Source: Methylophaga thiooxydans DMS010 (lineage in GTDB: Bacteria > Pseudomonadota > Gammaproteobacteria > Nitrosococcales > Methylophagaceae). From it: 64,000 nucleotides of DNA. Numbering within the stretch: position 1 is the first letter of the stretch; each line of letters opens with the position of its first letter. The stretch lies in assembly GCF_000156355.1 (NCBI RefSeq), contig NZ_GG657899.1, forward strand, positions 175,910-239,909, given 5' to 3'. The notes beneath the pieces were generated by a model. That model worked only from the letters and a program-made list of their open reading frames with translations, was not told where the DNA came from and did no database searches. The translations under genes and the position numbers were made by a program. Positions 1 through 64,000 of this stretch are shown here, piece after piece.

Positions 1-1123
1 CGATGCGCCTGACTTGATCCAGACTGGGGTGAGGATTGTCTTGCATCCATTGCGTTAAGGTCTGGCCCTCAATAAATTCGGTGACACTGTAGAGAAAGTG
101 ACGTTGGCGCTGGCTTTCTATCGCTTTGAGGCAATGCACACTATTCAGCCTGCGTGTAATCCACTCCTCCATCAGAAAACGTTCAATCGCCTCCTGATCG
201 TCCTCCAGATCGGTGGATAGGACTTTGAGCACGACATTTTCTTGCGTATTCATGTCTTTTGCTAAAAACACATGACTACGGCTACTGACATAAAGCTCAC
301 GCAGTATCTCAAAGCCATCAAACTCCATTTTCGGCGTGAGAGCGGGGGGGGCAGGTAAAAGACTTGCATGTTGTAGATTCGGCATGCCCAGTGGCGGTAG
401 CGTTTCAACCCGCACGATCTGAATAGTCAGATTATCATCACTACCGGCATCGAAAGCTCGTTGAATTAAGCTTTCGCTGGCTTTTTGCAAGTCATCAGTA
501 TGCGTGTTGATGGCAGCAATAATTTGGTTTTCATTGATAAAGTCATAGACTCCATCTGTGGCCAGAATAAAGATATCGCCCAAATTGGCATCAAACGTTT
601 TACTGTCACAGTGAAATTGTTGTTCCAGCCCCATCGCACGGGTCAGATAGCTGTTTTCCTGATCGCCTGCTTTTTTATGGTCAATCGATAGTTGGGTAAG
701 ACGATTATTTCTCAGCCGAAAAATGCGGCTATCGCCGATGTGGAACAAATACGCTTTATTCGCTTTGAACACCAGACCGCTAAACGTGCAAACATAACCT
801 TGATCCATGTCATAACGGAACTCGCTATTGCGGGTTTGTCCATACAGCCAAGAGTTAATGGATTGTAAGACACGATGTCCCGAGGTTTGCACTGACCATG
901 AGTCGGGGGTTGCATAGTAATCTGCAATAAAACTGTTAACCGATGTTGCACTGGCTTCCTGACTGACATCACTTGTGCTGATACCATCCGCCAAGGCCAC
1001 CGTGATCCCTTTCGTAGTCAGCTCAGGTTCAGAGGGGATGAACAGACCATATCGATCTTGATTTATTGGCTTGCGGCCGGCGTTGGAATGTTGACCAATA
1101 GTGAGAGATAAAGACTCAGACAT
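1..1123 (-). CDS. Bifunctional PP2C-type Ser/Thr phosphatase and protein kinase (3' end outside window)
   Basis: The visible 374 residues begin with a PP2C phosphatase domain (about 1-240) with its metal-binding motifs: NQDR at 21-24, ADGIS at 45-49, GDSR at 130-133, ATDGVYD at 188-194 and DDN at 229-231. After a Pro-rich linker (about 243-266) a protein kinase domain starts. K300 in VLK is the probable ATP-binding lysine and TEFIEG (348-353) looks like the hinge. The region where the glycine-rich loop should be (about 276-288) has no glycine. The catalytic loop lies beyond the window. The ATG at 1123 is preceded by AAGGA at a reasonable distance. Such fusions are sometimes found beside nitrate assimilation genes; that context cannot be tested here. 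No membrane segment is seen in the visible part. Confidence 0.88.
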   Translation of the reverse strand, partial: MSESLSLTIGQHSNAGRKPINQDRYGLFIPSEPELTTKGITVALADGISTSDVSQEASATSVNSFIADYYATPDSWSVQTSGHRVLQSINSWLYGQTRNSEFRYDMDQGYVCTFSGLVFKANKAYLFHIGDSRIFRLRNNRLTQLSIDHKKAGDQENSYLTRAMGLEQQFHCDSKTFDANLGDIFILATDGVYDFINENQIIAAINTHTDDLQKASESLIQRAFDAGSDDNLTIQIVRVETLPPLGMPNLQHASLLPAPPALTPKMEFDGFEILRELYVSSRSHVFLAKDMNTQENVVLKVLSTDLEDDQEAIERFLMEEWITRRLNSVHCLKAIESQRQRHFLYSVTEFIEGQTLTQWMQDNPHPSLDQVRRI

Positions 1124-1226
1124 TACATTGTCGTCCTTGGTTATTTGATAACTATCATGCAATATCTGGCACAGTTTGAATATAGGCTAAAAAAGGGTGA
1201 TCTGGCCGTATTGAGGATATAAGTAA

Positions 1227-1553
1227 ATGGTTGCAGTTGAACTGAAACAGATGATTTGGCAGATCGTGGCGCTCATCCCCGAAGGCAAAGTGGCAACGTA
1301 TGGACAGGTTGCTAAGCTATGTGGGTATCCGGGCTATGCGCGATATGTCGGACAGACATTAAAACAATTGCCAAAGGATACCCTGTTACCCTGGCATCGA
1401 GTGATTAATGCCAAGGGGAAAATAGCTTTTCCTGTTAATACACAAGCCTTTCAATCTCAAGCAATGCGTTTGCATGATGAAGGAGTGAAAGTTATTGCTG
1501 GAAGCATTAGCTTAAAACAGTACGCTTGGGATGGTATTGTCAGCGAACCCTGA
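1227..1553 (+). CDS. Alkyltransferase-like protein (Atl), MGMT family without the acceptor cysteine
   Basis: The 108-residue protein matches the DNA-binding C-terminal domain of O6-alkylguanine-DNA alkyltransferases, but the PCHR active site reads PWHR (55-58), with Trp56 in place of the alkyl-acceptor cysteine. Tyr25 (TYGQVA, 24-29) and Arg39, which flip the damaged base in Atl proteins, are present. Atl proteins bind O6-alkylguanine and flag it for nucleotide excision repair rather than reversing the damage. The ATG follows GAGGAT at usual spacing. The gene lies between the divergent phosphatase/kinase gene and rarD, 43 bases upstream of rarD, and may be cotranscribed with it. The family assignment is firm; the repair role comes from studied homologues. 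Confidence 0.92.
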   Translation: MVAVELKQMIWQIVALIPEGKVATYGQVAKLCGYPGYARYVGQTLKQLPKDTLLPWHRVINAKGKIAFPVNTQAFQSQAMRLHDEGVKVIAGSISLKQYAWDGIVSEP

Positions 1554-1596
1554 TGAGAAAGTTGATACCATAAGCGTTTAATTTATCAGGATCGTT

Positions 1597-2484
1597 ATGC
1601 AAGGTCTGATGCTCGCTGTTCTGGCGTACTCTATCTGGGGCCTATTCCCACTTTTCTTTAGCTACCTGAACCATGTGTCACCGGTGGAGGTATTATCTCA
1701 CCGGATTATTTGGTCTTTGGTCGCTACGCTGTCACTAAGCTTGCTGTTACTACGTGGCCGATTACTGGCAAAAGCACTGCAAGACAAAACAACGCTAATT
1801 TGGCTGGGTGTTTCTTCACTACTGATTGCGGTGAACTGGCTGGTTTATATTTGGGCGGTAGGGCAACACCGTGTATTAGAAGCCAGTCTCGGCTATTTTA
1901 TTATGCCGGTGGTAAGTCTTCTGATGGGCAGAATCTTATTGAAGGAGCCATTACACCCGTTACAAGCCTGGGCGGGAGGATTAGCCCTTATCGCCGTGAT
2001 GTGGGAGTTGTGGATATTTGGCACACTGCCCTGGGTGGGCGTCGTATTGGCGTTTGCATTTGGTTTTTATGGGCTGGTGCGAAAAGTTCATCCGATTGAT
2101 GGACTGAATGGCCTTACCATTGAAACGCTCTGGTTATTACCTTTAGCGCTGGGGTTTATTGCCTGGCAGCTGTTTACTTCAGATAGCCAGATGGGCTTTG
2201 GTTTAGATAATCAAACAACGCTCTTACTTATTTGCTCAGGCTTTCTAACAGCGCTGCCGTTAGTGTTATTTGCAATGGCGACGCGCCGCATCAATTTATC
2301 GATTGTCGGATTCATAATGTATATCAATCCCACTATTCAGTTCTTAATCGGTGTGTTCGTGTTGGATGAGCACTTTCCAGAAGCACGTTTAGTCACTTTT
2401 ATTCTGGTTTGGTTAGCCCTGTTGTTGTTCGTGTCCGGTTTATGGCAAATGCAACGGCAAAAGCAGTCTTCACTAAGCAGTTAA
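1597..2484 (+). CDS. rarD: RarD-type EamA family transporter
   Basis: This 295-residue, very hydrophobic protein has about ten membrane helices arranged as two EamA repeats (roughly 5-140 and 150-285). The opening AYSIWGLFPLFF and the segment ISGFLTALPLVLFA-like around residue 210-225 are typical of RarD, named for its link to chloramphenicol sensitivity in E. coli. The true substrate is not known. The ATG at 1597 follows AGGA. The stop codon overlaps the stop of the convergent Lrp-type gene by three bases. No sign of truncation. Confidence 0.9.
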   Translation: MQGLMLAVLAYSIWGLFPLFFSYLNHVSPVEVLSHRIIWSLVATLSLSLLLLRGRLLAKALQDKTTLIWLGVSSLLIAVNWLVYIWAVGQHRVLEASLGYFIMPVVSLLMGRILLKEPLHPLQAWAGGLALIAVMWELWIFGTLPWVGVVLAFAFGFYGLVRKVHPIDGLNGLTIETLWLLPLALGFIAWQLFTSDSQMGFGLDNQTTLLLICSGFLTALPLVLFAMATRRINLSIVGFIMYINPTIQFLIGVFVLDEHFPEARLVTFILVWLALLLFVSGLWQMQRQKQSSLSS

Positions 2485-2951
2485 GTGACAGATAACGCCG
2501 TACTGTTGATGGGCGACTTCATCACAAATGAAGTATGTACACCGGTGACGCCCTCTATACGGGTCAGTTTATTCAGTAAAAACTGCTGGTAGGCATCCAT
2601 ATCTTTCACGATCACTTTGAGTAAGTAATCCGCAGATTGGCCAGTTATCAGGTGGCACTCAAGTACCTCAGGATAGTCGGCAAGCGTTGATTCCAACGCT
2701 TCAAAGCGTTCGGGTGTGTGTTTATCCATGCTGATGCCGATAAATGCCATCAGAGTCAGCCCCAGCTTTTTGGCATTGAGTAAAGCGACGTAACCATCAA
2801 TCAAGCCTTCCTCTTCCATTTGTCTGACCCGACGCAGGCAGGGGGAGGGCGATAATTTAATTGCTTCTGCTAATTCTTGATTGGTAATTCGCCCTTGTTT
2901 TTGCAAGGTATCCAGAATCATCTGGTCATAACGATCCAGTTTGTTGGACAT
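2481..2951 (-). CDS. Lrp/AsnC family transcriptional regulator
   Basis: The 156-residue protein has an N-terminal helix-turn-helix (about 5-60, with the recognition-helix region ending LSPSPCLRRVRQME) and a C-terminal AsnC/RAM effector-binding domain (about 67-145). The ATG at 2951 is chosen over a TTG four codons upstream because TTGGAG lies seven bases before it. The gene is divergent from leuA across an AT-rich region of about 100 bases plus the leuA leader. Control of leuA by this protein in response to leucine or another amino acid is plausible by position and family, but it is inference. Lrp, AsnC and amino-acid catabolism regulators cannot be separated from sequence alone. Confidence 0.9.
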   Translation of the reverse strand: MSNKLDRYDQMILDTLQKQGRITNQELAEAIKLSPSPCLRRVRQMEEEGLIDGYVALLNAKKLGLTLMAFIGISMDKHTPERFEALESTLADYPEVLECHLITGQSADYLLKVIVKDMDAYQQFLLNKLTRIEGVTGVHTSFVMKSPINSTALSVT

Positions 2952-3074
2952 GATATTCTCCAATAACAGGGTTGTAAGGTGATTTATATCAAAAAAAGTT
3001 ATTTTATAGAAATATTATTCCTTAAAAATTGAATTATATAGAATGTTAGCAATTTAATTCCAGTAGAACATCTT

Positions 3075-3259
3075 TATACTATTCTCCATGCCTGAAACCG
3101 GTAGCGAATGAGTCACAAGCTCTCGCTGGCACGATAACTCTCACATCACCACAAGTGATGGTCGATTTTCGTAGCCCTCCTGTTAACCCGACAGGAAATG
3201 TCAGTAACTCGCGAAAGGTTTCTCAGCTAACCATTGATGATGACAATCAGGAGTCAACC
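3075..3259 (+). promoter_or_regulatory. leuA promoter and structured leader with anti-Shine-Dalgarno
   Basis: A -10-like TATACT lies at 3075-3080 with no clear -35. The putative transcript then carries three hairpins: AGCGA/TCGCT with inner GAG/CTC (3103-3127), CATCAC/GTGATG (3144-3160) and TCCTGT/ACAGGA (3178-3196). The first two loops both contain CACAAG. The sequence CTCCTG (3177-3182) is fully complementary to the leuA ribosome binding site CAGGAG (3248-3253), and most of it is also used in the third hairpin, so the two pairings exclude each other. A nine-codon reading frame with two Leu codons runs from 3108 to 3137 but lacks a good ribosome binding site. Translational control of leuA is inferred. 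Confidence 0.5.
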
Positions 3260-4963
3260 ATGATTACCAATCCTGCTCAGAAGTACCGTCGTTTTGAGCC
3301 CATTCAATTAACGGATCGACAGTGGCCAAATGCTACTCTGGATAAAGCACCCATTTGGATGAGTACGGATCTGCGAGATGGTAATCAGGCCTTGATTGAT
3401 CCCATGTCAGTGGACACCAAACTGCGCTATTTTGACGAATTGGTAAAAATTGGGTTTAAAGAAATTGAGGTGGGATTCCCTTCTGCCTCAGAGACTGATT
3501 TCAACGTTGTACGCCGTTTGATCGAAGAAAATCGGATTCCTGATGATGTGACTATTGAGGTGCTTACTCAGGCACGTGAAGATCTGATTGCACGCACCGT
3601 GGCGTCATTAAAAGGTGCCCGGCGTGTGATTTTGCATATGTATAACCCGATTTCACCCACTTTCCGTGAGGTGGTTTACAAGAGCGACAAAGCAGGTGTT
3701 AAAGCTATCGCTGAGCGCGGGACGCGCTGGGTTAAAGAGATGACGGCAGCGCAGCCTGAAACCGAATGGGTATATCAATACTCACCAGAAGTCTTTTCCA
3801 GTACCGAAGTTGAGTTTGCTAAAGAAGTTTGTGACGCGGTGTCTGCGGTGTGGCAGCCGACGCCGGAGCATAAAATGATCCTTAACTTGCCGGCAACCGT
3901 GGAGATGTCGACACCGAATACCTATGCCGATCAGATTGAGTGGATGCATCGTAACCTCAACAATCGTGACAGCATTATTTTGAGTGTGCACCCACACAAT
4001 GACCGTGGCACCGCCGTGGCAGCGGCAGAGCTTGCTGTCATGGCAGGCGCAGACCGAGTGGAAGGTTGTTTGTTTGGTAATGGCGAACGAACGGGTAATG
4101 TTGATTTGGTGACGTTGGCGTTAAATCTTTATTCACAAGGTATTAATCCCGAACTCGATTTCTCGCATATTGATCAAATTCGTCAGATGTATGAGGAAAC
4201 CACGCAGTTACCGGTTCACCCCCGACACCCTTATGCTGGGGAATTAGTGTTTACAGCATTTTCTGGTTCGCATCAGGATGCGATCAAGAAAGGCTTTGCC
4301 GTGCAAACGAACGCTATTTATTGGCAAGTACCTTATTTGCCCATTGATCCTGCTGACTTGAACCGTAGCTACGATGCGGTGGTGAGAGTCAATAGCCAGT
4401 CTGGTAAAGGCGGTGTCAGTTTCTTACTGCAACAGGCTGCGGGCTTTGAGTTGCCACGACGGTTGCAGATTGAGTTCAGCAAAATTGTGCAAAAAGTCAG
4501 TGATGAAACCAGCAAAGAGGTTAACAGCAGCAATATCGTCAGCTTGTTTGAATCATCCTATTTACAAGTGGCAGCGCCCTACAACTACATGAGTAGTCAT
4601 GTGATTGATGAGGAAACCAGCAATGTGATTACCAAAATTGTTGCCAACTATGACGAGCAGCGTATAGAGCTGCACGGTCAGGGCAATGGGCCACTGGATG
4701 CGGCCGCGAAAGCTATCAGTCAGCACTTGGGCGTGACCGTGACGGTAGCGGATTATCACGAACATGGTATGAGCGCCGGATCTGATGCGGCAGCAGTCAG
4801 TTATGTTGAAGTTAAAGTAGGCGATAACGACACGGTGTTTGGGGTTGGTCAAGATAAAAACATCACCACAGCGGCGATTAAGGCCTTAATCAATGGTGTT
4901 AATCGCTTACTGATAGGGCATGCTCCTGAGCTGGCAACAGCTAAGCAGGAAGCTGTCTCATGA
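3260..4963 (+). CDS. leuA: 2-isopropylmalate synthase (LeuA type 2)
   Basis: LeuA condenses acetyl-CoA with 2-oxoisovalerate, the first committed step of leucine synthesis. The 567-residue product is of the longer, yeast/actinobacterial-like class. It has the catalytic DLRDGNQ (37-43) in the TIM barrel, the metal ligands HPH (244-246) and [10 protein letters not shown] downstream, and a C-terminal allosteric LeuA dimer domain (about 425-560, with [11 protein letters not shown] and [10 protein letters not shown]). The ATG at 3260 follows CAGGAG. The frame is open upstream to a GTG at 3155, but that extension overlaps the structured leader and is not expected in the protein. No leuB, leuC or leuD is nearby. 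Feedback inhibition by leucine is expected from the C-terminal domain. Confidence 0.96.
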
Positions 4964-5067
4964 GAACGGGAAACACCGCTTGAATTGAGTCAGGATATTT
5001 CTGAATTCAGGCTAAAAAATAGTTCAAGCTATTGTTTATAAATAAAAAAGTGATGTTTTTGTGTAAT

Positions 5068-5133
5068 TTGAAGTCAACTTAAGTCTTCGTTAGGATACTG
5101 ACACATGCTGATTAATTGTTAGAAGTTAATCAG
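5068..5133 (+). promoter_or_regulatory. Promoter and 8-bp inverted repeat upstream of the His-rich protein gene
   Basis: TTGAAG (5068-5073) and TAGGAT (5091-5096) lie 17 bases apart and could be -35 and -10 boxes. Just downstream is a perfect inverted repeat CTGATTAA/TTAATCAG (5108-5115 and 5126-5133) with a ten-base spacer. It would sit near the transcription start or in the first bases of the transcript, so it could be an operator or an mRNA-protecting hairpin. The rest of the 211 bases between leuA and this gene shows only a palindrome CTGAATTCAG (5001-5010) and a weak hairpin. Confidence 0.4.
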
Positions 5134-5174
5134 TTTCTTACCACAATGTTTGAAATATCGAACTAGGAGGTAAC

Positions 5175-5573
5175 ATGTTGAAACAAGGATTTATGACAAC
5201 ACTGCTCGCTTTGCTTTTTGCAGCAACGCCTGCATTCGCAGAACATCATGAGTCACATGAGGGAGCGTCACACCCAGCACATGAAATGGGTGAAGCAGCA
5301 TTGTCTGACTCGGATAAACAAGAGCAACTCAGTGATGAATATAAGCAAAATCTGAGAGAGGCAAAAGAGGCTGCTAACGCGCCGCATCCTTCCCATAAAA
5401 TGGGGCATGAAAATACCCATAAAGGGTCTGAGCATCCAGCCCATGAGATGGGTGAGGCAGCATTGTCTGATTCAGATAAAAAAGCTCCCTTGAGTGAAGA
5501 CTATAAAGAGAATGTGGAGCAGGCTGAAGACGCTGCCAATGCCCCACATCCTGCTCATGAAATGGGTGAATAA
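5175..5573 (+). CDS. Small secreted His-rich protein with HPxHxMG repeats
   Basis: I do not recognise a named family. The 132-residue product has a signal peptide (1-22, ending PAFA) and a mature part made of two tandem repeats of about 46 residues at a period of 54 (33-78 and 87-132). Each repeat opens with HPAHEMGEAALSDSDK and closes with an HP(S/A)H(K/E)MG motif, giving four HPxHxMG copies at 33, 71, 87 and 125. The segments between are acidic, charged and probably helical. The density of His with nearby Met and acidic residues suggests periplasmic binding of Cu, Zn or Ni, but this is inference. AGGAGG precedes the ATG, and a strong terminator follows, so it is an independent, probably well expressed unit. 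Confidence 0.85.
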   Translation: MLKQGFMTTLLALLFAATPAFAEHHESHEGASHPAHEMGEAALSDSDKQEQLSDEYKQNLREAKEAANAPHPSHKMGHENTHKGSEHPAHEMGEAALSDSDKKAPLSEDYKENVEQAEDAANAPHPAHEMGE

Positions 5574-5633
5574 GCAAGTCTGAGTGAATGATTTGACCTC
5601 AAACATTCACTGAGTAACGCGTCAAAAATAATC

Positions 5634-5678
5634 AGCGCTGCATATGCCTTACATTAGCTTATGCAGCGCTTTTTTTTG
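5634..5678 (+). terminator. Rho-independent terminator of the His-rich protein gene
   Basis: An 11-bp stem AGCGCTGCATA/TATGCAGCGCT (5634-5644 and 5660-5670) closes a loop of about 15 bases and runs straight into a T tract from 5671. This is the clearest intrinsic terminator in the window. Confidence 0.9.
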
Positions 5679-5755
5679 TTCGTATAATCCGCTTTAATCA
5701 GACTCACCTTGCTTATCTTAGGTAAACTGGTGCCAGTCAAAAGAGAGAAACGTTT

Positions 5756-6238
5756 ATGACCTATTTAAGCCGGTTTCTGATGTTTTTGGTGGTTATCAGC
5801 CTTACCGCATGTGCGAGCTTGTGGTCTGGTTACGAAACGCCACAGGTAAATATCACCTCAATTAGCCTGGCACCGCAGACAAAATCTTCTACCCCAAGCT
5901 TTCGGATTGGTTTACAGGTGATCAATCCCAACCGCCGTGATCTACCCTTGCAAGGGATGAGTTACTCGTTGGAAGTCGATGGTCAGCGTATTCTCAGTGG
6001 TGCCGAACCCGAATTGCCCCATATTCCAGGCTATGGCACAGCCGATATTTCTATTCAGGCAAGTCCGGATTTACTTGGAAGTGCTCGTTTATTAAATCAG
6101 TTACTCTCTGGCCAACGTGATTCGCTGGCATACCGCTTTAAAGCACGTCTGGATGTAGGAAGTTTATTGCCATTTATTACCGTTGAAGAAGAGGGCGTGA
6201 TCAGCTTTGGCACGGGCAGCGAAGACACCACGATTTAA
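5756..6238 (+). CDS. LEA type 2 (WHy domain) outer-membrane or periplasmic lipoprotein
   Basis: The 160-residue protein begins with a lipoprotein signal (LTAC lipobox, Cys19). The mature part fits the LEA14/WHy fold: alternating beta strands, with VNITSISL near the start, IGLQVINPNRRDLPLQGMSY (about 52-71) and a late VEEEGVISF strand. In bacteria such lipoproteins are widespread and largely uncharacterised; plant relatives are linked to desiccation and stress. It has its own short upstream region after the preceding terminator and lies 78 bases before the antiporter gene. Membrane anchoring is well supported; a protective role is only analogy. Confidence 0.85.
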   Translation: MTYLSRFLMFLVVISLTACASLWSGYETPQVNITSISLAPQTKSSTPSFRIGLQVINPNRRDLPLQGMSYSLEVDGQRILSGAEPELPHIPGYGTADISIQASPDLLGSARLLNQLLSGQRDSLAYRFKARLDVGSLLPFITVEEEGVISFGTGSEDTTI

Positions 6239-6316
6239 TTCATTAATGCGGGTTAATAGACGATGAAATAAGGCTGTTATGGCATAATCGAGAGGTCTCA
6301 AATTAAAAGCCTCTAT

Positions 6317-8026
6317 ATGGATTCAATCAACACTTTATTTCTACTCAGTGGGTTTCTCATTGCCCTCAGTATCCTGGCTAGCCGACTATCGTCATTGTTT
6401 GGCTTGCCATTACTCATCATTTTCTTAGTGCTGGGTATGCTAGCAGGCGAAGATGGTCTGCTGGGTATTCAGTTCGATAATTACTCACAAGCTTTTATCA
6501 TCGGTCATCTGGCATTGGCGATGATTTTGCTTGATGGTGGTCTTAGAACTCGGTTGAAAACGTTCCGGGTTGGCTTTAAACCAGCGTTATCATTAGCTAC
6601 CTTGGGCGTGTTTCTGACCAGTGGTGTGGTTGGTGCCATTGCCATGTGGGTGTTTGAGTTGAGCTTGCTTGAGGGCATGTTGATTGGCGCTATTGTGGGC
6701 TCCACAGATGCGGCGGCTGTGTTCTCAATGCTTCGCGGACAAGGTATCAGCATCAACGAGCGGGTTGGCGCGACACTTGAAATTGAGTCGGGTACTAATG
6801 ATCCGATGGCGATTTTTCTGACCTTACTGTTAATTGAAATCCTGATTGGGGATTTTACAACGCCGCTGGATTCTTTCTTCTTTTTTATTCAACAGTTTGG
6901 TCTGGGTATTGCCGTCGGTCTGGCTGGTGGTTGGCTAACGGCCCGCATGCTCAGTAAAGTTGAACTGGCTCCGGCGTTGTATTCTTTGTTAGCGCTGGCA
7001 ATGGGCTTTTCAACGTTTGGTTTGGCGAGTGTGATTGGTGGCAGTGGCTTTTTGGCTATTTACCTGTGTGGCTTATTGATTGGTAATCAGCCGGGTCGAC
7101 ATATACAACATATTTTGCCTGTGCACGATGGTTTGGCATGGCTCAGCCAGATAGGTTTATTCTTGGTGCTGGGCTTATTAGTGACGCCCCATGAACTGCT
7201 TCATTATGCTCTGCCTTCCTTAGTCATTGCGCTCGGACTGATTTTTATTGCCCGTCCTTTGGCGGTGTTACTGACGATAAAACCTTTCTTTAAATTTCGC
7301 TGGCGTGAAATCAGTTTTATTTCCTGGGTAGGGCTGCGTGGCGCCGTGCCGATTGTATTAGCCATTTTTCCCGTTATTGGTGGCGTCGAGAATGCCACAC
7401 TCTATTTCAACGTCGCTTTTGTGGTGGTATTGCTGTCATTACTCATCCAGGGAGGGACGTTGTCTGTCATGGCAAAATGGATGCGGGTTCAGGTGCCTCA
7501 ATCAGTCAGCCCTAAACAGCGTGGCGCACTGGGTATTCTGCAGGAGCAGGACTATGAAATGTTTGTCTATAAAGTGGAAAATCAGAGTCTGGATGGTCAA
7601 CCTATCCGTTTACTGAAGTTTCCATCTGGTGCTTTAATTTCAGGCCTATTCCGTGGCAAAGCGATGATTCACCCCAAAGGCAATACCACTTTAAAAATGG
7701 GGGATGTCTTGTGTGTAATTAGCCGTGAAGAAGACTTGGACAGTTTGAATCAGCTGTTCAACGGCGAAATGCAGCTGCGTCAAGTTGAAGCGTTCTTCGG
7801 CGCTTTTGTACTCAATGGCGATGCCATGTTGAAAGACGTTGCCAAAGCCTACGGGTTGACGATGAGTGCGCGCCAGGAGCATCTGACTTTGGCTGATTTT
7901 ATCTCGCGTCGCGTCGGTGGTCATGCCGTGGTAGGGGATGAAGTTGATTGGCATGGCATTCACTGGGTCGTGAATGAAGTGGATGGTGATACGATCCTCA
8001 AAGTGGGCATGCGCTTATATGAATAA
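6317..8026 (+). CDS. nhaP2: NhaP2/CvrA-type potassium-proton antiporter
   Basis: The 569-residue protein has a CPA1 cation/proton exchange domain of about twelve helices (1-385) with STDAAAVF (129-136) and ESGTNDP (157-163), which carry the acidic transport residues. A cytoplasmic TrkA-C domain follows (about 400-480) and then a CorC/HlyC-type domain (about 485-569, ending VGMRLYE). This order and length match E. coli NhaP2 (CvrA), which moves K+ out in exchange for H+ and helps volume and K+ control. The regulatory domains suggest nucleotide or ligand gating. Ion specificity cannot be read from sequence. A second, shorter antiporter of the same superfamily is at 34809. Confidence 0.92.
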   Translation: MDSINTLFLLSGFLIALSILASRLSSLFGLPLLIIFLVLGMLAGEDGLLGIQFDNYSQAFIIGHLALAMILLDGGLRTRLKTFRVGFKPALSLATLGVFLTSGVVGAIAMWVFELSLLEGMLIGAIVGSTDAAAVFSMLRGQGISINERVGATLEIESGTNDPMAIFLTLLLIEILIGDFTTPLDSFFFFIQQFGLGIAVGLAGGWLTARMLSKVELAPALYSLLALAMGFSTFGLASVIGGSGFLAIYLCGLLIGNQPGRHIQHILPVHDGLAWLSQIGLFLVLGLLVTPHELLHYALPSLVIALGLIFIARPLAVLLTIKPFFKFRWREISFISWVGLRGAVPIVLAIFPVIGGVENATLYFNVAFVVVLLSLLIQGGTLSVMAKWMRVQVPQSVSPKQRGALGILQEQDYEMFVYKVENQSLDGQPIRLLKFPSGALISGLFRGKAMIHPKGNTTLKMGDVLCVISREEDLDSLNQLFNGEMQLRQVEAFFGAFVLNGDAMLKDVAKAYGLTMSARQEHLTLADFISRRVGGHAVVGDEVDWHGIHWVVNEVDGDTILKVGMRLYE

Positions 8027-8048
8027 GGCGATAGTGCGGGGGATAATT

Positions 8049-8057
8049 TGTTATAAT
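8049..8057 (+). promoter_or_regulatory. Extended -10 promoter of metH
   Basis: TGT TATAAT is a good match to an extended -10 (TGnTATAAT), with no recognisable -35 upstream, 45 bases before the metH start. No cobalamin riboswitch or other leader structure fits in the short space between this site and the gene. Confidence 0.5.
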
Positions 8058-8102
8058 TCACGGTTTTTCAAAGATTAATCTGCACACAGGAACATCGTTT
8101 TA

Positions 8103-11100
8103 ATGACCGCTTTTCACCAACTTCGCACCCAGCTAGAACAAAGAATCCTGATCCTTGATGGTGGTATGGGAACGCTTATTCAAAGCTACCAGCTGGAAGA
8201 AAAAGACTTTCGCGGCGAACGATTTGCAGAGCACCCCTGTGATGTCAAAGGCAATAACGATTTATTGTCATTAACTCAGCCACAGATTATTCGTGATATT
8301 CATCGTGCTTATTTCGAAGCCGGTGCGGATATTGTCGAAACCAATACCTTCAATGGCACCTCAATCGCGATGGCGGATTACCAGATGGAAGATCTGGTTT
8401 ATGAACTGAATAAAGTCTCGGCCGAATTAGCGAAAGAAGTCGCTGATGAGTTTACTGCCAAAAACCCTGAGAAACCGCGTTTTGTGACTGGTGTATTAGG
8501 CCCGACAAATCGTACCGCCAGTATTTCACCCGATGTAAATAATCCTGGTTTTCGTAATACGAACTTTGATGAGCTGGTGGTTGCATACACGGAAGCTATT
8601 CGCGGGCTGGTCGATGGCGGGGCGGATTTACTACTGGTGGAAACGGTATTTGATACCTTAAATGCGAAAGCGGCATTATTCGCCATTGATAAATTCTGTG
8701 AAGATCATGATATCCACCTGCCGGTGATGATATCCGGCACCATTACCGATGCCAGCGGTCGCACCTTATCAGGTCAGACTGCAGAAGCGTTCTGGAACTC
8801 CTTGTCTCATATTCAACCGATCAGTATTGGTCTGAACTGTGCCTTAGGTGCTGAGCAATTGCGCCAGTATGTTGAAGAACTCTCCAATGTGGTAACCACG
8901 TACGTCAGTGCCCATCCTAATGCCGGGCTGCCGAATGAGTTTGGTGAGTATGATGAATCGCCTGAAGTGATGGCTGCGCAGATTAAGGAATGGGCCGAGG
9001 CTGGATTTTTGAATATCGTTGGTGGCTGTTGTGGTACAGCGCCGGCGCATATCAAAGCGATTGCCGAAGCGGTTGAGGGCATCACACCACGTAAACCAAA
9101 AGAAAACCTGCATCATTGTCGTTTAAGTGGTTTGGAACCACTCAATATCACTGAAGATAGCTTGTTTGTGAATGTCGGTGAACGTACCAATGTCACCGGC
9201 TCATTGCGTTTTGCCCGTTTAATCAAAGAAGGCGATTACGACACCGCCTTGGAAGTGGCGCGGCAGCAAGTTGAAAATGGCGCTCAGATCATTGATATCA
9301 ATATGGATGAGGGCATGCTCGACTCGAAAGAGGCGATGGTCACGTTCCTTAATCTATTGGCAGCTGAACCGGATATTAGTCGGGTTCCAGTGATGATCGA
9401 CTCCTCTAAATGGGAAGTCATTGAGGCGGGGCTAAAATGCATTCAAGGCAAAGGCATCGTCAATTCAATCAGTCTGAAAGAAGGTGAAGAGAACTTTATC
9501 GAACAGGCCAAGCTGGTTCGTCGTTATGGCGCAGCCGTTATTGTGATGGCGTTTGATGAAACGGGACAGGCTGATACTCGCGAGCGTAAACGTGAAATTT
9601 GTACCCGTTCTTATGAAGTATTAACCGAAAAAGTACATTTCCCGCCGGAAGATATTATTTTCGACCCTAATATTTTTGCAGTTGCAACCGGTATTGAAGA
9701 ACACAATAACTACGCTGTTGATTTCATTGAAGCCACACATGACATTAAGCAAAGCCTGCCACATGCAATGATAAGTGGTGGTGTGTCGAATGTGTCATTT
9801 TCATTCCGTGGTAATAATGTGGTCCGTGAAGCGATTCATGCCGTTTTCCTTTACCACGCGATCAAAGCCGGTATGGATATGGGGATTGTCAATGCCGGAC
9901 AGCTAGCGATTTATGATGATTTGCCAGATGAACTGCGTGAGGTGGTGGAAGATGTCATTCTTAATCGACGTGACGACTCAACCGACCGGCTGCTGGAACT
10001 GGCAGAAAAATATAAGGGTGAGGGTGGTACAGCCGCTAAGCAGGAAGATTTAAGCTGGCGTGAATTACCGGTCAGTAAACGGCTTGAACATGCTCTGGTC
10101 AAAGGTATCGCCGATTATGTTGAAGATGATACTGAAGAGGCCAGACAACAATTTCCGAAACCTTTGGAAGTGATCGAAGGGCCATTAATGGATGGTATGA
10201 ATGTGGTGGGAGACTTGTTTGGTGAAGGCAAGATGTTCCTGCCCCAAGTGGTCAAATCAGCCCGTGTAATGAAAAAAGCCGTTGCCTATCTGATGCCGTA
10301 TATTGAAGCTGCCAAAGAAGAGGGTGACACTAGCAAGAATAACGGCAAGATTCTGATGGCTACCGTTAAAGGCGACGTGCATGACATTGGTAAGAACATC
10401 GTCGGTGTTGTATTGCAATGTAATAACTTTGAGGTGATTGATCTTGGGGTTATGGTGCCAGCGCAGAAAATCTTGGATGTGGCCAGAGAAGAAAACGTCG
10501 ATATTATCGGTCTGTCAGGTTTGATCACGCCTTCACTTGATGAAATGGTGCATGTTGCCAAAGAAATGGAACGTCTGGGCTTTGAAACACCCATGATGAT
10601 TGGCGGTGCCACTACCTCATTGATCCATACAGCCGTTAAGATTGAGCCCAATTATCACGGTTGTAGTATTTATGTGAAAGATGCATCACGTGCTGTTGGT
10701 GTGGCGCAAAAGCTGGTGAGTAAAGAGGCCAGCGTGCCCTTTATTGCTGAGCTGAAAAAAGACTACGAAGAAAAACGTGCCCGTCATAAAGGGCGTAAGA
10801 GTACGCGCAGACAATTACCGATTGCGGAAGCTCGCGCTAATAAAACCAAGATTGACTGGCAGGCCTATCAGCCGACAAAACCCGCTAAGTTAGGCTTAGA
10901 GGTGTTTGACGACTATCCATTGGATGAACTGGTTGAACGCATCGACTGGACTCCGTTTTTCCAATCATGGGAACTGGCCGGTAAATTCCCCCGTATTCTG
11001 AAAGATGAAATTGTCGGTGAGCATGCCACGCACCTGTTTGAAGATGCCAAAAAAATGCTCAAACAGATCGTTGATGAAAAATGGTTAAAAGCCAGAGCGG

Positions 11101-11801
11101 TCATTGGTTTGTTTGCTGCCAACAGCATTAATGATGACGATATTGAAGTCTACACCGACGATAGTCGTAATGAGGTGTTGATGACGTTACATAGCCTGCG
11201 TCAACAAACCGAACGTCCACCTGGTCGTCCGAATGCTGCCTTGGCTGACTTTATTGCGCCTAAAGATAGCGGTGTGGATGATTATATTGGTGCCTTTGCG
11301 GTCACAGCCGGGATTGGCATTGATGAGCATGTCGAGCGCTTTGATGAAGATCATGATGACTATCACAGCATCATGCTCAAAGCTTTGGCGGATCGTTTAG
11401 CTGAAGCGTTTGCTGAGCGCATGCATGAGCGAGTCCGTAAAGAATTCTGGGGCTATGTTCAGGACGAGCAGCTGGATAATGACGCATTGATTGATGAAAA
11501 GTATCAAGGTATTCGACCGGCGCCGGGTTATCCTGCGTGTCCTGATCATACTGAAAAAGGCTTACTGTGGGATTTGATTGATCCCATCAACAATGCGGGC
11601 ATGACGATTACTGAATCTTATGCAATGTTACCCACGGCGGCTGTCAGTGGTTTTTATTTCGCTCATCCTGAATCACGCTACTTTGGATTGGGTAAGATTG
11701 ATCAGGATCAAGTTGAAGATTATGCCCAACGTAAAGGCTGGGATAAACCAACCGCTGAACGCTGGTTAGGACCTGCTCTGTCCTATGATGGAGATATCTA
11801 A
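8103..11801 (+). CDS. metH: Cobalamin-dependent methionine synthase
   Basis: MetH transfers a methyl group from 5-methyltetrahydrofolate via methylcobalamin to homocysteine. At 1232 residues it is full length and has all modules: a homocysteine-binding domain (about 1-325) with zinc ligands Cys246, Cys309 and Cys310; a pterin-binding domain (about 355-615, with [10 protein letters not shown]); the cobalamin cap and Rossmann domains (about 650-895) with GDVHDIGKN (757-765), His760 being the lower cobalt ligand; and the AdoMet-binding reactivation domain (about 910-1232, with [12 protein letters not shown]). Its TAA overlaps the slyX ATG (TAATG), so the two are translationally coupled. The organism needs B12 for this route; whether a B12-free MetE exists cannot be told from the window. 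Confidence 0.98.
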
Positions 11802-12004
11802 TGAATGACGATATTGTGGATTTACAAACTCGTCTCGCATTTCAGGATGGCTTGCTCGAAGAGCTGAATCAAGTAGTGACGGATCAACAAAAACAAATTG
11901 ATCGCCTGGAGTTGATGTTAGCGGCATTAAAAGCCCAGTTAGAGACGGTACAACATACCCAAATGATTGCTCAGAGTGATGAACCACCACCACCACACTA
12001 TTAA
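11801..12004 (+). CDS. slyX: SlyX family protein
   Basis: The 67-residue protein is a predicted coiled coil (about 3-50: LQTRLAFQDGLLEELN and following heptads) ending in the proline/histidine tail PPPPHY that is characteristic of SlyX. The cellular function is unknown in all species. Its start overlaps the metH stop by one base, and tmcA begins 16 bases downstream, so the three genes form one probable operon. Confidence 0.9.
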   Translation: MNDDIVDLQTRLAFQDGLLEELNQVVTDQQKQIDRLELMLAALKAQLETVQHTQMIAQSDEPPPPHY

Positions 12005-12020
12005 TCTGGACTAACCCTCC

Positions 12021-14054
12021 ATGCAACAGCGCCAATGTCTGATTTTGCAAGGTGAAAGCCTCTGGTTAAATGAGCAGGCTTTAGCGCTTTATCATAAGGC
12101 TTCAGACACCCAGCGTTTGTATCTTTCCGATACAGACCAAGCGGGCAGTGTTGCCGTTCCCATAAAACAAGCAACACAGTATTTGGGACGTGAGCTGGCC
12201 TTGGTCGTGTTTGATTGTTGTCAGCCATTTTCCGCCGACGCGCTCGGTGCAATCATCGGTTGCCTGAAAGCTGGTGGCGTATTGATTTTGCTAGTTCCGA
12301 ATACCTTTAACAGCCTGTGGTTAGCACGTTTAATTGAGGTTGCTGCAGATTACGCAGAAAGTATTCATCATGTTAAGCAACCTGAATCGTTACCGATGCT
12401 GGCGTTGGATATCGATACGTCAGAACCCACTTCCGTGCAGCCCAGTGTTGAGCAACAGCAAGCGATCGAAGCGGTATTAAAAGTGGTATCTGGGCATCGT
12501 CGTCGCCCGTTACTGATTTCATCTGATCGCGGGCGTGGCAAAACAGCTTTGTTGGGTATGGCAGCGGCAGCATTATTAAAACTGGGTAAAACGAAACTCG
12601 TCGTTACCGGTCCGGCAAAAGCGAATAGTGACGCCTTGTTTGAGCATGCTAGCCTGGCACTGCCAGCGGCAATGAAAACGCCACGAGGTTTGCACTGGCA
12701 GGACGGTGAAATTGAATTTGTCGCCCCTGACTTATTGCTCAAAACCAAACCTGCTGCCGATTTACTGATTGTTGATGAAGCCGCAGCTATTCCCTTACAC
12801 ATGCTGGAACAGCTTTTACAAAGCTACGCTCGAGTCGTCTTTGCCTCCACCTTACATGGCTATGAAGGCACCGGTCGCGGCTTTGCTTTAGCGTTTAAAA
12901 AAACGTTGGATACGCATACACCTGACTGGCGATCTCTATCTCTCACCCAGCCGATACGCTGGGCAGATAATGATCGTTTGGAAAAGTTTAGTTTTGATGC
13001 CTTACTGCTCAATGCCGAACCTGTTGCGGCTGAGTCCGTGGCTGCAGCTAACATGCAAAACGTTCAATTTGAGTGGTTATCGCGAGCGCAGCTGTTAGCG
13101 AATGAAACCTTGTTAAGACAAGTGTTCGGGCTCATGGTGTTGGCGCATTATCGTACTCGACCTTCTGATTTACAGATGATGCTGGACCGTGACGATATCA
13201 GCATCGCAGTGCTGCGCTATCAGGATAACGTTGTTGCGACCGTATGGTTAGTCGATGAACCAGCGCTTGATGCCGATCTGGCAGGCAAGGTATTTGCCGG
13301 TGAACGTCGTTTAAAAGGCCAGTTATTACCACAATCTTTATTAGCGCATGCCGGCTTGCCAGATGCCGGAGACTATCATTACAAACGTATCATTCGTATT
13401 GCCGTACATCCTGAGCTTCACTCCAAAGGTTTAGGTAGTTTCTTTCTCACACAATTAAAACAAGCGATGCGGGGAAAAACGGATCTGATTGGTACCAGCT
13501 ATGCGATGGATGAACGTGTCTGTGAGTTCTGGCTGAAAAACGGTCTCAAGCCAGTACGTCTGGGGCAACATCTGGATCAGGTGACGGGCAGTGTTTCTGT
13601 GCTTATGCTGTTGCCTATTTCAGGCCGAGGGAAGGCATTATTTGATAAAGCAGAACACGCACTCAGTCAGCAATGGCCGTATTTAATACAACGTCAGCTA
13701 AAGTGGCTGCCAGTCAATCAGCTGATTTGTCTGAATCAGGCTGTTTTAGCGTTTGAACAGCATGTAACAGACAGCGAACAGTTACAAATTGAATGCTTCG
13801 CTTATGCTCAGCGGAGTTTAGAATCGACAGAGATTGCATTATGGAAGTGGTTGAGTAGCGCCATAGGAAAACAAGCTTTAGAAAAAGTTGAACCAAAAGC
13901 CAAGACTGCGCTAATGCTTGTGCTAATGCAGCAACGTGATATCAGTGATGTTGCCATTAGCTTGGGGTTAAGTGGTCGCGGTGAACTGCTTGCTGTGCTT
14001 CGTCAGGCGGTTTCTGAAGCGTTATCAGCGGCTTCACCCGTCGATACTAAATAA
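12021..14054 (+). CDS. tmcA: tRNA(Met) cytidine acetyltransferase TmcA
   Basis: TmcA makes N4-acetylcytidine at the wobble base of elongator tRNA(Met), using acetyl-CoA and ATP or GTP. The 677-residue protein has the N-terminal DUF1726-type domain, a helicase-like module with Walker A GRGKT (171-175) and Walker B VDEAA (251-255), a GNAT acetyltransferase domain (about 385-550, with IAVHPELHSKGLGSFF) and a C-terminal tRNA-binding tail. Length and order match E. coli TmcA. The 3' end overlaps the convergent Rieske gene by 52 bases, an unusually long convergent overlap, but both frames carry conserved sequence. Confidence 0.96.
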   Translation: MQQRQCLILQGESLWLNEQALALYHKASDTQRLYLSDTDQAGSVAVPIKQATQYLGRELALVVFDCCQPFSADALGAIIGCLKAGGVLILLVPNTFNSLWLARLIEVAADYAESIHHVKQPESLPMLALDIDTSEPTSVQPSVEQQQAIEAVLKVVSGHRRRPLLISSDRGRGKTALLGMAAAALLKLGKTKLVVTGPAKANSDALFEHASLALPAAMKTPRGLHWQDGEIEFVAPDLLLKTKPAADLLIVDEAAAIPLHMLEQLLQSYARVVFASTLHGYEGTGRGFALAFKKTLDTHTPDWRSLSLTQPIRWADNDRLEKFSFDALLLNAEPVAAESVAAANMQNVQFEWLSRAQLLANETLLRQVFGLMVLAHYRTRPSDLQMMLDRDDISIAVLRYQDNVVATVWLVDEPALDADLAGKVFAGERRLKGQLLPQSLLAHAGLPDAGDYHYKRIIRIAVHPELHSKGLGSFFLTQLKQAMRGKTDLIGTSYAMDERVCEFWLKNGLKPVRLGQHLDQVTGSVSVLMLLPISGRGKALFDKAEHALSQQWPYLIQRQLKWLPVNQLICLNQAVLAFEQHVTDSEQLQIECFAYAQRSLESTEIALWKWLSSAIGKQALEKVEPKAKTALMLVLMQQRDISDVAISLGLSGRGELLAVLRQAVSEALSAASPVDTK

Positions 14055-14377
14055 ACCTTATCGTCATCAGCGATTTCGACGTTAAGTTTGGTCAGACTTT
14101 CGCCGCGGCAAGGGCCTGAAAAGCAGTAACCATCTTCAAGTTGAAACAAGGCACCATGAGTCGAGCACTGAATATGCGTGCCTTCCATCGACATAAATTC
14201 ATCCGGCTGCCAGTTAAGCGGAATACCCAGATGCGGACAGTAGTTCAAATAAGCGCTGACTCCGCCATCTTGCTTGAGCAGAAAGAAGTCCAGTGAATCA
14301 TCTCCAACCTCTACGGTAAAGCCGCGAGTTTGATATTCTTTGAGCTCGTTTTTTTGACACAAATAAATTTTTTTCAT
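14003..14377 (-). CDS. Rieske [2Fe-2S] ferredoxin-like protein
   Basis: The 124-residue soluble protein has the two Rieske cluster-binding boxes C47-P-H49-L-G and C71-S-T-H74-G, with the usual spacing between them. There is no signal peptide or membrane anchor, so it resembles the small ferredoxins related to NirD and dioxygenase electron carriers. The partner enzyme is unknown. Its ATG overlaps the stop of the sugar kinase gene (ATGA, 14374-14377), so the two are translated together, which hints at a link but does not define it. The C-terminal 17 codons are antisense to the end of tmcA. Confidence 0.9.
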   Translation of the reverse strand: MKKIYLCQKNELKEYQTRGFTVEVGDDSLDFFLLKQDGGVSAYLNYCPHLGIPLNWQPDEFMSMEGTHIQCSTHGALFQLEDGYCFSGPCRGESLTKLNVEIADDDKVYLVSTGEAADNASETA

Positions 14378-15237
14378 GAGGATGCGAGTAAGTTATCGAA
14401 ACCAGTTTGACCACACTTTTTGCCGGCCAGTTGGCAAGCGTAGGTTAAGGCCTGTTGTGCTGTTTGCTTTTGAACTAAGGCCGAAATCAGACCAGCGTTA
14501 AAAGTATCACCAGCGCCTAGGGTATCAATGACTCGCTCAGGGGGAAAGGCGGGACTATGCACAATGGCATTGTTATGTTTCAGCCATGCACCCGATTCGC
14601 CCCAACTGCAGCTCATTATTGCGGTCTCAGCGAGACTGCCTAGGAACGTCGCCGCATCATCATAGCCTCGACTTTGGGCATAAGGTTTTGAAAACATAAG
14701 CACGTCTGGCAGCTCAAATAAGGCTTCAATGTCATTGCGTGGCTTTTCGATTTCTAAGGAGCAAGGCAGTGCCGGATAATGCTGTTTCAGCCAGACCAAC
14801 ATTTTTTTCAACTCACTGATATTTCGTCCTTCGAAGTGAACCCAATCAAACTGCTCCAGCTTTAGTGTTTTAAAGTGGTTGAAACTAAGCTCTGGGCAAT
14901 CACGATGGTGGACAATTGTGCGGCTTGCCGTTGCCTCATTCAGCGTGATGTAGGATGTGGGCACCTTACCTTCAGTGAGGTACTGGCAGTGGCTGAAGTC
15001 GATCTGATAACGATGCAGTGCTTGTTTGATAATGTCGGCATCAGGTTCATCAATCAGAACCCCGGCCCAGTAACTTTGATGGCCAAGCTGACTCAGCACA
15101 GTCAGTGTATTGGTGGCATTACCACCTCTGACCTGTTGTTGTGATAACGCTCTGACCTCGTCATCTTCTGCGGGATAACAGGCAACAGTATTGATGATAT
15201 CGAGTGTCGCAATACCGACAGCGAGAATAGTAGCCAT
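14374..15237 (-). CDS. PfkB-family sugar kinase, ketohexokinase-like
   Basis: The 287-residue protein is a ribokinase-fold enzyme with the GGN substrate motif (38-40) and the catalytic GAGDTFNAG (241-249; Asp244 is the base). From memory of the family, many short blocks match animal ketohexokinase better than bacterial fructokinases or ribokinases: YPAEDDEVRALSQ (21-33), HFEGRN (134-139), EIEKPR (162-167), FPPERVIDTLGAGDTF (231-246) and AGKKCGQTGFD near the C-terminus. Ketohexokinase phosphorylates fructose at C1. The substrate here is unproven; another ketose or a nucleoside is possible. The gene follows adk, separated by a hairpin, and is coupled to the Rieske gene. Confidence 0.85.
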   Translation of the reverse strand: MATILAVGIATLDIINTVACYPAEDDEVRALSQQQVRGGNATNTLTVLSQLGHQSYWAGVLIDEPDADIIKQALHRYQIDFSHCQYLTEGKVPTSYITLNEATASRTIVHHRDCPELSFNHFKTLKLEQFDWVHFEGRNISELKKMLVWLKQHYPALPCSLEIEKPRNDIEALFELPDVLMFSKPYAQSRGYDDAATFLGSLAETAIMSCSWGESGAWLKHNNAIVHSPAFPPERVIDTLGAGDTFNAGLISALVQKQTAQQALTYACQLAGKKCGQTGFDNLLASS

Positions 15238-15244
15238 AGAAAGA

Positions 15245-15269
15245 ATCCAGCTCCGACATGGAGCTGGAT
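15245..15269 (-). terminator. Hairpin between adk and the sugar kinase gene
   Basis: On the minus strand a perfect 10-bp stem ATCCAGCTCC/GGAGCTGGAT with a five-base loop follows the adk stop and is trailed by TCTTTCT just before the kinase ATG. The T tract is weak, so it may terminate only partly. The GGAG in its 3' arm is the only ribosome-binding-like sequence before the kinase start (13 bases away), so the hairpin could also limit kinase translation. Confidence 0.6.
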
Positions 15270-15278
15270 CGATTCATC

Positions 15279-15926
15279 TTAAATTTCGTCGAAAACAGCG
15301 CCGACTTGGTCGGTAATGTGATCGATATCGCCAGTACCTGCAATGCTGTGTAGTTTGGCTTGTTTTTGATAAAAACCAATCAGTGGCGCAGTCTGCTCTT
15401 CATACACTTTTAAACGATTGCCGATGGTTTCTTCATTATCATCTTCGCGCTGGAATAACTCCCCACCACAGCGATCACACTGGTCTTCACTTTTAGGCGG
15501 AGACAAATGAATGTTGTAAATCGCGCCACAATCTTTACAGGTACGGCGTCCAGTGAGGCGCTGCATCAGCTCTTCGAAAGGCACATCGAGGAGTACGACA
15601 CCTTGCAGTGGTTGACCTAATTGGTCGAGCATTGCGTCTAAGGCTTCGGCTTGCGGAATATTGCGTGGAAAACCGTCCAGAATGTAACCGTTTTGTGCAT
15701 CTTCTTGTGACAGACGCTCACGAATAAGGCCAATGACGATATCGTCCGAGACCAATGCACCCGCGTCCATGGCTGTTTTGGCTTGTTTACCTAATTCCGT
15801 TCCAGCTTTGACTGCAGCACGCAGCAAGTCACCCGTTGAAATTTGAGGAATATTGAATTTTTTGGATAGCACGACACCTTGTGTGCCTTTACCGGAGCCA
15901 GGGGCACCAAGTAGAACGGTTCTCAT
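15279..15926 (-). CDS. adk: Adenylate kinase, zinc-type LID
   Basis: Adk interconverts ATP and AMP with two ADP. The 215-residue protein has the P-loop GAPGSGKGTQ (7-16), the AMP-binding region with STGDLLRAA (30-38) and DGFPRN (84-89), and a long-type LID domain. The LID has four cysteines at 130, 133, 150 and 153 in two CxxC pairs, the structural zinc site usual in Gram-positive enzymes and in some Gram-negatives. E. coli Adk uses other residues there. A hairpin follows the stop codon. The gene stands 44 bases downstream of the HDOD gene without an obvious own promoter. Confidence 0.97.
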   Translation of the reverse strand: MRTVLLGAPGSGKGTQGVVLSKKFNIPQISTGDLLRAAVKAGTELGKQAKTAMDAGALVSDDIVIGLIRERLSQEDAQNGYILDGFPRNIPQAEALDAMLDQLGQPLQGVVLLDVPFEELMQRLTGRRTCKDCGAIYNIHLSPPKSEDQCDRCGGELFQREDDNEETIGNRLKVYEEQTAPLIGFYQKQAKLHSIAGTGDIDHITDQVGAVFDEI

Positions 15927-15970
15927 TGTTAGCCTCTTAAAGTTATCAATTAAAGCGAGATCATAAAGGA

Positions 15971-16822
15971 TTAATCGCCAGACAGCATGACCGACGTCAG
16001 TTGCTCTATCTGAACGGCAACTTGTTGTAGCAAATCAGGGATTTGATTTTCATCCAATCCCAGTAATTCCCATGCAGCAGGATCCAGTGGTGGCACATGA
16101 TTATCACCACTATGCCCAAACGGGACCGCTGATACCAAGATGTCAGCGATGTGAACAATGGCCACATCAAGTGGAAAATTTTCAGCCTCGGAGGGCGTAT
16201 GATGATATCGCGCCACTTCTTCCAGCGAATGCGGTAAACGCCATGCTTTTACCAGTGCTTGACCGACTTCAGTGTGATCAAAGCCAATGACACGTTGTTC
16301 AGCCTTGAACAGTACCTCATGACCAAATTCAGCACTGCGGATTGCCTCACCGGCGAGTTCGGGCATTGATTTATACAACACTAAACTGCCGATGTTGTGT
16401 AACAAGCCGGCAATGAAAAAACGCTCAGTAGCACGTTGACCAGCCTCTTCGGCCAGCAGTTTGCTGGTGATAGCACAGGCAAAGCAGTGCTTCCAGAACT
16501 GATCCATATTGATGATCGAATCTGGAATACCTTTGAACGAGTTTAATACCGACGTTGCCAGCACTAAGTGGGTGAGTTCACGGGTACCGACAATCGTGAT
16601 GGCCCGGGAAATGGTATTAATCTGAGAAGGGAAACCATAAAACGGACTGTTAACGATTTTAAGCAGTCGTGTTGCCAATGCTGGATCGGTATTGATCACC
16701 GCACTGATATCATCAATCGCGCTGTTAGGGTCTTGAATCAGCGCATTTAACTGCAGATAGGTGTTTGGGGGAGAGACCAGCTCGAGTGACCGATTTACCA
16801 ATGATTCCGGGGTCAAGCTCAT
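15971..16822 (-). CDS. HDOD domain signalling protein
   Basis: The 283-residue protein consists mainly of one HDOD domain (about 15-215), seen in the stretches ARLLKIVNSPFYGF and IAGLLHNIGSLVL. HDOD proteins are related to HD-GYP phosphodiesterases but lack the metal-dependent catalytic residues and act in signalling, chemotaxis or stress control through unclear means. No output domain is attached. Its start overlaps the stop of the 46-codon gene (ATGA), so it is translated with that gene and sppA. Confidence 0.88.
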   Translation of the reverse strand: MSLTPESLVNRSLELVSPPNTYLQLNALIQDPNSAIDDISAVINTDPALATRLLKIVNSPFYGFPSQINTISRAITIVGTRELTHLVLATSVLNSFKGIPDSIINMDQFWKHCFACAITSKLLAEEAGQRATERFFIAGLLHNIGSLVLYKSMPELAGEAIRSAEFGHEVLFKAEQRVIGFDHTEVGQALVKAWRLPHSLEEVARYHHTPSEAENFPLDVAIVHIADILVSAVPFGHSGDNHVPPLDPAAWELLGLDENQIPDLLQQVAVQIEQLTSVMLSGD

Positions 16823-16959
16823 ACATCTGATTCCTGTTGTTGGGCGGTTTTGAGCTCTAGGTTAAACAATACTTGCATCAGAGGATGATTCAAATCAACG
16901 TAACGAAAGCGCTCTTCTTTATCTGCTTGTTGTGCATCAGTTGTGGTTGGTTCACTCAT
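16819..16959 (-). CDS. Conserved-looking 46-residue small protein, unknown function
   Basis: I do not recognise this protein. It is acidic at both ends, hydrophilic, has no signal peptide or membrane segment, and has a more hydrophobic core RYVDLNHPLMQVLFNLEL (about 19-36). The case for a real gene is its placement: its ATG overlaps the sppA stop (TAATG at 16957-16961) and its TGA overlaps the HDOD start (ATGA). Such precise coupling on both sides is hard to explain for a chance frame. It could be a partner or regulator of the HDOD protein or SppA. Confidence 0.7.
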   Translation of the reverse strand: MSEPTTTDAQQADKEERFRYVDLNHPLMQVLFNLELKTAQQQESDV

Positions 16960-17942
16960 TACTGAAGGCTCCAGGTTGATTTTTCTGTGATTGTATTTGC
17001 CATGACAGCGCCGAGCTTGCCAGCAAAACGATCCAGATAGTTAGGTCTTGGCGTGTAATCAATGATGTCTTCAGCACCGATTAGCTCACGAGCCACTTTA
17101 CTGCTACTGGCAAGGCCATCGATAAGCCCCAGTTCTAAGGCTTGTTCGCCAGACCAGAACAGACCAGAGAATAACTCGTCATTATCTTTCAGGCGTTCAC
17201 CGCGACCTTCTTTAACAACAGTAATAAATTGTTGATGAATGTTATCAAGCATGTCGTGGGCATGATCAACATCGGCCGCTTTCATCGGCAAGAACGGGTC
17301 GAGAAAAGCTTTATTTTCACCTGCGGTCAGAGAGCGTCGCTCAACACCAATTTTTTCAATGGCTTCGGTAAAGCCAAAGCTGTCCATGCGCACACCAATA
17401 GAACCTACGATGCTGGCTTTATCGGCATAAATTTCATCCGCGGCAACAGCAATATAATAACCACCGGAAGCGCATACATCCTGTACGACTGCATAGACAG
17501 GAAAATCAGGTTTTTCTTTTTGCAGGCGTCGGATTTCATCATTAATGATGCCAGCTTGGACCGGGCTTCCACCTGGTGTGTTCAACCTGAGGATAAGACC
17601 TTTGGCGGTTTCGCTGTCGAAGGCTTCACGAATACCAGTGACTACGGCGTCAGCGTTTGCCTCAGCATCAGCGGCAATCACACCATTGATATCAATCAAA
17701 GCGGTGTGGGCGTCAGTAACTGTTTTGAGACCGGCTGGTTTGAAACTCAATATCAGGAATGCCACCAGATAGAGCAGAATAAAAGCCTTGAATACATAGC
17801 CCCAACGGCGTTTAGCGCGTTGTTCTTTAATAGCGGCAAAAGCAAGATCCCTTAAAACATTACGCTCCCAACTGACATCACCTGCTGGGGTATGTCGCTC
17901 ATTTCCACCTTGTTCTGGCGGAAAATCTCCAAATGTCGCCAT
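16959..17942 (-). CDS. sppA: Signal peptide peptidase SppA, short form
   Basis: SppA is a membrane-bound serine protease that degrades cleaved signal peptides. The 327-residue protein has one membrane anchor (about 49-67) and a single protease S49 domain, as in the short Bacillus-type enzymes rather than the double-domain E. coli form. The probable nucleophile is Ser159 in CASGGYY and the general base is Lys211 in GENKAFLDP, 52 residues apart as in the short-form family. Its stop codon overlaps the start of the 46-codon gene. The gene before it, a HAD phosphatase, ends 38 bases upstream. Confidence 0.93.
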   Translation of the reverse strand: MATFGDFPPEQGGNERHTPAGDVSWERNVLRDLAFAAIKEQRAKRRWGYVFKAFILLYLVAFLILSFKPAGLKTVTDAHTALIDINGVIAADAEANADAVVTGIREAFDSETAKGLILRLNTPGGSPVQAGIINDEIRRLQKEKPDFPVYAVVQDVCASGGYYIAVAADEIYADKASIVGSIGVRMDSFGFTEAIEKIGVERRSLTAGENKAFLDPFLPMKAADVDHAHDMLDNIHQQFITVVKEGRGERLKDNDELFSGLFWSGEQALELGLIDGLASSSKVARELIGAEDIIDYTPRPNYLDRFAGKLGAVMANTITEKSTWSLQ

Positions 17943-17980
17943 AGTTTCTGCCTTGAAATAAATAAAAAGATTACATCATA

Positions 17981-18643
17981 TCAAAACTGTGAGTGCGGAT
18001 TAGTTAACCATGTTTGAACTTGGTGTAAATCATGCACAATCGCTTTGGGCTCACAAGCGGTCAATGTACTTTCAGCATGCGCGCCATGCGTGATACCGAG
18101 CCCATCTGCCCCAGCATTGCTGGCCATTAATAAATCAAACTCCGTATCACCAATCATGATGGTGTCGCTGCCATTGACACCAACAAAGTCCATCAATTCT
18201 GTAACCATTTGTGGGTGTGGCTTAGAGTGGCACTCATCGGCACACCGTGTCGCTACGAATAATTCTTTCAGTCCTGTTGCATCAAGTACCTTATCCAGAC
18301 CACGGCGACTTTTGCCAGTGGCAACGCCGAGGAAGATATCCTGAGCAGTCAAGTGGTGGAGTAATTCGCGAGCATTGTCGAATAAGGGGGATTGTTCAGG
18401 ATTTTTTAGCCAAATCTCACGATAACAATCGGCCAGACTTGTCCACAAAGTACTATTACCTGCCGGATATAAAGTCTGTACGGCTTCGTTGAGACCCAAA
18501 CCGATAATATGACTGATTTGCGTGTCAGTCAGTGGGGCCAGACCTAGTTTGGTAATAGCCTGACGCATGCAATTAACGATATGACCGGTTGAGTCCATTA
18601 AGGTCCCATCCCAATCGAAGATAATGAGTTGATAGTTGCTCAT
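17981..18643 (-). CDS. HAD-superfamily hydrolase, phosphoglycolate phosphatase-like
   Basis: The 220-residue protein has the HAD motifs in order: DWDGTLMDS (10-18; Asp10 nucleophile, Asp12 acid/base), VATGKS for the phosphate/lysine region (about 117-122) and MIGDTEFDLLMA for motif IV (about 161-172). The alpha-helical cap between motifs I and II puts it in the Gph/beta-phosphoglucomutase group. Substrate is not determined; phosphoglycolate or another small phosphomonoester is likely. It overlaps rluC by four bases (ATGA), an arrangement common in gammaproteobacteria. Confidence 0.9.
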   Translation of the reverse strand: MSNYQLIIFDWDGTLMDSTGHIVNCMRQAITKLGLAPLTDTQISHIIGLGLNEAVQTLYPAGNSTLWTSLADCYREIWLKNPEQSPLFDNARELLHHLTAQDIFLGVATGKSRRGLDKVLDATGLKELFVATRCADECHSKPHPQMVTELMDFVGVNGSDTIMIGDTEFDLLMASNAGADGLGITHGAHAESTLTACEPKAIVHDLHQVQTWLTNPHSQF

Positions 18644-19596
18644 GTGAGCTCCAGCTTAGTGATGACTTGCTGCAAGGCAGTGGGTAAGGGGGCTTCTAGC
18701 TGCATGGGTTCCCCGCTCACAGGATGCCGAATACCCAGGCGCCATGCATGCAAAAACAAACGTTTTAAACCGAAAGATTTTAGTGTTTTATTAAATTCAC
18801 GGTCACCGTATTTATCATCACCCGCTACTGGGTGCTGCGTCCATGCCGCATGTACCCGAATCTGGTGTGTTCGGCCGGTATACAATTTGACCTCAGTTAA
18901 CTGGGCCAGCGACAAATCTTGTTGGCGAATAAACAGGGTTTTGGCGCGCTTACCATCAGGAGTCACCTTTACCATGCGTTCGCCCGAAGACACCGTATTC
19001 TTTAATAGAGGCTGCTCTACCAATTCTTCAGCATTGGGCAAGATGCCTTTGAGAAGCGTCAGGTAGCGTTTGTCTATCTGATCGGACAACATCTGTTGCT
19101 GAAGATTGAGCAGGCTATCACGGCTTTTAGCCAACAACAGGCAACCAGACGTATCACGATCCAGACGATGCACGAGTTCCAGAAATGCTAACTCCGGTTT
19201 GATGATTCTGAAAGCCTCAATGACACCTACCTGAATTTGACTACCGGCGTGGACGGCCAAGCCTGATGGCTTGTTGAGTACCAGCATACTGTCATCTTCA
19301 AAAATGATATCCTGTAGCAGCTGCTGTCTAAGCGACTCGCTGACATGCGTTGGGGCTTCACGTTCAGCCACACGCAAGGGAGGGACTCGTACTATGTCGC
19401 CAGCTTGGATTTTATAAGTTTGCTTGATTCGGCCTTTATTGACGCGCACTTCGCCTTTGCGAATCGCGCGATAGATACGGCTTTTAGGTACACCTTTTTC
19501 CAAGGTTAAAAGAAAATTATCGATGCGCTGTCCAGCTTGCGATGGACTTATCTCGATAAATTGGACTTTTTGCGACTGCGGTTTGCTGGCTGCCAT
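18640..19596 (-). CDS. rluC: 23S rRNA pseudouridine(955/2504/2580) synthase RluC
   Basis: RluC isomerises three uridines in 23S rRNA. The 318-residue protein has an N-terminal S4 RNA-binding domain (about 23-80, GQRIDNFLL through DIVRVPPLR) and a RluA-type catalytic domain with HRLDRDTSG (143-151), Asp146 being the nucleophile. The Lys/Arg-rich N-terminus and the S4 domain separate it from RluA. It is divergent from rne, as in E. coli, with the long rne leader between them. Confidence 0.94.
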   Translation of the reverse strand: MAASKPQSQKVQFIEISPSQAGQRIDNFLLTLEKGVPKSRIYRAIRKGEVRVNKGRIKQTYKIQAGDIVRVPPLRVAEREAPTHVSESLRQQLLQDIIFEDDSMLVLNKPSGLAVHAGSQIQVGVIEAFRIIKPELAFLELVHRLDRDTSGCLLLAKSRDSLLNLQQQMLSDQIDKRYLTLLKGILPNAEELVEQPLLKNTVSSGERMVKVTPDGKRAKTLFIRQQDLSLAQLTEVKLYTGRTHQIRVHAAWTQHPVAGDDKYGDREFNKTLKSFGLKRLFLHAWRLGIRHPVSGEPMQLEAPLPTALQQVITKLELT

Positions 19597-19616
19597 AGAA
19601 TTGGTTTAATTTGAAG

Positions 19617-20115
19617 TTGCTGAGATGGCAATAGACTGCTATATTCGGACGTTGGTCCGTGCGTAAAATGAGGTCAGTATACCGACTTTTGACCACGAAG
19701 ACCTAAAAATGCGTCGCGCCCTCGGGTTGAGGTTGATGCGGCGCCCGGTAAAGAAATATGAATCGGCTGAACAGGGGTTCAGCAGGCGGACTCATCGGGA
19801 GTCCTTGAAGAACATCAGGTTCCCATGTCTTGATTGCCATCAGAATGATTAGAAAGACGCAACAGACAGGGCGACAAAGTAATTAATTAAGCGGCTGAAA
19901 AAGCCGGTATCAACGTCAGGATCGCAGAACCCTATTGCGACAAACGAAACGAAACGGGATAACTCATGAACGCCTAATGGAGGGCGCATGATGGGGAAAA
20001 ATTTTTACAATTAATTACTGAAAACAGACAGTGTCGTTCTGTATAGCCCGATTGGCTCAGCGTCCACTACAAGTGGCATGCATAGGACATGCGGACCTCA
20101 ATTTGAGGTTAATGC
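19617..20115 (+). promoter_or_regulatory. rne promoter and long structured 5' leader
   Basis: The 519 bases between rluC and rne hold no credible gene. TTGCTG (19617-19622) and TATATT (19640-19645), 17 bases apart, make a promoter, giving a leader of about 460 bases. It contains clear hairpins: GCTGAAC/GTTCAGC (19766-19783), GGACTC/GAGTCC (19788-19804), CGGCT/AGCCG (19892-19906), CCACT/AGTGG (20064-20076) with CATG/CATG next to it (20077-20091), and CCTCA/TGAGG (20096-20108). The last one contains GAGG, the probable rne ribosome binding site, eight bases from the ATG. In E. coli RNase E cuts its own long leader to control its level; the same is likely here. Confidence 0.7.
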
Positions 20116-22548
20116 ATGAAACGAATTTTAATTAACGCAACCCATGAAGAAGAGTTGCGTGTGGCAATGGTCGATGGCCAGCGCCTGTTTGATCTGGATA
20201 TTGATACGCCTTCTAGGGAACAAAAGAAAGGCAACATTTATAAAGGTAAAATTACCCGCGTAGAACCCAGTCTTGAAGCTGTTTTTGTTGAATACGGCGC
20301 CGAGCGACAAGGTTTTCTGCCGCTCAAAGAAATTTCAAAAAGCTACTTTAAAAAGCGCGAAAATGGTGATGACTCTAGTGGCCGTTTTAACGTGCAAGAT
20401 GTCTTGTCAGTGGGACAGGAACTGGTCGTTCAGATTGAAAAAGAAGAGCGCGGTAACAAAGGCGCAGCTTTAACGACCTTCATCAGCCTGGCCGGCCGTT
20501 ATCTGGTCTTGATGCCAAATAGTCCGCGTGCAGGTGGCATATCACGCCGTATCGAAGGCGATGATCGGGCTGAGTTGCAAGATGCTCTACGTCAATTGGA
20601 AGTGCCTGAAGGCATGGGCATGATTGTGCGTACCGCGGGTGTTGGAAAACAGACAGAAGAACTGCAGTGGGACCTGGAATACCTTGTTCAGTTGTGGACA
20701 GCTATTGATGTTGCTACGAAAGACCGCAGTGCACCGTTTTTGGTCTATCAGGAAAGCAATATCATCATTCGTGCTTTGCGTGATTACTTGCGCAAAGACA
20801 TTGGCGAGATTCTGGTCGATTCGCCTGAGGTTTACCAAACAGGTTATGACTTCATGCGCATGGTGATGCCGCATGAACTAAGTAAATTCAAGCTATACCA
20901 AGACAAAGTTCCGCTTTTTACCCGCTATCAAGTCGAAAGTCAGATTGAAAGTGCGTTCCGTCATGAAGTACGTCTGCCATCAGGTGGCGCATTAGTGATC
21001 GACCCGACGGAAGCGTTGATTTCTATCGACGTGAACTCAGCACGCGCCAATAAAGGCGGTGACATTGAAGAGACTGCGTTAAACACCAACCTAGAAGCGG
21101 CGGAAGAAATTGCACGTCAATTGCGCCTGCGTGATTTGGGTGGTCTGGTAGTGATTGACTTCATTGATATGGGGCCAAGTCGTAATCAGCGTGAAGTTGA
21201 AAACCGTCTGCGTGAACACTTAAAAGCTGACCGTGCACGCGTGCAGGTCGGTCGTATTTCACGTTTTGGTCTGTTGGAAATGTCACGTCAACGATTACGT
21301 CCGGCGTTGGGAGAAGCACATCAGGAGATCTGCCCGCGTTGCGCCGGTCTTGGCCATGTTCGTGGCGTTGAATCATTAGGCCTGGCGGTATTACGTCTGG
21401 TCGAAGAAGAAGCGACAAAAGATCGTATTACGCAGTTAGTAGTTCAACTCCCGGTACCTGTTGCAACGTTTATTCTCAATGATAAACGTATGCAGGTTGA
21501 AGCCGTTGAGCAGCGCCACAGCGTCAAAATCGTGCTGATTCCAAATCCTCATCTAGATACGCCGCATTATGAGATTGAGCGCATTAAAGATGGCAATGTG
21601 AAAAGTGAAGTCAGTCACCAGATGATTTCATCCCCCGATCAGGAAACACCAGTTGTTTTGCGTGATAAACCTGTGTTGGAGCAACCCGCAGTGACAGGCA
21701 TTTCGCCGGCAGCGCCCGCACCCGTTGTCAATAAGCGTGAGCAGGAACAGGAGAAAAAACCTAGTCTGCTCAAACGTCTGATGAATGTGCTGACGGGCAA
21801 AGCTGAAGAGGAAGAAACTATCGAGACACCAAAGACTGAGCAAAAATCAGAGCAAGACACGACGAAACGTTCTCAGAATCGTCGTAGTCGTGGTGGTCGC
21901 AATAATAATGGCGGCAACAATAGTAATAATGCTGAGCGTCGTAAGCCTCGTCGTCGTAATGAGAAAGCGCCAGAAACGGCAGAGGCTGAAGAAAAGCAGC
22001 AGCCTGCAACACCGAATAAGCCAAAAACAGCGGAAGGTGAAGAAAATAAGCCACGTAGTAACAATGGCAGACGTTCTCGCCGTGGTGGCCGTCGTCGTCG
22101 TCCACGTCCAGACAATGCGGATAATGCTGTTAAAAATGAGACGGATAAAGGTAATGTTATTCCGACACCGAAACCGGAAGTCGATGGTAATGCGGTGCCG
22201 TCACCAGAACCAGAGGTGAACGGTAATCTCATCAAGCCGGACAAAGAACCGGAAATTGATGGTAACAAGGTGCCAGCTAATAAGCCGAAGCGGACACGGT
22301 CTTCGAGTGGTAGTAGTAACCGTCGTCGCCGTCCGAGCGAAAAAGATAAGGCTGAAGCAGCGAGTGCCGCTGAGAAAAAACAGGCTCAAGCAGGCGAAGA
22401 AAAACAGCCGGCGCCGAGTGAAAGTAATAAACAAGCTAAGCCGAAAAACGAAGCAAAAGTAGAAAAAAAATCCGCATCGGATGATAATGGCAATCAAGAC
22501 AAAGCCAAAACCGAAGCGAGTGCTAAAACACATGCCCAGGAAGAGTAA
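20116..22548 (+). CDS. rne: Ribonuclease E
   Basis: RNase E starts most mRNA decay and processes rRNA and tRNA at the inner membrane. The catalytic half (about 1-500) has the S1 domain (about 37-120), metal-binding Asp305 (SIDVNSA) and Asp348 (VIDFIDM), and the zinc-link CPRC (406-409) for tetramer formation. The 810-residue length is shorter than in E. coli because the C-terminal half is compact. That half is disordered, with several Arg-rich RNA-binding blocks (about 592-620, 645-665 and 725-745) and an acidic/proline segment with a repeated GN-centred unit at about 679-729. A 17-base overlap leads into the next gene. The degradosome-binding sites of E. coli cannot be matched by eye. Confidence 0.95.
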
Positions 22549-22825
22549 TATTCCATCTACCGATCTGCTGGCCTTAATCGGCCAGCAGGTAACGTATCAC
22601 CAACATCGTTGTGAAATTATTGAGTTATTGGATGATTGTGAGCTGGTCTTGCAAGTATTGGAAGATGACCACAATATTCAGCCAACGCAATATGGAGAAG
22701 GGCATCGGACGGTGCCAAAAACCTATACCTTGCCGGTGTTTGATGGCGAAGGTGACTTGCATGCCGAATTAGTGGCAGCCGGTTTAGATAAGTTACTCAG
22801 CAAACACCTGTCGAACTTCAATTAA
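22532..22825 (+). CDS. Hypothetical protein downstream of rne
   Basis: I do not recognise the family. The 97-residue product has a basic start (MPRKSN) and then an acidic, soluble domain with a short strand-rich pattern ([21 protein letters not shown]) and a C-terminal helix. No signal peptide, membrane segment or known motif is visible. The ATG at 22532 lies inside the 3' end of rne (17-base overlap), so translation is probably coupled to rne. A frame open further upstream from 22481 would lie wholly inside rne and is less likely. The 3' end overlaps kdsB on the other strand by 33 bases. Confidence 0.75.
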
Positions 22826-23548
22826 GTCTGCTTCAGTATCAACACCATGTCCGGCACTTATCAGTGCCTCTGACATATGAATCTTGTTGCCGTGAAACAA
22901 GGTTCTTAATTGTTCCAATGACTCTTCTGTCTCTAAAAAGCACGGTGTCATATCTGCATATGATTTGAGAAAGCTCGCACGGTAACCATACAGACCGATA
23001 TGACGGTAGTGCGGTAGCTCTTCGGGTAAAGGCTTATCTTGATCAAAATGATCTCGCATCCACGGAATAGGGGCGCGACTGAAATATAAGGCATAGCCTT
23101 GCGCATCCATCACCACTTTGACTACGTTTGGATCAAACACCTGTTTTTGTTGTTTAATACGGCTGAAAAGCGATGCCATATCTGCCTGTGGATACTCGGC
23201 TAAATCAGCGGCTACCTGATTAATCAATAGTGCCGGCAGGCACGGTTCATCGCCTTGAACGTTGATGACAATATCGTCATCTGCAAAGCCACGAAGTGTG
23301 GCGACTTCTGCTAGACGATCTGTGCCCGAGCGATGATCAGCCGCAGTCATACAGACATCGGCGCCGAAGTGTGACGCCACCTGCTCAATCCGTTCATCAT
23401 CTGTGGCAATGATCACGCTATCGGCATCACTCTCCGAAGCACGTTCATAGACATGCTGAATCATCGGTTTACCGGCAATATCCAGTAAAGGCTTACCTGG
23501 TAATCGGCTTGATGCATAGCGCGCAGGAATGACGATTTTGAAAGCCAT
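22793..23548 (-). CDS. kdsB: 3-deoxy-manno-octulosonate cytidylyltransferase
   Basis: KdsB activates Kdo as CMP-Kdo for lipid A inner-core assembly. The 251-residue protein opens with the nucleotide-binding PARYASSRLPGKPL (6-19) and has NVQGDEPCLP (about 96-105) and the FSRAPIPWMRD segment typical of the family. It is the last gene of the minus-strand set msbA-lpxK-Trm112-kdsB; its ATG comes directly after the Trm112 stop. Confidence 0.97.
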   Translation of the reverse strand: MAFKIVIPARYASSRLPGKPLLDIAGKPMIQHVYERASESDADSVIIATDDERIEQVASHFGADVCMTAADHRSGTDRLAEVATLRGFADDDIVINVQGDEPCLPALLINQVAADLAEYPQADMASLFSRIKQQKQVFDPNVVKVVMDAQGYALYFSRAPIPWMRDHFDQDKPLPEELPHYRHIGLYGYRASFLKSYADMTPCFLETEESLEQLRTLFHGNKIHMSEALISAGHGVDTEADLIEVRQVFAE

Positions 23549-23728
23549 TTATACCTCTTCGTCTACGGCAAGCTCGCGCGCTTCTTCGGTAAGCATCACA
23601 GGAATAGCATCGCGCACCGGGTACGCTAAACGACAACCTTTGCAAACCAATTCCTGCTTCACTTTGAGATAGGCCAAACTGCCTTTACAAGAAGGGCAGG
23701 CAAGAATTTCGAGTAACGTATTATCCAT
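23549..23728 (-). CDS. Trm112 family protein (YcaR-like)
   Basis: This 59-residue protein has two CxxC pairs, CPSC (11-14) and CKGC (29-32), in a short zinc-ribbon-like fold, and the family motif [12 protein letters not shown] (35-46). In eukaryotes Trm112 activates several methyltransferases. The bacterial proteins of this type, nearly always between lpxK and kdsB, have no settled function. Its start overlaps the 3' end of lpxK by eight bases and its stop touches the kdsB start, so it is part of the same operon. Confidence 0.93.
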
Positions 23729-24704
23729 TAGCTGGATCCTTTATTTTCTTTATAATCGCTTGAATCAGACTGTCATCGAGACGCGCTGAAACCGGTAAAT
23801 ACCAGTGATTTTTTTGTGCATATGGCTGGCATTTTACCGCATCTTTCTCTGTCATCAGAAGCGGTAAGTCATTGGCAAAGTTTACATCGCTGGCCTTAAA
23901 CGCATGGTGGTCGTCAAACGCATGGGGATGAACAATCATTTTATAGTCACACAACAGATCAAAAAAGCGTTGCGGATGACCAATGCCTGCCATCGCGTGG
24001 ATCTCTTTTCCGGCAAAAGCATCCAAAGGCATGCGTTGGTCGGGATGAGCAAGGTTTATCCATTCCTCTGCAACTAATTGCATTTGATAACACGGGTTTG
24101 ATTCTCCACCGTTATAGATCACAAAGTCGACAGAGCTCAGTCGTGACATTGGTTCACGCAATGGTCCTGCGGGGAGACAGAGTTTATTACCAAACCGCCG
24201 CGAGCCATCAACAAGGGTAATTTCTATATCACGTTGCAAAGCGTAATGTTGCAGACCATCATCTGAAATAATCACGTCACAATGATGTTGGCTTAATAGA
24301 TGTACCGCAGCCTGACTGCGATTGGGGTCAACGACTACCGGACATTGTGTTCTGCGACAAATTAATAATGGCTCGTCACCCGAGTGACTCGCGTTGCTGT
24401 CCGGCGAGACGTCTAACGGGTAGATGGGGGAATGGCCACCATAGCCACGGCTGATAATGCCCGGTTGAAAGCCTGCCTGTTTAAGTTGCTCAGCCAGCCA
24501 GATAACAAAGGGTGTCTTGCCTGTACCACCGATACTGATATTACCGACAATGATCACGGGCACAGGCATCTTGTGGCGTGTCAGTAGGTCACGTTGATAG
24601 GCTTGCTTACGAACAAAAATAACGAGACGGTAGAGGAAGCTTAACGGCAATAACAACCAGCGTAGCGGATGTGTTTGATACCAACTGTCAGTCAACCACC
24701 GCAT
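23721..24704 (-). CDS. lpxK: Tetraacyldisaccharide 4'-kinase
   Basis: LpxK phosphorylates the 4' position of the lipid A disaccharide precursor at the inner membrane. The 327-residue protein has an N-terminal membrane-associated helix (about 14-31), the Walker A motif GGTGKT (59-64) and [11 protein letters not shown] (about 144-154), which is specific to LpxK. It starts eight bases after msbA ends, and overlaps the Trm112 gene. Confidence 0.96.
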
Positions 24705-24712
24705 GACAACGA

Positions 24713-26467
24713 TTACTGTTCCTGAAATTGTAAACGATGCAATTCAGCGTAATGCGCGCCTTTCGCTAACAGTTCTGAATGAGTCCCCATTTCTAAAATC
24801 TCACCGTTATGCATCACCACTATTAAATCAGCTTTTTCGATGGTCGATAAGCGATGCGCAATGACCAGCGTAGTGCGTTGTTGCATCAGTGTTTCTAACG
24901 CCGCCTGTATGTGGCGCTCTGCTTCTGAGTCTAAGGCTGAGGTGGCTTCATCGAGAATAAGAATAGGCGCGTTACGCAGTAATGCACGAGCAATGGCCAA
25001 TCGTTGGCGCTGCCCCCCCGACAGAAGTACACCATTCTCACCCACTTGGGTGTGTAAGCCGTCAGGTAAGCGTTGAATAAAGTCCCAGGCATGGGCAGAT
25101 TTGGCAGCCTCAATAATCATTTCTTCGCTGACTTCTTCAGCTTGGCCGTAACTGATGTTATTTGCAATCGTATCGTTGAATAATACGACTTGCTGGTTCA
25201 CCAGTGAAATTTGACGGCGCAGATCGGCCAGCTTGAGCTGTTTGATGTCAAAACCATCAATGCTAATTTCGCCAGACTGGATATTATAGAAACGTGCTAA
25301 TAAGCTGACTAAGGTAGTTTTCCCGCTTCCTGAGTGCCCGACAAAGGCGACAGTTTGTCCGGCTTTGGCTTCGACGCTGACACTATCGAGAACGTTGCCT
25401 TTATCATCACTGTAGCTGAAACTAACGTCTTTATATTCAATATGACCTTCGGCACGCTCAAGACTTAATTGACCGTCATCAACCTCAGGTCTCTCATCCA
25501 ATAGCTTAAAGATACTTTCGGCTGCGGCCACACCAGCCTGTAATTTGGCATTAACCTTGGTTAAACGTTTCAGTGGGGTTAATAACATCATCATCGCAGT
25601 AATAAACGAGATAAAGCCACCAACCGTTATTTTTTCCAGCATTTCTGGCAGCGTGGCTATGTATATTACCAATGCCAGACCTACTGCTGCGATCAATGCT
25701 GTTAACGGCTGACTGATGGCATCGGTAGCGATCTTTTTCATTTGCTGGCGGCGGTTGCCCTGATTGACCTTATCAAAACGTTTGCTTTCATACTCCTGAC
25801 CACCAAATGTTTTAATCTCGCGGTGACCTTCAATAATTTCACCGGAAACATGACTCACATTGCCCATGGAGTTCTGGATATTTTTACTGATTCGGCGAAA
25901 ACGGATGCTGACGAAATACACCAATAGAGCAATAAACGGCACCGTGATTAGGATGAATAAAGACAAAAATCCGTTGAGATAAAACATCCACGCCAGAAGC
26001 CCGATGATAGTCAGGCTGTCACGAATAATGGTGAGCACTGCGTCTGTGGCTGCGCTGGCAACTTGTTCAACATCATAGAGCAGTTTGGACATCAACTGCC
26101 CAGAGGTACTGTGGTCGTAAAAGCTCGCCGGTAATACCAGTAGCTTGTTAAACATTTCTTCACGTAAAGTTTTGATGACATTACGTGAAATCCAACCAAG
26201 GCCATAGGTGGTAAAAAAGTCAGCGAGACCACGAATGATAAACAGGCCAATAATCGCAAACGGGATCAGCCTGATGATATCAGGATCACGCTCAACGAAG
26301 CTGCCATCCATAAGTGGTTTCATCAACGCAGCGACACCGGTTTCGGTAGCGGCGTAAACAATCATTGTTAGCACTACGGCACTAAATGCCAGCCAATAGG
26401 GTTTCACATAGCGTAGTAGGCGCTTGTACAGTTGTACTGCGCTTATCTCGACACTGTTTTCTGTCAT
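24713..26467 (-). CDS. msbA: Lipid A/phospholipid flippase MsbA
   Basis: MsbA is an ABC half-transporter that flips lipid A-core across the inner membrane as a homodimer. The 584-residue protein has six membrane helices (about 20-315) and one nucleotide-binding domain with Walker A GHSGSGKT (377-384), signature LSGGQ, Walker B ILILDEATSALD and the switch histidine in IAHRLS. Its placement directly before lpxK and after exbD is a standard gammaproteobacterial cluster and supports the lipid A role over a generic exporter. The start overlaps the exbD stop by four bases. Confidence 0.95.
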   Translation of the reverse strand: MTENSVEISAVQLYKRLLRYVKPYWLAFSAVVLTMIVYAATETGVAALMKPLMDGSFVERDPDIIRLIPFAIIGLFIIRGLADFFTTYGLGWISRNVIKTLREEMFNKLLVLPASFYDHSTSGQLMSKLLYDVEQVASAATDAVLTIIRDSLTIIGLLAWMFYLNGFLSLFILITVPFIALLVYFVSIRFRRISKNIQNSMGNVSHVSGEIIEGHREIKTFGGQEYESKRFDKVNQGNRRQQMKKIATDAISQPLTALIAAVGLALVIYIATLPEMLEKITVGGFISFITAMMMLLTPLKRLTKVNAKLQAGVAAAESIFKLLDERPEVDDGQLSLERAEGHIEYKDVSFSYSDDKGNVLDSVSVEAKAGQTVAFVGHSGSGKTTLVSLLARFYNIQSGEISIDGFDIKQLKLADLRRQISLVNQQVVLFNDTIANNISYGQAEEVSEEMIIEAAKSAHAWDFIQRLPDGLHTQVGENGVLLSGGQRQRLAIARALLRNAPILILDEATSALDSEAERHIQAALETLMQQRTTLVIAHRLSTIEKADLIVVMHNGEILEMGTHSELLAKGAHYAELHRLQFQEQ

Positions 26468-26889
26468 GGAGTCTCTTGTTTGGTTTGTCTGGTCGCCAAT
26501 GTTAGTTTGGTGTAGCCAAGCTGTTGAGCAGTATCCATCGCGGTAACGATATGTTGATATTCAGCATTGGCGTCAGCGCTGATAATGATATGAGGATCGT
26601 CACGCTCTCCCACTACACGCTTCAGGACGCTTGTTAAAATCTCCCTGCTGACCACCGGCAAAGATTCTTCATTGACAAGAAATTGTCCATCGGCCTGAAT
26701 CACGATATCAACTGGCTTATCCTGTTCGACCATCGCTTCACCCGTCGCTTCCGGCAGATTGACTTTGAGTGAGCTTTCACGGATGAAGCTGGTTGATACC
26801 ATAAAAAACAGCAACAACAGAAAGACGACGTCAATCATCGGGGTCAGATTGACATCAGGATCCTCAGACCGTTGTGGTGATAGATTCAC
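26464..26889 (-). CDS. exbD: ExbD/TolR family energy-transducing membrane protein
   Basis: The 141-residue protein has a short cytoplasmic N-terminus, one membrane helix (about 17-37) with the conserved proton-path Asp20 (TPMIDVVF), and a periplasmic domain. With the ExbB/TolQ-like protein it uses the proton gradient to drive an outer-membrane or periplasmic partner. The start is a GTG at 26889 with AGGAA seven bases upstream; no in-frame ATG would preserve the N-terminus. It overlaps exbB by 26 bases. TonB or TolA partners are not in the window, and this msbA-linked pair is often of unknown target. Confidence 0.92.
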   Translation of the reverse strand: MNLSPQRSEDPDVNLTPMIDVVFLLLLFFMVSTSFIRESSLKVNLPEATGEAMVEQDKPVDIVIQADGQFLVNEESLPVVSREILTSVLKRVVGERDDPHIIISADANAEYQHIVTAMDTAQQLGYTKLTLATRQTKQETP

Positions 26890-27520
26890 GTCTTACTTCC
26901 TCATCAGGATCAAATTGACGATCACCGTGCAGAATTTCGATTAACTGCATGGCTTGTTCTTCCATGCCCACCACGAGTTTACTGATTTTACCGCGGAAAT
27001 AACGATAGAAAATCAGGCTGGGAATGGCGACGACTAAGCCTGTTGCGGTGGTGATTAAGGCTTCAGAAATACCGCCAGCCAGTGTTTCCGGGTTGCCTAC
27101 GCCCTCAGCGGTGATCACGGCGAAGACTTTAATCATGCCGATAACTGTTCCGAGCAAGCCAATCAGTGGTGAAATCGCAGCGACGGTTCCAAGCGTATTG
27201 AGGTTTCGCTCTAAAGCGACAGTGACATGTCGACCAATATCTTCGATGCTTTCCTTGGTAATTTCGCGTGAGCTGTTTCGGTTTATCAGGCCGGAAGCGA
27301 GAATTTGACCCAATGGTGAATTCGCTTGTAAGGCTTTGATGCGGCTGGCATCGACCTGTTTATATTTCAGCCATTGCCAGATTTGCGTAACCAGCTCCGG
27401 TGGCGCAATACGTTTTTGTTGTAGGCTCCAAAAACGTTCAGCGATGATGGCAATCGAAATTACCGAACAAATGAACAGCGGTATCATTAACCAACCGCCA
27501 GCTTTAAACAATTCCAGCAT
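26864..27520 (-). CDS. exbB: MotA/TolQ/ExbB proton channel family protein
   Basis: The 218-residue protein has three membrane helices: one near the N-terminus (about 10-28) and two after a cytoplasmic loop (about 110-130 and 150-175), with the family motif TVIGMIKVF (about 126-134). It forms the ring around ExbD in the proton-driven motor. It is the first gene of the exbB-exbD-msbA-lpxK-Trm112-kdsB run and is separated from comEC by 57 bases. Confidence 0.93.
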   Translation of the reverse strand: MLELFKAGGWLMIPLFICSVISIAIIAERFWSLQQKRIAPPELVTQIWQWLKYKQVDASRIKALQANSPLGQILASGLINRNSSREITKESIEDIGRHVTVALERNLNTLGTVAAISPLIGLLGTVIGMIKVFAVITAEGVGNPETLAGGISEALITTATGLVVAIPSLIFYRYFRGKISKLVVGMEEQAMQLIEILHGDRQFDPDEEVRRESITTTV

Positions 27521-27577
27521 GATAGTTCAGTCTCTGTTGTTTAAATTAGACAGCGCTCATGATACGTGAAAATGACG

Positions 27578-29827
27578 CTACTCAGTAGCTTTGGATGTCC
27601 ATAGCTTTGCGTTTTGTTGTCGCCAGCGTATCGGCTGCGTCTCATCACGGAACAATATAGCACCATGATGATCGGTTCTGAGTAGGTTTGTCCCTTGTTT
27701 TTGATAACGCTTTAAAACAGATTCAACAGGGAATCTATAGCGATTCCGGTAGCCGACAGCAAGCAAGCCATACTCAGGATCCACGGTCTGAATAAATCGC
27801 ATCGTCGATGATGTGCGGCTGCCATGATGTGGCACGACAAGAATATCCGCCTTTAATGCCTTTCCATAACGGTTTAGTAAACGGTATTCGCTCTCTTTTT
27901 CAATATCACCCGGTAATAAGGCGCTACGATTGTTGGCCGTTACTTTGAGGACACAAGAACGATTATTATTGTTAGAAGTAAGCTTGGTCTCAAACGGATG
28001 CAATATTTCAAACTTGACCTGATTCCAAAACCAGACTTGGCCTGCAAGACACGGCGTTGCGTTTGGTAGTGCTTCCAGATCGCTGCTGTAGGTCTCATTA
28101 ATGGTTACCAAGTCTGCCAGACTGTCGACACCACCGATATGATCATTGTCGCTATGACTGACAATAAGTTTATCAACGTTGTTAATAGCTCGATGCTTTA
28201 GATAGGGAGCCACTACGGCCTTGCCAGTATCAAAGTAGGCACTGTACTTGGGACCGGTATCAAATACTAAAACATGATCTTTGGTTTCAATAACTGTCGC
28301 TAATCCTTGTCCTACATCCAAGACGCTAAGATAAAATTCACCAGACTCTGGTTTATCGGGTTGATAAAACCAGATAGGAAGTAACAGAATCAATGCCAAC
28401 CATTTTGCCGGCCAGCCACGAGGTAGCAATATCAGAATGACGGCAATCGCCACAAAGCCAATCATGACAATGGGTAAAAAAGGCGAATGCCAGTCAGAAA
28501 TAGGACTGTTTGCCAACAAACGCAACCATTGCCACATGAGATCGAGCAAATAATCGGCGTTATTTAACAGCCATCTCGCCAAGGGTTCAGACACGATCAG
28601 CATGACCATGCCAAATAAAATGATTGGCACGACTAAAAAACTCACTAAAGGTACCGCAATAAAATTGGCAATGGGTGAGATGACGGAGATTTGTCCAAAG
28701 AACAATACCAACAATGGAATCAAGCCGACGGCGATCCAAAGATGAATGCCAGCCCAGTTCCAGCGCTGTTTGGGGTAGCGATTGCTACAGGTAAAGACAA
28801 TGAGGGCGACAGCCGAAAAGGAAAGCCAAAACCCAGCACTGATGACGGCAAACGGATCGATGAACAATACCAGCAATAAACTGACTGCCAGCACATGCAG
28901 AGGGTAAAGCGGTCGCTTCCAGACTAAAGCCAACATGATGGTGGCAACCATCACAAAAGCGCGTTGTGTAGGGACAGTGAACCCTGCCAGACAGGCATAG
29001 AATGCAGCTAATATGACACCACCTAAGGCACCGACATAGTGCGCCGGTACTCGAAGTAATAAACTGGGCATTAAGCTCCATAAAAACCGCAATAGGAAAA
29101 AACCGATTGCAGCTGCGAGTCCGATGTGTAAACCGGATATTGCTAACAAATGACTGGTACCGGTTTGTCTGAGCGTTTGCCAGTGAGAGTCGTCTAAATC
29201 ATCACGAATCCCGATGGCTAATCCTTGTAACAACGGTAGCTGTTCAGCGTCCGGGAGTAGTTTTTTTAATCTGACTTGCAGTTGCTGACGAAGCCTGTTT
29301 ACGTCCCAAACCGAAGCGTGTTGTAAAAGCTGATTGGAAGTGCTGTCACGGACATAACCTGTGGCACCGATTCTTTGCGTGAATAACCACTTTTCATAAT
29401 CAAAACTCCCCGGATTGCTCATGCCGCGAGGAGGCTTTAGTCTGACCGTGAATTGCCAGTGTTCACCGGCGTTGGGGTAAGGATTTGAAGCGCGATACCA
29501 AGTTAAACGAATGCGACGGGGATATGCCGACGAGTCGGGAGCAAGCTCAAATCGAACAAGACGATCGCGAACCGTCGGTATCGTCGTAATTTCGCCGCTG
29601 ATGACAATGTCTTTCCCGGCTAGCGTCTCGGGTAATCGATCAGCCAATTGCGATTGCGCTTGAAATCCTGCCCACAACAGGCCGACAATGAAGGCTAGAC
29701 CAACCGTATGTCTGAGCCAAAGAACGATAATGACGACCAACAGCAAGAAACCATTTGGCGCTGGCATTTCTTTTAGACTTAGACAAAGCAGACAGCCCAG
29801 CAAAAATGCCATGGCAGTTTTAATCAT
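27578..29827 (-). CDS. comEC: DNA internalisation protein ComEC/Rec2
   Basis: ComEC forms the inner-membrane channel for single-stranded DNA uptake in transformation. The 749-residue protein has the full layout: N-terminal DUF4131/OB region (about 25-190), the Competence membrane domain (about 195-475, with LLAISGLHIGLAAA) and a C-terminal metallo-beta-lactamase-like domain whose metal motif HSDNDH is at 558-563, with VPHHGS later. Full length and intact motifs suggest natural competence is possible. It precedes exbB with 57 bases between, and is divergent from the DUF2062 gene. Confidence 0.94.
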   Translation of the reverse strand: MIKTAMAFLLGCLLCLSLKEMPAPNGFLLLVVIIVLWLRHTVGLAFIVGLLWAGFQAQSQLADRLPETLAGKDIVISGEITTIPTVRDRLVRFELAPDSSAYPRRIRLTWYRASNPYPNAGEHWQFTVRLKPPRGMSNPGSFDYEKWLFTQRIGATGYVRDSTSNQLLQHASVWDVNRLRQQLQVRLKKLLPDAEQLPLLQGLAIGIRDDLDDSHWQTLRQTGTSHLLAISGLHIGLAAAIGFFLLRFLWSLMPSLLLRVPAHYVGALGGVILAAFYACLAGFTVPTQRAFVMVATIMLALVWKRPLYPLHVLAVSLLLVLFIDPFAVISAGFWLSFSAVALIVFTCSNRYPKQRWNWAGIHLWIAVGLIPLLVLFFGQISVISPIANFIAVPLVSFLVVPIILFGMVMLIVSEPLARWLLNNADYLLDLMWQWLRLLANSPISDWHSPFLPIVMIGFVAIAVILILLPRGWPAKWLALILLLPIWFYQPDKPESGEFYLSVLDVGQGLATVIETKDHVLVFDTGPKYSAYFDTGKAVVAPYLKHRAINNVDKLIVSHSDNDHIGGVDSLADLVTINETYSSDLEALPNATPCLAGQVWFWNQVKFEILHPFETKLTSNNNNRSCVLKVTANNRSALLPGDIEKESEYRLLNRYGKALKADILVVPHHGSRTSSTMRFIQTVDPEYGLLAVGYRNRYRFPVESVLKRYQKQGTNLLRTDHHGAILFRDETQPIRWRQQNAKLWTSKATE

Positions 29828-29871
29828 ATATCCCTATAATGACGCCCGACTTTGCATGTTACTGAGACACG

Positions 29872-30396
29872 ATGCCTCGTAGATTCCTAAAACGCATCAT
29901 GCCAGATCACAACACGATGCGCGAACATCCCCACCTGCGTAAGTTTGGTCAGCGGCTGACAGAACCACGACTATGGCACTTGAACCGACGTTCAGTAGCT
30001 GGCGGGATGGCGTTGGGCCTATTTATTGGTTTTATGCCCATTCTGGGGCAAATGTTTCTTGCTGTTGCTTTAGCCATTTGGTTTAGAGTCAATCTACCTG
30101 TGGCCTCAATGGCGGTATGGATTACAAACCCATTTACCGTTGCACCGATTTACTTTTATGCCTACAAACTCGGGGCTTGGGTATTGCAGGTGCCGGTAGG
30201 GCAATATGCATTCAGCTTGTCTTGGGAATGGTTTAGCAAAGAGTTTTTGAGCATTTGGCAGCCACTGCTTGTGGGCTGTGTGATCTGCGGAACGATTGCT
30301 GCCATTCTCGGTATACTTTTTGTCAGGCTTGGCTGGCGCTTAGTGGTTATTCGTAGTTGGTTACAGCGCCAGCATAAAAATAAATCACGATCCTGA
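29872..30396 (+). CDS. DUF2062 domain membrane protein
   Basis: The 174-residue protein has a charged N-terminus and about three membrane helices, with RRSVAGGMALGLFIGFMP (about 41-58) and WITNPFTVAPIYFYAY (about 83-98), the hallmarks of DUF2062. Its function is unknown; it is commonly found next to comEC in gammaproteobacteria. A TATAAT at 29835-29840 could be its -10 box. The ATG at 29872 is taken; a second at 29899 is possible. It overlaps lolD on the other strand by 12 bases. Confidence 0.88.
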   Translation: MPRRFLKRIMPDHNTMREHPHLRKFGQRLTEPRLWHLNRRSVAGGMALGLFIGFMPILGQMFLAVALAIWFRVNLPVASMAVWITNPFTVAPIYFYAYKLGAWVLQVPVGQYAFSLSWEWFSKEFLSIWQPLLVGCVICGTIAAILGILFVRLGWRLVVIRSWLQRQHKNKSRS

Positions 30397-31071
30397 CTGT
30401 AACTGACCATCCATCAACGTCATCACACGGTCCATTTTTCCTGCTAATTCAGTATCGTGGGTAACAATCACTAATGCCGTGCCTAAATCTTCATTTAATT
30501 GCAAAATCAAATCAAAGATAGATTGCGCGGTACGATGATCCAGATTACCTGTTGGTTCATCTGCCAATAAACATGCTGGTTCCGTAATCAATGCACGTGC
30601 CAAGGCGGCACGCTGTCGTTCACCACCGGATAATTCACTCGGCTTATGAAGCAGGCGATGGCTAAGCCCGACTTTTTCCAATAAGGCTTGTGACTTTTCC
30701 TGAGCTGCTTTCGGTGCCATGCCACCAATCACAAGCGGCATCGCGACATTTTCAACGGCCGTGAACTCGGGTAATAGGTGATGAAACTGATAGACAAACC
30801 CCAGTTGCTGGTTACGCAGTTTAGAAGCGGCCTTACTGCGCATGGCATGAATATCCTGACCATTGACCCACACGTGTCCGGCTGTGGGTGAATCTAAGCC
30901 GCCCATAATATGAAGCAGGGTACTTTTACCAGAACCGGAGCTCCCGACGATGGCAACACGATCACCTTTGTTTACAGTGAGACTGATATTGTCCAAAACA
31001 TGAGTCTGCAAATCACCATCACTAAACGATTTGGCTAACTGCTGTGTTGAAATTACTGCCTGATCAGTCAT
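30385..31071 (-). CDS. lolD: Lipoprotein-releasing ABC transporter ATPase LolD
   Basis: LolD powers release of outer-membrane lipoproteins from the inner membrane to the LolA carrier. The 228-residue protein has Walker A GSSGSGKST (43-51), the signature LSGGERQR, Walker B LLADEPTGNLD and the Lol-specific QFHHLLPEFTAVEN region. The ATG at 31071 is chosen because it gives the standard N-terminus (MTDQAVI); a longer frame upstream lies inside lolC. It overlaps the lolC stop by eight bases. Confidence 0.96.
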   Translation of the reverse strand: MTDQAVISTQQLAKSFSDGDLQTHVLDNISLTVNKGDRVAIVGSSGSGKSTLLHIMGGLDSPTAGHVWVNGQDIHAMRSKAASKLRNQQLGFVYQFHHLLPEFTAVENVAMPLVIGGMAPKAAQEKSQALLEKVGLSHRLLHKPSELSGGERQRAALARALITEPACLLADEPTGNLDHRTAQSIFDLILQLNEDLGTALVIVTHDTELAGKMDRVMTLMDGQLQSGS

Positions 31072-32311
31072 AGCGCAATGCCTCAGCCGGTTTGACCTGG
31101 GATGCTCGCCAGGATGGGTATAAGGTAGAAAGAATCGATAAAACAAACGCGGTAATCGCAATGACACTCACATCATGCCACTGTAATTGCGAGGGAAGAC
31201 TGCTGATGTAATACACATCTGCGGGCAGAAATTGGTAGCCAATCAGGCTTTCCAGTTTGGCAATCAATGTTTCCACATTTAATGCCAAAGCAACGCCGCC
31301 TATCACCCCTAAACCGGTTCCGATTAAGCCAATCAGGGTGCCTTGCACCATAAATATGCCCATGACACTGGCCGGCGTCATGCCTAGCGTACGTAGAATA
31401 GCGATATCAGGGTGTTTATCGGTCACCATCATGACTAAGGTCGAAACGATGTTAAAGGCGGCAACAGCGACGATCAGCAGCAGAATCACAAACATCACGG
31501 TTTTTTCCGTCTTCAACGCGCGGAAGAAATTGGCGTGTTGGTAAGTCCAGTCTGCTCCCCGATATTGAGTCGACACATCTTGCATCACATTGCGGAGTAA
31601 CTGCGGCGCTTTGAATACATCATCAAATTCCAGTCTTAGCCCTGTCACCTTGCCCGGAATTTTGAAGAGTTTAGCGGCATCAGTGATATTCATAATGGCT
31701 AAAGAACTGTCATATTCATACATGCCGATTTCAAATACACCGACAACGGTTAAGCGTTTCAGACGTGGAATGACACCAGCTGGGGTTGGACTGACATGGG
31801 GTGTGATAAGCGTGATTTTGTCACCGGTGGCGACACCCATTGCGATAGCCAAATCTTTACCCAAGACAATGCCAAAACTGCCATCAGTCAGCGCTTCAAG
31901 CTCACCTTGAATGACCTTGTCACCAATCGTTGAAACCGTTTTTTCCAACTCAACGTCAATTCCTCTGACCAGCGTGCCTCGCACACGGCTGCCTTGGCTC
32001 AGCATCGCCTGACCCTCAACAAAAGGCGCGGAATCAACTAAGTCCGGATTATCCTGCAATGATGCTTGCAGTTGTTGCCAATCACTTAACGTGCCGTCTT
32101 GACCGGTGATAAAGGCATGTGAGGTCATACCAAGAATGCGTTCTTTCAGCTCTTTTTCAAAGCCATTCATCACGGATAACACCGTAATCAGAGCTGCGAC
32201 ACCAAGCGCAACGCCTAGCATTGACGTTAAAGAAATAAAGGAAATGAAGTGATTACGGCGTTTTGCTCGGGTGTATCGTGTGCCGATATAAAGACTGAGC
32301 GGTCTGAACAT
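31064..32311 (-). CDS. lolC: Lipoprotein-releasing system permease LolC/LolE
   Basis: The 415-residue protein has an N-terminal helix (about 20-45), a large periplasmic MacB-like domain (about 50-260) and three C-terminal helices (about 270-400), ending PAEALRYD as in LolC/LolE. Only one permease gene is present beside lolD, so the complex may be a homodimer (LolF type), unless lolE lies elsewhere. The ATG at 32311 (MFRPLSLYIG) is chosen over a TTG five codons upstream; no strong ribosome binding site is seen for either. Confidence 0.93.
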   Translation of the reverse strand: MFRPLSLYIGTRYTRAKRRNHFISFISLTSMLGVALGVAALITVLSVMNGFEKELKERILGMTSHAFITGQDGTLSDWQQLQASLQDNPDLVDSAPFVEGQAMLSQGSRVRGTLVRGIDVELEKTVSTIGDKVIQGELEALTDGSFGIVLGKDLAIAMGVATGDKITLITPHVSPTPAGVIPRLKRLTVVGVFEIGMYEYDSSLAIMNITDAAKLFKIPGKVTGLRLEFDDVFKAPQLLRNVMQDVSTQYRGADWTYQHANFFRALKTEKTVMFVILLLIVAVAAFNIVSTLVMMVTDKHPDIAILRTLGMTPASVMGIFMVQGTLIGLIGTGLGVIGGVALALNVETLIAKLESLIGYQFLPADVYYISSLPSQLQWHDVSVIAITAFVLSILSTLYPSWRASQVKPAEALRYD

Positions 32312-32332
32312 AGTAGCGCCAATCAAAAAGGG

Positions 32333-32363
32333 TAAAGAAACTGACCCCGCAGGGCAGGGTCAG
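32333..32363 (-). terminator. Terminator downstream of rpiA
   Basis: On the minus strand a 7-bp GC-rich stem CTGACCC/GGGTCAG (32357-32363 and 32341-32347) with a nine-base loop follows the rpiA stop and runs into TTTCTTT. It separates rpiA from lolC. Confidence 0.75.
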
Positions 32364-32377
32364 CGCATAGGGTTTTA

Positions 32378-33040
32378 CTATTTAGCGTGAACGGTTTGCG
32401 TACCATCTTCCGAGCCCACCAGCAGCACATCCGCAGGACGCATCGCAAACAGGCCATTAGTCACCACACCAACGATATCGTTCAATGTTTTTTCAAGCTT
32501 AATCGGTTCCATGATATCCATGCCGTGGACATCGAGGATGACATTGCCGTTGTCAGTGATAACGCCTTCACGGTAGACAGGCTGTCCGCCCAGTTTGACG
32601 ATTTCGCGAGCCACATAGCTACGAGCCATCGGAATCACTTCAACAGGCAAAGGGAATTTGCCTAAAATATCAACTTGCTTGGTCGCATCGACGATACAAA
32701 CAAACTGTTTGCTGGCGGCCGCAATGATCTTTTCACGAGTTAACGCACCGCCGCCACCTTTTACTAGCTCAAGCAGCGAGTTGGCTTCATCAGCGCCATC
32801 AACATACACTTCAATTTCATTACACTCGTTGAGATCGAAGACTTTTATGCCTAATTCCTGCATTTTTTTGGTAGAAGCTTCTGAACTGGAAACCGCACCT
32901 TCGATACGGCCTTTGATGGTCGCCAAAGCATCGATAAAGTGATTCACTGTTGAGCCGGTACCGACACCCACGATGCCATCACCTTTGATGTATTCCAGTG
33001 CAGCCCACGCGGCTTGTTTTTTCATTTCATCAGCATTCAT
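32378..33040 (-). CDS. rpiA: Ribose-5-phosphate isomerase A
   Basis: RpiA interconverts ribose 5-phosphate and ribulose 5-phosphate in the pentose phosphate pathway. The 220-residue protein has the phosphate-binding GTGST (27-31) and active-site residues Asp81, Asp84, Lys94 and Glu103 in DGADE and [11 protein letters not shown], at the same numbers as in E. coli. It is divergent from ilvA, as often seen in gammaproteobacteria (rpiA-ilvA), and ends in a terminator. Confidence 0.97.
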
Positions 33041-33158
33041 AGTCAGCGTCCTCTTGTTCGCAATAGCGTAAAAAATAATCCCGGCAATTATAGAGATAAA
33101 TGACCGTCAATGGTAACGTAAGCGCTTTGATAACGATAACTAACTGATTTGGGCGGCA

Positions 33159-34673
33159 ATGCTAACTGAATACGTAGAAAAAATTCTCAAGGCGCGAGTC
33201 TATGACGTAGCCAATGAAACCCCGTTGGATGTGATGCCACGACTAAGTAAACGGCTACACAACACGATTTTGATTAAGCGTGAGGATTTACAACCGGTAT
33301 TTTCGTTTAAGTTACGCGGCGCGTATAACCGAATGAGTCAGCTCAATGATGAAGAGCGTGCGCGCGGCGTGGTGTGCGCCTCTGCTGGTAATCATGCGCA
33401 AGGTGTAGCACTTGCGGCTCAAAAAATGGGCATTTCTGCACTTATCGTCATGCCAAAGACGACACCGCCAATCAAGGTGGAAGCGGTTCGTGCTTTAGGT
33501 GCAGAAATTAATCTACATGGCAACAGCTATGATGATGCAGGTGCTTATGCGACAGATATTGCGCAAAAGGATGGCCGCACCTATATCCATCCTTATGACG
33601 ACCCAGAAGTGATTGCCGGGCAGGGTACCATTGCGATGGAAATCATTCGTCAGCATCCGGAGCCACTGCATGCGATTTTTGTCCCTGTCGGTGGTGGTGG
33701 CCTGATTGCAGGTGTCGCCGCTTATATCAAAGCATTCTGGCCTGAGATTAAAATTATTGCTGTTGAGCCAGCCGACGCTGCCAGTCTGAAAGCGGCATTA
33801 GATGCCGGTGAGCGAGTAAAACTGGATCAGGTTGGCTTATTTGCCGACGGAACTTCTGTCAGACAAGTGGGCGAGGAGCCTTTTCGAATCTGTCGTGAAA
33901 CGGTGGATGAAGTCATCACGGTTGATAGTGATGAGCTATGCGCCGCGATCATGGATATTTTCGAAGATACTCGTTCGATTGCAGAACCTTCAGGTGCGTT
34001 GGCCGTTGCTGGTGTGAAGAAGTATCTCGCCACAAATCCGATGCAGGATCAGAAAATGGTTGTCATCGATAGCGGTGCCAACATCAATTTTGATCGACTG
34101 CGCCATGTGGCGGAACGGGCTGAAATTGGTGAACGACGTGAAGTGTTGTTTGCCACCAAGATCGATGAAGAGCCGGGCAGTTTCCAAAAATTTTGTAAAA
34201 CGTTGGGTGATCGTGGCATCACCGAGTTTAATTATCGCTATGCCGATGACCAGCAGGCGCAAGTGTTTGTTGGCGTTAGAATTAATGGTAAAGATAAAGA
34301 GCGAAAAGGGCTATTTGAAATATTGGATCGCGCCGGTTACGACTGGGTCGATTTCACTGATAACGAAATGGCGAAACTGCATGTGCGTTACATGGTGGGT
34401 GGGCATGCACCACAAGTTGAAAATGAACGTCTGATTCGTTTTGAGTTTCCTGAGCGTCCAGGGGCATTGTTACGGTTTCTGACCCGTATTGGTAAACGTT
34501 GGAATATCAGTCTGTTCCACTATCGGAACCATGGCGCTGCGTATGGTCGCGTTTTAGTCGGCATACAAGTCGAAGACCAATACCAGCACGACTTTCAGAC
34601 TTTCCTTGACTCACTGGGCTATAGTTATTGGGAAGAGACTGACAACCCGGCTTATCAATTGTTTCTGAAATAG
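33159..34673 (+). CDS. ilvA: Threonine ammonia-lyase, biosynthetic
   Basis: IlvA converts threonine to 2-oxobutyrate, the first step of isoleucine synthesis. The 504-residue protein has a PLP-binding catalytic domain (about 1-325) with Lys51 in SFKLRGAYN and the glycine loop GGGGLIAG (about 185-192), and two C-terminal ACT-like regulatory domains (about 330-504), so feedback inhibition by isoleucine is expected. Divergent from rpiA across 118 bases. A short unmarked region of 135 bases follows, without a clear terminator. Confidence 0.97.
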   Translation: MLTEYVEKILKARVYDVANETPLDVMPRLSKRLHNTILIKREDLQPVFSFKLRGAYNRMSQLNDEERARGVVCASAGNHAQGVALAAQKMGISALIVMPKTTPPIKVEAVRALGAEINLHGNSYDDAGAYATDIAQKDGRTYIHPYDDPEVIAGQGTIAMEIIRQHPEPLHAIFVPVGGGGLIAGVAAYIKAFWPEIKIIAVEPADAASLKAALDAGERVKLDQVGLFADGTSVRQVGEEPFRICRETVDEVITVDSDELCAAIMDIFEDTRSIAEPSGALAVAGVKKYLATNPMQDQKMVVIDSGANINFDRLRHVAERAEIGERREVLFATKIDEEPGSFQKFCKTLGDRGITEFNYRYADDQQAQVFVGVRINGKDKERKGLFEILDRAGYDWVDFTDNEMAKLHVRYMVGGHAPQVENERLIRFEFPERPGALLRFLTRIGKRWNISLFHYRNHGAAYGRVLVGIQVEDQYQHDFQTFLDSLGYSYWEETDNPAYQLFLK

Positions 34674-34808
34674 CGCTGCAAACGTTTATCTATCAGGCTT
34701 GCCTAAGCAACCCGGCTGTGTTTTGCTAGGGATATAGTTTCTTTTTTGAAACAGGCGGTTAGCCATGTTGCTATGTTTAGGGCTGCTCCTTGATGAGAGC
34801 GTAAGCGA

Positions 34809-36050
34809 ATGACAGTCAGCATCGCGGTAATGTGGCTGGCTGGACTACTGCTTTTTGCGATGCTGGTGAAGCCCATTGCTGAAAAGTGGCATATGCCGTT
34901 TGCCTCTGTGCTGATAGCGTTAGGTTTTATCGGAAGTGAGTTAGTGGTGAAAGCTGGCTTTGATACCGGAATTCGCTATGACTCTTTTCATGATCTGATT
35001 TTTTATATTTTTCTGCCGCTGCTTATTTTTCAGGCAGCCTTCACTCTCGACCTCACTCAATTAAAAGCACATTGGCTGCCTATCGTGCTATTTGCCTTGC
35101 CATTGATGCTGTTGGCGACCGCTATCAGCGCGTTGTTAATATATTGGGGCATTGGTCATCCGTCAGGCTTTCCCTTTATAGCAGCGCTTCTTACGGGGAT
35201 CTTGTTGTCTGCCACGGATCCAGCAGCGGTAGTCGGTATGATGCGAGATCTAGGTGCTCCCAAACGTTTGTGCATTGTGCTTGAAGGGGAATCGCTATTG
35301 AATGATGCGATGGCTATTGTCACTTTTACTGTGTTGCTGCAATTAGCGTTGATGCCAGATTTCATGCTGTCGCTACCGGATGTTGCATTACGTTTCTTCT
35401 CCGTGTTTTTCGGAGGATTGTTATTCGGTGTCGTAATGGGGGTATTAGGCGCATTATTGCTGAACTATTTTCAGGATAATATCTCGCAGGCTGTTGTCAC
35501 CATGGTCGCTGCCTATCTGGGTTTTTTACTTGCCGAGAAGGTGCTGCTTGTGTCAGGTGTCATCACGGTGCTGGTGGCAGGCTTGATGCTTAGTCACAAA
35601 CTGTCTAAGCAACGGAACAAGACTAAAGCTTCTTTATTTGTTGATGATTTCTGGCAGTTCAATGTGTTTGTTGCTGAGGCGCTGATGTTTTTGTTTATGG
35701 GCGTCACCATAACGGTCACAATGTTTATTGATAACTGGCTGGCGATGTTGATTGCGATTGCAGCAGTATTGATTGCCAGAGTGGGGTTGTTAGCGACGGG
35801 CGCAGTCTTGTTATTACCTGTGAAGTCGCAAGCACGATTGACCATGATGGATCAGCGTTTGTTATTAACAGGTGGCTTGAGGGGCGCTGTGACCTTAGCA
35901 CTGGTGTTATCGTTACCCACCGAGTTAAGTTATTGGTGGACCATTCAATCGATGGCGTTTGGTGTGGTGTTATTTACCTTTTTTGTGCAAGCACCATTGC
36001 TGCCCCACCTGCTCCAGCAGGCAGGGCAAAGCAAATCTAGTGAGCGTTGA
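34809..36050 (+). CDS. CPA1 family cation:proton antiporter (NhaP type)
   Basis: The 413-residue protein has about twelve membrane helices and no cytoplasmic regulatory tail. ATDPAAVVG (135-143) and EGESLLNDA (159-167) are the core motifs of Na+ (or K+)/H+ exchangers. It lacks the TrkA-C and CorC domains of the NhaP2-type protein at 6317, so the two are distinct paralogues. Ion specificity is not readable from sequence. The 3' end overlaps the convergent SIMPL gene by 14 bases. Confidence 0.9.
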   Translation: MTVSIAVMWLAGLLLFAMLVKPIAEKWHMPFASVLIALGFIGSELVVKAGFDTGIRYDSFHDLIFYIFLPLLIFQAAFTLDLTQLKAHWLPIVLFALPLMLLATAISALLIYWGIGHPSGFPFIAALLTGILLSATDPAAVVGMMRDLGAPKRLCIVLEGESLLNDAMAIVTFTVLLQLALMPDFMLSLPDVALRFFSVFFGGLLFGVVMGVLGALLLNYFQDNISQAVVTMVAAYLGFLLAEKVLLVSGVITVLVAGLMLSHKLSKQRNKTKASLFVDDFWQFNVFVAEALMFLFMGVTITVTMFIDNWLAMLIAIAAVLIARVGLLATGAVLLLPVKSQARLTMMDQRLLLTGGLRGAVTLALVLSLPTELSYWWTIQSMAFGVVLFTFFVQAPLLPHLLQQAGQSKSSER

Positions 36051-36732
36051 GCTGTATGGTGCCACGCACTTGAACGCTAACCTCATTGCTACCGCCTGAT
36101 AAAGCGGCTGGAGCACCTTTACGCATTGAGTCTGCTGACATCATTGCGCTTCGCTCCATCACCGGCATTGGGGTAAAGTGGTTGCCATCGATGGAGAGTG
36201 ATACCAGATCGTAGCCTTTACGGTTGAACTCAGAAGTAATCAGTGACGCTTTATCTTTAAAGTTAACGATGGCTTGTTTAAGCAAGGTTTGTTTTACTTC
36301 TTCAGCTTTGGCATCGGAAACCTGAAAGTGCATCGATTGAATATTGGCTAGTGAACTGATGTCTGCAATGAACTGACTCATCTGCTCAAAGTTGCCTGTT
36401 TCCAGAGTTAATTGCTGGGTAACCTGCCATGAGCTGATTTCACCATCGTTATACAGTGGACGTGTGTTATAGCTCGATGTTTCAGCTTTAATCGCATTGA
36501 AGTTTTTTACCGCATCCAATACTAGTGCTGTTTTTTTATTAACCAGATTGGTGAGTTTGGCCGGGTCGCGACCATCTTCAATGACCTGTAGGCGAGTGAT
36601 CAATTCATCATTAACCACATCACTAGTCGCGCTAGCGTCAAGATTTACCATACCGTATTGCTTGGTGTGGTCATCTGCCAACGTGACTGAGCTAAGCATG
36701 ATGAAGCATGCAAAATAAAGGGCTTTTTTCAT
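36037..36732 (-). CDS. SIMPL domain (DUF541) periplasmic protein
   Basis: The 231-residue protein has a signal peptide (1-19) and a SIMPL domain covering most of the mature part, with VNLDASATSDVVNDELI (29-45) near the start and VQVRGTIQL close to the C-terminus. Members include E. coli YggE, linked to oxidative stress tolerance, but the biochemical function is not known. It has its own upstream region of about 170 bases shared with the divergent pgl gene; I see no strong motif in it. Confidence 0.88.
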   Translation of the reverse strand: MKKALYFACFIMLSSVTLADDHTKQYGMVNLDASATSDVVNDELITRLQVIEDGRDPAKLTNLVNKKTALVLDAVKNFNAIKAETSSYNTRPLYNDGEISSWQVTQQLTLETGNFEQMSQFIADISSLANIQSMHFQVSDAKAEEVKQTLLKQAIVNFKDKASLITSEFNRKGYDLVSLSIDGNHFTPMPVMERSAMMSADSMRKGAPAALSGGSNEVSVQVRGTIQLNAH

Positions 36733-36909
36733 TTGTCTATCCTTGTCTTGAGGCCGATTTGCTTTTAAGACTATCTCAATTACAGTAAGTTTTCATATAT
36801 CATGCACACATCACAATTGATGGTAAAAAGGTGATGGCTTCTGGGTCAACATGCCGTTACTGCCGCTTAAGATATAACAAAATAATTTTTATTAGTATTG
36901 AGGAATTTC

Positions 36910-37620
36910 ATGAAAGCAGAAAAAAAAATCCTGCCTGATTCGGCTAGCCTTATCACTGCTGCTGCTGAACATTTTGTTGCGACGGCACGTGCTGCCATTG
37001 CCAAAAGAGGTGTCTTCTATGTGGCTTTGGCAGGTGGGTCGACGCCAAAAGGTCTGTATCAAAAGCTGGCAACATCACCGTACCTTGAACAAATCGACTG
37101 GGCTCGCGTTCATCTATTTTTTGGTGATGAGCGTTGCGTTGCGCCAACCCATGATGACAGTAACTTCAAAATGGCTCGTACGGCGATGATTGATTTGATT
37201 CCCATTCCAGCGGCAAATGTCCATCGTATGCCAACAGAAAGTGGTGAGCCTGCTGAGGTAGCTAAACGTTATGCAGAAACCATGCAAACAGTGATGGATG
37301 GCGCAGCATTTGACTTGTTGTTGTTGGGCCTAGGCCCAGATGGTCATATTGCCTCGCTATTCCCGGAAACGCCTGCTTTGGATGTGACTGATAGCTTAAC
37401 CGCTCATCTTTATGTTGAGAAATTCGATTCATGGCGCGTCACCATGACTTACCCGGTCATCAATGCTGCCAGACAAGTCATCGTGTTTATTGCCGGTGAA
37501 GCCAAAGCCGCTATTGTTAATGACATAACGACGGAAGCAGTGACAGGATTGCCGGTTCAGCGTTTGGCGCCGGAAAACGATTATTATTGGTTTATGGACA
37601 AAGCCGCAGCAGGACAGTAA
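36910..37620 (+). CDS. pgl: 6-phosphogluconolactonase
   Basis: Pgl hydrolyses 6-phosphogluconolactone between glucose-6-phosphate dehydrogenase and 6-phosphogluconate. The 236-residue protein has ALAGGSTPKGLY (39-50), FFGDERCV (about 70-77) and LGLGPDGHIASLFP (about 138-151), the DevB-type family motifs. The ATG at 36910 has GAGG upstream; a TTG four codons earlier is less likely. glk follows after three bases, so the two form an operon feeding the Entner-Doudoroff or oxidative pentose phosphate route. Confidence 0.95.
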   Translation: MKAEKKILPDSASLITAAAEHFVATARAAIAKRGVFYVALAGGSTPKGLYQKLATSPYLEQIDWARVHLFFGDERCVAPTHDDSNFKMARTAMIDLIPIPAANVHRMPTESGEPAEVAKRYAETMQTVMDGAAFDLLLLGLGPDGHIASLFPETPALDVTDSLTAHLYVEKFDSWRVTMTYPVINAARQVIVFIAGEAKAAIVNDITTEAVTGLPVQRLAPENDYYWFMDKAAAGQ

Positions 37621-37623
37621 ATA

Positions 37624-38604
37624 ATGGCCTATCTGCTCGCAGCCGATATCGGTGGTACCAAAACCTTATTACAGCTCAGTGCTGTGTCAGGCGAGGTGTT
37701 GGCAAGTCAACGTTATGTCAGCGCTGACTATCGAGACTTTGAGCAGATTTTAACGGCATTTCTGGCACAAGCTGGTGGGCAATATCAGATTGATGTTGCC
37801 TGTCTGGCTATTGCTGGTCCTGTCAACGCTAATAGCGCTAAAGTGACAAATCTGCCCTGGCAGATTCACGCTGATAAGATCACCACTACTTTTGATATCG
37901 CTAGGGTCATTTTGTGCAATGATTTTGAAGCGGTCGGGTATGGCGTCGAGGCGCTGGAAGAGCATGATCTCCTGACTTTACATGCCGGGCAACCAGCACC
38001 AGGTCCTCGTGCACTGATCGGCGCAGGTACAGGCTTAGGTCAAGCTTATCTAGTTCAACAAGCAGATGAATGGCAGGTGTTCGCAACGGAGGGAGGGCAT
38101 ACCGATTTTGCGCCGACTGATCGAACGCAAGTGCGTTTATTAGAACATCTGTTTGAACGCTTTGGCCATGTTTCCTATGAACGTCTGGTGTCAGGCAGTG
38201 GTTTGGAAACGATCTATCATTTTTTGCGCGATTATCGTCAGTACGAAGAAGATTCGGATTGCCGCTTGGCGATGATGAAAGCTGATGCAGCCAGCGTTAT
38301 TAGTGAATTCGCCCGCAAGGGTGAGCCATTGGCAAAAGAAGCGATGAATTTATTCTTTTCGATTTATGGTGCACAGGCAGGTAATTTAGCGCTAACAGTG
38401 ATGCCTAAAGCGGGACTTTATATTGCGGGAGGCATTGCTGCTAAAAACCTAGAACTACTCGAGAAAGCGGAGTTTATGACGGCTTTTTTAAATAAAGGTC
38501 GAATGCAAGCCTTACTGGAGCGTATTCCAGTCAAAGTTATCCTTGATCCTGAGGTGGGTTTAAACGGTGCTCGCTTATTAGCCAGCAAAGCCATGTATAA
38601 TTAA
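37624..38604 (+). CDS. glk: Glucokinase
   Basis: Glk phosphorylates glucose with ATP. The 326-residue protein has the phosphate-binding DIGGTKT (8-14), the catalytic Asp100 in CNDFEAVG, GAGTGLGQAY in the ATP site and ATEGGHTDFAP, all typical of the bacterial Glk (group B hexokinase) family; it lacks the ROK cysteine motif. It sits three bases after pgl and three bases before apaG. Confidence 0.95.
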   Translation: MAYLLAADIGGTKTLLQLSAVSGEVLASQRYVSADYRDFEQILTAFLAQAGGQYQIDVACLAIAGPVNANSAKVTNLPWQIHADKITTTFDIARVILCNDFEAVGYGVEALEEHDLLTLHAGQPAPGPRALIGAGTGLGQAYLVQQADEWQVFATEGGHTDFAPTDRTQVRLLEHLFERFGHVSYERLVSGSGLETIYHFLRDYRQYEEDSDCRLAMMKADAASVISEFARKGEPLAKEAMNLFFSIYGAQAGNLALTVMPKAGLYIAGGIAAKNLELLEKAEFMTAFLNKGRMQALLERIPVKVILDPEVGLNGARLLASKAMYN

Positions 38605-38607
38605 GTT

Positions 38608-38988
38608 ATGACTGAATTTAATAGCGACATCCTCGTTGATGTAGAAACAACCTATCTGGATCAGGAGTCTGATCCTGAAAAAGCACGATATCTCTTTGCC
38701 TATACCATTACGATTAAAAACCAGAGTCAGGAAGCGGCGCGTTTACTGTCGCGTTACTGGAAAATCACCGGTGGTGATGGTCATGAACAAGAAGTCGAAG
38801 GTGATGGTGTGGTCGGACTGCACCCTTATCTGGCGCCTGAGCAGGAATTTACCTACACTAGCGCTGCCATGCTGGATACACCAGTAGGCATGATGCAGGG
38901 CCACTACAAAATGGTGGGGGACAATGGCAATAAATTTGATGTTGATATTCCTGCCTTCACACTCGCAGTACCCAGAACCTTACACTGA
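38608..38988 (+). CDS. apaG: ApaG family protein
   Basis: The 126-residue protein is a single immunoglobulin-like beta fold with the family sequences YTITIKNQS, WKITGGDG and EVEGDGVVGLHP. ApaG was first noted beside apaH in E. coli and has been tied to Co2+ resistance and Mg2+ efflux; its biochemistry is not settled. apaH and ksgA, its usual neighbours, are absent here; instead it follows glk. Confidence 0.93.
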   Translation: MTEFNSDILVDVETTYLDQESDPEKARYLFAYTITIKNQSQEAARLLSRYWKITGGDGHEQEVEGDGVVGLHPYLAPEQEFTYTSAAMLDTPVGMMQGHYKMVGDNGNKFDVDIPAFTLAVPRTLH

Positions 38989-39042
38989 GTTTGTCTCAAC
39001 GGTGAGTCGTCACTGCTGAGGCCGGGAAGGAGCCTGAAGCAC

Positions 39043-39657
39043 ATGACGCAAAAACAAGAAAAACTACTCTGGCTGTTGCTTGTGGTGGCCTGTCTGGTCT
39101 ACTCATCGATGGATCCTGTCGCAGATCGTCTGACCTGGTTTATGGAAACTGTGCCGGTGATGATTGCTATTCCAATTCTGCTGATTACCCATAAGTCTTT
39201 CCCGCTAACACTGATAAGCATTCGTTTGATTGCAGTTTTTGCCTTGATTCTGATCGTCGGTGGCCATTACACCTATGCTGAAAACCCCTTATTCAACTGG
39301 ATTCAAGACAGTTTCGATCTAGCCCGTAATCACTATGATCGGCTAGGGCATTTTGTGCAAGGTATAGTGCCTGCTTTGATAGCCAGAGAGTTGTTGCTGC
39401 GAACAACACTACTACAACGCGGTAAATGGCTATTTTTCTTAATCTGTGCAGTGAGTCTTGCTATCAGTGCCTGTTATGAGTTTATTGAGTGGTGGGCGGC
39501 TATTATTAATGCGCAGGCCGCAGAGGCCTTTCTCGGTACGCAAGGTGATAATTGGGATACACAATGGGATATGTTCCTTGCCTTGATGGGAAGCATTGTT
39601 GCCCAACTCAGTTTGGCACCGACTCAGGATAAGCAGCTTCGTGATTTACTCGACTAA
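39043..39657 (+). CDS. DUF2238 inner-membrane protein (YjdF-like)
   Basis: The 204-residue protein has about six membrane helices. NHYDRLGHFVQGIVPALIARELLLR (in part, around residue 103-127) and CYEFIEWWAA (about 145-154) are the conserved DUF2238 signatures, with His and acidic residues within the membrane. Its function is unknown. AAGGAG precedes the ATG. It overlaps the convergent pentapeptide gene by 12 bases. Confidence 0.88.
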   Translation: MTQKQEKLLWLLLVVACLVYSSMDPVADRLTWFMETVPVMIAIPILLITHKSFPLTLISIRLIAVFALILIVGGHYTYAENPLFNWIQDSFDLARNHYDRLGHFVQGIVPALIARELLLRTTLLQRGKWLFFLICAVSLAISACYEFIEWWAAIINAQAAEAFLGTQGDNWDTQWDMFLALMGSIVAQLSLAPTQDKQLRDLLD

Positions 39658-40521
39658 TGGCAAGCACTGACCGAGAGACTCGGGTGCACATATTTGGCCG
39701 TTGAGCCAGATGGCATGATCGAAGCGTACGCCATCTAAAACGGCATTACTTAAATTCGCATTGGTTAAATCCGCATAGGATAAGTCTGCCTGAGTTAAAT
39801 TGGCATAGGATAAATCCGCTTGTGTCAGGTTGCTCCCTATCAAAATAGCCTTCTCGATATTGCTGTAACTTAAATCAGAAAACCGCAAATTTGAATAAGC
39901 GATATCAGCACCGAAAAGGGCTGCATTGCTCATATTAGCACCGGTCAAATCAGCGTTTCTCAGCTTGGCTAATGTGAGGTCTGCGCCAGCCAGTTGGCTG
40001 TCAGATTTGAGACAGTTATTCCAGTTAACTTCAGGCGACGGTGGCGCTGCACAGTTGGGAAGTGGCACAGGAATCGTTGTTGGATAGAACACAGCCAGAA
40101 AGGTGATCGCAACTAAAGCCAGAAAAGTGATCACTAAAGGCCACCACATACGCTCATGGCGATTACGATACTTTTGCATCAACATCCGTCTCAGTTCGCG
40201 CCGCTCCAGCTCGATGTCGGCCTCATCAGCACGTCGTTCTCCCCGGCGTTGTTTGGCCTCGGGAGGAAGAGTGACCTGCTGTTCACGACGATCCAGCCCG
40301 GTGCGTTCATCTAAATGACGTTTTGCTTTATCGGTATCCGGTGTATCTGGGTGAAGAGGGGTTTGATGTTGTAACGGCAACCAGTGCCGCTTATCCGCGG
40401 AGACTTCATCTCTCATCGACAGGCGGCCAACAATGAGGTGGTTGATGATTACCGACCCATTAAAGGGCCCCGATATCTCGCCATCCTTTCTGATATACCA
40501 TTGTCCATGTTTGGGTTTCAT
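39646..40521 (-). CDS. GYF_2 domain, one membrane helix and pentapeptide repeats
   Basis: The 291-residue protein joins a cytoplasmic N-terminal GYF_2/DUF4339-like domain (about 8-50, with WYIRKDGEISGPF), a charged linker rich in Arg/Glu (about 65-125), one membrane helix (about 126-146) and a periplasmic pentapeptide-repeat beta-helix of about eighteen A(D/N)Lxx units (about 176-268), bracketed by cysteines. The start at 40521 is preferred by the N-terminal pattern and a weak AGAG; an ATG at 40527 is also possible. Function is unknown; it may link a cytoplasmic proline-rich partner to an envelope scaffold. It is divergent from the fliK-like gene and its start lies next to a palindrome. Confidence 0.85.
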   Translation of the reverse strand: MKPKHGQWYIRKDGEISGPFNGSVIINHLIVGRLSMRDEVSADKRHWLPLQHQTPLHPDTPDTDKAKRHLDERTGLDRREQQVTLPPEAKQRRGERRADEADIELERRELRRMLMQKYRNRHERMWWPLVITFLALVAITFLAVFYPTTIPVPLPNCAAPPSPEVNWNNCLKSDSQLAGADLTLAKLRNADLTGANMSNAALFGADIAYSNLRFSDLSYSNIEKAILIGSNLTQADLSYANLTQADLSYADLTNANLSNAVLDGVRFDHAIWLNGQICAPESLGQCLPLVE

Positions 40522-40525
40522 TGCC

Positions 40526-40552
40526 ATTGCTCTGAGCAATCATCTCATTGCT
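40526..40552. promoter_or_regulatory. Palindrome and third half-site between the pentapeptide and fliK-like genes
   Basis: ATTGCTC-T-GAGCAAT (40526-40540) is a perfect 7-bp palindrome, and a third ATTGCT follows at 40547-40552 after CATCTC. The third copy runs into TATACT (40552-40557), a likely -10 box for the fliK-like gene. The layout suits an operator controlling both divergent genes, or a hairpin at the start of the pentapeptide mRNA. Confidence 0.45.
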
Positions 40553-40586
40553 ATACTAGCACCATGTTGCAATTTGTGGTGTCTCC

Positions 40587-42296
40587 ATGCAGATAAATTC
40601 CTCACAGCAAAACTCTGCTGAGGTTATCCGTGATGTACCGGCTCGGTTATTAGCTAGTTTGGCCGATGGTGAGCGAGTACAAGCGACGGTGATTGCCAAG
40701 CTAAGTGGCCAGTCAGTCAAACTTCAGGTACGAGATAGCGTTTTGCAGCTTGTCAGTCAGCAGCCTCTGCAGCCGGGGCAAAAGATAGAGTTACAACGAA
40801 CTGTTGAAGCCGGTCGTGCTGTGTTGGCAATTGTTCCTGCCGAAACGACTCTCAGCGCTGAACGTCTCGCCAGCCTCAATCCCAGCCTAAAGCCGGGCCA
40901 GCAGCTTGCAGTCGACGTTATCAAGTTGTTGGCGCAAAACCGACTACTGGTTAGTCCCAGCTTGATAACAAATAGCGGCAGCGTTGCAAAATCAACTCCA
41001 GCCAATACTCATATGTCACTGGCTCAGACATTGCCACGACAAATTGAAGTGGATATCAGCGCACTAAAACAAAGCTTCAAACTAGGCGATAAGCTTGCTA
41101 TTGAAGTCATGCAAACTCAACCACTAACAATAACGCTTCGCTCTGATAGTCCAACACGGGCTGAGCAGATACAAAGTTATCAGCGTCGTTTGATACCGCA
41201 GATTGATCGAACGGCAACGCCGTTAGCGACGCTGAATAAATCAATTACAGAACCAGTATTACCGCAAGCAATAAGACAAGAAATAACACGACTGTTTCAA
41301 GGGGTGACTGATAAAACAGCGTTGCAGCAGCCCGAGGCCATAAAACAAACCATTAACAATAGTGGTGTGTTTTTAGAAAGCTTTTTAAAAACTAATCCGC
41401 GATCTGTCACCACGGGCCAAGATTTTAAAGCCAATTTATTGCAATTGGCTGAAGTATTAAAACAGCAGGTCCAACAACCTGCATTGAACCGGTTAGTGGA
41501 TAGTCCCGATATTATGAAAAAATTGCCCATTGAGGTGCAATCAGCGCTGAAACAACTCGCCACCACCCCTCAGGATTTACGTCAACTTCCAGCACAGGTA
41601 CAAGCCGCCTTAGCGAGTAAAGGCCAGACACCGATGCAGTTACTATTAGGCTTATTATCGAGCTTGCGAGGTGCTACTAGCAGCAGTGAAACCTCATTGG
41701 CACCTTTGTCTTTAACCACCACACAAAATCAGAATCTAAGCGGTGTACAAGCGTTTATCAATGCTCGAGATGGTCAGACTTCACAAGCACAGAATGCAGT
41801 CCGGTTTGTGGAATGGCAGATGATGCGTGATTTATTACGTGAAGTGGAGTCAGCCACTGCGCGCATCCAGTTTAATCAACTGTCGATGGCAAGAGAGAGT
41901 GATCTGCCAAATAACGTCAATGTCTGGCTGTTTGATTTGCCGGTTAAAGATAAACAGCAACTGGAAATGCTGCAATTGAGGCTGGAACAACATTCTCCCG
42001 ATTTAACCGCCGGAGAAGAGGCTATTTGGCAGGTGCAACTTAATCTGGAAACGCAAAATCTTGGCCCGATGCAAGCGCGCATCAGCCTACATAAGCAAGA
42101 TATCAAAGTCGTGATTCTGGCTGAGCGAGAGGAGAGTGCGACTGTTTTATCTCAGTATCTTGATGAGTTGAATCAGCGTTTACAGAAACTTGATATTTCA
42201 ATCAGTCATTTAAGTTGCCGACAGGGGGCTATTAGCCCCTTAACCACTGATATTCAGCCTTCACAGGGTGAACACTTACTGGATATTTCGGTATGA
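40587..42296 (+). CDS. fliK: Flagellar hook-length control protein FliK-like
   Basis: The 569-residue protein is Gln/Ser/Thr/Pro-rich and low in order for the first 400 residues, then has a C-terminal Flg_hook domain (about 415-545) with WLFDLPV and LETQNLGPMQARISL, the FliK switch region that senses FlhB. FliK measures the hook and switches export from hook to filament subunits. It overlaps by four bases with a free FlhB-type C-terminal domain, which supports a role in export switching. It may be the hook-length protein or a paralogue: the main operon here starts at fliL and has no fliK of its own. Confidence 0.85.
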   Translation: MQINSSQQNSAEVIRDVPARLLASLADGERVQATVIAKLSGQSVKLQVRDSVLQLVSQQPLQPGQKIELQRTVEAGRAVLAIVPAETTLSAERLASLNPSLKPGQQLAVDVIKLLAQNRLLVSPSLITNSGSVAKSTPANTHMSLAQTLPRQIEVDISALKQSFKLGDKLAIEVMQTQPLTITLRSDSPTRAEQIQSYQRRLIPQIDRTATPLATLNKSITEPVLPQAIRQEITRLFQGVTDKTALQQPEAIKQTINNSGVFLESFLKTNPRSVTTGQDFKANLLQLAEVLKQQVQQPALNRLVDSPDIMKKLPIEVQSALKQLATTPQDLRQLPAQVQAALASKGQTPMQLLLGLLSSLRGATSSSETSLAPLSLTTTQNQNLSGVQAFINARDGQTSQAQNAVRFVEWQMMRDLLREVESATARIQFNQLSMARESDLPNNVNVWLFDLPVKDKQQLEMLQLRLEQHSPDLTAGEEAIWQVQLNLETQNLGPMQARISLHKQDIKVVILAEREESATVLSQYLDELNQRLQKLDISISHLSCRQGAISPLTTDIQPSQGEHLLDISV

Positions 42297-42583
42297 ATAA
42301 GAACGACGATATTCTACGAGCCATTGCCCTGCAATATGATGGTGACAATGCGCCCACGGTCACCGCGTCTGGCGAAGGAGCCATCGCTGAAGAGATATTG
42401 CGGATCGCTCGAGAACACAATATTCCATTAAAAGAAGATGCGCTGCTTGCTGAATTATTAAGTGATTTAAATCTCGGCGAAGAAATTCCCCCCATGCTGT
42501 ATCGGGTTATAGCAGAAGTCATTGCATATGCCTATCTGGTTTCGGGCAAAGTTCCTGTAAAGAAAGGGGAAAATACGAATTAG
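42293..42583 (+). CDS. Free FlhB C-terminal domain protein (FhlB/FlhB2)
   Basis: The 96-residue soluble protein aligns with the cytoplasmic C-terminal part of FlhB after the NPTH cleavage site: AIALQYDG (11-18) and EILRIAREHNIPL (33-45) match AVALRYD and IRLVAEHNDVPI in the FlhB of this window. It lacks the membrane domain and the NPTH motif. Similar proteins can replace the FlhB C-terminal fragment in E. coli-type flagella. The four-base overlap with the fliK-like gene argues that both proteins act together at the export gate. Confidence 0.9.
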   Translation: MNKNDDILRAIALQYDGDNAPTVTASGEGAIAEEILRIAREHNIPLKEDALLAELLSDLNLGEEIPPMLYRVIAEVIAYAYLVSGKVPVKKGENTN

Positions 42584-42634
42584 GCTTACCCTGCAACAGA
42601 CAAAATAGTAGTTATGCATCACGTGACATATTTG

Positions 42635-42690
42635 CAACACTTTATAAATAGCATTATGAAAATAGCATTAAGTGTTGATTTTTATAAATA
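42635..42690. repeat. Nested direct and inverted repeats upstream of the c-di-GMP gene
   Basis: In the 170 bases before the GGDEF-EAL gene, CAACACTT (42635-42642) and AAGTGTTG (42670-42677) form an 8-bp inverted repeat that encloses two copies of AAATAGCATTA (42646-42656 and 42660-42670, period 14). TTTATAAATA also occurs twice (42641-42650 and 42681-42690). The whole block is AT-rich and could be a regulator-binding region; no protein can be assigned. Confidence 0.55.
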
Positions 42691-42753
42691 AAACCGATAT
42701 CGTCGATTTCATGTACAACATTCTGTCGACATGAGATAGCGAACGATATTCAG

Positions 42754-44595
42754 ATGAATACGAAAATCAGGGATAGTTTGGCGCTGACAACAGCACCAAA
42801 CCAGACAATCAGCGACCCGGCATCTACCGAAGCCGTCTCTGATCTCCTTGACGCTAAAATTATCATTGGCGGCACAGCACTTGCTGAAACAGCCTTCACC
42901 AAAACATTGCTTGAAGTCAGTGGTTTCAGCAATATACAAACAACCACTAGCCTTGATGGGCTTATGCAGCTGATGCGACAGGGCATAGCAAACGATATTT
43001 GCGATATTGATTTGTTAATCCTAGATAAAGACATGCCCGATCTAAATCTTCAGGATTTACGTCTGGTCATGGATCAATTTGATGAATGGCGCTTAATTCC
43101 CATCATTTGTTTGTGCAAAGAATCACAGTGGGATCATGCGCAGGTATTGACTGATCTGGGGCATGGCGTGACATCAATGCTGTACCATCCCCTCACTGCA
43201 GAGTCTTTACCGCCAGCAATAATGACGGCGTTGGCAGTAAAACGCGAACGCGATATCAGCTATCGTCAGCAGTTAGATCTGGAAGATGAGCTCGCTAATT
43301 TGAAAGTGATGGAAGCGCGATTACAGTTTTCGGTTAGTCACGATGATCTTACGGGTTTGGCTAATCGTCGTCGACTTGAGCAGGCTTTGGAGCTGAGTTT
43401 GACGCAAGTGCGTAACTTCATGAGCACCAGCGCTTTGTTTTATATCGATTTGGACAGCTTCAAAGTGCTAAATGATGCAGAAGGTCATGAAGCAGGCGAT
43501 ACTTTATTGGTGCAGGTGGCTAACTCACTGAGACGTTATTTTCGAGTGAACGATACCCTCGTTCGTATTGGCTCAGATGAATTTGCGGTACTGGTTGATA
43601 ATACCGATAAAAAAATGGCTATACAGCAAGCAGAAGGACTGCGTAATTTGTTTGATGGTTATAGCTTCGAACATCACGGCCATCATTACCACCTGTCCGC
43701 CAGTATCGGTATTAAACTGATTCAGCGTCAAGATGCGACAACGGTCGGCGAGGTATTATCCCATGCTAATCAGGCGTGTTATACGGCCAAAAAACGCGGC
43801 CGTAATCGTGTGCATCTCTATAGCCCGGAAGATCGCGAAATGCATACGCTCAGACACAGTGTGGAGTGGGCACCGCGTATCAGAGCTGCGCTTAAAGAGG
43901 AAAACTTTTTACTAGAGTTTCAACCGATTTTTGCTTTAGATAGCGGTGCTATAACGCATTATGAATGTTTGATTCGGATGCGTGGTGACGGCGGTGTGGT
44001 CTATTATCCGAAGGAATTCATACCGGTTGCTGAGGCGATGGGACTCATTCATCAGATTGATTTCTGGGTGGTCGCCAAAGCGTTTGATTTACTTTGCGGT
44101 ATGCCTGACAGCATTTCGTTTGCGGTTAATCTGTCGGGTAATGTGTTTCTGGATGAAAACTTGTATCGCTTGATCCAGCAAAAACTGAAAGAGACGGAGA
44201 TTGATCCCGAACGCATTGTATTTGAAATCACTGAAACCTCGGCGATATCAAATTTTGAACAAACCAAACGCATGGTGACAAACCTACGTTCACTGGGCTG
44301 TCGTTTCGCCTTGGATGACTTTGGTGCTGGTTTTAACTCATACAGTTATTTGAAACATTTCCCGGTCGATATTTTAAAAATTGATGGCGGTTTCATCACT
44401 GACTTGGATAACGACCCCGTTGATCAATTACTGGTTAAATCAATGATTGATATAGCCCATAGCCTAGGTAAAAAAACAGTCGCTGAATTTGTTGAACGCG
44501 AAAGCACGCTTAACCTGTTAAAAGGCTACGGTGTCGATTTTGTGCAAGGGTACTTAGTCGGTAAGCCGCAATCCATCATTCCTGACAAAGACTAG
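42754..44595 (+). CDS. Degenerate REC, GGDEF and EAL domain c-di-GMP enzyme
   Basis: The 613-residue protein has a receiver-like domain (about 34-162), a coiled linker, a GGDEF domain (about 195-350) and an EAL domain (about 370-610). The receiver keeps a candidate Asp91 (LLILDKDMP) but lacks the acidic pair near residues 38-42 and has His145 where the conserved Lys should be, so it is probably not phosphorylated normally. The cyclase site reads GSDEF (273-277), likely active, with an inhibitory-site RVND (264-267) at the right distance. The phosphodiesterase motifs ECLIR (404-408) and DDFGAG (521-526) are present. It may make or degrade c-di-GMP and so control motility. Confidence 0.92.
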   Translation: MNTKIRDSLALTTAPNQTISDPASTEAVSDLLDAKIIIGGTALAETAFTKTLLEVSGFSNIQTTTSLDGLMQLMRQGIANDICDIDLLILDKDMPDLNLQDLRLVMDQFDEWRLIPIICLCKESQWDHAQVLTDLGHGVTSMLYHPLTAESLPPAIMTALAVKRERDISYRQQLDLEDELANLKVMEARLQFSVSHDDLTGLANRRRLEQALELSLTQVRNFMSTSALFYIDLDSFKVLNDAEGHEAGDTLLVQVANSLRRYFRVNDTLVRIGSDEFAVLVDNTDKKMAIQQAEGLRNLFDGYSFEHHGHHYHLSASIGIKLIQRQDATTVGEVLSHANQACYTAKKRGRNRVHLYSPEDREMHTLRHSVEWAPRIRAALKEENFLLEFQPIFALDSGAITHYECLIRMRGDGGVVYYPKEFIPVAEAMGLIHQIDFWVVAKAFDLLCGMPDSISFAVNLSGNVFLDENLYRLIQQKLKETEIDPERIVFEITETSAISNFEQTKRMVTNLRSLGCRFALDDFGAGFNSYSYLKHFPVDILKIDGGFITDLDNDPVDQLLVKSMIDIAHSLGKKTVAEFVERESTLNLLKGYGVDFVQGYLVGKPQSIIPDKD

Positions 44596-44975
44596 TGCAT
44601 GCCAGCATGATCAGTATCACGACCATGCAGACGGCTGATCAAATGTGCTTCTTCATCACTTAAATTACAGTTATCAATAAGCTGTTCAACACCGGCTCCT
44701 TTTCGTGCCAATCGGATAGCATGATCATAGCCCGGCTGGCTATTCGCACGAAGATCCAGAGAGTGCTGATGATCCCGAATTTTAATTAAGGTCTGCTCGA
44801 ATTGTAAAATCCGTTCATCGGTACCAGATGCACCTTCACACAAGGCTGACATTTGGTTTTGCAGTGTTCGAATTCGTTCCGTTTGCAGTTGATACAGTTT
44901 GAGCAAGCGCATGGTTGCCAATCCAAGGACGAGAAACACAGCACTCATTACAGTGATCACAACATATATCGTCAT
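44592..44975 (-). CDS. DUF2802 protein, last gene of the chemotaxis operon
   Basis: The 127-residue protein has one N-terminal membrane helix (about 5-24), a coiled-coil stretch (about 25-70) and a small C-terminal domain with AIRLARKGAGVEQLIDNCNL and SDEEAHLISRLHG, the DUF2802 core; this looks like a helix-turn-helix-like fold but DNA binding is unlikely for a membrane protein. It is the standard last gene after cheW in Pseudomonas-type chemotaxis operons; its role is unknown. The 3' end overlaps the convergent GGDEF-EAL gene by four bases. Confidence 0.88.
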   Translation of the reverse strand: MTIYVVITVMSAVFLVLGLATMRLLKLYQLQTERIRTLQNQMSALCEGASGTDERILQFEQTLIKIRDHQHSLDLRANSQPGYDHAIRLARKGAGVEQLIDNCNLSDEEAHLISRLHGRDTDHAGMH

Positions 44976-45005
44976 GATTTAGCTCCTTGCGCTACTCGGG
45001 CGCAG

Positions 45006-45182
45006 TTAAACATACTCATCTATTTGTCCGCCTTTGCCATCATCTTTTGGCTTCGGCTTATCTTTTTTATCCTCAGCGTCTTGCTGCTGCGGCCGTCTTT
45101 GTTTACGCCGATCGTCCTCTGGCGAGGGGGACACCAGAGGACTGGGCGAACTTGGCTGGGTGGGTTTTATTTCATCAGCCAA
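45006..45182 (-). CDS. Small 58-residue Pro/Lys-rich protein after cheW
   Basis: I do not recognise a named family. From a TTG at 45182 the frame encodes a disordered, highly charged protein rich in Pro, Asp, Lys and Gln that ends GGQIDEYV. No in-frame ATG exists, and the ribosome binding site is weak (AGGC). It lies between cheW and the DUF2802 gene with 9 and 30 bases on each side, and its sequence remains open and coding-like throughout. The frame is the same as that of cheW, three codons beyond the cheW stop, so a CheW tail split by a stop is an alternative. I am only moderately sure it is a gene. Confidence 0.55.
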   Translation of the reverse strand: MADEIKPTQPSSPSPLVSPSPEDDRRKQRRPQQQDAEDKKDKPKPKDDGKGGQIDEYV

Positions 45183-45191
45183 GGGGGAAGC

Positions 45192-45665
45192 CTATAATTC
45201 GTTGATATCTGATATTTCCTCATCATTCAGCAACTTATTCACATCGACCAGAATAAGAAGATACTTTTCTCTGTTACAGACCCCCTGAATAAACCGTGAG
45301 CTGTCGTCACTGATGTTGGGGGCAGTATCAATTTCTGATTGACGTAAATAAACCACCTCAGCAACGCTATCAACCAACATACCAATCACGTGGCCAGATA
45401 CCTCAACGATAACGATGCGAGAGCTTTCATCTGGCTCTTTTGTGCTCAAGCCGAAACGGGCTCGTGTATCGATCACCGTTACGACATTACCGCGAACGTT
45501 AATAATACCCAGCACATAAGATGGCGCACCGGGCACTGGGGCAATTTCCATCAGCCGTAAGACCTCTTGAACCTGCATTACGTTGATGCCGTAAAATTCG
45601 TCTTCTAACTGATAGGTTACCCATTGCAACATTGGGTCTTCAGCTGTATTTTCGTTTTGGCTCAT
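45192..45665 (-). CDS. cheW: Chemotaxis coupling protein CheW
   Basis: CheW couples receptors to the CheA kinase in the signalling array. The 157-residue protein is a single CheW domain (about 12-150) with YGINVMQVQEVLR, VLGIINVRGNVVTVIDTR and VCNREKYLLILVDVNKLL. A short hairpin TTGTCA/TGACAA (45688-45705) lies in the 73-base gap before it, the widest gap in this part of the operon, so a minor internal promoter or processing site is possible. Confidence 0.95.
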   Translation of the reverse strand: MSQNENTAEDPMLQWVTYQLEDEFYGINVMQVQEVLRLMEIAPVPGAPSYVLGIINVRGNVVTVIDTRARFGLSTKEPDESSRIVIVEVSGHVIGMLVDSVAEVVYLRQSEIDTAPNISDDSSRFIQGVCNREKYLLILVDVNKLLNDEEISDINEL

Positions 45666-45738
45666 GCCGTATTACCCTTACTCAATATTGTCATTTTTCT
45701 GACAACGCATAATAAAATCAATGCAGACTTCATGCCAG

Positions 45739-46350
45739 TTAACTTTGCTTTAATGTGAGCAAAAGCGCTGGAATATCAATAATCTGATAATCACCTTCAG
45801 TGATAACGCCTCGACGCCAACTAGGCTGTGACTGCTGATCGAGCCAATTGATGCTATCGGCCTGATAGGTGATGATGTGTTGTATATGATGGCAAGCAAT
45901 GCCCCAGCGATGATCATCAATAAGAACAATATAATTCGCTTGTATAGGCTTCAACCGGGTTTCTGTCTGGAGCAAGTGACGAATATCAATAACCTGACTA
46001 GTTTGTGGCTGGTTGATAACGCTAAGTTGCCAACTAGGCTTTTCCGGCAGCACGTTCAGACCTTGCTGAGGCCAGCGTACAATATTATTAACTTCGGAGA
46101 CGGGCACGGCTAAGTTAAGCCCGTCAATATCACAAAGTAAGACTCTGAGGTTTTCCGGCTGTTCGTCAACCTCTGATAGTGGCGTCTCATTAACCATTTC
46201 AGGCTGTGCCGCTGAGTCATTTGAAGGTATTTCCGTTATGACTGATTCTGTGGCTGATGTGGCTTCAGTTGTCGTGGCCGGCGTTGTCAACATGTCGTCG
46301 AAGTAGGCACTCAACGCCTGACTTTGTTCGTGGATTGGTTTATTAGCCAT
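45739..46350 (-). CDS. parP: ParP-like CheW-domain protein
   Basis: The 203-residue protein has an N-terminal segment with ALSAYFDDML (12-21), a Thr/Ser/Glu-rich linker (about 22-65) and a C-terminal CheW-like domain (about 68-200, with VSEVNNIVRW and GVITEGDYQIIDIPALL). In Vibrio, ParP binds CheA and the array through this domain and ties it to ParC at the pole. The eight-base overlap with the ParA-type gene upstream and the position before cheW are as in Vibrio and Pseudomonas, which supports the name. Confidence 0.85.
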   Translation of the reverse strand: MANKPIHEQSQALSAYFDDMLTTPATTTEATSATESVITEIPSNDSAAQPEMVNETPLSEVDEQPENLRVLLCDIDGLNLAVPVSEVNNIVRWPQQGLNVLPEKPSWQLSVINQPQTSQVIDIRHLLQTETRLKPIQANYIVLIDDHRWGIACHHIQHIITYQADSINWLDQQSQPSWRRGVITEGDYQIIDIPALLLTLKQS

Positions 46351-47131
46351 GAGAAAACTTAGCTTGAGGCTGTATTAACTCGGTTAGTAGTTGCTGGTAT
46401 GCCTGACTGCCTTCTGCATTGATATTCATTTCAGGCAGTGGCATGCCCAGTTTGCTGGCTTCACGGAACGATGGATCAACGGGCACCACATGATCCCAGA
46501 CGTGTTTTCCATACTGCTGATAGAGCTGTTGTAAACAATCATTCGCAGCTTTTGTTCGATTATCGTGCATAGTTGGCACGATCAGGTAGGGTAGCTCAGT
46601 GTGACGTGAATGGTTGATCATCGAGACGGTGTGCAACATATGCTCGAGGCCTTTCAGTGACAAGAACTCGGTCTGAACCGGAATCAGCAATTTATCGCAG
46701 GCTGCCAGAGCATTAATCATCAACACGCCAAGCATCGGTGGGCAATCAATAAACACGTGCTGGAATCGATCCTTAAAGAAGCTTAATGTTTTGCGAATAA
46801 TCAATCCTTTGCCTTGTTGCGCCCCAAGTTGGCGATCAAGTGTTGCCATTGCCGTTGATGCGGGCAATAAGAACAAATTGTCATGTCTCGTTTTTTTCAG
46901 ACTCTGGAATATCGCGTCCTTAGGTGTGTTGTCGAGCTTCTGAAACAAAGTGTAGATGCTGGTTTCTATGACATCCGGGTCATAGCCGAGGTAAGTGGTG
47001 AGTGAGCCATGCGGATCCAGATCAAGAATTAAGGTTGATTCGCCACGCTGTGCCAGTAAGCTCGCTAAAGAGATCACGGTTGTGGTTTTGGCGACCCCGC
47101 CTTTTTGATTACATATCGCCCAAACAGTCAT
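46343..47131 (-). CDS. parC: ParC-like ParA-family ATPase for chemotaxis array placement
   Basis: The 262-residue protein is a MinD/ParA-type ATPase with a deviant Walker A KGGVAKT (10-16), the switch region LDLDPHGSLTTYLG (36-49) and DCPPMLG in the Walker B region. In this operon position, between motD and the CheW-like gene, the homologues (ParC of Vibrio, PpfA-like in other species) bring chemotaxis arrays to the cell pole or to daughter cells. It is not a chromosome-partition gene: there is no parB next to it. Confidence 0.88.
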   Translation of the reverse strand: MTVWAICNQKGGVAKTTTVISLASLLAQRGESTLILDLDPHGSLTTYLGYDPDVIETSIYTLFQKLDNTPKDAIFQSLKKTRHDNLFLLPASTAMATLDRQLGAQQGKGLIIRKTLSFFKDRFQHVFIDCPPMLGVLMINALAACDKLLIPVQTEFLSLKGLEHMLHTVSMINHSRHTELPYLIVPTMHDNRTKAANDCLQQLYQQYGKHVWDHVVPVDPSFREASKLGMPLPEMNINAEGSQAYQQLLTELIQPQAKFSHG

Positions 47132-48048
47132 GGCTGAGCCTCAGCTTGTGTGTTTGGTTCGGGGAATTCAATCATACTAATCGGGGGCAGTGAGCTGCTG
47201 TTATCAATGTTATTTTCTGAACTGATGACTTGGCCTGCATTGGTATCAAAAATATCAAGATCACGGCGACTTTTATCGCTACCTAATACGACTAAGACAA
47301 CCCGTCGATTTTTCTGACGTCCTTCTTCGGTTGCATTATCTGCAATGGGTTTGTATTCGCCGTAACCGATGGCCGACATACGATCAGGCTGAATGCCATA
47401 GCGGTCTAATAAATGTACAACGCTGGCGGCACGCGCTGCCGACAATTCCCAGTTCGAGGGAAAACGACTGGTATTAATGGGGTTGTTATCGGTAAAGCCT
47501 TCTACCTGAATGGGATTGGCAGAGGTTTGCAAAATATCAGCGATTTTACCAATGACAGGGACAGCAGCACGTTCCAGTCTGGCTTCACCGCTTTCAAATA
47601 AAACGCGTGACTTGATTTCCAGTTCGAGCCAGTCTTCACCCTGCTTAATGATGACGTCTTCCGTTTCAATCATATCAGCCAACGCACCGCTAAGTTGTTT
47701 TGTTAATTCTTTAATAGTGCGTATATCGTTCTCTGTAGCAGGGGGCGGTCGATGAGGAATTTCTGGTAGATCGATTTTGTAATCGGCTTTTTCTGGCTCT
47801 CCAGGTTCAGCAGTAAGTTTGCCTTCGCCACGGCTGATTTCGCCAATTTGAATTGGATTTTTACTGCGCACAGGATCGGAAAATACCGCTTCGAGGGTAT
47901 CCGATAACACCCGGTATTTTCCTTCATTAACAGAAGAAATTGAGTACATCACAACAAAAAAAGCAAACAATAAGGTGATGAAGTCAGCATAGGATACCAG
48001 CCAACGTTCGTGATTTTCATGTTCTTCATGTTTCTTCCGGCGCGCCAT
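47128..48048 (-). CDS. motD: Flagellar stator protein MotD (MotB family)
   Basis: The 306-residue protein has one membrane helix near the N-terminus (about 19-39) with the proton-binding Asp22 in YADFITLLFAFF, a short plug region, and an OmpA-type peptidoglycan-binding domain (about 140-265) with GFTDNNPINTSRFPSNW. It anchors the stator and forms the ion path with MotC. The position after cheB and motC is that of MotD, the second stator of Pseudomonas; whether another MotAB set exists outside the window is unknown. Confidence 0.93.
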   Translation of the reverse strand: MARRKKHEEHENHERWLVSYADFITLLFAFFVVMYSISSVNEGKYRVLSDTLEAVFSDPVRSKNPIQIGEISRGEGKLTAEPGEPEKADYKIDLPEIPHRPPPATENDIRTIKELTKQLSGALADMIETEDVIIKQGEDWLELEIKSRVLFESGEARLERAAVPVIGKIADILQTSANPIQVEGFTDNNPINTSRFPSNWELSAARAASVVHLLDRYGIQPDRMSAIGYGEYKPIADNATEEGRQKNRRVVLVVLGSDKSRRDLDIFDTNAGQVISSENNIDNSSSLPPISMIEFPEPNTQAEAQP

Positions 48049-48055
48049 AAGCCAC

Positions 48056-48796
48056 TCAGTTCAGGTAGGCCTGAAGACGACTTTCGATATTACGAGGGTT
48101 ATCGCCATCTGCGACTCCAATCAGGCCTTCAATCATCATCATTTGTATGCGACTGCGTTGCGCCACGACAGATTTTAGTTTATTGCCCATCGGCAGAAAT
48201 AACAGATTAGCGAGTGCAACACCGTAAATGGTTGCGACAAAAGCAACAGCAATCCCCGAACCTAGCGATGATGGATCGGCAAGATTACCCATCACATGAA
48301 TTAAGCCCATCACTGCGCCGATAATACCAATCGTGGGGGAGTAGCCACCCATGGCTTCAAATACTTTCGCAGCCTGAATATCGTCACTTTCCTGAATGTC
48401 GAGATCATTCTCCATCACTTCTCGAATCAACTCAGGTTCAGCCCCGTCAGCAATCAGTTGTAAGCCTTTTTGTACAAAAAGGTCGGTTTCATCCATCGCC
48501 ACAGATTCGAGCCGAACCAAGCCTTCACGACGCGCAATTTGATTCCATTCCAGTATTTTTTCTAACACCACACTGGGAGATTGCGAGGGAGGCGTGAAAA
48601 TCCATATCGACATACGCATGGCACGAACAAAAGTATTCATTGGTGTTTGCAGCATGACAGCGCCGAGCGTACCGCCCAGAACAATAAGCATAGCAACAGC
48701 ATTGAGAATGGTATCGAGATGACCACCCTCAAGTTGTTGGCCCAGCAAAATGGCACCAAAACCAACGATCAGGCCGAGAATACTCAGAATATCCAT
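48056..48796 (-). CDS. motC: Flagellar stator protein MotC (MotA family)
   Basis: The 246-residue protein has four membrane helices (about 4-22, 30-47, 150-170 and 180-202) and a cytoplasmic loop between the second and third that contacts FliG. VFEAMGGYSPTIGIIGAVMG (about 144-163) contains the conserved prolines and glycines of MotA. It is spaced two bases from cheB and seven from motD, so the stator pair is made together with the chemotaxis core. Confidence 0.93.
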   Translation of the reverse strand: MDILSILGLIVGFGAILLGQQLEGGHLDTILNAVAMLIVLGGTLGAVMLQTPMNTFVRAMRMSIWIFTPPSQSPSVVLEKILEWNQIARREGLVRLESVAMDETDLFVQKGLQLIADGAEPELIREVMENDLDIQESDDIQAAKVFEAMGGYSPTIGIIGAVMGLIHVMGNLADPSSLGSGIAVAFVATIYGVALANLLFLPMGNKLKSVVAQRSRIQMMMIEGLIGVADGDNPRNIESRLQAYLN

Positions 48797-48798
48797 AA

Positions 48799-49848
48799 TT
48801 AAAGTAGCTCTCCGAGTTGTCGGCCTATCGACGTTAGATCGAGAATTTTATCCGCTAAGCCGGCCTTGGCAATCGCCATAGGCATACCATAAATGGTGCT
48901 CGTTGCTTGATCCTGAGCCCAGATTTCCCCGCCTTTGTTTTTAATGGATTGGCATCCTTCTTTACCATCACTGCCCATACCCGTCAGAATAATGGCGAGC
49001 GTTTTATCACCACAAATAGGCGCGACGGAATTAAACGTCAGATCCACACAAGGCTTATACGTCTGCGCATCATGGCCATCTTCTATGCTCAGATAGAGTC
49101 GTTGCGGCCGGCCTTTCAGCAGCATCTGTTGGCCACCAGGTGCCAGATAGGCTGTACCGGCTTGCAATGATTCACCATTTACGGCCTGTTTGACGTGAAT
49201 CTGGCATTGCGCATCCAGTCGTTCGGCGAATGACGGCGTAAAACTGGCAGGCATATGCTGTACCAACAGGATAGGGCAGGGAAACGATGCCGGTAATACG
49301 GTTAACACTTTCTGTAATGCGACAGGGCCACCTGTTGAAGTCCCGATTAACACCAGATCAGGCTTGTTAATCGGCGCGTTATTACGAGCCGGCGCAGTGG
49401 CTGTTTGTGTGACAATGTCTTGTTGTAACGGTGTTTGTAGACTGGCATGAAAGCCATTGGCTAACTGATAAACACGTTGGCACAATTTTCTCTGTGCTTC
49501 ACTACGATCGCTGGACAAATCTTCAAATCGTTTTGGCAAAAAGTCAGTAGCACCGGCTTCTAATGCATCTAATGTGGTTTTGGCACCTTCCGTAGTCCAT
49601 GTAGATAACATTAAAACGGGGGTGGCACGAAGGGATTTGATTTTGCGTACAGCGGTGATGCCATCCATCACCGGCATTTCCAGGTCCATGGTTACCACAT
49701 CAGGCTTATGAATCTGCAGTTGTTTTAAGGCTTCTTCACCATTATTAGCTGTGGCGACTACTTCCAAGCGAGGATCGGCATCTATAATTTCAGCCAGACG
49801 CTTGCGAAAGAAACTTGAGTCATCAACGATGAGCACCTTAACCGTCAC
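48799..49848 (-). CDS. cheB: Chemotaxis response regulator protein-glutamate methylesterase CheB
   Basis: CheB removes methyl groups from receptor glutamates, giving adaptation. The 349-residue protein has a receiver domain (1-120) with acidic pair Asp9-Asp10, phospho-site Asp55 in TMDLEMPVMDG, a linker, and a C-terminal esterase domain (about 155-349) with the nucleophile serine in GTSTGGP, histidine in QHMP and aspartate in GMGSDG. No cheR is adjacent, so the partner methyltransferase must be encoded elsewhere. Confidence 0.95.
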   Translation of the reverse strand: MTVKVLIVDDSSFFRKRLAEIIDADPRLEVVATANNGEEALKQLQIHKPDVVTMDLEMPVMDGITAVRKIKSLRATPVLMLSTWTTEGAKTTLDALEAGATDFLPKRFEDLSSDRSEAQRKLCQRVYQLANGFHASLQTPLQQDIVTQTATAPARNNAPINKPDLVLIGTSTGGPVALQKVLTVLPASFPCPILLVQHMPASFTPSFAERLDAQCQIHVKQAVNGESLQAGTAYLAPGGQQMLLKGRPQRLYLSIEDGHDAQTYKPCVDLTFNSVAPICGDKTLAIILTGMGSDGKEGCQSIKNKGGEIWAQDQATSTIYGMPMAIAKAGLADKILDLTSIGRQLGELL

Positions 49849-49856
49849 GATATGTC

Positions 49857-51845
49857 CTAGTAACCGCGATTTGCATAGGCTTTCATAAGCTCGGGGAAAT
49901 CAAGAATCAAAGCAATACGGCCGTCACCCGTTATGGTGGCACCTGCCAGTCCTTTTGTACCATGTAATAGAGCACCCAGAGGTTTGATCACCACTTCTTC
50001 CTGACCTAGCAGTTGATCAACAACAAAACCAACTCGCTGTGTGCCGACATTGACGATGACAACATGCTCGATTTCAGGTTTATCTGTTTCGTTGAAATTC
50101 TTTGCCAGCCATTTACGTAAATAAAATAATGGTAGCGCTTTATTGCGAACCATAATCGTTTGTTGACCATCGACGACATTGGTTTTGCTCAAGTCCAGAT
50201 GGAAAATTTCATTGACGTTAACCAGTGGAAACGCAAAAATCTGATCGCCCAACATGACCATAAGCGTAGGCATAATCGCTAAAGTAAGCGGTACTTTGAT
50301 TGATAAAGTGGTGCCGATGCCGATTTCTGATTTGATATCAATCACGCCATTGAGTTTGGATATGCTGGTTTTAACCACATCCATACCCACGCCGCGGCCA
50401 GAGATATCAGAGATTTCCTGTTTCATTGAAAAGCCGGGTGAAAATATCAGAGCAAAACATTCTGATTCAGTCAGTCTTGATGCGTTGTCTTCATCCATCA
50501 TGCCTTTTTCAACGGCTTTACGGCGCAATACTTCTGGGTTCATACCCGCACCATCATCGGTGATCGTCAGCAGAATATGATCACCTTCCTGAGCGGCACC
50601 AAGCACGATGTTACCTTGTCTTGGTTTGCCTGCGGCTTCTCGCACATCAGGCATTTCAACCCCATGGTCGACGGCATTTCTAACTAAATGCACCAGTGGA
50701 TCTGCCAGCGCCTCGACTAGGTTTTTGTCCAGATCGGTTTCTTCACCGCGTAGCTCTAAATTAATATCTTTTTTGAGACTGCGGGCGAGGTCGCGAACAA
50801 CGCGGGGGAAACGGCCGAACACCTTTTTGATAGGCTGCATGCGGGTTTTCATTACCGCACTTTGCAAATCACCTGTCACCACCGTCAAATTATTCACAGC
50901 TTTGGCCATGTCTTCATTTTCGAATGCGGCTTCGAGCGTGTTGATTCGATTTCTTACTAACACCAGCTCACCCACCATATTCATAATTTCATCAAGGCGG
51001 CTGGTATCTACGCGAACACTGGTATCTGCTGTTTGTTTAGCGGGTGCAGCTTTCGGCGCTGTATTGTCTTTTTTGGTTTCAGTATTTGCTGCGGCTGCTG
51101 ATTTTTGAGGTTCGGGCTGTGTTTTTTCAGGCTCAGCCGTTTTCTCTACGATGGGAGCTGCTGTCTGTGCAGGGGAGGTTGATTTAGTTTTACCCTGTAG
51201 TTCATCCAGTAGGGCTTCAAATTCTTCTTCAGTAATATCGTCACTGTCAGACTGTGATGACGCTTTAGCAGGGCTGGCCGCTGCTTTTGTTTCGGAAGCT
51301 ACCTCCTGGCTGCCCGGAGCAGCATTTCCATGCAATTGATCGAGTAATGACTCAAATTCGTCATCTGTGATTTCATCACTATCGGATGGGGCGGATTTAG
51401 ATTCAGTTATCACAGCGGGTTCTGGCTCGGGTTCAGGTGCAGTAAATGCAACCTTATCTGGATTAAGATAGGTGGCTAATTGACTCAAAATGGCAGGATC
51501 GGCAGCGGTAGGGTACTCCCCAGCTTTTAACTCGGAAAACATGCTGTTTAGACTGTCGAGTACCTTCAGAAAGGTATCCATCATGTCGGCGTCGACAACT
51601 CTTTCCCCCTGCCGAAGCAGGTTAAAAACATCTTCACCCTTGTGGCACAAGGCCACCATGGCATCAAGGCTTAAAAAGCCGGCTCCCCCTTTAATGGTGT
51701 GGAAGCCGCGAAAGATGGCGTTGAGTAAATCAGCATCCTGTGGCTGGTTTTCCAGCTCGACCAATTGCTCATTCAGGCCTTCTAAAATTTCTTCCGCTTC
51801 GACTAGAAAGTCCTGCAGGATTTCGTCATCTGTATCCAGCGTCAT
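49857..51845 (-). CDS. cheA: Chemotaxis histidine kinase CheA
   Basis: The 662-residue kinase has an N-terminal phosphotransfer domain (1-130) with His49 in FHTIKGGAGF, a long disordered region (130-280), dimerisation (about 280-345), ATPase (about 350-525, with HLVRNAVDHGVE and GRGVGMDVV) and CheW-like (about 530-660) domains. A folded P2 domain is not evident; in its place are two copies of a short motif, DEITDDEFESLLDQLHG (157-173) and DDITEEEFEALLDELQG (202-218). These resemble the CheY-binding tails of CheZ and FliM and are probable CheY or CheB docking sites. It is eleven bases from cheZ and eight from cheB. Confidence 0.95.
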   Translation of the reverse strand: MTLDTDDEILQDFLVEAEEILEGLNEQLVELENQPQDADLLNAIFRGFHTIKGGAGFLSLDAMVALCHKGEDVFNLLRQGERVVDADMMDTFLKVLDSLNSMFSELKAGEYPTAADPAILSQLATYLNPDKVAFTAPEPEPEPAVITESKSAPSDSDEITDDEFESLLDQLHGNAAPGSQEVASETKAAASPAKASSQSDSDDITEEEFEALLDELQGKTKSTSPAQTAAPIVEKTAEPEKTQPEPQKSAAAANTETKKDNTAPKAAPAKQTADTSVRVDTSRLDEIMNMVGELVLVRNRINTLEAAFENEDMAKAVNNLTVVTGDLQSAVMKTRMQPIKKVFGRFPRVVRDLARSLKKDINLELRGEETDLDKNLVEALADPLVHLVRNAVDHGVEMPDVREAAGKPRQGNIVLGAAQEGDHILLTITDDGAGMNPEVLRRKAVEKGMMDEDNASRLTESECFALIFSPGFSMKQEISDISGRGVGMDVVKTSISKLNGVIDIKSEIGIGTTLSIKVPLTLAIMPTLMVMLGDQIFAFPLVNVNEIFHLDLSKTNVVDGQQTIMVRNKALPLFYLRKWLAKNFNETDKPEIEHVVIVNVGTQRVGFVVDQLLGQEEVVIKPLGALLHGTKGLAGATITGDGRIALILDFPELMKAYANRGY

Positions 51846-51856
51846 GCATTACATCC

Positions 51857-52591
51857 TCAGAAACCGAGGCTAGATAACAAGTCATCCACATCGTCTTGGT
51901 TATTCACCACGTTATGTTTGTCCTGTGAATTTATCTGCGGGCCTTCGGCTTTAATAGGGTCAACTTTTTCTTTTTTAGCTTCAGCTGTCTGCTGCTTACC
52001 GGCTACCTTGACCAGCTGCACCAGATTTCTTTCCACTTCTTCTACCAAGGCAATAACTTGACGAATAACTTGTCCGGTTAAGTCCTGGAAGCCCTGAGCT
52101 AACGTCATTTCCGACAGATTTGCATGCACCTGATCGGCATGTTGCTTGACGGTAGGTAAATAAGCTTCGATTTCTTTAACCAGAACTCGGAACTCATCCG
52201 CCGTCATTTCTTTATTGCGGAAACGCTGCCAACTCTCATCTATCTTTTCGGCAGTTTCGCGGAGTTCTTGAGCCAAAGGTAAGGTGTTATCGATATACCC
52301 CAAGGTTTTGTGGGCGGCTTCTTCTGTTGTGGTGATGACGTAGTTCAGACGCTCACGGGTGTCGGGCATATCGTTTTGTGCCATATCGACTAGACGCGAG
52401 TCGATATTGAAATTATTCAGTGCTTCATGCAACTCCCGTGTGAGTTTGCCTACTTCCTGAAATAATTCATTTTCGTGTGATTGGGTGAGGATAGTGAGTT
52501 GCTGGTGAACCGCAGTCTCATTGTTTGCTTCTAGCGCATCGATGAGTGCATGGGCAGCGTCTAGCTGCAGCTGTTTATTATGCGAAGCCAT
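51857..52591 (-). CDS. cheZ: CheY-P phosphatase CheZ
   Basis: CheZ speeds dephosphorylation of CheY. The 244-residue protein is mostly helical, a long four-helix bundle (about 30-205) with the active-site segment QGFQDLTGQVIRQVI (about 169-183), a disordered linker (about 205-232) and the C-terminal CheY-binding peptide DDVDDLLSSLGF (233-244), almost the same as in E. coli. It follows cheY by eleven bases. Confidence 0.95.
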   Translation of the reverse strand: MASHNKQLQLDAAHALIDALEANNETAVHQQLTILTQSHENELFQEVGKLTRELHEALNNFNIDSRLVDMAQNDMPDTRERLNYVITTTEEAAHKTLGYIDNTLPLAQELRETAEKIDESWQRFRNKEMTADEFRVLVKEIEAYLPTVKQHADQVHANLSEMTLAQGFQDLTGQVIRQVIALVEEVERNLVQLVKVAGKQQTAEAKKEKVDPIKAEGPQINSQDKHNVVNNQDDVDDLLSSLGF

Positions 52592-52602
52592 AACGTTGTC
52601 CC

Positions 52603-52989
52603 TTAAGCGTTGAGTCGTTCAAAAATCTTTTCGATTTTTTCCTTCAAAGTCGCGGCAGTGAATGGTTTGACAATGTAACCATTTACCCCGGCTTGGGCAG
52701 CTTCGATAATCTGTTCACGTTTGGTTTCGGCCGTTACCATTAGTACCGGAAGTGTCGCCAGCTTTTCATCTGCACGTACTGTTTTCAGCAAATCGATACC
52801 TTGCATACCGGGCATGTTCCAGTCGGTAATCAGAAAGTCGATACCACCAGCTTCCAGAATGGGGAGTGCTGTGATGCCATCATCAGCTTCCAGCGTATTA
52901 TTAAAGCCCAAATCACGTAACAGGTTCTTTATAATCCGTCGCATTGTGGAAAAGTCATCCACAATCAGGATCTTCATATTTTTATCCAA
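52603..52989 (-). CDS. cheY: Chemotaxis response regulator CheY
   Basis: CheY-P binds FliM and changes motor rotation. The 128-residue receiver has the acidic pair Asp11-Asp12, phospho-site Asp56 in ITDWNMPG, Thr in VTAE and Lys in VKPFT. The TTG at 52989 is chosen as the start: GGAGG lies six bases upstream, and the resulting N-terminus ([12 protein letters not shown]) matches the Vibrio/Shewanella form. An ATG four codons later is the alternative. The start is 16 bases after the fliA stop. Confidence 0.95.
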
Positions 52990-53005
52990 GTCTAACCTCC
53001 AATTT

Positions 53006-53728
53006 TCACATAACCCAATCACGAAGTTTGGATCGAAGCCTGATCACAGTCTGACTGTGAATCTGGCTGACTCTCGACTCACTGACACCGAGAACTTCTC
53101 CAATCTCTTTCAAATTCAGCTCATCATTATAGTACAGGCTCATCAGCAATCGCTCGCGTTCAGGCAGACTATCAATCGCCCGAACCATGGCTTGTTGGAA
53201 GTCATCTTGCTGTACTTCCTCCTCGGGAGCGGCAGGACCTGATGATATCGGGCGGGCATGGACTTCGTCATTATCGCTGAACTCGTCCAAACTAAATAAC
53301 TGATGACCAGTTGAATCTTGTAGTTGTTGATGATATTCGCTGATATCCAGTCCCATTGCCTGTGCGACTTCAGCATCGCTGGCATTCCGACCTTTTTGTT
53401 GCTCTATTACCTGCATGGTGCTTGATATTTCACGGGCTTTTCGATGAACCGAACGTGGCGCCCAGTCATTACGACGAATTTCATCCAGCATTGCACCGCG
53501 AATGCGAATGCCAGCATAGGTTTCAAAGCTGGCGCCCTGAGAAGAATCAAACTGATGAGATGCGTCGAGCAGACCGATCATACCTGCCTGTATTAAGTCC
53601 TCGACATCGACAGATGCAGGGAGGCGGGCAATCAGGTGATAGGCAATACGTTTTACCAGCGCGGCGTTTTGTTCGACCAGCTCGCTTTTTGATTGCCCAG
53701 ATGTATACATAGCAGCTCGGCTATTCAT
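53006..53728 (-). CDS. fliA: Flagellar sigma factor FliA (sigma-28)
   Basis: FliA directs transcription of late flagellar and chemotaxis genes. The 240-residue protein has region 2 (about 18-95, with [20 protein letters not shown] and [12 protein letters not shown]), region 3 (about 100-160) and region 4 (about 180-240, with [19 protein letters not shown]). The ATG at 53728 overlaps the flhG stop (ATGA). An ATG six codons later is possible. Its activity should be held by FlgM, which is not in the window. Confidence 0.96.
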
Positions 53729-54597
53729 GCCATTTCCATACTCGCTTGTATGAGTCTTTCTACAAAAAATTCCATATGACCACGAGGTTGTTTCTGCACC
53801 GGCCAGTATTCTACTTTTTTTGCTAGATGGGCAAAGGCCGTGGCTGACTTACTGCGGGGAAATGCTTCGACAACGCTGCGTTGCTTTTTGACGGCGCGAC
53901 GCAAGTCTTCATCAAACGGCACGATGCCCATAAAATCCAGGGTTACGTCTAAAAAACGATCACAGACTAATGAGATCTTGTCGAATAACTCACGACCTTC
54001 CTGAACACTTCGACTCATATTGGCGACGACATGGAAACGTTCAACACCGTACTCACGACTGAGCAGTTTAATCAAAGCGTATGCATCAGTGATGGAGGCG
54101 GGTTCATCACAGACCACGATGACAACTTCTTGGGCGGCGCGACTGAAACTAACTACGCTGTCAGCAATACCAGCCGCACTATCGATTAATAACACATCGA
54201 TATGCTGGTCCATTTCGCTAAATGCCTGAATCATGCCTGCGTGTTCTGCACTGCTGAGTTCAGCCATTTTCTGAACGCCTGACGCGGCCGGGATAATTTT
54301 CAGACCAGAAGGGCCTTCAACGATGATTTCTCTGAGGGATTTGCTGCCATCGAGTACATGCAACAAATTGAATTGTGGGTGGAGTCCCAACATGACATCA
54401 ATGTTGGCTAATCCCAGATCAGCATCAAGCAACACCACTTCTTTGCCTTGCGCGGCGAGCGCAACACCCAGATTAACCGTGACATTGGTTTTACCGACAC
54501 CACCTTTACCACTTGCCACAGCAATCACTTTGACTGGGCGAGGGGGATTAGCTTGTCGTCTCAGGCCGGCGGCCTGATCGTGGGAATTTTCAGCCAT
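53725..54597 (-). CDS. flhG: Flagellar number regulator FlhG (FleN)
   Basis: FlhG is a MinD-like ATPase that limits the number of polar flagella. The 290-residue protein has the deviant Walker A GKGGVGKT (30-37), a switch region LLDADLGLANIDVMLG and LLIDSAAGI in the Walker B region, and a C-terminal amphipathic helix. A short N-terminal stretch before the ATPase contains the DQAAGLRR segment that activates FlhF GTPase in homologues. The ATG at 54597 lies inside the flhF 3' end (eight-base overlap), after GGAGG. Confidence 0.95.
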   Translation of the reverse strand: MAENSHDQAAGLRRQANPPRPVKVIAVASGKGGVGKTNVTVNLGVALAAQGKEVVLLDADLGLANIDVMLGLHPQFNLLHVLDGSKSLREIIVEGPSGLKIIPAASGVQKMAELSSAEHAGMIQAFSEMDQHIDVLLIDSAAGIADSVVSFSRAAQEVVIVVCDEPASITDAYALIKLLSREYGVERFHVVANMSRSVQEGRELFDKISLVCDRFLDVTLDFMGIVPFDEDLRRAVKKQRSVVEAFPRSKSATAFAHLAKKVEYWPVQKQPRGHMEFFVERLIQASMEMA

Positions 54598-55792
54598 AGG
54601 CGGCAAACCCTCCGTAACTGGATAATGTTTGTGGATCCAGTTGTTGTTCGTCGTTCATTAAATCACTGGCTTGGTTAACCAATGCATTTGGGCGAGCCTG
54701 ACTCAGGTCTTCAGGCACTTGCTGCCCATTGGCCACATAGGCTAATGGCAGTCGATGTCGAATCAATGCAGATAGTGCACCGCCTAAACTACTTGTCTCA
54801 TCTGTTTTGGTAACTATACAACCACTCAAATCCAAATGTGAGAAAGCATTGATAATATCATTGATGCCGCTTGCTTGAGTGTTAGCAGACAAAGTTAAAT
54901 ACGTTTTCACGCGTGGTGACTGCTGTTTTAGTAATGCAAATTTCTCAGTAAGCTGCATGTCTCGCTGATTCATGCCAGCAGTATCGATCAGGATAAAGCG
55001 ACGATCAAGCAGGTCGTTTAAGGTATAAGCCAGTTCTGAATGCGTTCTGGCAACGCGCACGGGTACACCGAGAATACGTGCATAGCTTCGCAATTGTTCC
55101 TGACCACCGATGCGGTAACAATCTGTGGTAACCAATGCCACTTCACGTGCACCGTATTTCAATGCACAACGTGCGGCCATCTTTGCAATGGTGGTGGTTT
55201 TACCGACACCGGTTGGGCCAACCAAGGCAAAGATACCGCCTTCACTGAGCATATCTTCTTCGGGCAGATCGATTTGTGCTGCTAAACGGCCTAAAGATTG
55301 ACGCCAGGCTGTTTCCAAGTCATCGATGCCACGCATTTGAGCGGTGATCTGTTTGGCAATTTCAACCTCCACGCCCATATGCAGAAAACGTTTCAATAAC
55401 TGCATCTGCGTCGGGCTTTGGCGCTCCATATCTTTCCAGGTTAAATCAGACAGCTGGTTTTGTAGCATATCGCGCAGACTGGCGATTTCTTTACGCATTT
55501 GAACCAGGGTCGGTTCTTGTGACCAGATATTCTCTTTCGGCGCGGAGCGAGGTGCCTCTTGCAGTGGTTCTACTGATGGGTTGATTTCAACACGAGGCTT
55601 TTCTTGTTGTGCCACTCTGGCAGGCTCAGCCTGACGACGAAACTGTGATTCGTCATAGTCTGTTGCGGCAACAATTTCTATGCCGCCATCAACCCTTGTG
55701 TTGGACAGAATAACAGCATCCGGACCCAGTACATCCCGTACTTCGCGGATTGCCTGACGCACATCTGCTGCTTGGAATCGTTTGATTTTCAT
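54590..55792 (-). CDS. flhF: Flagellar placement GTPase FlhF
   Basis: FlhF is an SRP-type GTPase that sets the polar site of the flagellum. The 400-residue protein has a basic N-terminal domain (1-60, KIKRFQAADVRQAIREV), a linker, the N domain (about 90-175) and the G domain with GPTGVGKT (192-199), TDCYRIGG, DTAGM and TKTDE. The neighbouring flhA and flhG genes are as expected for polar flagellates. Confidence 0.95.
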   Translation of the reverse strand: MKIKRFQAADVRQAIREVRDVLGPDAVILSNTRVDGGIEIVAATDYDESQFRRQAEPARVAQQEKPRVEINPSVEPLQEAPRSAPKENIWSQEPTLVQMRKEIASLRDMLQNQLSDLTWKDMERQSPTQMQLLKRFLHMGVEVEIAKQITAQMRGIDDLETAWRQSLGRLAAQIDLPEEDMLSEGGIFALVGPTGVGKTTTIAKMAARCALKYGAREVALVTTDCYRIGGQEQLRSYARILGVPVRVARTHSELAYTLNDLLDRRFILIDTAGMNQRDMQLTEKFALLKQQSPRVKTYLTLSANTQASGINDIINAFSHLDLSGCIVTKTDETSSLGGALSALIRHRLPLAYVANGQQVPEDLSQARPNALVNQASDLMNDEQQLDPQTLSSYGGFAAYG

Positions 55793-55815
55793 AAATCACA
55801 ACCTCAATCTGTCTT

Positions 55816-57900
55816 TCATCGACCAATATTGGCCACTATCCTAATTTGCTTGTCGTCCGGTATTTCATTGTAGGACAACACATTCAGCCCCGGGATAGAG
55901 TGTCGGATGAAGCGAGATATCCAACTACGCAAACCTGCCTGAACAACAAGAATGGCAGCATCGCCAGTCATTTCTTGTCTTTGTGTCACATCCTGCAGGT
56001 TCTTGTGCATGTTCTCTGCCAGTCCGGGTTCCAGACTGGCGCCACCTTCACCAGAAGCCTGTAAAGTTTTCAGCAATATCTGTTCCAGTTCTGGATCTAG
56101 CGTGATGATAGGCAGATCGGATCGGGTGCCATTGATGTGCTGCACAATAGAATGACTCAAGGCCATTCGCGTTGCAGCTGTGATCGCTTCAGGATCAGGA
56201 TTACGAGCAGCCTGTTCTGAGATGGACTCAGTGATAGTACGGATGTCGCGAATCGGAATGTTTTCTTCCAGCAGGCTTTGCAGCACCTTCTGTACAGTGC
56301 CCAGTGGTACTGTGTCTGGTACCAGGCCTTCCACCAGTTTTGGCGCGGTTTTAGCGAGGTTATCCAACAAGTGTTGTACTTCTTCACGCCCTAATAAGTC
56401 ATGCGCATGATTATTCAGAATTTTACTTAAATGGGTGGCAATAACCGTATCGACATCTACAACGGTATAACCCTGTGCCTGAGCATGTTCACGTTGGCTG
56501 GTATCAATCCAGACTGCATCAAGCCCAAAGGCAGGGTCGTGCGTTTGCACCCCATCAAGGTCGCCAAAAACTTGACCCGGGTTGATAGCCAGCATGCGAT
56601 CGGGAAAGACTTCTGCCTCACCAAATGTCACACCAAATAGGGTGATTTGATAGGCGGTAGGTGCTAAATCAAGGTTGTCACGAATATGCACAGGGGGAAT
56701 TAAAAAGCCCATTTCTTGAGAGATTTTCTTTCTTATGCCTTTGATTCGATTCATTAATTGGCCGCCTTGGTTTGTATCAACCAAGGGAATCAAACGGTAA
56801 CCAACTTCTAAACCAATAGGGTCAACGGGGCTCAGATCGTCCCAACTCAGTTCTTTTTGTTCGCGTGGTGCTTCAGCTTGTGGTGCCTGAGCTGCAACCT
56901 CAGCGACGGCGGCGGCTTTTTGACGTTGATGAATAAAATAAGCACTCCCGCCACCTAAGGCCGCTAGCGTCAGAAAGGGGACGTTAGGCATACCTGGGAT
57001 CAAGCCGAGCCCCGCCAAGATGGCCGACGTCACTGCCAAGGTTTTGGGATTGCTGAGTAGCTGCCCAACAATCTGCTCGCCCATATCCTGTTCTTTAGTC
57101 GAACGGGTGATAAGTAAACCGGCAGCAGAGGCAAGTAATAATGAAGGGATTTGTGCGACCAGACCATCACCAATAGTCAGCAATGTGTAGTTCTGCGCCG
57201 CTTGTGCAAAGCTTAAATCATGTTGCGCTACGCCAATAATGAAGCCACCAATGATATTGATAAATAAAATCAAAATACCGGCTATGGCATCACCACGGAC
57301 GAATTTACTGGCACCATCCATAGAGCCGTAAAAGTCAGATTCCTGCATGATTTCTTCACGCCGGCGCCGGGCCTCGTCTTGATCAATTAATCCGGCATTC
57401 AGATCGGCATCGATTGCCATTTGTTTACCGGGCATCGAGTCCAAGGTGAAACGAGCGCTCACTTCGGCGATACGGGTCGCGCCCTTTGTGACCACCACAA
57501 AGTTGATAATGACTAAGATAGCAAACACCACAAAACCGACAGCGTAGTTACCACCAATAACAAACTCACCAAACGCCTCAATAACGTTACCAGCAGCAGC
57601 GGCGCCGGTATGGCCTTCGAGTAAGATAATACGGGTGGATGCAACGTTTAACGCCAAACGGAGCAAGGTGGCAATCAGCAAAATGCTGGGAAAAGCCGCG
57701 AAATGAAGCGGTTTTAACATGTAGATGCTGGCTAAGACGATGACCAACGACAAGGCAATATTAAAGGTGAATAGCATATCCAGCATAAACACCGGTAATG
57801 GCAAAATTACCATAGCCAGTAAGGCGACCAGTAACATCGGTGCGGCGAGGTGGCCATTCACAACTGACTTCAAGCGTGCGGCCATGACATTATTTTCCAT
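55816..57900 (-). CDS. flhA: Flagellar export gate protein FlhA
   Basis: The 694-residue protein has eight membrane helices (about 15-320) with the FHIPEP-type loop around residues 140-190 (RFTLDSMPGKQMAIDADLNAG) and a cytoplasmic domain (about 355-694) that forms the nonameric ring docking export substrates and chaperones. It starts six bases after flhB ends and precedes flhF by 23 bases. Confidence 0.96.
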   Translation of the reverse strand: MENNVMAARLKSVVNGHLAAPMLLVALLAMVILPLPVFMLDMLFTFNIALSLVIVLASIYMLKPLHFAAFPSILLIATLLRLALNVASTRIILLEGHTGAAAAGNVIEAFGEFVIGGNYAVGFVVFAILVIINFVVVTKGATRIAEVSARFTLDSMPGKQMAIDADLNAGLIDQDEARRRREEIMQESDFYGSMDGASKFVRGDAIAGILILFINIIGGFIIGVAQHDLSFAQAAQNYTLLTIGDGLVAQIPSLLLASAAGLLITRSTKEQDMGEQIVGQLLSNPKTLAVTSAILAGLGLIPGMPNVPFLTLAALGGGSAYFIHQRQKAAAVAEVAAQAPQAEAPREQKELSWDDLSPVDPIGLEVGYRLIPLVDTNQGGQLMNRIKGIRKKISQEMGFLIPPVHIRDNLDLAPTAYQITLFGVTFGEAEVFPDRMLAINPGQVFGDLDGVQTHDPAFGLDAVWIDTSQREHAQAQGYTVVDVDTVIATHLSKILNNHAHDLLGREEVQHLLDNLAKTAPKLVEGLVPDTVPLGTVQKVLQSLLEENIPIRDIRTITESISEQAARNPDPEAITAATRMALSHSIVQHINGTRSDLPIITLDPELEQILLKTLQASGEGGASLEPGLAENMHKNLQDVTQRQEMTGDAAILVVQAGLRSWISRFIRHSIPGLNVLSYNEIPDDKQIRIVANIGR

Positions 57901-57906
57901 CTACAA

Positions 57907-59040
57907 TCAATCTCGTCTCAGTTCATCCGGTATTGGCAGGTCATCTGGGTTCAGGTTCGGTTTGTTACCACCGGTTTTGTGATAACGACGTAACTGGAAC
58001 ACAAAGGCCAATACTTGAGCCACTGCAATATATAGACCAGATGGAATTTCATCGCCGATTTCTGTGGAATAATAAACCGCTCGTGTTAATGGTGGTGCAG
58101 AGAGGATAGGGACGTCATTGTGCTCAGCGACCAAACGAATTTGTTGTGAGATGAAGTCGGCACCTTTAGCGACCACGACAGGCGCACCGGTTTTGGTTTG
58201 GTCATAACGTAATGCCACCGCGTAATGGGTCGGGTTAGTGATAACAACATCGGCAGAGGGAATATCCTGCATCATGCGTTGTTGTGATAATTCCACCTGC
58301 ATCCGACGAATCCGACCTTTAACCTCAGGGTTGCCGTCGGTTTCTTTCATTTCATCTTTGACTTCCTGCTTAGTCATACGCAGTTGTCGGTTATGGTTCC
58401 AAATCTGGAACGGTACATCAATCAGTGCAATCAGAATCAGGCTGGCGCAGATGGCCAGAAATACCCACATCGTCAAATAGCCCAGATCGGCCATGGCAAC
58501 GTTTACTTCCTGTCGACCGAGCGTCAATAATTGGTCGCGGATACTCCATAAAATAGCGGTGGAAATGACACCGACCAGAATAAATTTACCCAGCGCTTTT
58601 GCTAGTTCGATTAAGCCTTGAGGGCCGAAAATACGTTTTAAGCCCTTCAATGGATCCATGCGTTCACCTTTCGGTGCCATGGCTTGTGCTGAAAAATTCC
58701 AGCCGCCTATCAGCGCTGGCGCAGCCAAGGCAGCTAAGACAGTAACACCGAGAAACATACTTAAATCAAAGGCGATGGTTTCGATGGTATAAATGAAGTG
58801 ATGAATCATCGCCATCGGATCGAATAGTTCTTTTCGGGTGAAGCTGAAAGACTTGTTCATTACCTGAGCCATGCTGGCAATGATGTTTTTCCCCATGAAT
58901 AACAATGCCACAGCACTGGCAATCAGAACCATTACTGTAGTGAGTTCACGGGAGCGTGGAACTTGGCCCTTGTTTCGCGCCTCATCAAGGCGCTTGGCGG
59001 TTGGCTCTTCTGTTTTTTCCTGTGCGCTTTGTTCAGCCAT
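57907..59040 (-). CDS. flhB: Flagellar export switch protein FlhB
   Basis: The 377-residue protein has four membrane helices (about 30-50, 90-112, 145-168 and 188-210) and a cytoplasmic domain with the self-cleavage motif NPTH (269-272). Cleavage and contact with FliK switch the export specificity. It overlaps fliR by eight bases. A free copy of its C-terminal domain is encoded at 42293, far from this operon. Confidence 0.96.
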   Translation of the reverse strand: MAEQSAQEKTEEPTAKRLDEARNKGQVPRSRELTTVMVLIASAVALLFMGKNIIASMAQVMNKSFSFTRKELFDPMAMIHHFIYTIETIAFDLSMFLGVTVLAALAAPALIGGWNFSAQAMAPKGERMDPLKGLKRIFGPQGLIELAKALGKFILVGVISTAILWSIRDQLLTLGRQEVNVAMADLGYLTMWVFLAICASLILIALIDVPFQIWNHNRQLRMTKQEVKDEMKETDGNPEVKGRIRRMQVELSQQRMMQDIPSADVVITNPTHYAVALRYDQTKTGAPVVVAKGADFISQQIRLVAEHNDVPILSAPPLTRAVYYSTEIGDEIPSGLYIAVAQVLAFVFQLRRYHKTGGNKPNLNPDDLPIPDELRRD

Positions 59041-59815
59041 CTTTTTGTACCAGCAAGCGTGCCATTTGCAGCATGTAGTCGCTCATATTGACCAAATGCC
59101 CTGCCACATTAGGTAAGGTAATTAGCATCACCACAAACCCTAAAATGATGGTCATCGGGAAACCGATACTGAATGGACTGATTTGCGGTGCCGCCCGAGA
59201 CAAAATACCGAATGCCAGATTCACCATCATTAAGGAACCTATCGCAGGTAATGCAATAATGACACCAGCAGCATACATCCAACTGGCCTGGGCGACGATA
59301 TCTCGAAAATCAACCGGGCTGAGACCTGTTGCCGCGATGGGTAAAGTGACAAAGCTCTCGCTCATGACCTGAATAAGAATCAGGTGACCGTTGATGCTGA
59401 CAAAAATTAAGGTAATAAAGACGAGGTAGAACTGACTGATTACCGGCACCATGACACCGTTTTGTGGATCGACCATTGAGGCAAAGCCCAGGCCCATCTG
59501 CATAGCGATAATCTGACCGGCAACGATAAAGGCGTTGAACAACAGTTGCAGCATAAACCCCATGCAGGCGCCAATCAGAATTTGATGAGCAATAATCAGT
59601 AAACCTTCAGCGCTCAACGCGTCGACCTGCGGTACTTGAACAGGGATGTTGGGCACGATAACAATGCTTATCGCCACGGCCATCAGAATACGTGAGCGTT
59701 GGCTGATAAAGTTACTGCTGAAAATTGGCGCTACCATCACCATGGCGGCAATGCGAAAAAAGGGCCAGAGATAAGCGCCCAGAATGCCGGTGATTTCGGC
59801 GCTGCTGACGTCCAT
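59033..59815 (-). CDS. fliR: Flagellar export gate protein FliR
   Basis: The 260-residue protein has about six membrane helices and the typical start with PFFRIAAMVMVAPIFSS (18-34) and GLGFASMVDPQNG (about 107-119). Together with FliP and FliQ it builds the export gate. It is four bases from fliQ. Confidence 0.95.
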   Translation of the reverse strand: MDVSSAEITGILGAYLWPFFRIAAMVMVAPIFSSNFISQRSRILMAVAISIVIVPNIPVQVPQVDALSAEGLLIIAHQILIGACMGFMLQLLFNAFIVAGQIIAMQMGLGFASMVDPQNGVMVPVISQFYLVFITLIFVSINGHLILIQVMSESFVTLPIAATGLSPVDFRDIVAQASWMYAAGVIIALPAIGSLMMVNLAFGILSRAAPQISPFSIGFPMTIILGFVVMLITLPNVAGHLVNMSDYMLQMARLLVQKDG

Positions 59816-59819
59816 ATGG

Positions 59820-60089
59820 TCAGCCTATTAAGAAAGGAATATCTTCAAACAAACGCTGGGTAAAACTCAGCAGCATGCTAAGCATCCAGGGGCCTGCAAA
59901 GATCAACACTAAAATGGTGATGAAAAGTTTTGGAATAAAGGTCAGGGTTTGTTCATTGATCGACGTTGCCGCTTGAAACATACTGACAATAAGCCCGATA
60001 CCCAGGGCAGGCAGCAAAATCATAGCAATTAACAGACTAATGACCTGTAGCGTTTGTTGCATGACAGTGAGAACAGTTTCAGGCGTCAT
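59820..60089 (-). CDS. fliQ: Flagellar export gate protein FliQ
   Basis: The 89-residue protein has two membrane helices (about 15-40 and 50-75) with the family motif GLIVSMFQAATSINEQTLTF (part; about 27-46). It packs around the FliP-FliR core. Two bases separate it from fliP. Confidence 0.96.
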   Translation of the reverse strand: MTPETVLTVMQQTLQVISLLIAMILLPALGIGLIVSMFQAATSINEQTLTFIPKLFITILVLIFAGPWMLSMLLSFTQRLFEDIPFLIG

Positions 60090-60091
60090 CG

Positions 60092-60826
60092 TTATACGTA
60101 AAAACTAGAAGCAAGTGTACCCATCAACAACGCCCAGCCATCAATTAATACAAACAGCATGAGCTTGAAGGGCAACGAAATTAGCATTGGTGACAACATC
60201 ATCATACCCATGGCCATCAACACACTGGCTACCACCAGATCAATGATAAGAAATGGGATAAATATCAAAAAACCAATCTGAAATGCGGTTTTCAATTCAC
60301 TGGTGACAAATGAAGGTAACAGCAGGCTAAATGGAATATCTTCAGCGCTTTGTAGCTCTTCATAACCGCCGATAGAAGCAAACAGTTCAATATCGGTCTC
60401 ACGTGTTTGTGCGATCATAAATTCTTTAAAAGGCTGACTGGCCTGTTCAAACGCGGTCGTGAATTCGATTTCACCGTCCATATACGGCACAACGGCATTT
60501 TGGTAAGACTGATTGAAAACCGGGTGCATGATAAAGATAGTCAAAAATAGAGCCAGACCAATCAAAATTTGGTTCGAGGGTGTGGATTGCACCCCCATGG
60601 CTTGGCGCAAAATAGCCAATACAATAATGATCCGTGTGAATGAGGTCATCATCATCAACGCGGCGGGCAGCAGCGTCAGTACGGTCATTAATGCCAGAAT
60701 TTGCAGCGTGACGGTGTAACTTTGGCCGCCGTCTTCGTTTCCAGTTACCGTTACCGCAGGAATACCCGGTTCGGCTACAGCTAACAGTGGCGCAAATAAC
60801 AGTAAGCATGCCAACAACACACGCAT
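60092..60826 (-). CDS. fliP: Flagellar export gate protein FliP
   Basis: The 244-residue protein has a cleavable signal peptide (about 1-18), unusual among export gate proteins but standard for FliP, and four membrane helices. [17 protein letters not shown] (about 62-78) and [18 protein letters not shown] (about 190-207) are diagnostic. Its start overlaps the fliO stop by one base. Confidence 0.96.
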
Positions 60827-61257
60827 TATTTGTCACCTCGTTGTTGCATGATTTTACGTAGCTTGCCAGCAAAGTCTGACGAGATGCCATTGCTGCTTGC
60901 AACGCTAAGCGGCGTTTCCAGTTTATGCAAAGTATTGATCTGCTGCGGAGTGACGCCCAGTAAAATTTGCTCGTCACCAATTTGTACCAAAACAGCTCGT
61001 TCGCGGCTGCCGAGTGGAATACCTGCAATGACTTTCAGCTTGCCATTGGCGGCGGTATGAAAACTGTTTGTGCGTTTCAATAGCCAAGCCACTAACACCA
61101 CACAAGCTAATACCAATAATAAGCCCATCAGCGTCTGGAGCAGATTGACCGCAGACAAAGGTGACTCTGTCAGGGTGCGTGCTTTTTCAGTTTGTTCTGC
61201 GGCGAACAACGGCATACTCAACAGCAGCATGCTAGCTTGGGTAACAAAGCGTCTCAT
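60826..61257 (-). CDS. fliO: Flagellar biosynthesis protein FliO
   Basis: The 143-residue protein has a signal-like N-terminus (1-19), one membrane helix (about 41-63) and a cytoplasmic domain with [22 protein letters not shown] (part; about 85-103). FliO helps assemble FliP. It overlaps fliN and fliP by one base each. Confidence 0.93.
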
Positions 61258-61724
61258 TAGCGAAGTTTCTTGATGCGTTCTGAGGCACTAATGACATCGG
61301 TTAAACGAATACCAAACTTATCATTCACCACGACGACTTCACCGTGTGCGATTAGCGTATCGTTGACTAAGACGTCCATCGGTTCACCTGCTAATCGATC
61401 CAGCTCAACTACCGACCCCTGACTCAATTGCAGCAGGTTTCGGATACTTATACGGGTGCGGCCAATTTCCATCGAGATAGTGACAGGGATGTCCATCACC
61501 ATATCGAGGTCAACATCCTTGCGTGGCTTGCCATCATCATCCAGTTGAGCAACGGGAGCCGGATTGGCTTTTTGTTGTGTTGATTCAGCCGCGGCTTGTT
61601 CTTCCATTGCTTCTGCCCAGGGATCTTCCTGTTGAGCGTCGCCAGCATCGCCTGTTTGTTCTTCTAGTGCAGCAGCCCATTCATCAGCCAGCTCCTGATT
61701 TTGTTCTTGGGTGTCTTCACTCAT
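61257..61724 (-). CDS. fliN: Flagellar motor switch protein FliN
   Basis: The 155-residue protein ends in a SpoA domain (about 75-152) with VTISMEIGRTRISIRNLL and GEVVVVNDKFGIRLTDV, forming the lower C-ring. The N-terminal tail is long and acidic and holds a duplicated motif, EWAAALEEQ (15-23) and PWAEAMEEQ (35-43), possibly for binding FliH or another partner. It overlaps fliM by four bases. Confidence 0.95.
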   Translation of the reverse strand: MSEDTQEQNQELADEWAAALEEQTGDAGDAQQEDPWAEAMEEQAAAESTQQKANPAPVAQLDDDGKPRKDVDLDMVMDIPVTISMEIGRTRISIRNLLQLSQGSVVELDRLAGEPMDVLVNDTLIAHGEVVVVNDKFGIRLTDVISASERIKKLR

Positions 61725-62743
61725 TTTTTCTTACCTTTCTTGAGATGATAGGTCGGGTTGGGGTCTTTCGGGTGTTCAATGACTTCAGCAATTTTCAGTG
61801 CTGCTTTTTCATTATGTTCGCCATAGCTTGCTCGAAACATCGGTACATCTTCAACCATAGCAACGACATTTTTCGGCATTTGAATCGGGATAATATCGCC
61901 CGTTTTGAGTTTGTGAATTTGGGCCAGTGTGAGCGAGGTTTCAGCTAATTTTGCCCAGATTTCAACATCGGCAACCATAAGCTCTTCTCGCATGGCCTTG
62001 GACCAACGGCCATCATCTGCCGTACGGTCACTTTGCAGGCCGGTATCCAGTAACTCACGAATTGGTTCCAGCATCGAGTAGGGGAAGGTGAGGTGAATAT
62101 CGCCACCACCACCATCAAGCTCAACGTGGAAGGTTGAGATAACCACAACCTCACTCGGGCTGACGATATTGGCAAACTGTGGATTCACCTCATGACTGAC
62201 AAACTCAAAGTCGACTTCCATGACGGGTGACCAAGCTTCCGTTAGATCGGTAAAGCAGAGGTTTAATACCATGCGGATAACGCGAAGTTCAGTGGCAGTA
62301 AATTCACGACCTTCTATTCGTGCCTGAAAGCGTCCCTCGCCACCAAAATAGTTATCAAGAATAGTAAAGACCAACTTGGGTTCCAGCACGATCAGCCCTG
62401 TACCGCGTAGAGGGTGAAGGTGAATCAAGTTAAGGCTGGTGGGAACGAACAAGGTGTGCATATACTCAGAAAATTTCATTACCTGAATGCCACTAACGGA
62501 GATTTCTGCAGAACGGCGAAGCATATCGAACAAACTAATTCGTAGGTAACGACCAAATCGTTCGTTGATCATTTCCAGTGTTGGCATGCGACCGCGAATA
62601 ATGCGTTCTTCATTGCCAAAGTCATAGTCACGAGGCGCTCCAGAATCATCCTCTTGTGCGGATGAGGTTTCTACTTCCCCATCGCCGAGACCGTTAAGGA
62701 GGGCGTCAACCTCATCTTGTGAGAGTATGTCGTGTACAGCCAT
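61721..62743 (-). CDS. fliM: Flagellar motor switch protein FliM
   Basis: FliM receives CheY-P and changes the direction of rotation. The 340-residue protein has the N-terminal CheY-binding peptide ILSQDEVDALLNGLG (6-20), a middle domain (about 45-235) with IHLHPLRGTGLIVLEP-type sequence and GGEGR, and a C-terminal SpoA domain (about 245-325). It starts two bases after fliL ends. Confidence 0.96.
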   Translation of the reverse strand: MAVHDILSQDEVDALLNGLGDGEVETSSAQEDDSGAPRDYDFGNEERIIRGRMPTLEMINERFGRYLRISLFDMLRRSAEISVSGIQVMKFSEYMHTLFVPTSLNLIHLHPLRGTGLIVLEPKLVFTILDNYFGGEGRFQARIEGREFTATELRVIRMVLNLCFTDLTEAWSPVMEVDFEFVSHEVNPQFANIVSPSEVVVISTFHVELDGGGGDIHLTFPYSMLEPIRELLDTGLQSDRTADDGRWSKAMREELMVADVEIWAKLAETSLTLAQIHKLKTGDIIPIQMPKNVVAMVEDVPMFRASYGEHNEKAALKIAEVIEHPKDPNPTYHLKKGKKK

Positions 62744-62745
62744 GG

Positions 62746-63255
62746 TTATTGCATGATGAAGCTGGTGAAATACACCGCTTCTAGCTCATTCTCCATACTG
62801 GTTTCGGATTTCAGCACCCGATTAATCGTTTCCAAGCATTTTTTCTGTAATGCCTTGGTACCCTCGCTGGTCTGCAGTTCGTCATAATTTTGACTGTAGA
62901 ACAGCATTAGCAACTCATGCTGAAGTGCTGGCAAATGTGCGTTAAATGCATCAATAACCCGTTGATCACGTGCCATTACTTTCATTTTTACCTGCATATA
63001 ACGTACCGAATCGTTACTTTGCTCAGAAAAATTAACGATAAACGGATCGTTGACACTAAAGTAAATAGGCGCCTGTTTGACGGCTGCGGCATTGTCTTGG
63101 CTTTCAGTTGCATCCTCATCGTTACCGCCCATCAACATGACGGCTACCAGACTGATGGCAGCAAGCAACATCACAGCGATCACAATGATCAGTAGCTTGG
63201 TTTTGTTACCGCTTTTTTCTTCCGTTACTTCTATGTCGTCTCGTTGTTCAGCCAT
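62746..63255 (-). CDS. fliL: Flagellar basal body protein FliL
   Basis: The 169-residue protein has one membrane helix (about 20-42) and a periplasmic FliL domain (about 65-169) with FSVNDPFIVNF and the C-terminal VYFTSFIMQ. FliL supports stator function around the motor. It is closely related to the protein encoded 50 bases upstream. Confidence 0.94.
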   Translation of the reverse strand: MAEQRDDIEVTEEKSGNKTKLLIIVIAVMLLAAISLVAVMLMGGNDEDATESQDNAAAVKQAPIYFSVNDPFIVNFSEQSNDSVRYMQVKMKVMARDQRVIDAFNAHLPALQHELLMLFYSQNYDELQTSEGTKALQKKCLETINRVLKSETSMENELEAVYFTSFIMQ

Positions 63256-63305
63256 TAATGCATTCCGTTCTTATTTGGTTATTAGTTAGCAAGGAGTATG
63301 CCGTT

Positions 63306-63716
63306 TTATTGCAGGATAAAACTGGTGAAATAAATTTGCTCAAGACCATCACTACCCGTTTCCTGTTGTAATAGTGTGCGTATTTTCGTCAAGGCTTGCT
63401 GCTGTAATTGTTCACGTCCCGCTACGGTACTGACGGTGTCATAGCCTTGTTCGGTGAATAAGGTGCGCAAGGCATCCTGAATCATCGGCAAATTATGTTG
63501 GGCGCTATCAAGCACAGTGGGTTCATGTGACATCAGCGCAACTTTGATCTGCAGGTAACGTGCTTTTTCCTGACTTTGGTTGAGAAAATTGATGGTGAAT
63601 GGTTCCTCAATGCTGTAATAGATAGAGGAGGTCTCCGCTGCGCTTTCTGCCGCCATCAAGGGGGATGCGCCAATCAGGCTGAATATTAGGAAAATTGAGG
63701 TGAGCAGCTTGTTCAT
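63306..63716 (-). CDS. FliL-like protein with cleavable signal peptide, first gene of the flagellar operon
   Basis: The 136-residue protein has a signal peptide (1-22, ending LMAA) in place of the FliL membrane anchor, then a FliL domain (about 30-136) with YSIEEPFTINF and the C-terminal IYFTSFILQ, very like the adjacent FliL. It is therefore probably a soluble periplasmic paralogue. GGAG lies upstream of the ATG. It is the first gene of the minus-strand block and is divergent from psd across 86 bases. Confidence 0.9.
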   Translation of the reverse strand: MNKLLTSIFLIFSLIGASPLMAAESAAETSSIYYSIEEPFTINFLNQSQEKARYLQIKVALMSHEPTVLDSAQHNLPMIQDALRTLFTEQGYDTVSTVAGREQLQQQALTKIRTLLQQETGSDGLEQIYFTSFILQ

Positions 63717-63802
63717 TGCTTGTATACTCCGTGTTTTATTACAGCAAAGGCATAAGCGAGGATTATGACAAGCTTAGGCAGCAGGTTAAAGAGGGGCAAC
63801 AC

Positions 63803-64000
63803 GTGAAGTTGGAAGATAACCATAATAAACAACTAAAATCATGCAGTTTGGTAGATCAATTACTGACTTTGCCCCAGTACCTGATTCCACAACACAGTCT
63901 GTCGGTACTTATGCACCGCTTGACTCAAAGTAACGTCACCTGGTTTAAAAACCTGTTTATTCGTTTCATCTGTTGGAAATTTAAGGTTAATTTGGATGAG
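63803..64000 (+). CDS. psd: Phosphatidylserine decarboxylase, N-terminal part (cut by window edge)
   Basis: Psd makes phosphatidylethanolamine. Only 66 residues are visible. They match the family start: a short helix, then LPQYLIPQHSLSVLMHRLT and the membrane-associated WFKNLFIRFICWKF stretch, with the pyruvoyl site beyond the window. The start is taken as the GTG at 63803, with GAGGGG six bases upstream; no in-frame ATG precedes the conserved part. TATACT at 63723-63728 could be its -10 box. Confidence 0.85.
   Translation, partial: MKLEDNHNKQLKSCSLVDQLLTLPQYLIPQHSLSVLMHRLTQSNVTWFKNLFIRFICWKFKVNLDE

Follow-up and report, generated by a model that had tools for sequence, protein, structure and literature searches.

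Leucine synthesis is, by textbook accounts, controlled through leader peptides, T-boxes and Lrp. The leucine attenuators, such as the leu leader and that of Shewanella, stand ahead of what we take to be a different type of leuA from the one in Methylophaga. In actinobacteria, the LEU element has a leader peptide with Leu codons, a base stem that is made with the Shine-Dalgarno sequence, and a pseudoknot, and its authors argue for a binding protein (PMC1262725). The livJ motif of Streptomyces is a candidate branched-chain amino acid riboswitch that has the Shine-Dalgarno sequence inside its P1 (PMC11109978). ANTAR dual-hairpin targets are found in the eut, nasF and amiE leaders, and have hexaloops whose first base is A and whose fourth is G (PMC3369931).

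Here, we describe the leader of leuA in a stretch of 64,000 nucleotides from Methylophaga thiooxydans DMS010 (the window). The 5' leader of this mRNA appears to be a cis-regulatory RNA domain, and is very likely a control element of the leucine pathway. When the window and 40 related leuA loci were searched with Rfam 15, at the gathering threshold and also with E up to 5, there was no relevant match, two tRNAs in one locus excepted, and neither the T-box, nor known riboswitches, nor Termite-leu scored above the gathering threshold. The literature that was searched, which excludes most subscription journals and thus leaves absence unproven, describes neither a comparable leader RNA of leuA nor a riboswitch for leucine. 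The initial annotation of this DNA knew no named element with such an arrangement before a type 2 leuA and called the novelty an inference; in Rfam the leader is indeed unnamed.

Architecture of the leader and its promoter

The features of the locus are collected in Table 1. Among named LeuA loci, those closest to it are on Methylophaga contigs. The initial annotation had pointed out two hairpins that share CACAAG (3114-3119 and 3150-3155), a third one that overlaps CTCCTG (3177-3182), and a frame running from ATG to TAA (3108-3137). These strings, as well as CAGGAG and the three hairpins, all lie at these places. The annotation had missed P1, which closes the domain, and also the lower part of hairpin B.

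Table 1. Features of the leuA locus in the window
Feature	Position	Strand	Basis or remark
Divergent Lrp/AsnC-family regulator gene	2481..2951	-	PRK11169 135.6 bits, under its equivalog cut-off
GCAATTTAATTC box between the lrp-type gene and leuA	3049..3060	+	Nearly invariant upstream of leuA across the genus (alignment of Methylophaga upstreams)
TATACTAT, putative -10 box	3075..3082	+	Conserved across the genus and also in L118-L120
Structured leader RNA, whole domain	3087..3232	+	Match of model R2 (other sequences only), 75.5 bits, E 7.7e-21
P1 5' strand GCCTGAAAC	3090..3098	+	Pairs with 3217-3228; the window has one mismatch
Hairpin A, loop CACAA 3114-3118	3103..3127	+	Comparison of loop and stem with relatives
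P3 5' strand CTGGC	3126..3130	+	Shares bases with the ends of A and B; pairs with GTCAG 3200-3204
Hairpin B, lower stem GGCACGA/TCGTAGCC, upper stem 3144-3160, loop CACAA 3150-3154	3128..3176	+	
Hairpin C, TCCTGT TAACCCG ACAGGA, loop 3184-3190 (TAACCC/TTACCC/TTATCC type)	3178..3196	+	
P3 3' strand GTCAG	3200..3204	+	Partner CTGGC 3126-3130
P1 3' strand GGTTTCTCAGCT	3217..3228	+	Pairs with 3090-3098
leuA Shine-Dalgarno CAGGAG	3248..3253	+	Sequence; outside the structured domain, about 20 bases past the P1 3' strand
leuA, type-2 (yeast-type) 2-isopropylmalate synthase	3260..4963	+	TIGR00970 785.5 bits versus cut-off 697.4

Comparison with relatives shows that P1 closes a branched domain which encloses hairpins A, B and C, and in which the stems vary yet pair. 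Versions of P1 among relatives are AGCTGA/TCAGCT, GCCTGA/TCAGGC and GGCTGG/TCAGC, the stem of hairpin A occurs as GAGC/GCTC, GCGC/GCGC or CACGC/GCGTG, and that of hairpin B as ACGAGT/GCTCGT, CGATGTAC/GTACATCG or CAACCAC/GTGGTTG. As aligned, conservation outside the stems is mainly in A/C-rich loops, which are CAMAA on A and B (on hairpin A CACAA, CAAAA or CATAA throughout the Methylophaga relatives), and TAACCC, TTACCC or TTATCC on C. The additional stem P3, which shares bases with A and B, may be an alternative pairing or a coaxial extension. It is found in relatives as CTGAC/GTCAG, CTAGC/GTTAG, GTTTAAC/GTTAAAT and TATTTGA/TCAAATA, these forms being read from the relatives, and the group C form being counted. 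The leader in the window is more stable than most of its shuffled versions (z -1.94, with 7 of 200 equally stable), which is weak evidence alone. A scan for intrinsic terminators gave a sole candidate on the + strand, the upper stem of hairpin B followed by a broken T-run, GTCGATTTTC, where 0.3 are expected by chance; it does not sit directly ahead of leuA, where a terminator would normally be. Methylophaga leaders in general have no clear intrinsic terminator.

An Lrp-family gene is divergent from leuA in every Methylophaga locus that is long enough to show the neighbour. The GCAATTTAATTC box is probably a -35 region and/or a site for the Lrp-type regulator, with transcriptional control exerted by this neighbour. 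TATACTAT is a probable -10 box, in which case transcription would begin around 3089-3090. The pair of leuA and lrp also occurs in relatives of Gilvimarinus and in other gammaproteobacteria. In four Alteromonadales loci of Catenovulum and Alteromonas type (L042, L044, L045 and L048), the same pair has about 160 bases between the genes and no hairpins of the CAMAA/TACCC class.

Covariation among relatives

The leuA upstream regions of 22 members of the genus and family (23 leaders with the window) can be aligned from the promoter into the leader. Alignments of two subsets, A1 and A2, were built from sequence alone. The tested structures, which are drawn from the same sequences and thereby favoured over slid versions, pair 94.1% of the cells in A1 versus 30-41% for slid structures, with 12 pairs altered on both sides, and 80.7% of the cells in A2 versus 34-41%, with 28 such pairs. 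In both alignments the covariation score was matched by none of 500 shuffles, which retain the relatedness of the sequences. RNAalifold, run on A1 with no structure supplied, recovers P1, hairpin A, the upper part of hairpin B and hairpin C. For hairpin C, six of the seven pairs are altered on both sides in A1, and this hairpin, which CTCCTG overlaps, is conserved for its own sake.

Two covariance models were made, R1 from groups A and B, and R2 from group C and others. R1 matches all group C leaders (E 1e-7 to 5e-4), while R2 matches all leaders of groups A and B (E 4e-11 to 4e-19) and, outside the genus, the leaders L118-L120 (E 3e-6 to 0.007). That each model recovers sequences it was not trained on is stronger evidence than the shuffle and slide tests. 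Among 58 genomes from the genus, the family and more distant groups, 21 have one match each, at leuA (E <= 0.005), and other matches are weak. Of the weak ones, L174 and L179 lie inside protein genes on the opposite strand and are due to chance, and L175 and L176, which are near neither leuA nor lrp, were rejected. A scan of 369 genomes across the class with R2 returned Methylophaga and one chance match only, and R2 is therefore too specific for remote members. We regard the element as almost certainly a real, conserved leuA leader RNA. The initial annotation had named covariation as the test of its structured leader before a type-2 leuA; the leader is conserved and its stems do covary. Its on/off switch and its leader translation, on the other hand, did not hold up, as discussed below.

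The same loops in other gammaproteobacteria

Hairpins with GCCACAAGC are contained in the leuA leaders of Saccharophagus, Gilvimarinus and Neptuniibacter. A first set comprised 60 de-duplicated leuA upstream regions from other gammaproteobacteria. Every hairpin with a pentaloop was tallied there with no loop favoured, and the expectation was taken from dinucleotide shuffles. The counts are 21 of the 60 leaders for CACAA (0.23 expected), 7 for TACCC (0.12 expected) and 4 for CAAAA (0.07 expected); other loops counted were TGATC (6) and TATCC (5). A second set of 60 further upstreams was fetched afterwards, and here the same three loops are the top three, found in 17 (CACAA), 13 (TACCC) and 9 (CAAAA) leaders. 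Their hairpins number 18, 16 and 10 on the sense strand and 0, 0 and 1 on the antisense strand, respectively, and only about half of the second-set upstreams have hairpins of the CAMAA/TACCC class. In 25 genomes of the same set, the upstreams of ilvB and leuC are not enriched (2 hairpins in 25 ilvB and 1 in 24 leuC upstreams, no more than antisense). Nowhere in the window except in the leuA leader do two hairpins of this class lie within 80 bases. By these counts, the element goes with type-2 leuA and is confined to the sense strand. The shared CACAAG loops of the initial annotation are thus not a chance likeness, as conservation, covariation and enrichment all support the hairpins and their CACAA loops.

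In many remote leaders, two or three hairpins of the CAMAA/TACCC class fold into a domain closed by P1, and a compact group (L188, L191, L194, L199 and L215) has two TACCC hairpins with modest covariation of its own. That the remote forms are homologous to the domain of Methylophaga is not proven; the model matches only L118-L120 at E < 0.01, and beyond these, gene, position, strand and loop sequence suggest it.

Some lineages have features of their own. In L191, L199, L215 and, more weakly, L194, TCTCCAT near the 5' end of the leader can pair with ATGGAGA, the ribosome site of leuA, and so close the whole domain; this is a candidate Shine-Dalgarno switch in that group. In a single Neptuniibacter example (L047/L148), about 30-115 bases upstream of leuA, a U6 tract lies in the P1 3' strand after a terminator-like hairpin, and the P1 5' strand contains AAAAAAGC, so transcriptional attenuation is possible in this lineage. 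Six Duganella-type leuA leaders (L058, L061, L065, L066, L068 and L073) have two Leu-rich leader peptides with CTA codons about 175-265 bases upstream, and between the two a hairpin with GGCCACAAGCC (once GGCCATAAGCC), which is of the same loop class. In a few sequences of the Gilvimarinus group, the TACCC loop might kiss a GGGTGA loop.

Possible modes of action and known systems

Our tentative reading, which we give not quite an even chance, is that of a leuA-specific leader whose loops are read in trans by a factor that is probably a protein. The loops would be recognition sites, most likely for an RNA-binding protein that is multimeric. The reasons are that each leader has the same loop at least twice, that hairpins differ between lineages in their number, order and spacing, and that the junction yielded no conserved core. 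Binding would report the leucine status and alter leuA expression at the level of translation initiation, mRNA stability or Rho-dependent termination, these options being considered because Methylophaga leaders lack a clear intrinsic terminator. The divergent Lrp-type gene would exert its transcriptional control alongside this mechanism. Several points count against such a factor: the loop repetition could alternatively serve tertiary packing within a ligand-binding RNA, such hairpins are seen in only about half of the second-set upstreams and in none of the Alteromonadales leuA-lrp loci with a short gap, and no conserved link of the domain to the Shine-Dalgarno sequence was found.

A ligand-binding RNA of that kind, a metabolite riboswitch, is the main rival, although we consider it unlikely. 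Here, the branched domain would bind leucine, 2-isopropylmalate or a precursor and switch leuA expression. The leader of this pathway gene does contain a conserved domain that covaries, it has a compact, P1-closed multi-branch fold in one copy per genome, its single target gene is the committed step of the pathway, and in compact versions such as L191, L194 and L199 P1 is invariant and inner positions are conserved. Against this, the conserved bases are mostly in hairpin loops, the hairpins vary between lineages in number, order and loop class, leuC and ilvB lack the element, the literature searched holds no leucine riboswitch, and no expression platform was found, there being no consistent coupling to the Shine-Dalgarno sequence or to a terminator. 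A search for Shine-Dalgarno complements and partition-function folding of the 23 leaders gave no conserved link between domain and Shine-Dalgarno and no consistent partner for the latter. Capture of a Shine-Dalgarno TCAGG by the P1 5' strand CCTGA was dropped, its pairing probability being about zero in all leaders.

The same results bear on the mutually exclusive pairings proposed in the initial annotation, by which CTCCTG would pair either inside its own hairpin or with the Shine-Dalgarno sequence. Six contiguous pairs are possible in the window, but a six-base complement to the Shine-Dalgarno arises in about 10% of mononucleotide shuffles, which is near chance, and the predicted ensemble of the window does not use the pairing. 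CTCCTG is specific to the window; the pairing with CAGGAG occurs in 0 of 22 relatives, which have TTCCAG, CTCCAG or unrelated sequence at this position and at most five Watson-Crick pairs to the Shine-Dalgarno anywhere in the leader, about as often as shuffled leaders. We thus hold this switch to be very improbable. Attenuation by a ribosome on a leucine-codon leader peptide is also improbable, even if an ATG precedes hairpin A in 16 of the 23 leaders, two groups would encode MSHKLSLAR and MSHKLCLTQ, and Duganella leuA leaders do carry Leu-rich peptides. The start codon is missing in the other 7, the nine-codon frame of the window becomes anything from 9 to 24 codons, neither frame nor Leu codons are conserved (as an example, MRQKRGWHDALT), there are no conserved uORFs and no clear terminator, and SHKL is simply the hairpin GAGCCACAAGCTC read in one frame. 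We rate equally low a pairing of the loops with a small RNA or tRNA. The loops are conserved, and kissing interactions typically involve exposed loops whose sequence is fixed, but two loop classes (CAMAA and TACCC) occur in equivalent leaders and no partner is proposed. Slightly less improbable, though still a poor prospect, is a structural cap without regulation, which would stabilise the mRNA or keep the start site open. It would fit a Shine-Dalgarno some 20 bases outside the domain and a leader in which no switch was found, but the loops are conserved across lineages beyond the need of a plain stabiliser.

A family of RNAs that sense the leucine pathway, with arrays of CAMAA and TACCC pentaloop hairpins in many gammaproteobacterial lineages, might exist, albeit with considerable doubt, and would represent either the first leucine (or isopropylmalate) riboswitch or the target of a novel leucine-responsive, loop-reading RNA-binding protein. 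A structured leader that uses none of the textbook RNA mechanisms would be a separate solution, found in marine methylotrophs and polysaccharide degraders.

Each of the known systems shares something with this leader. The gammaproteobacterial leucine attenuators (the leu leader and Shewanella leuA, PMC2659441) are also leader RNAs ahead of leuA, but the Methylophaga leader has neither a conserved Leu-rich peptide nor a terminator/antiterminator pair. The livJ motif is likewise a candidate leader RNA of an amino acid pathway, but it belongs to another gene and another phylum and has its Shine-Dalgarno within P1 (PMC11109978). The LEU element is a structured leuA leader with a base stem (PMC1262725), whereas its Leu-codon peptide and Shine-Dalgarno base stem were not found in the Methylophaga leader, where the P1 3' strand stops about 20 bases before the Shine-Dalgarno. 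The ANTAR targets differ in that the leuA leader has CAMAA or TACCC pentaloops, the CAMAA loops not following the hexaloop rule (A at 1, G at 4), as well as P1 closure and no clear terminator. They resemble it in being tandem small hairpins in an mRNA leader, with conserved bases in the terminal loops and variable stems and linker (PMC3369931). It is this likeness, in which the loops stay identical while their stems differ and the hairpins vary in number and order, that suggests recognition by a trans-acting factor, for which the same five-base loops on unrelated stems would be a sharp and testable bait.
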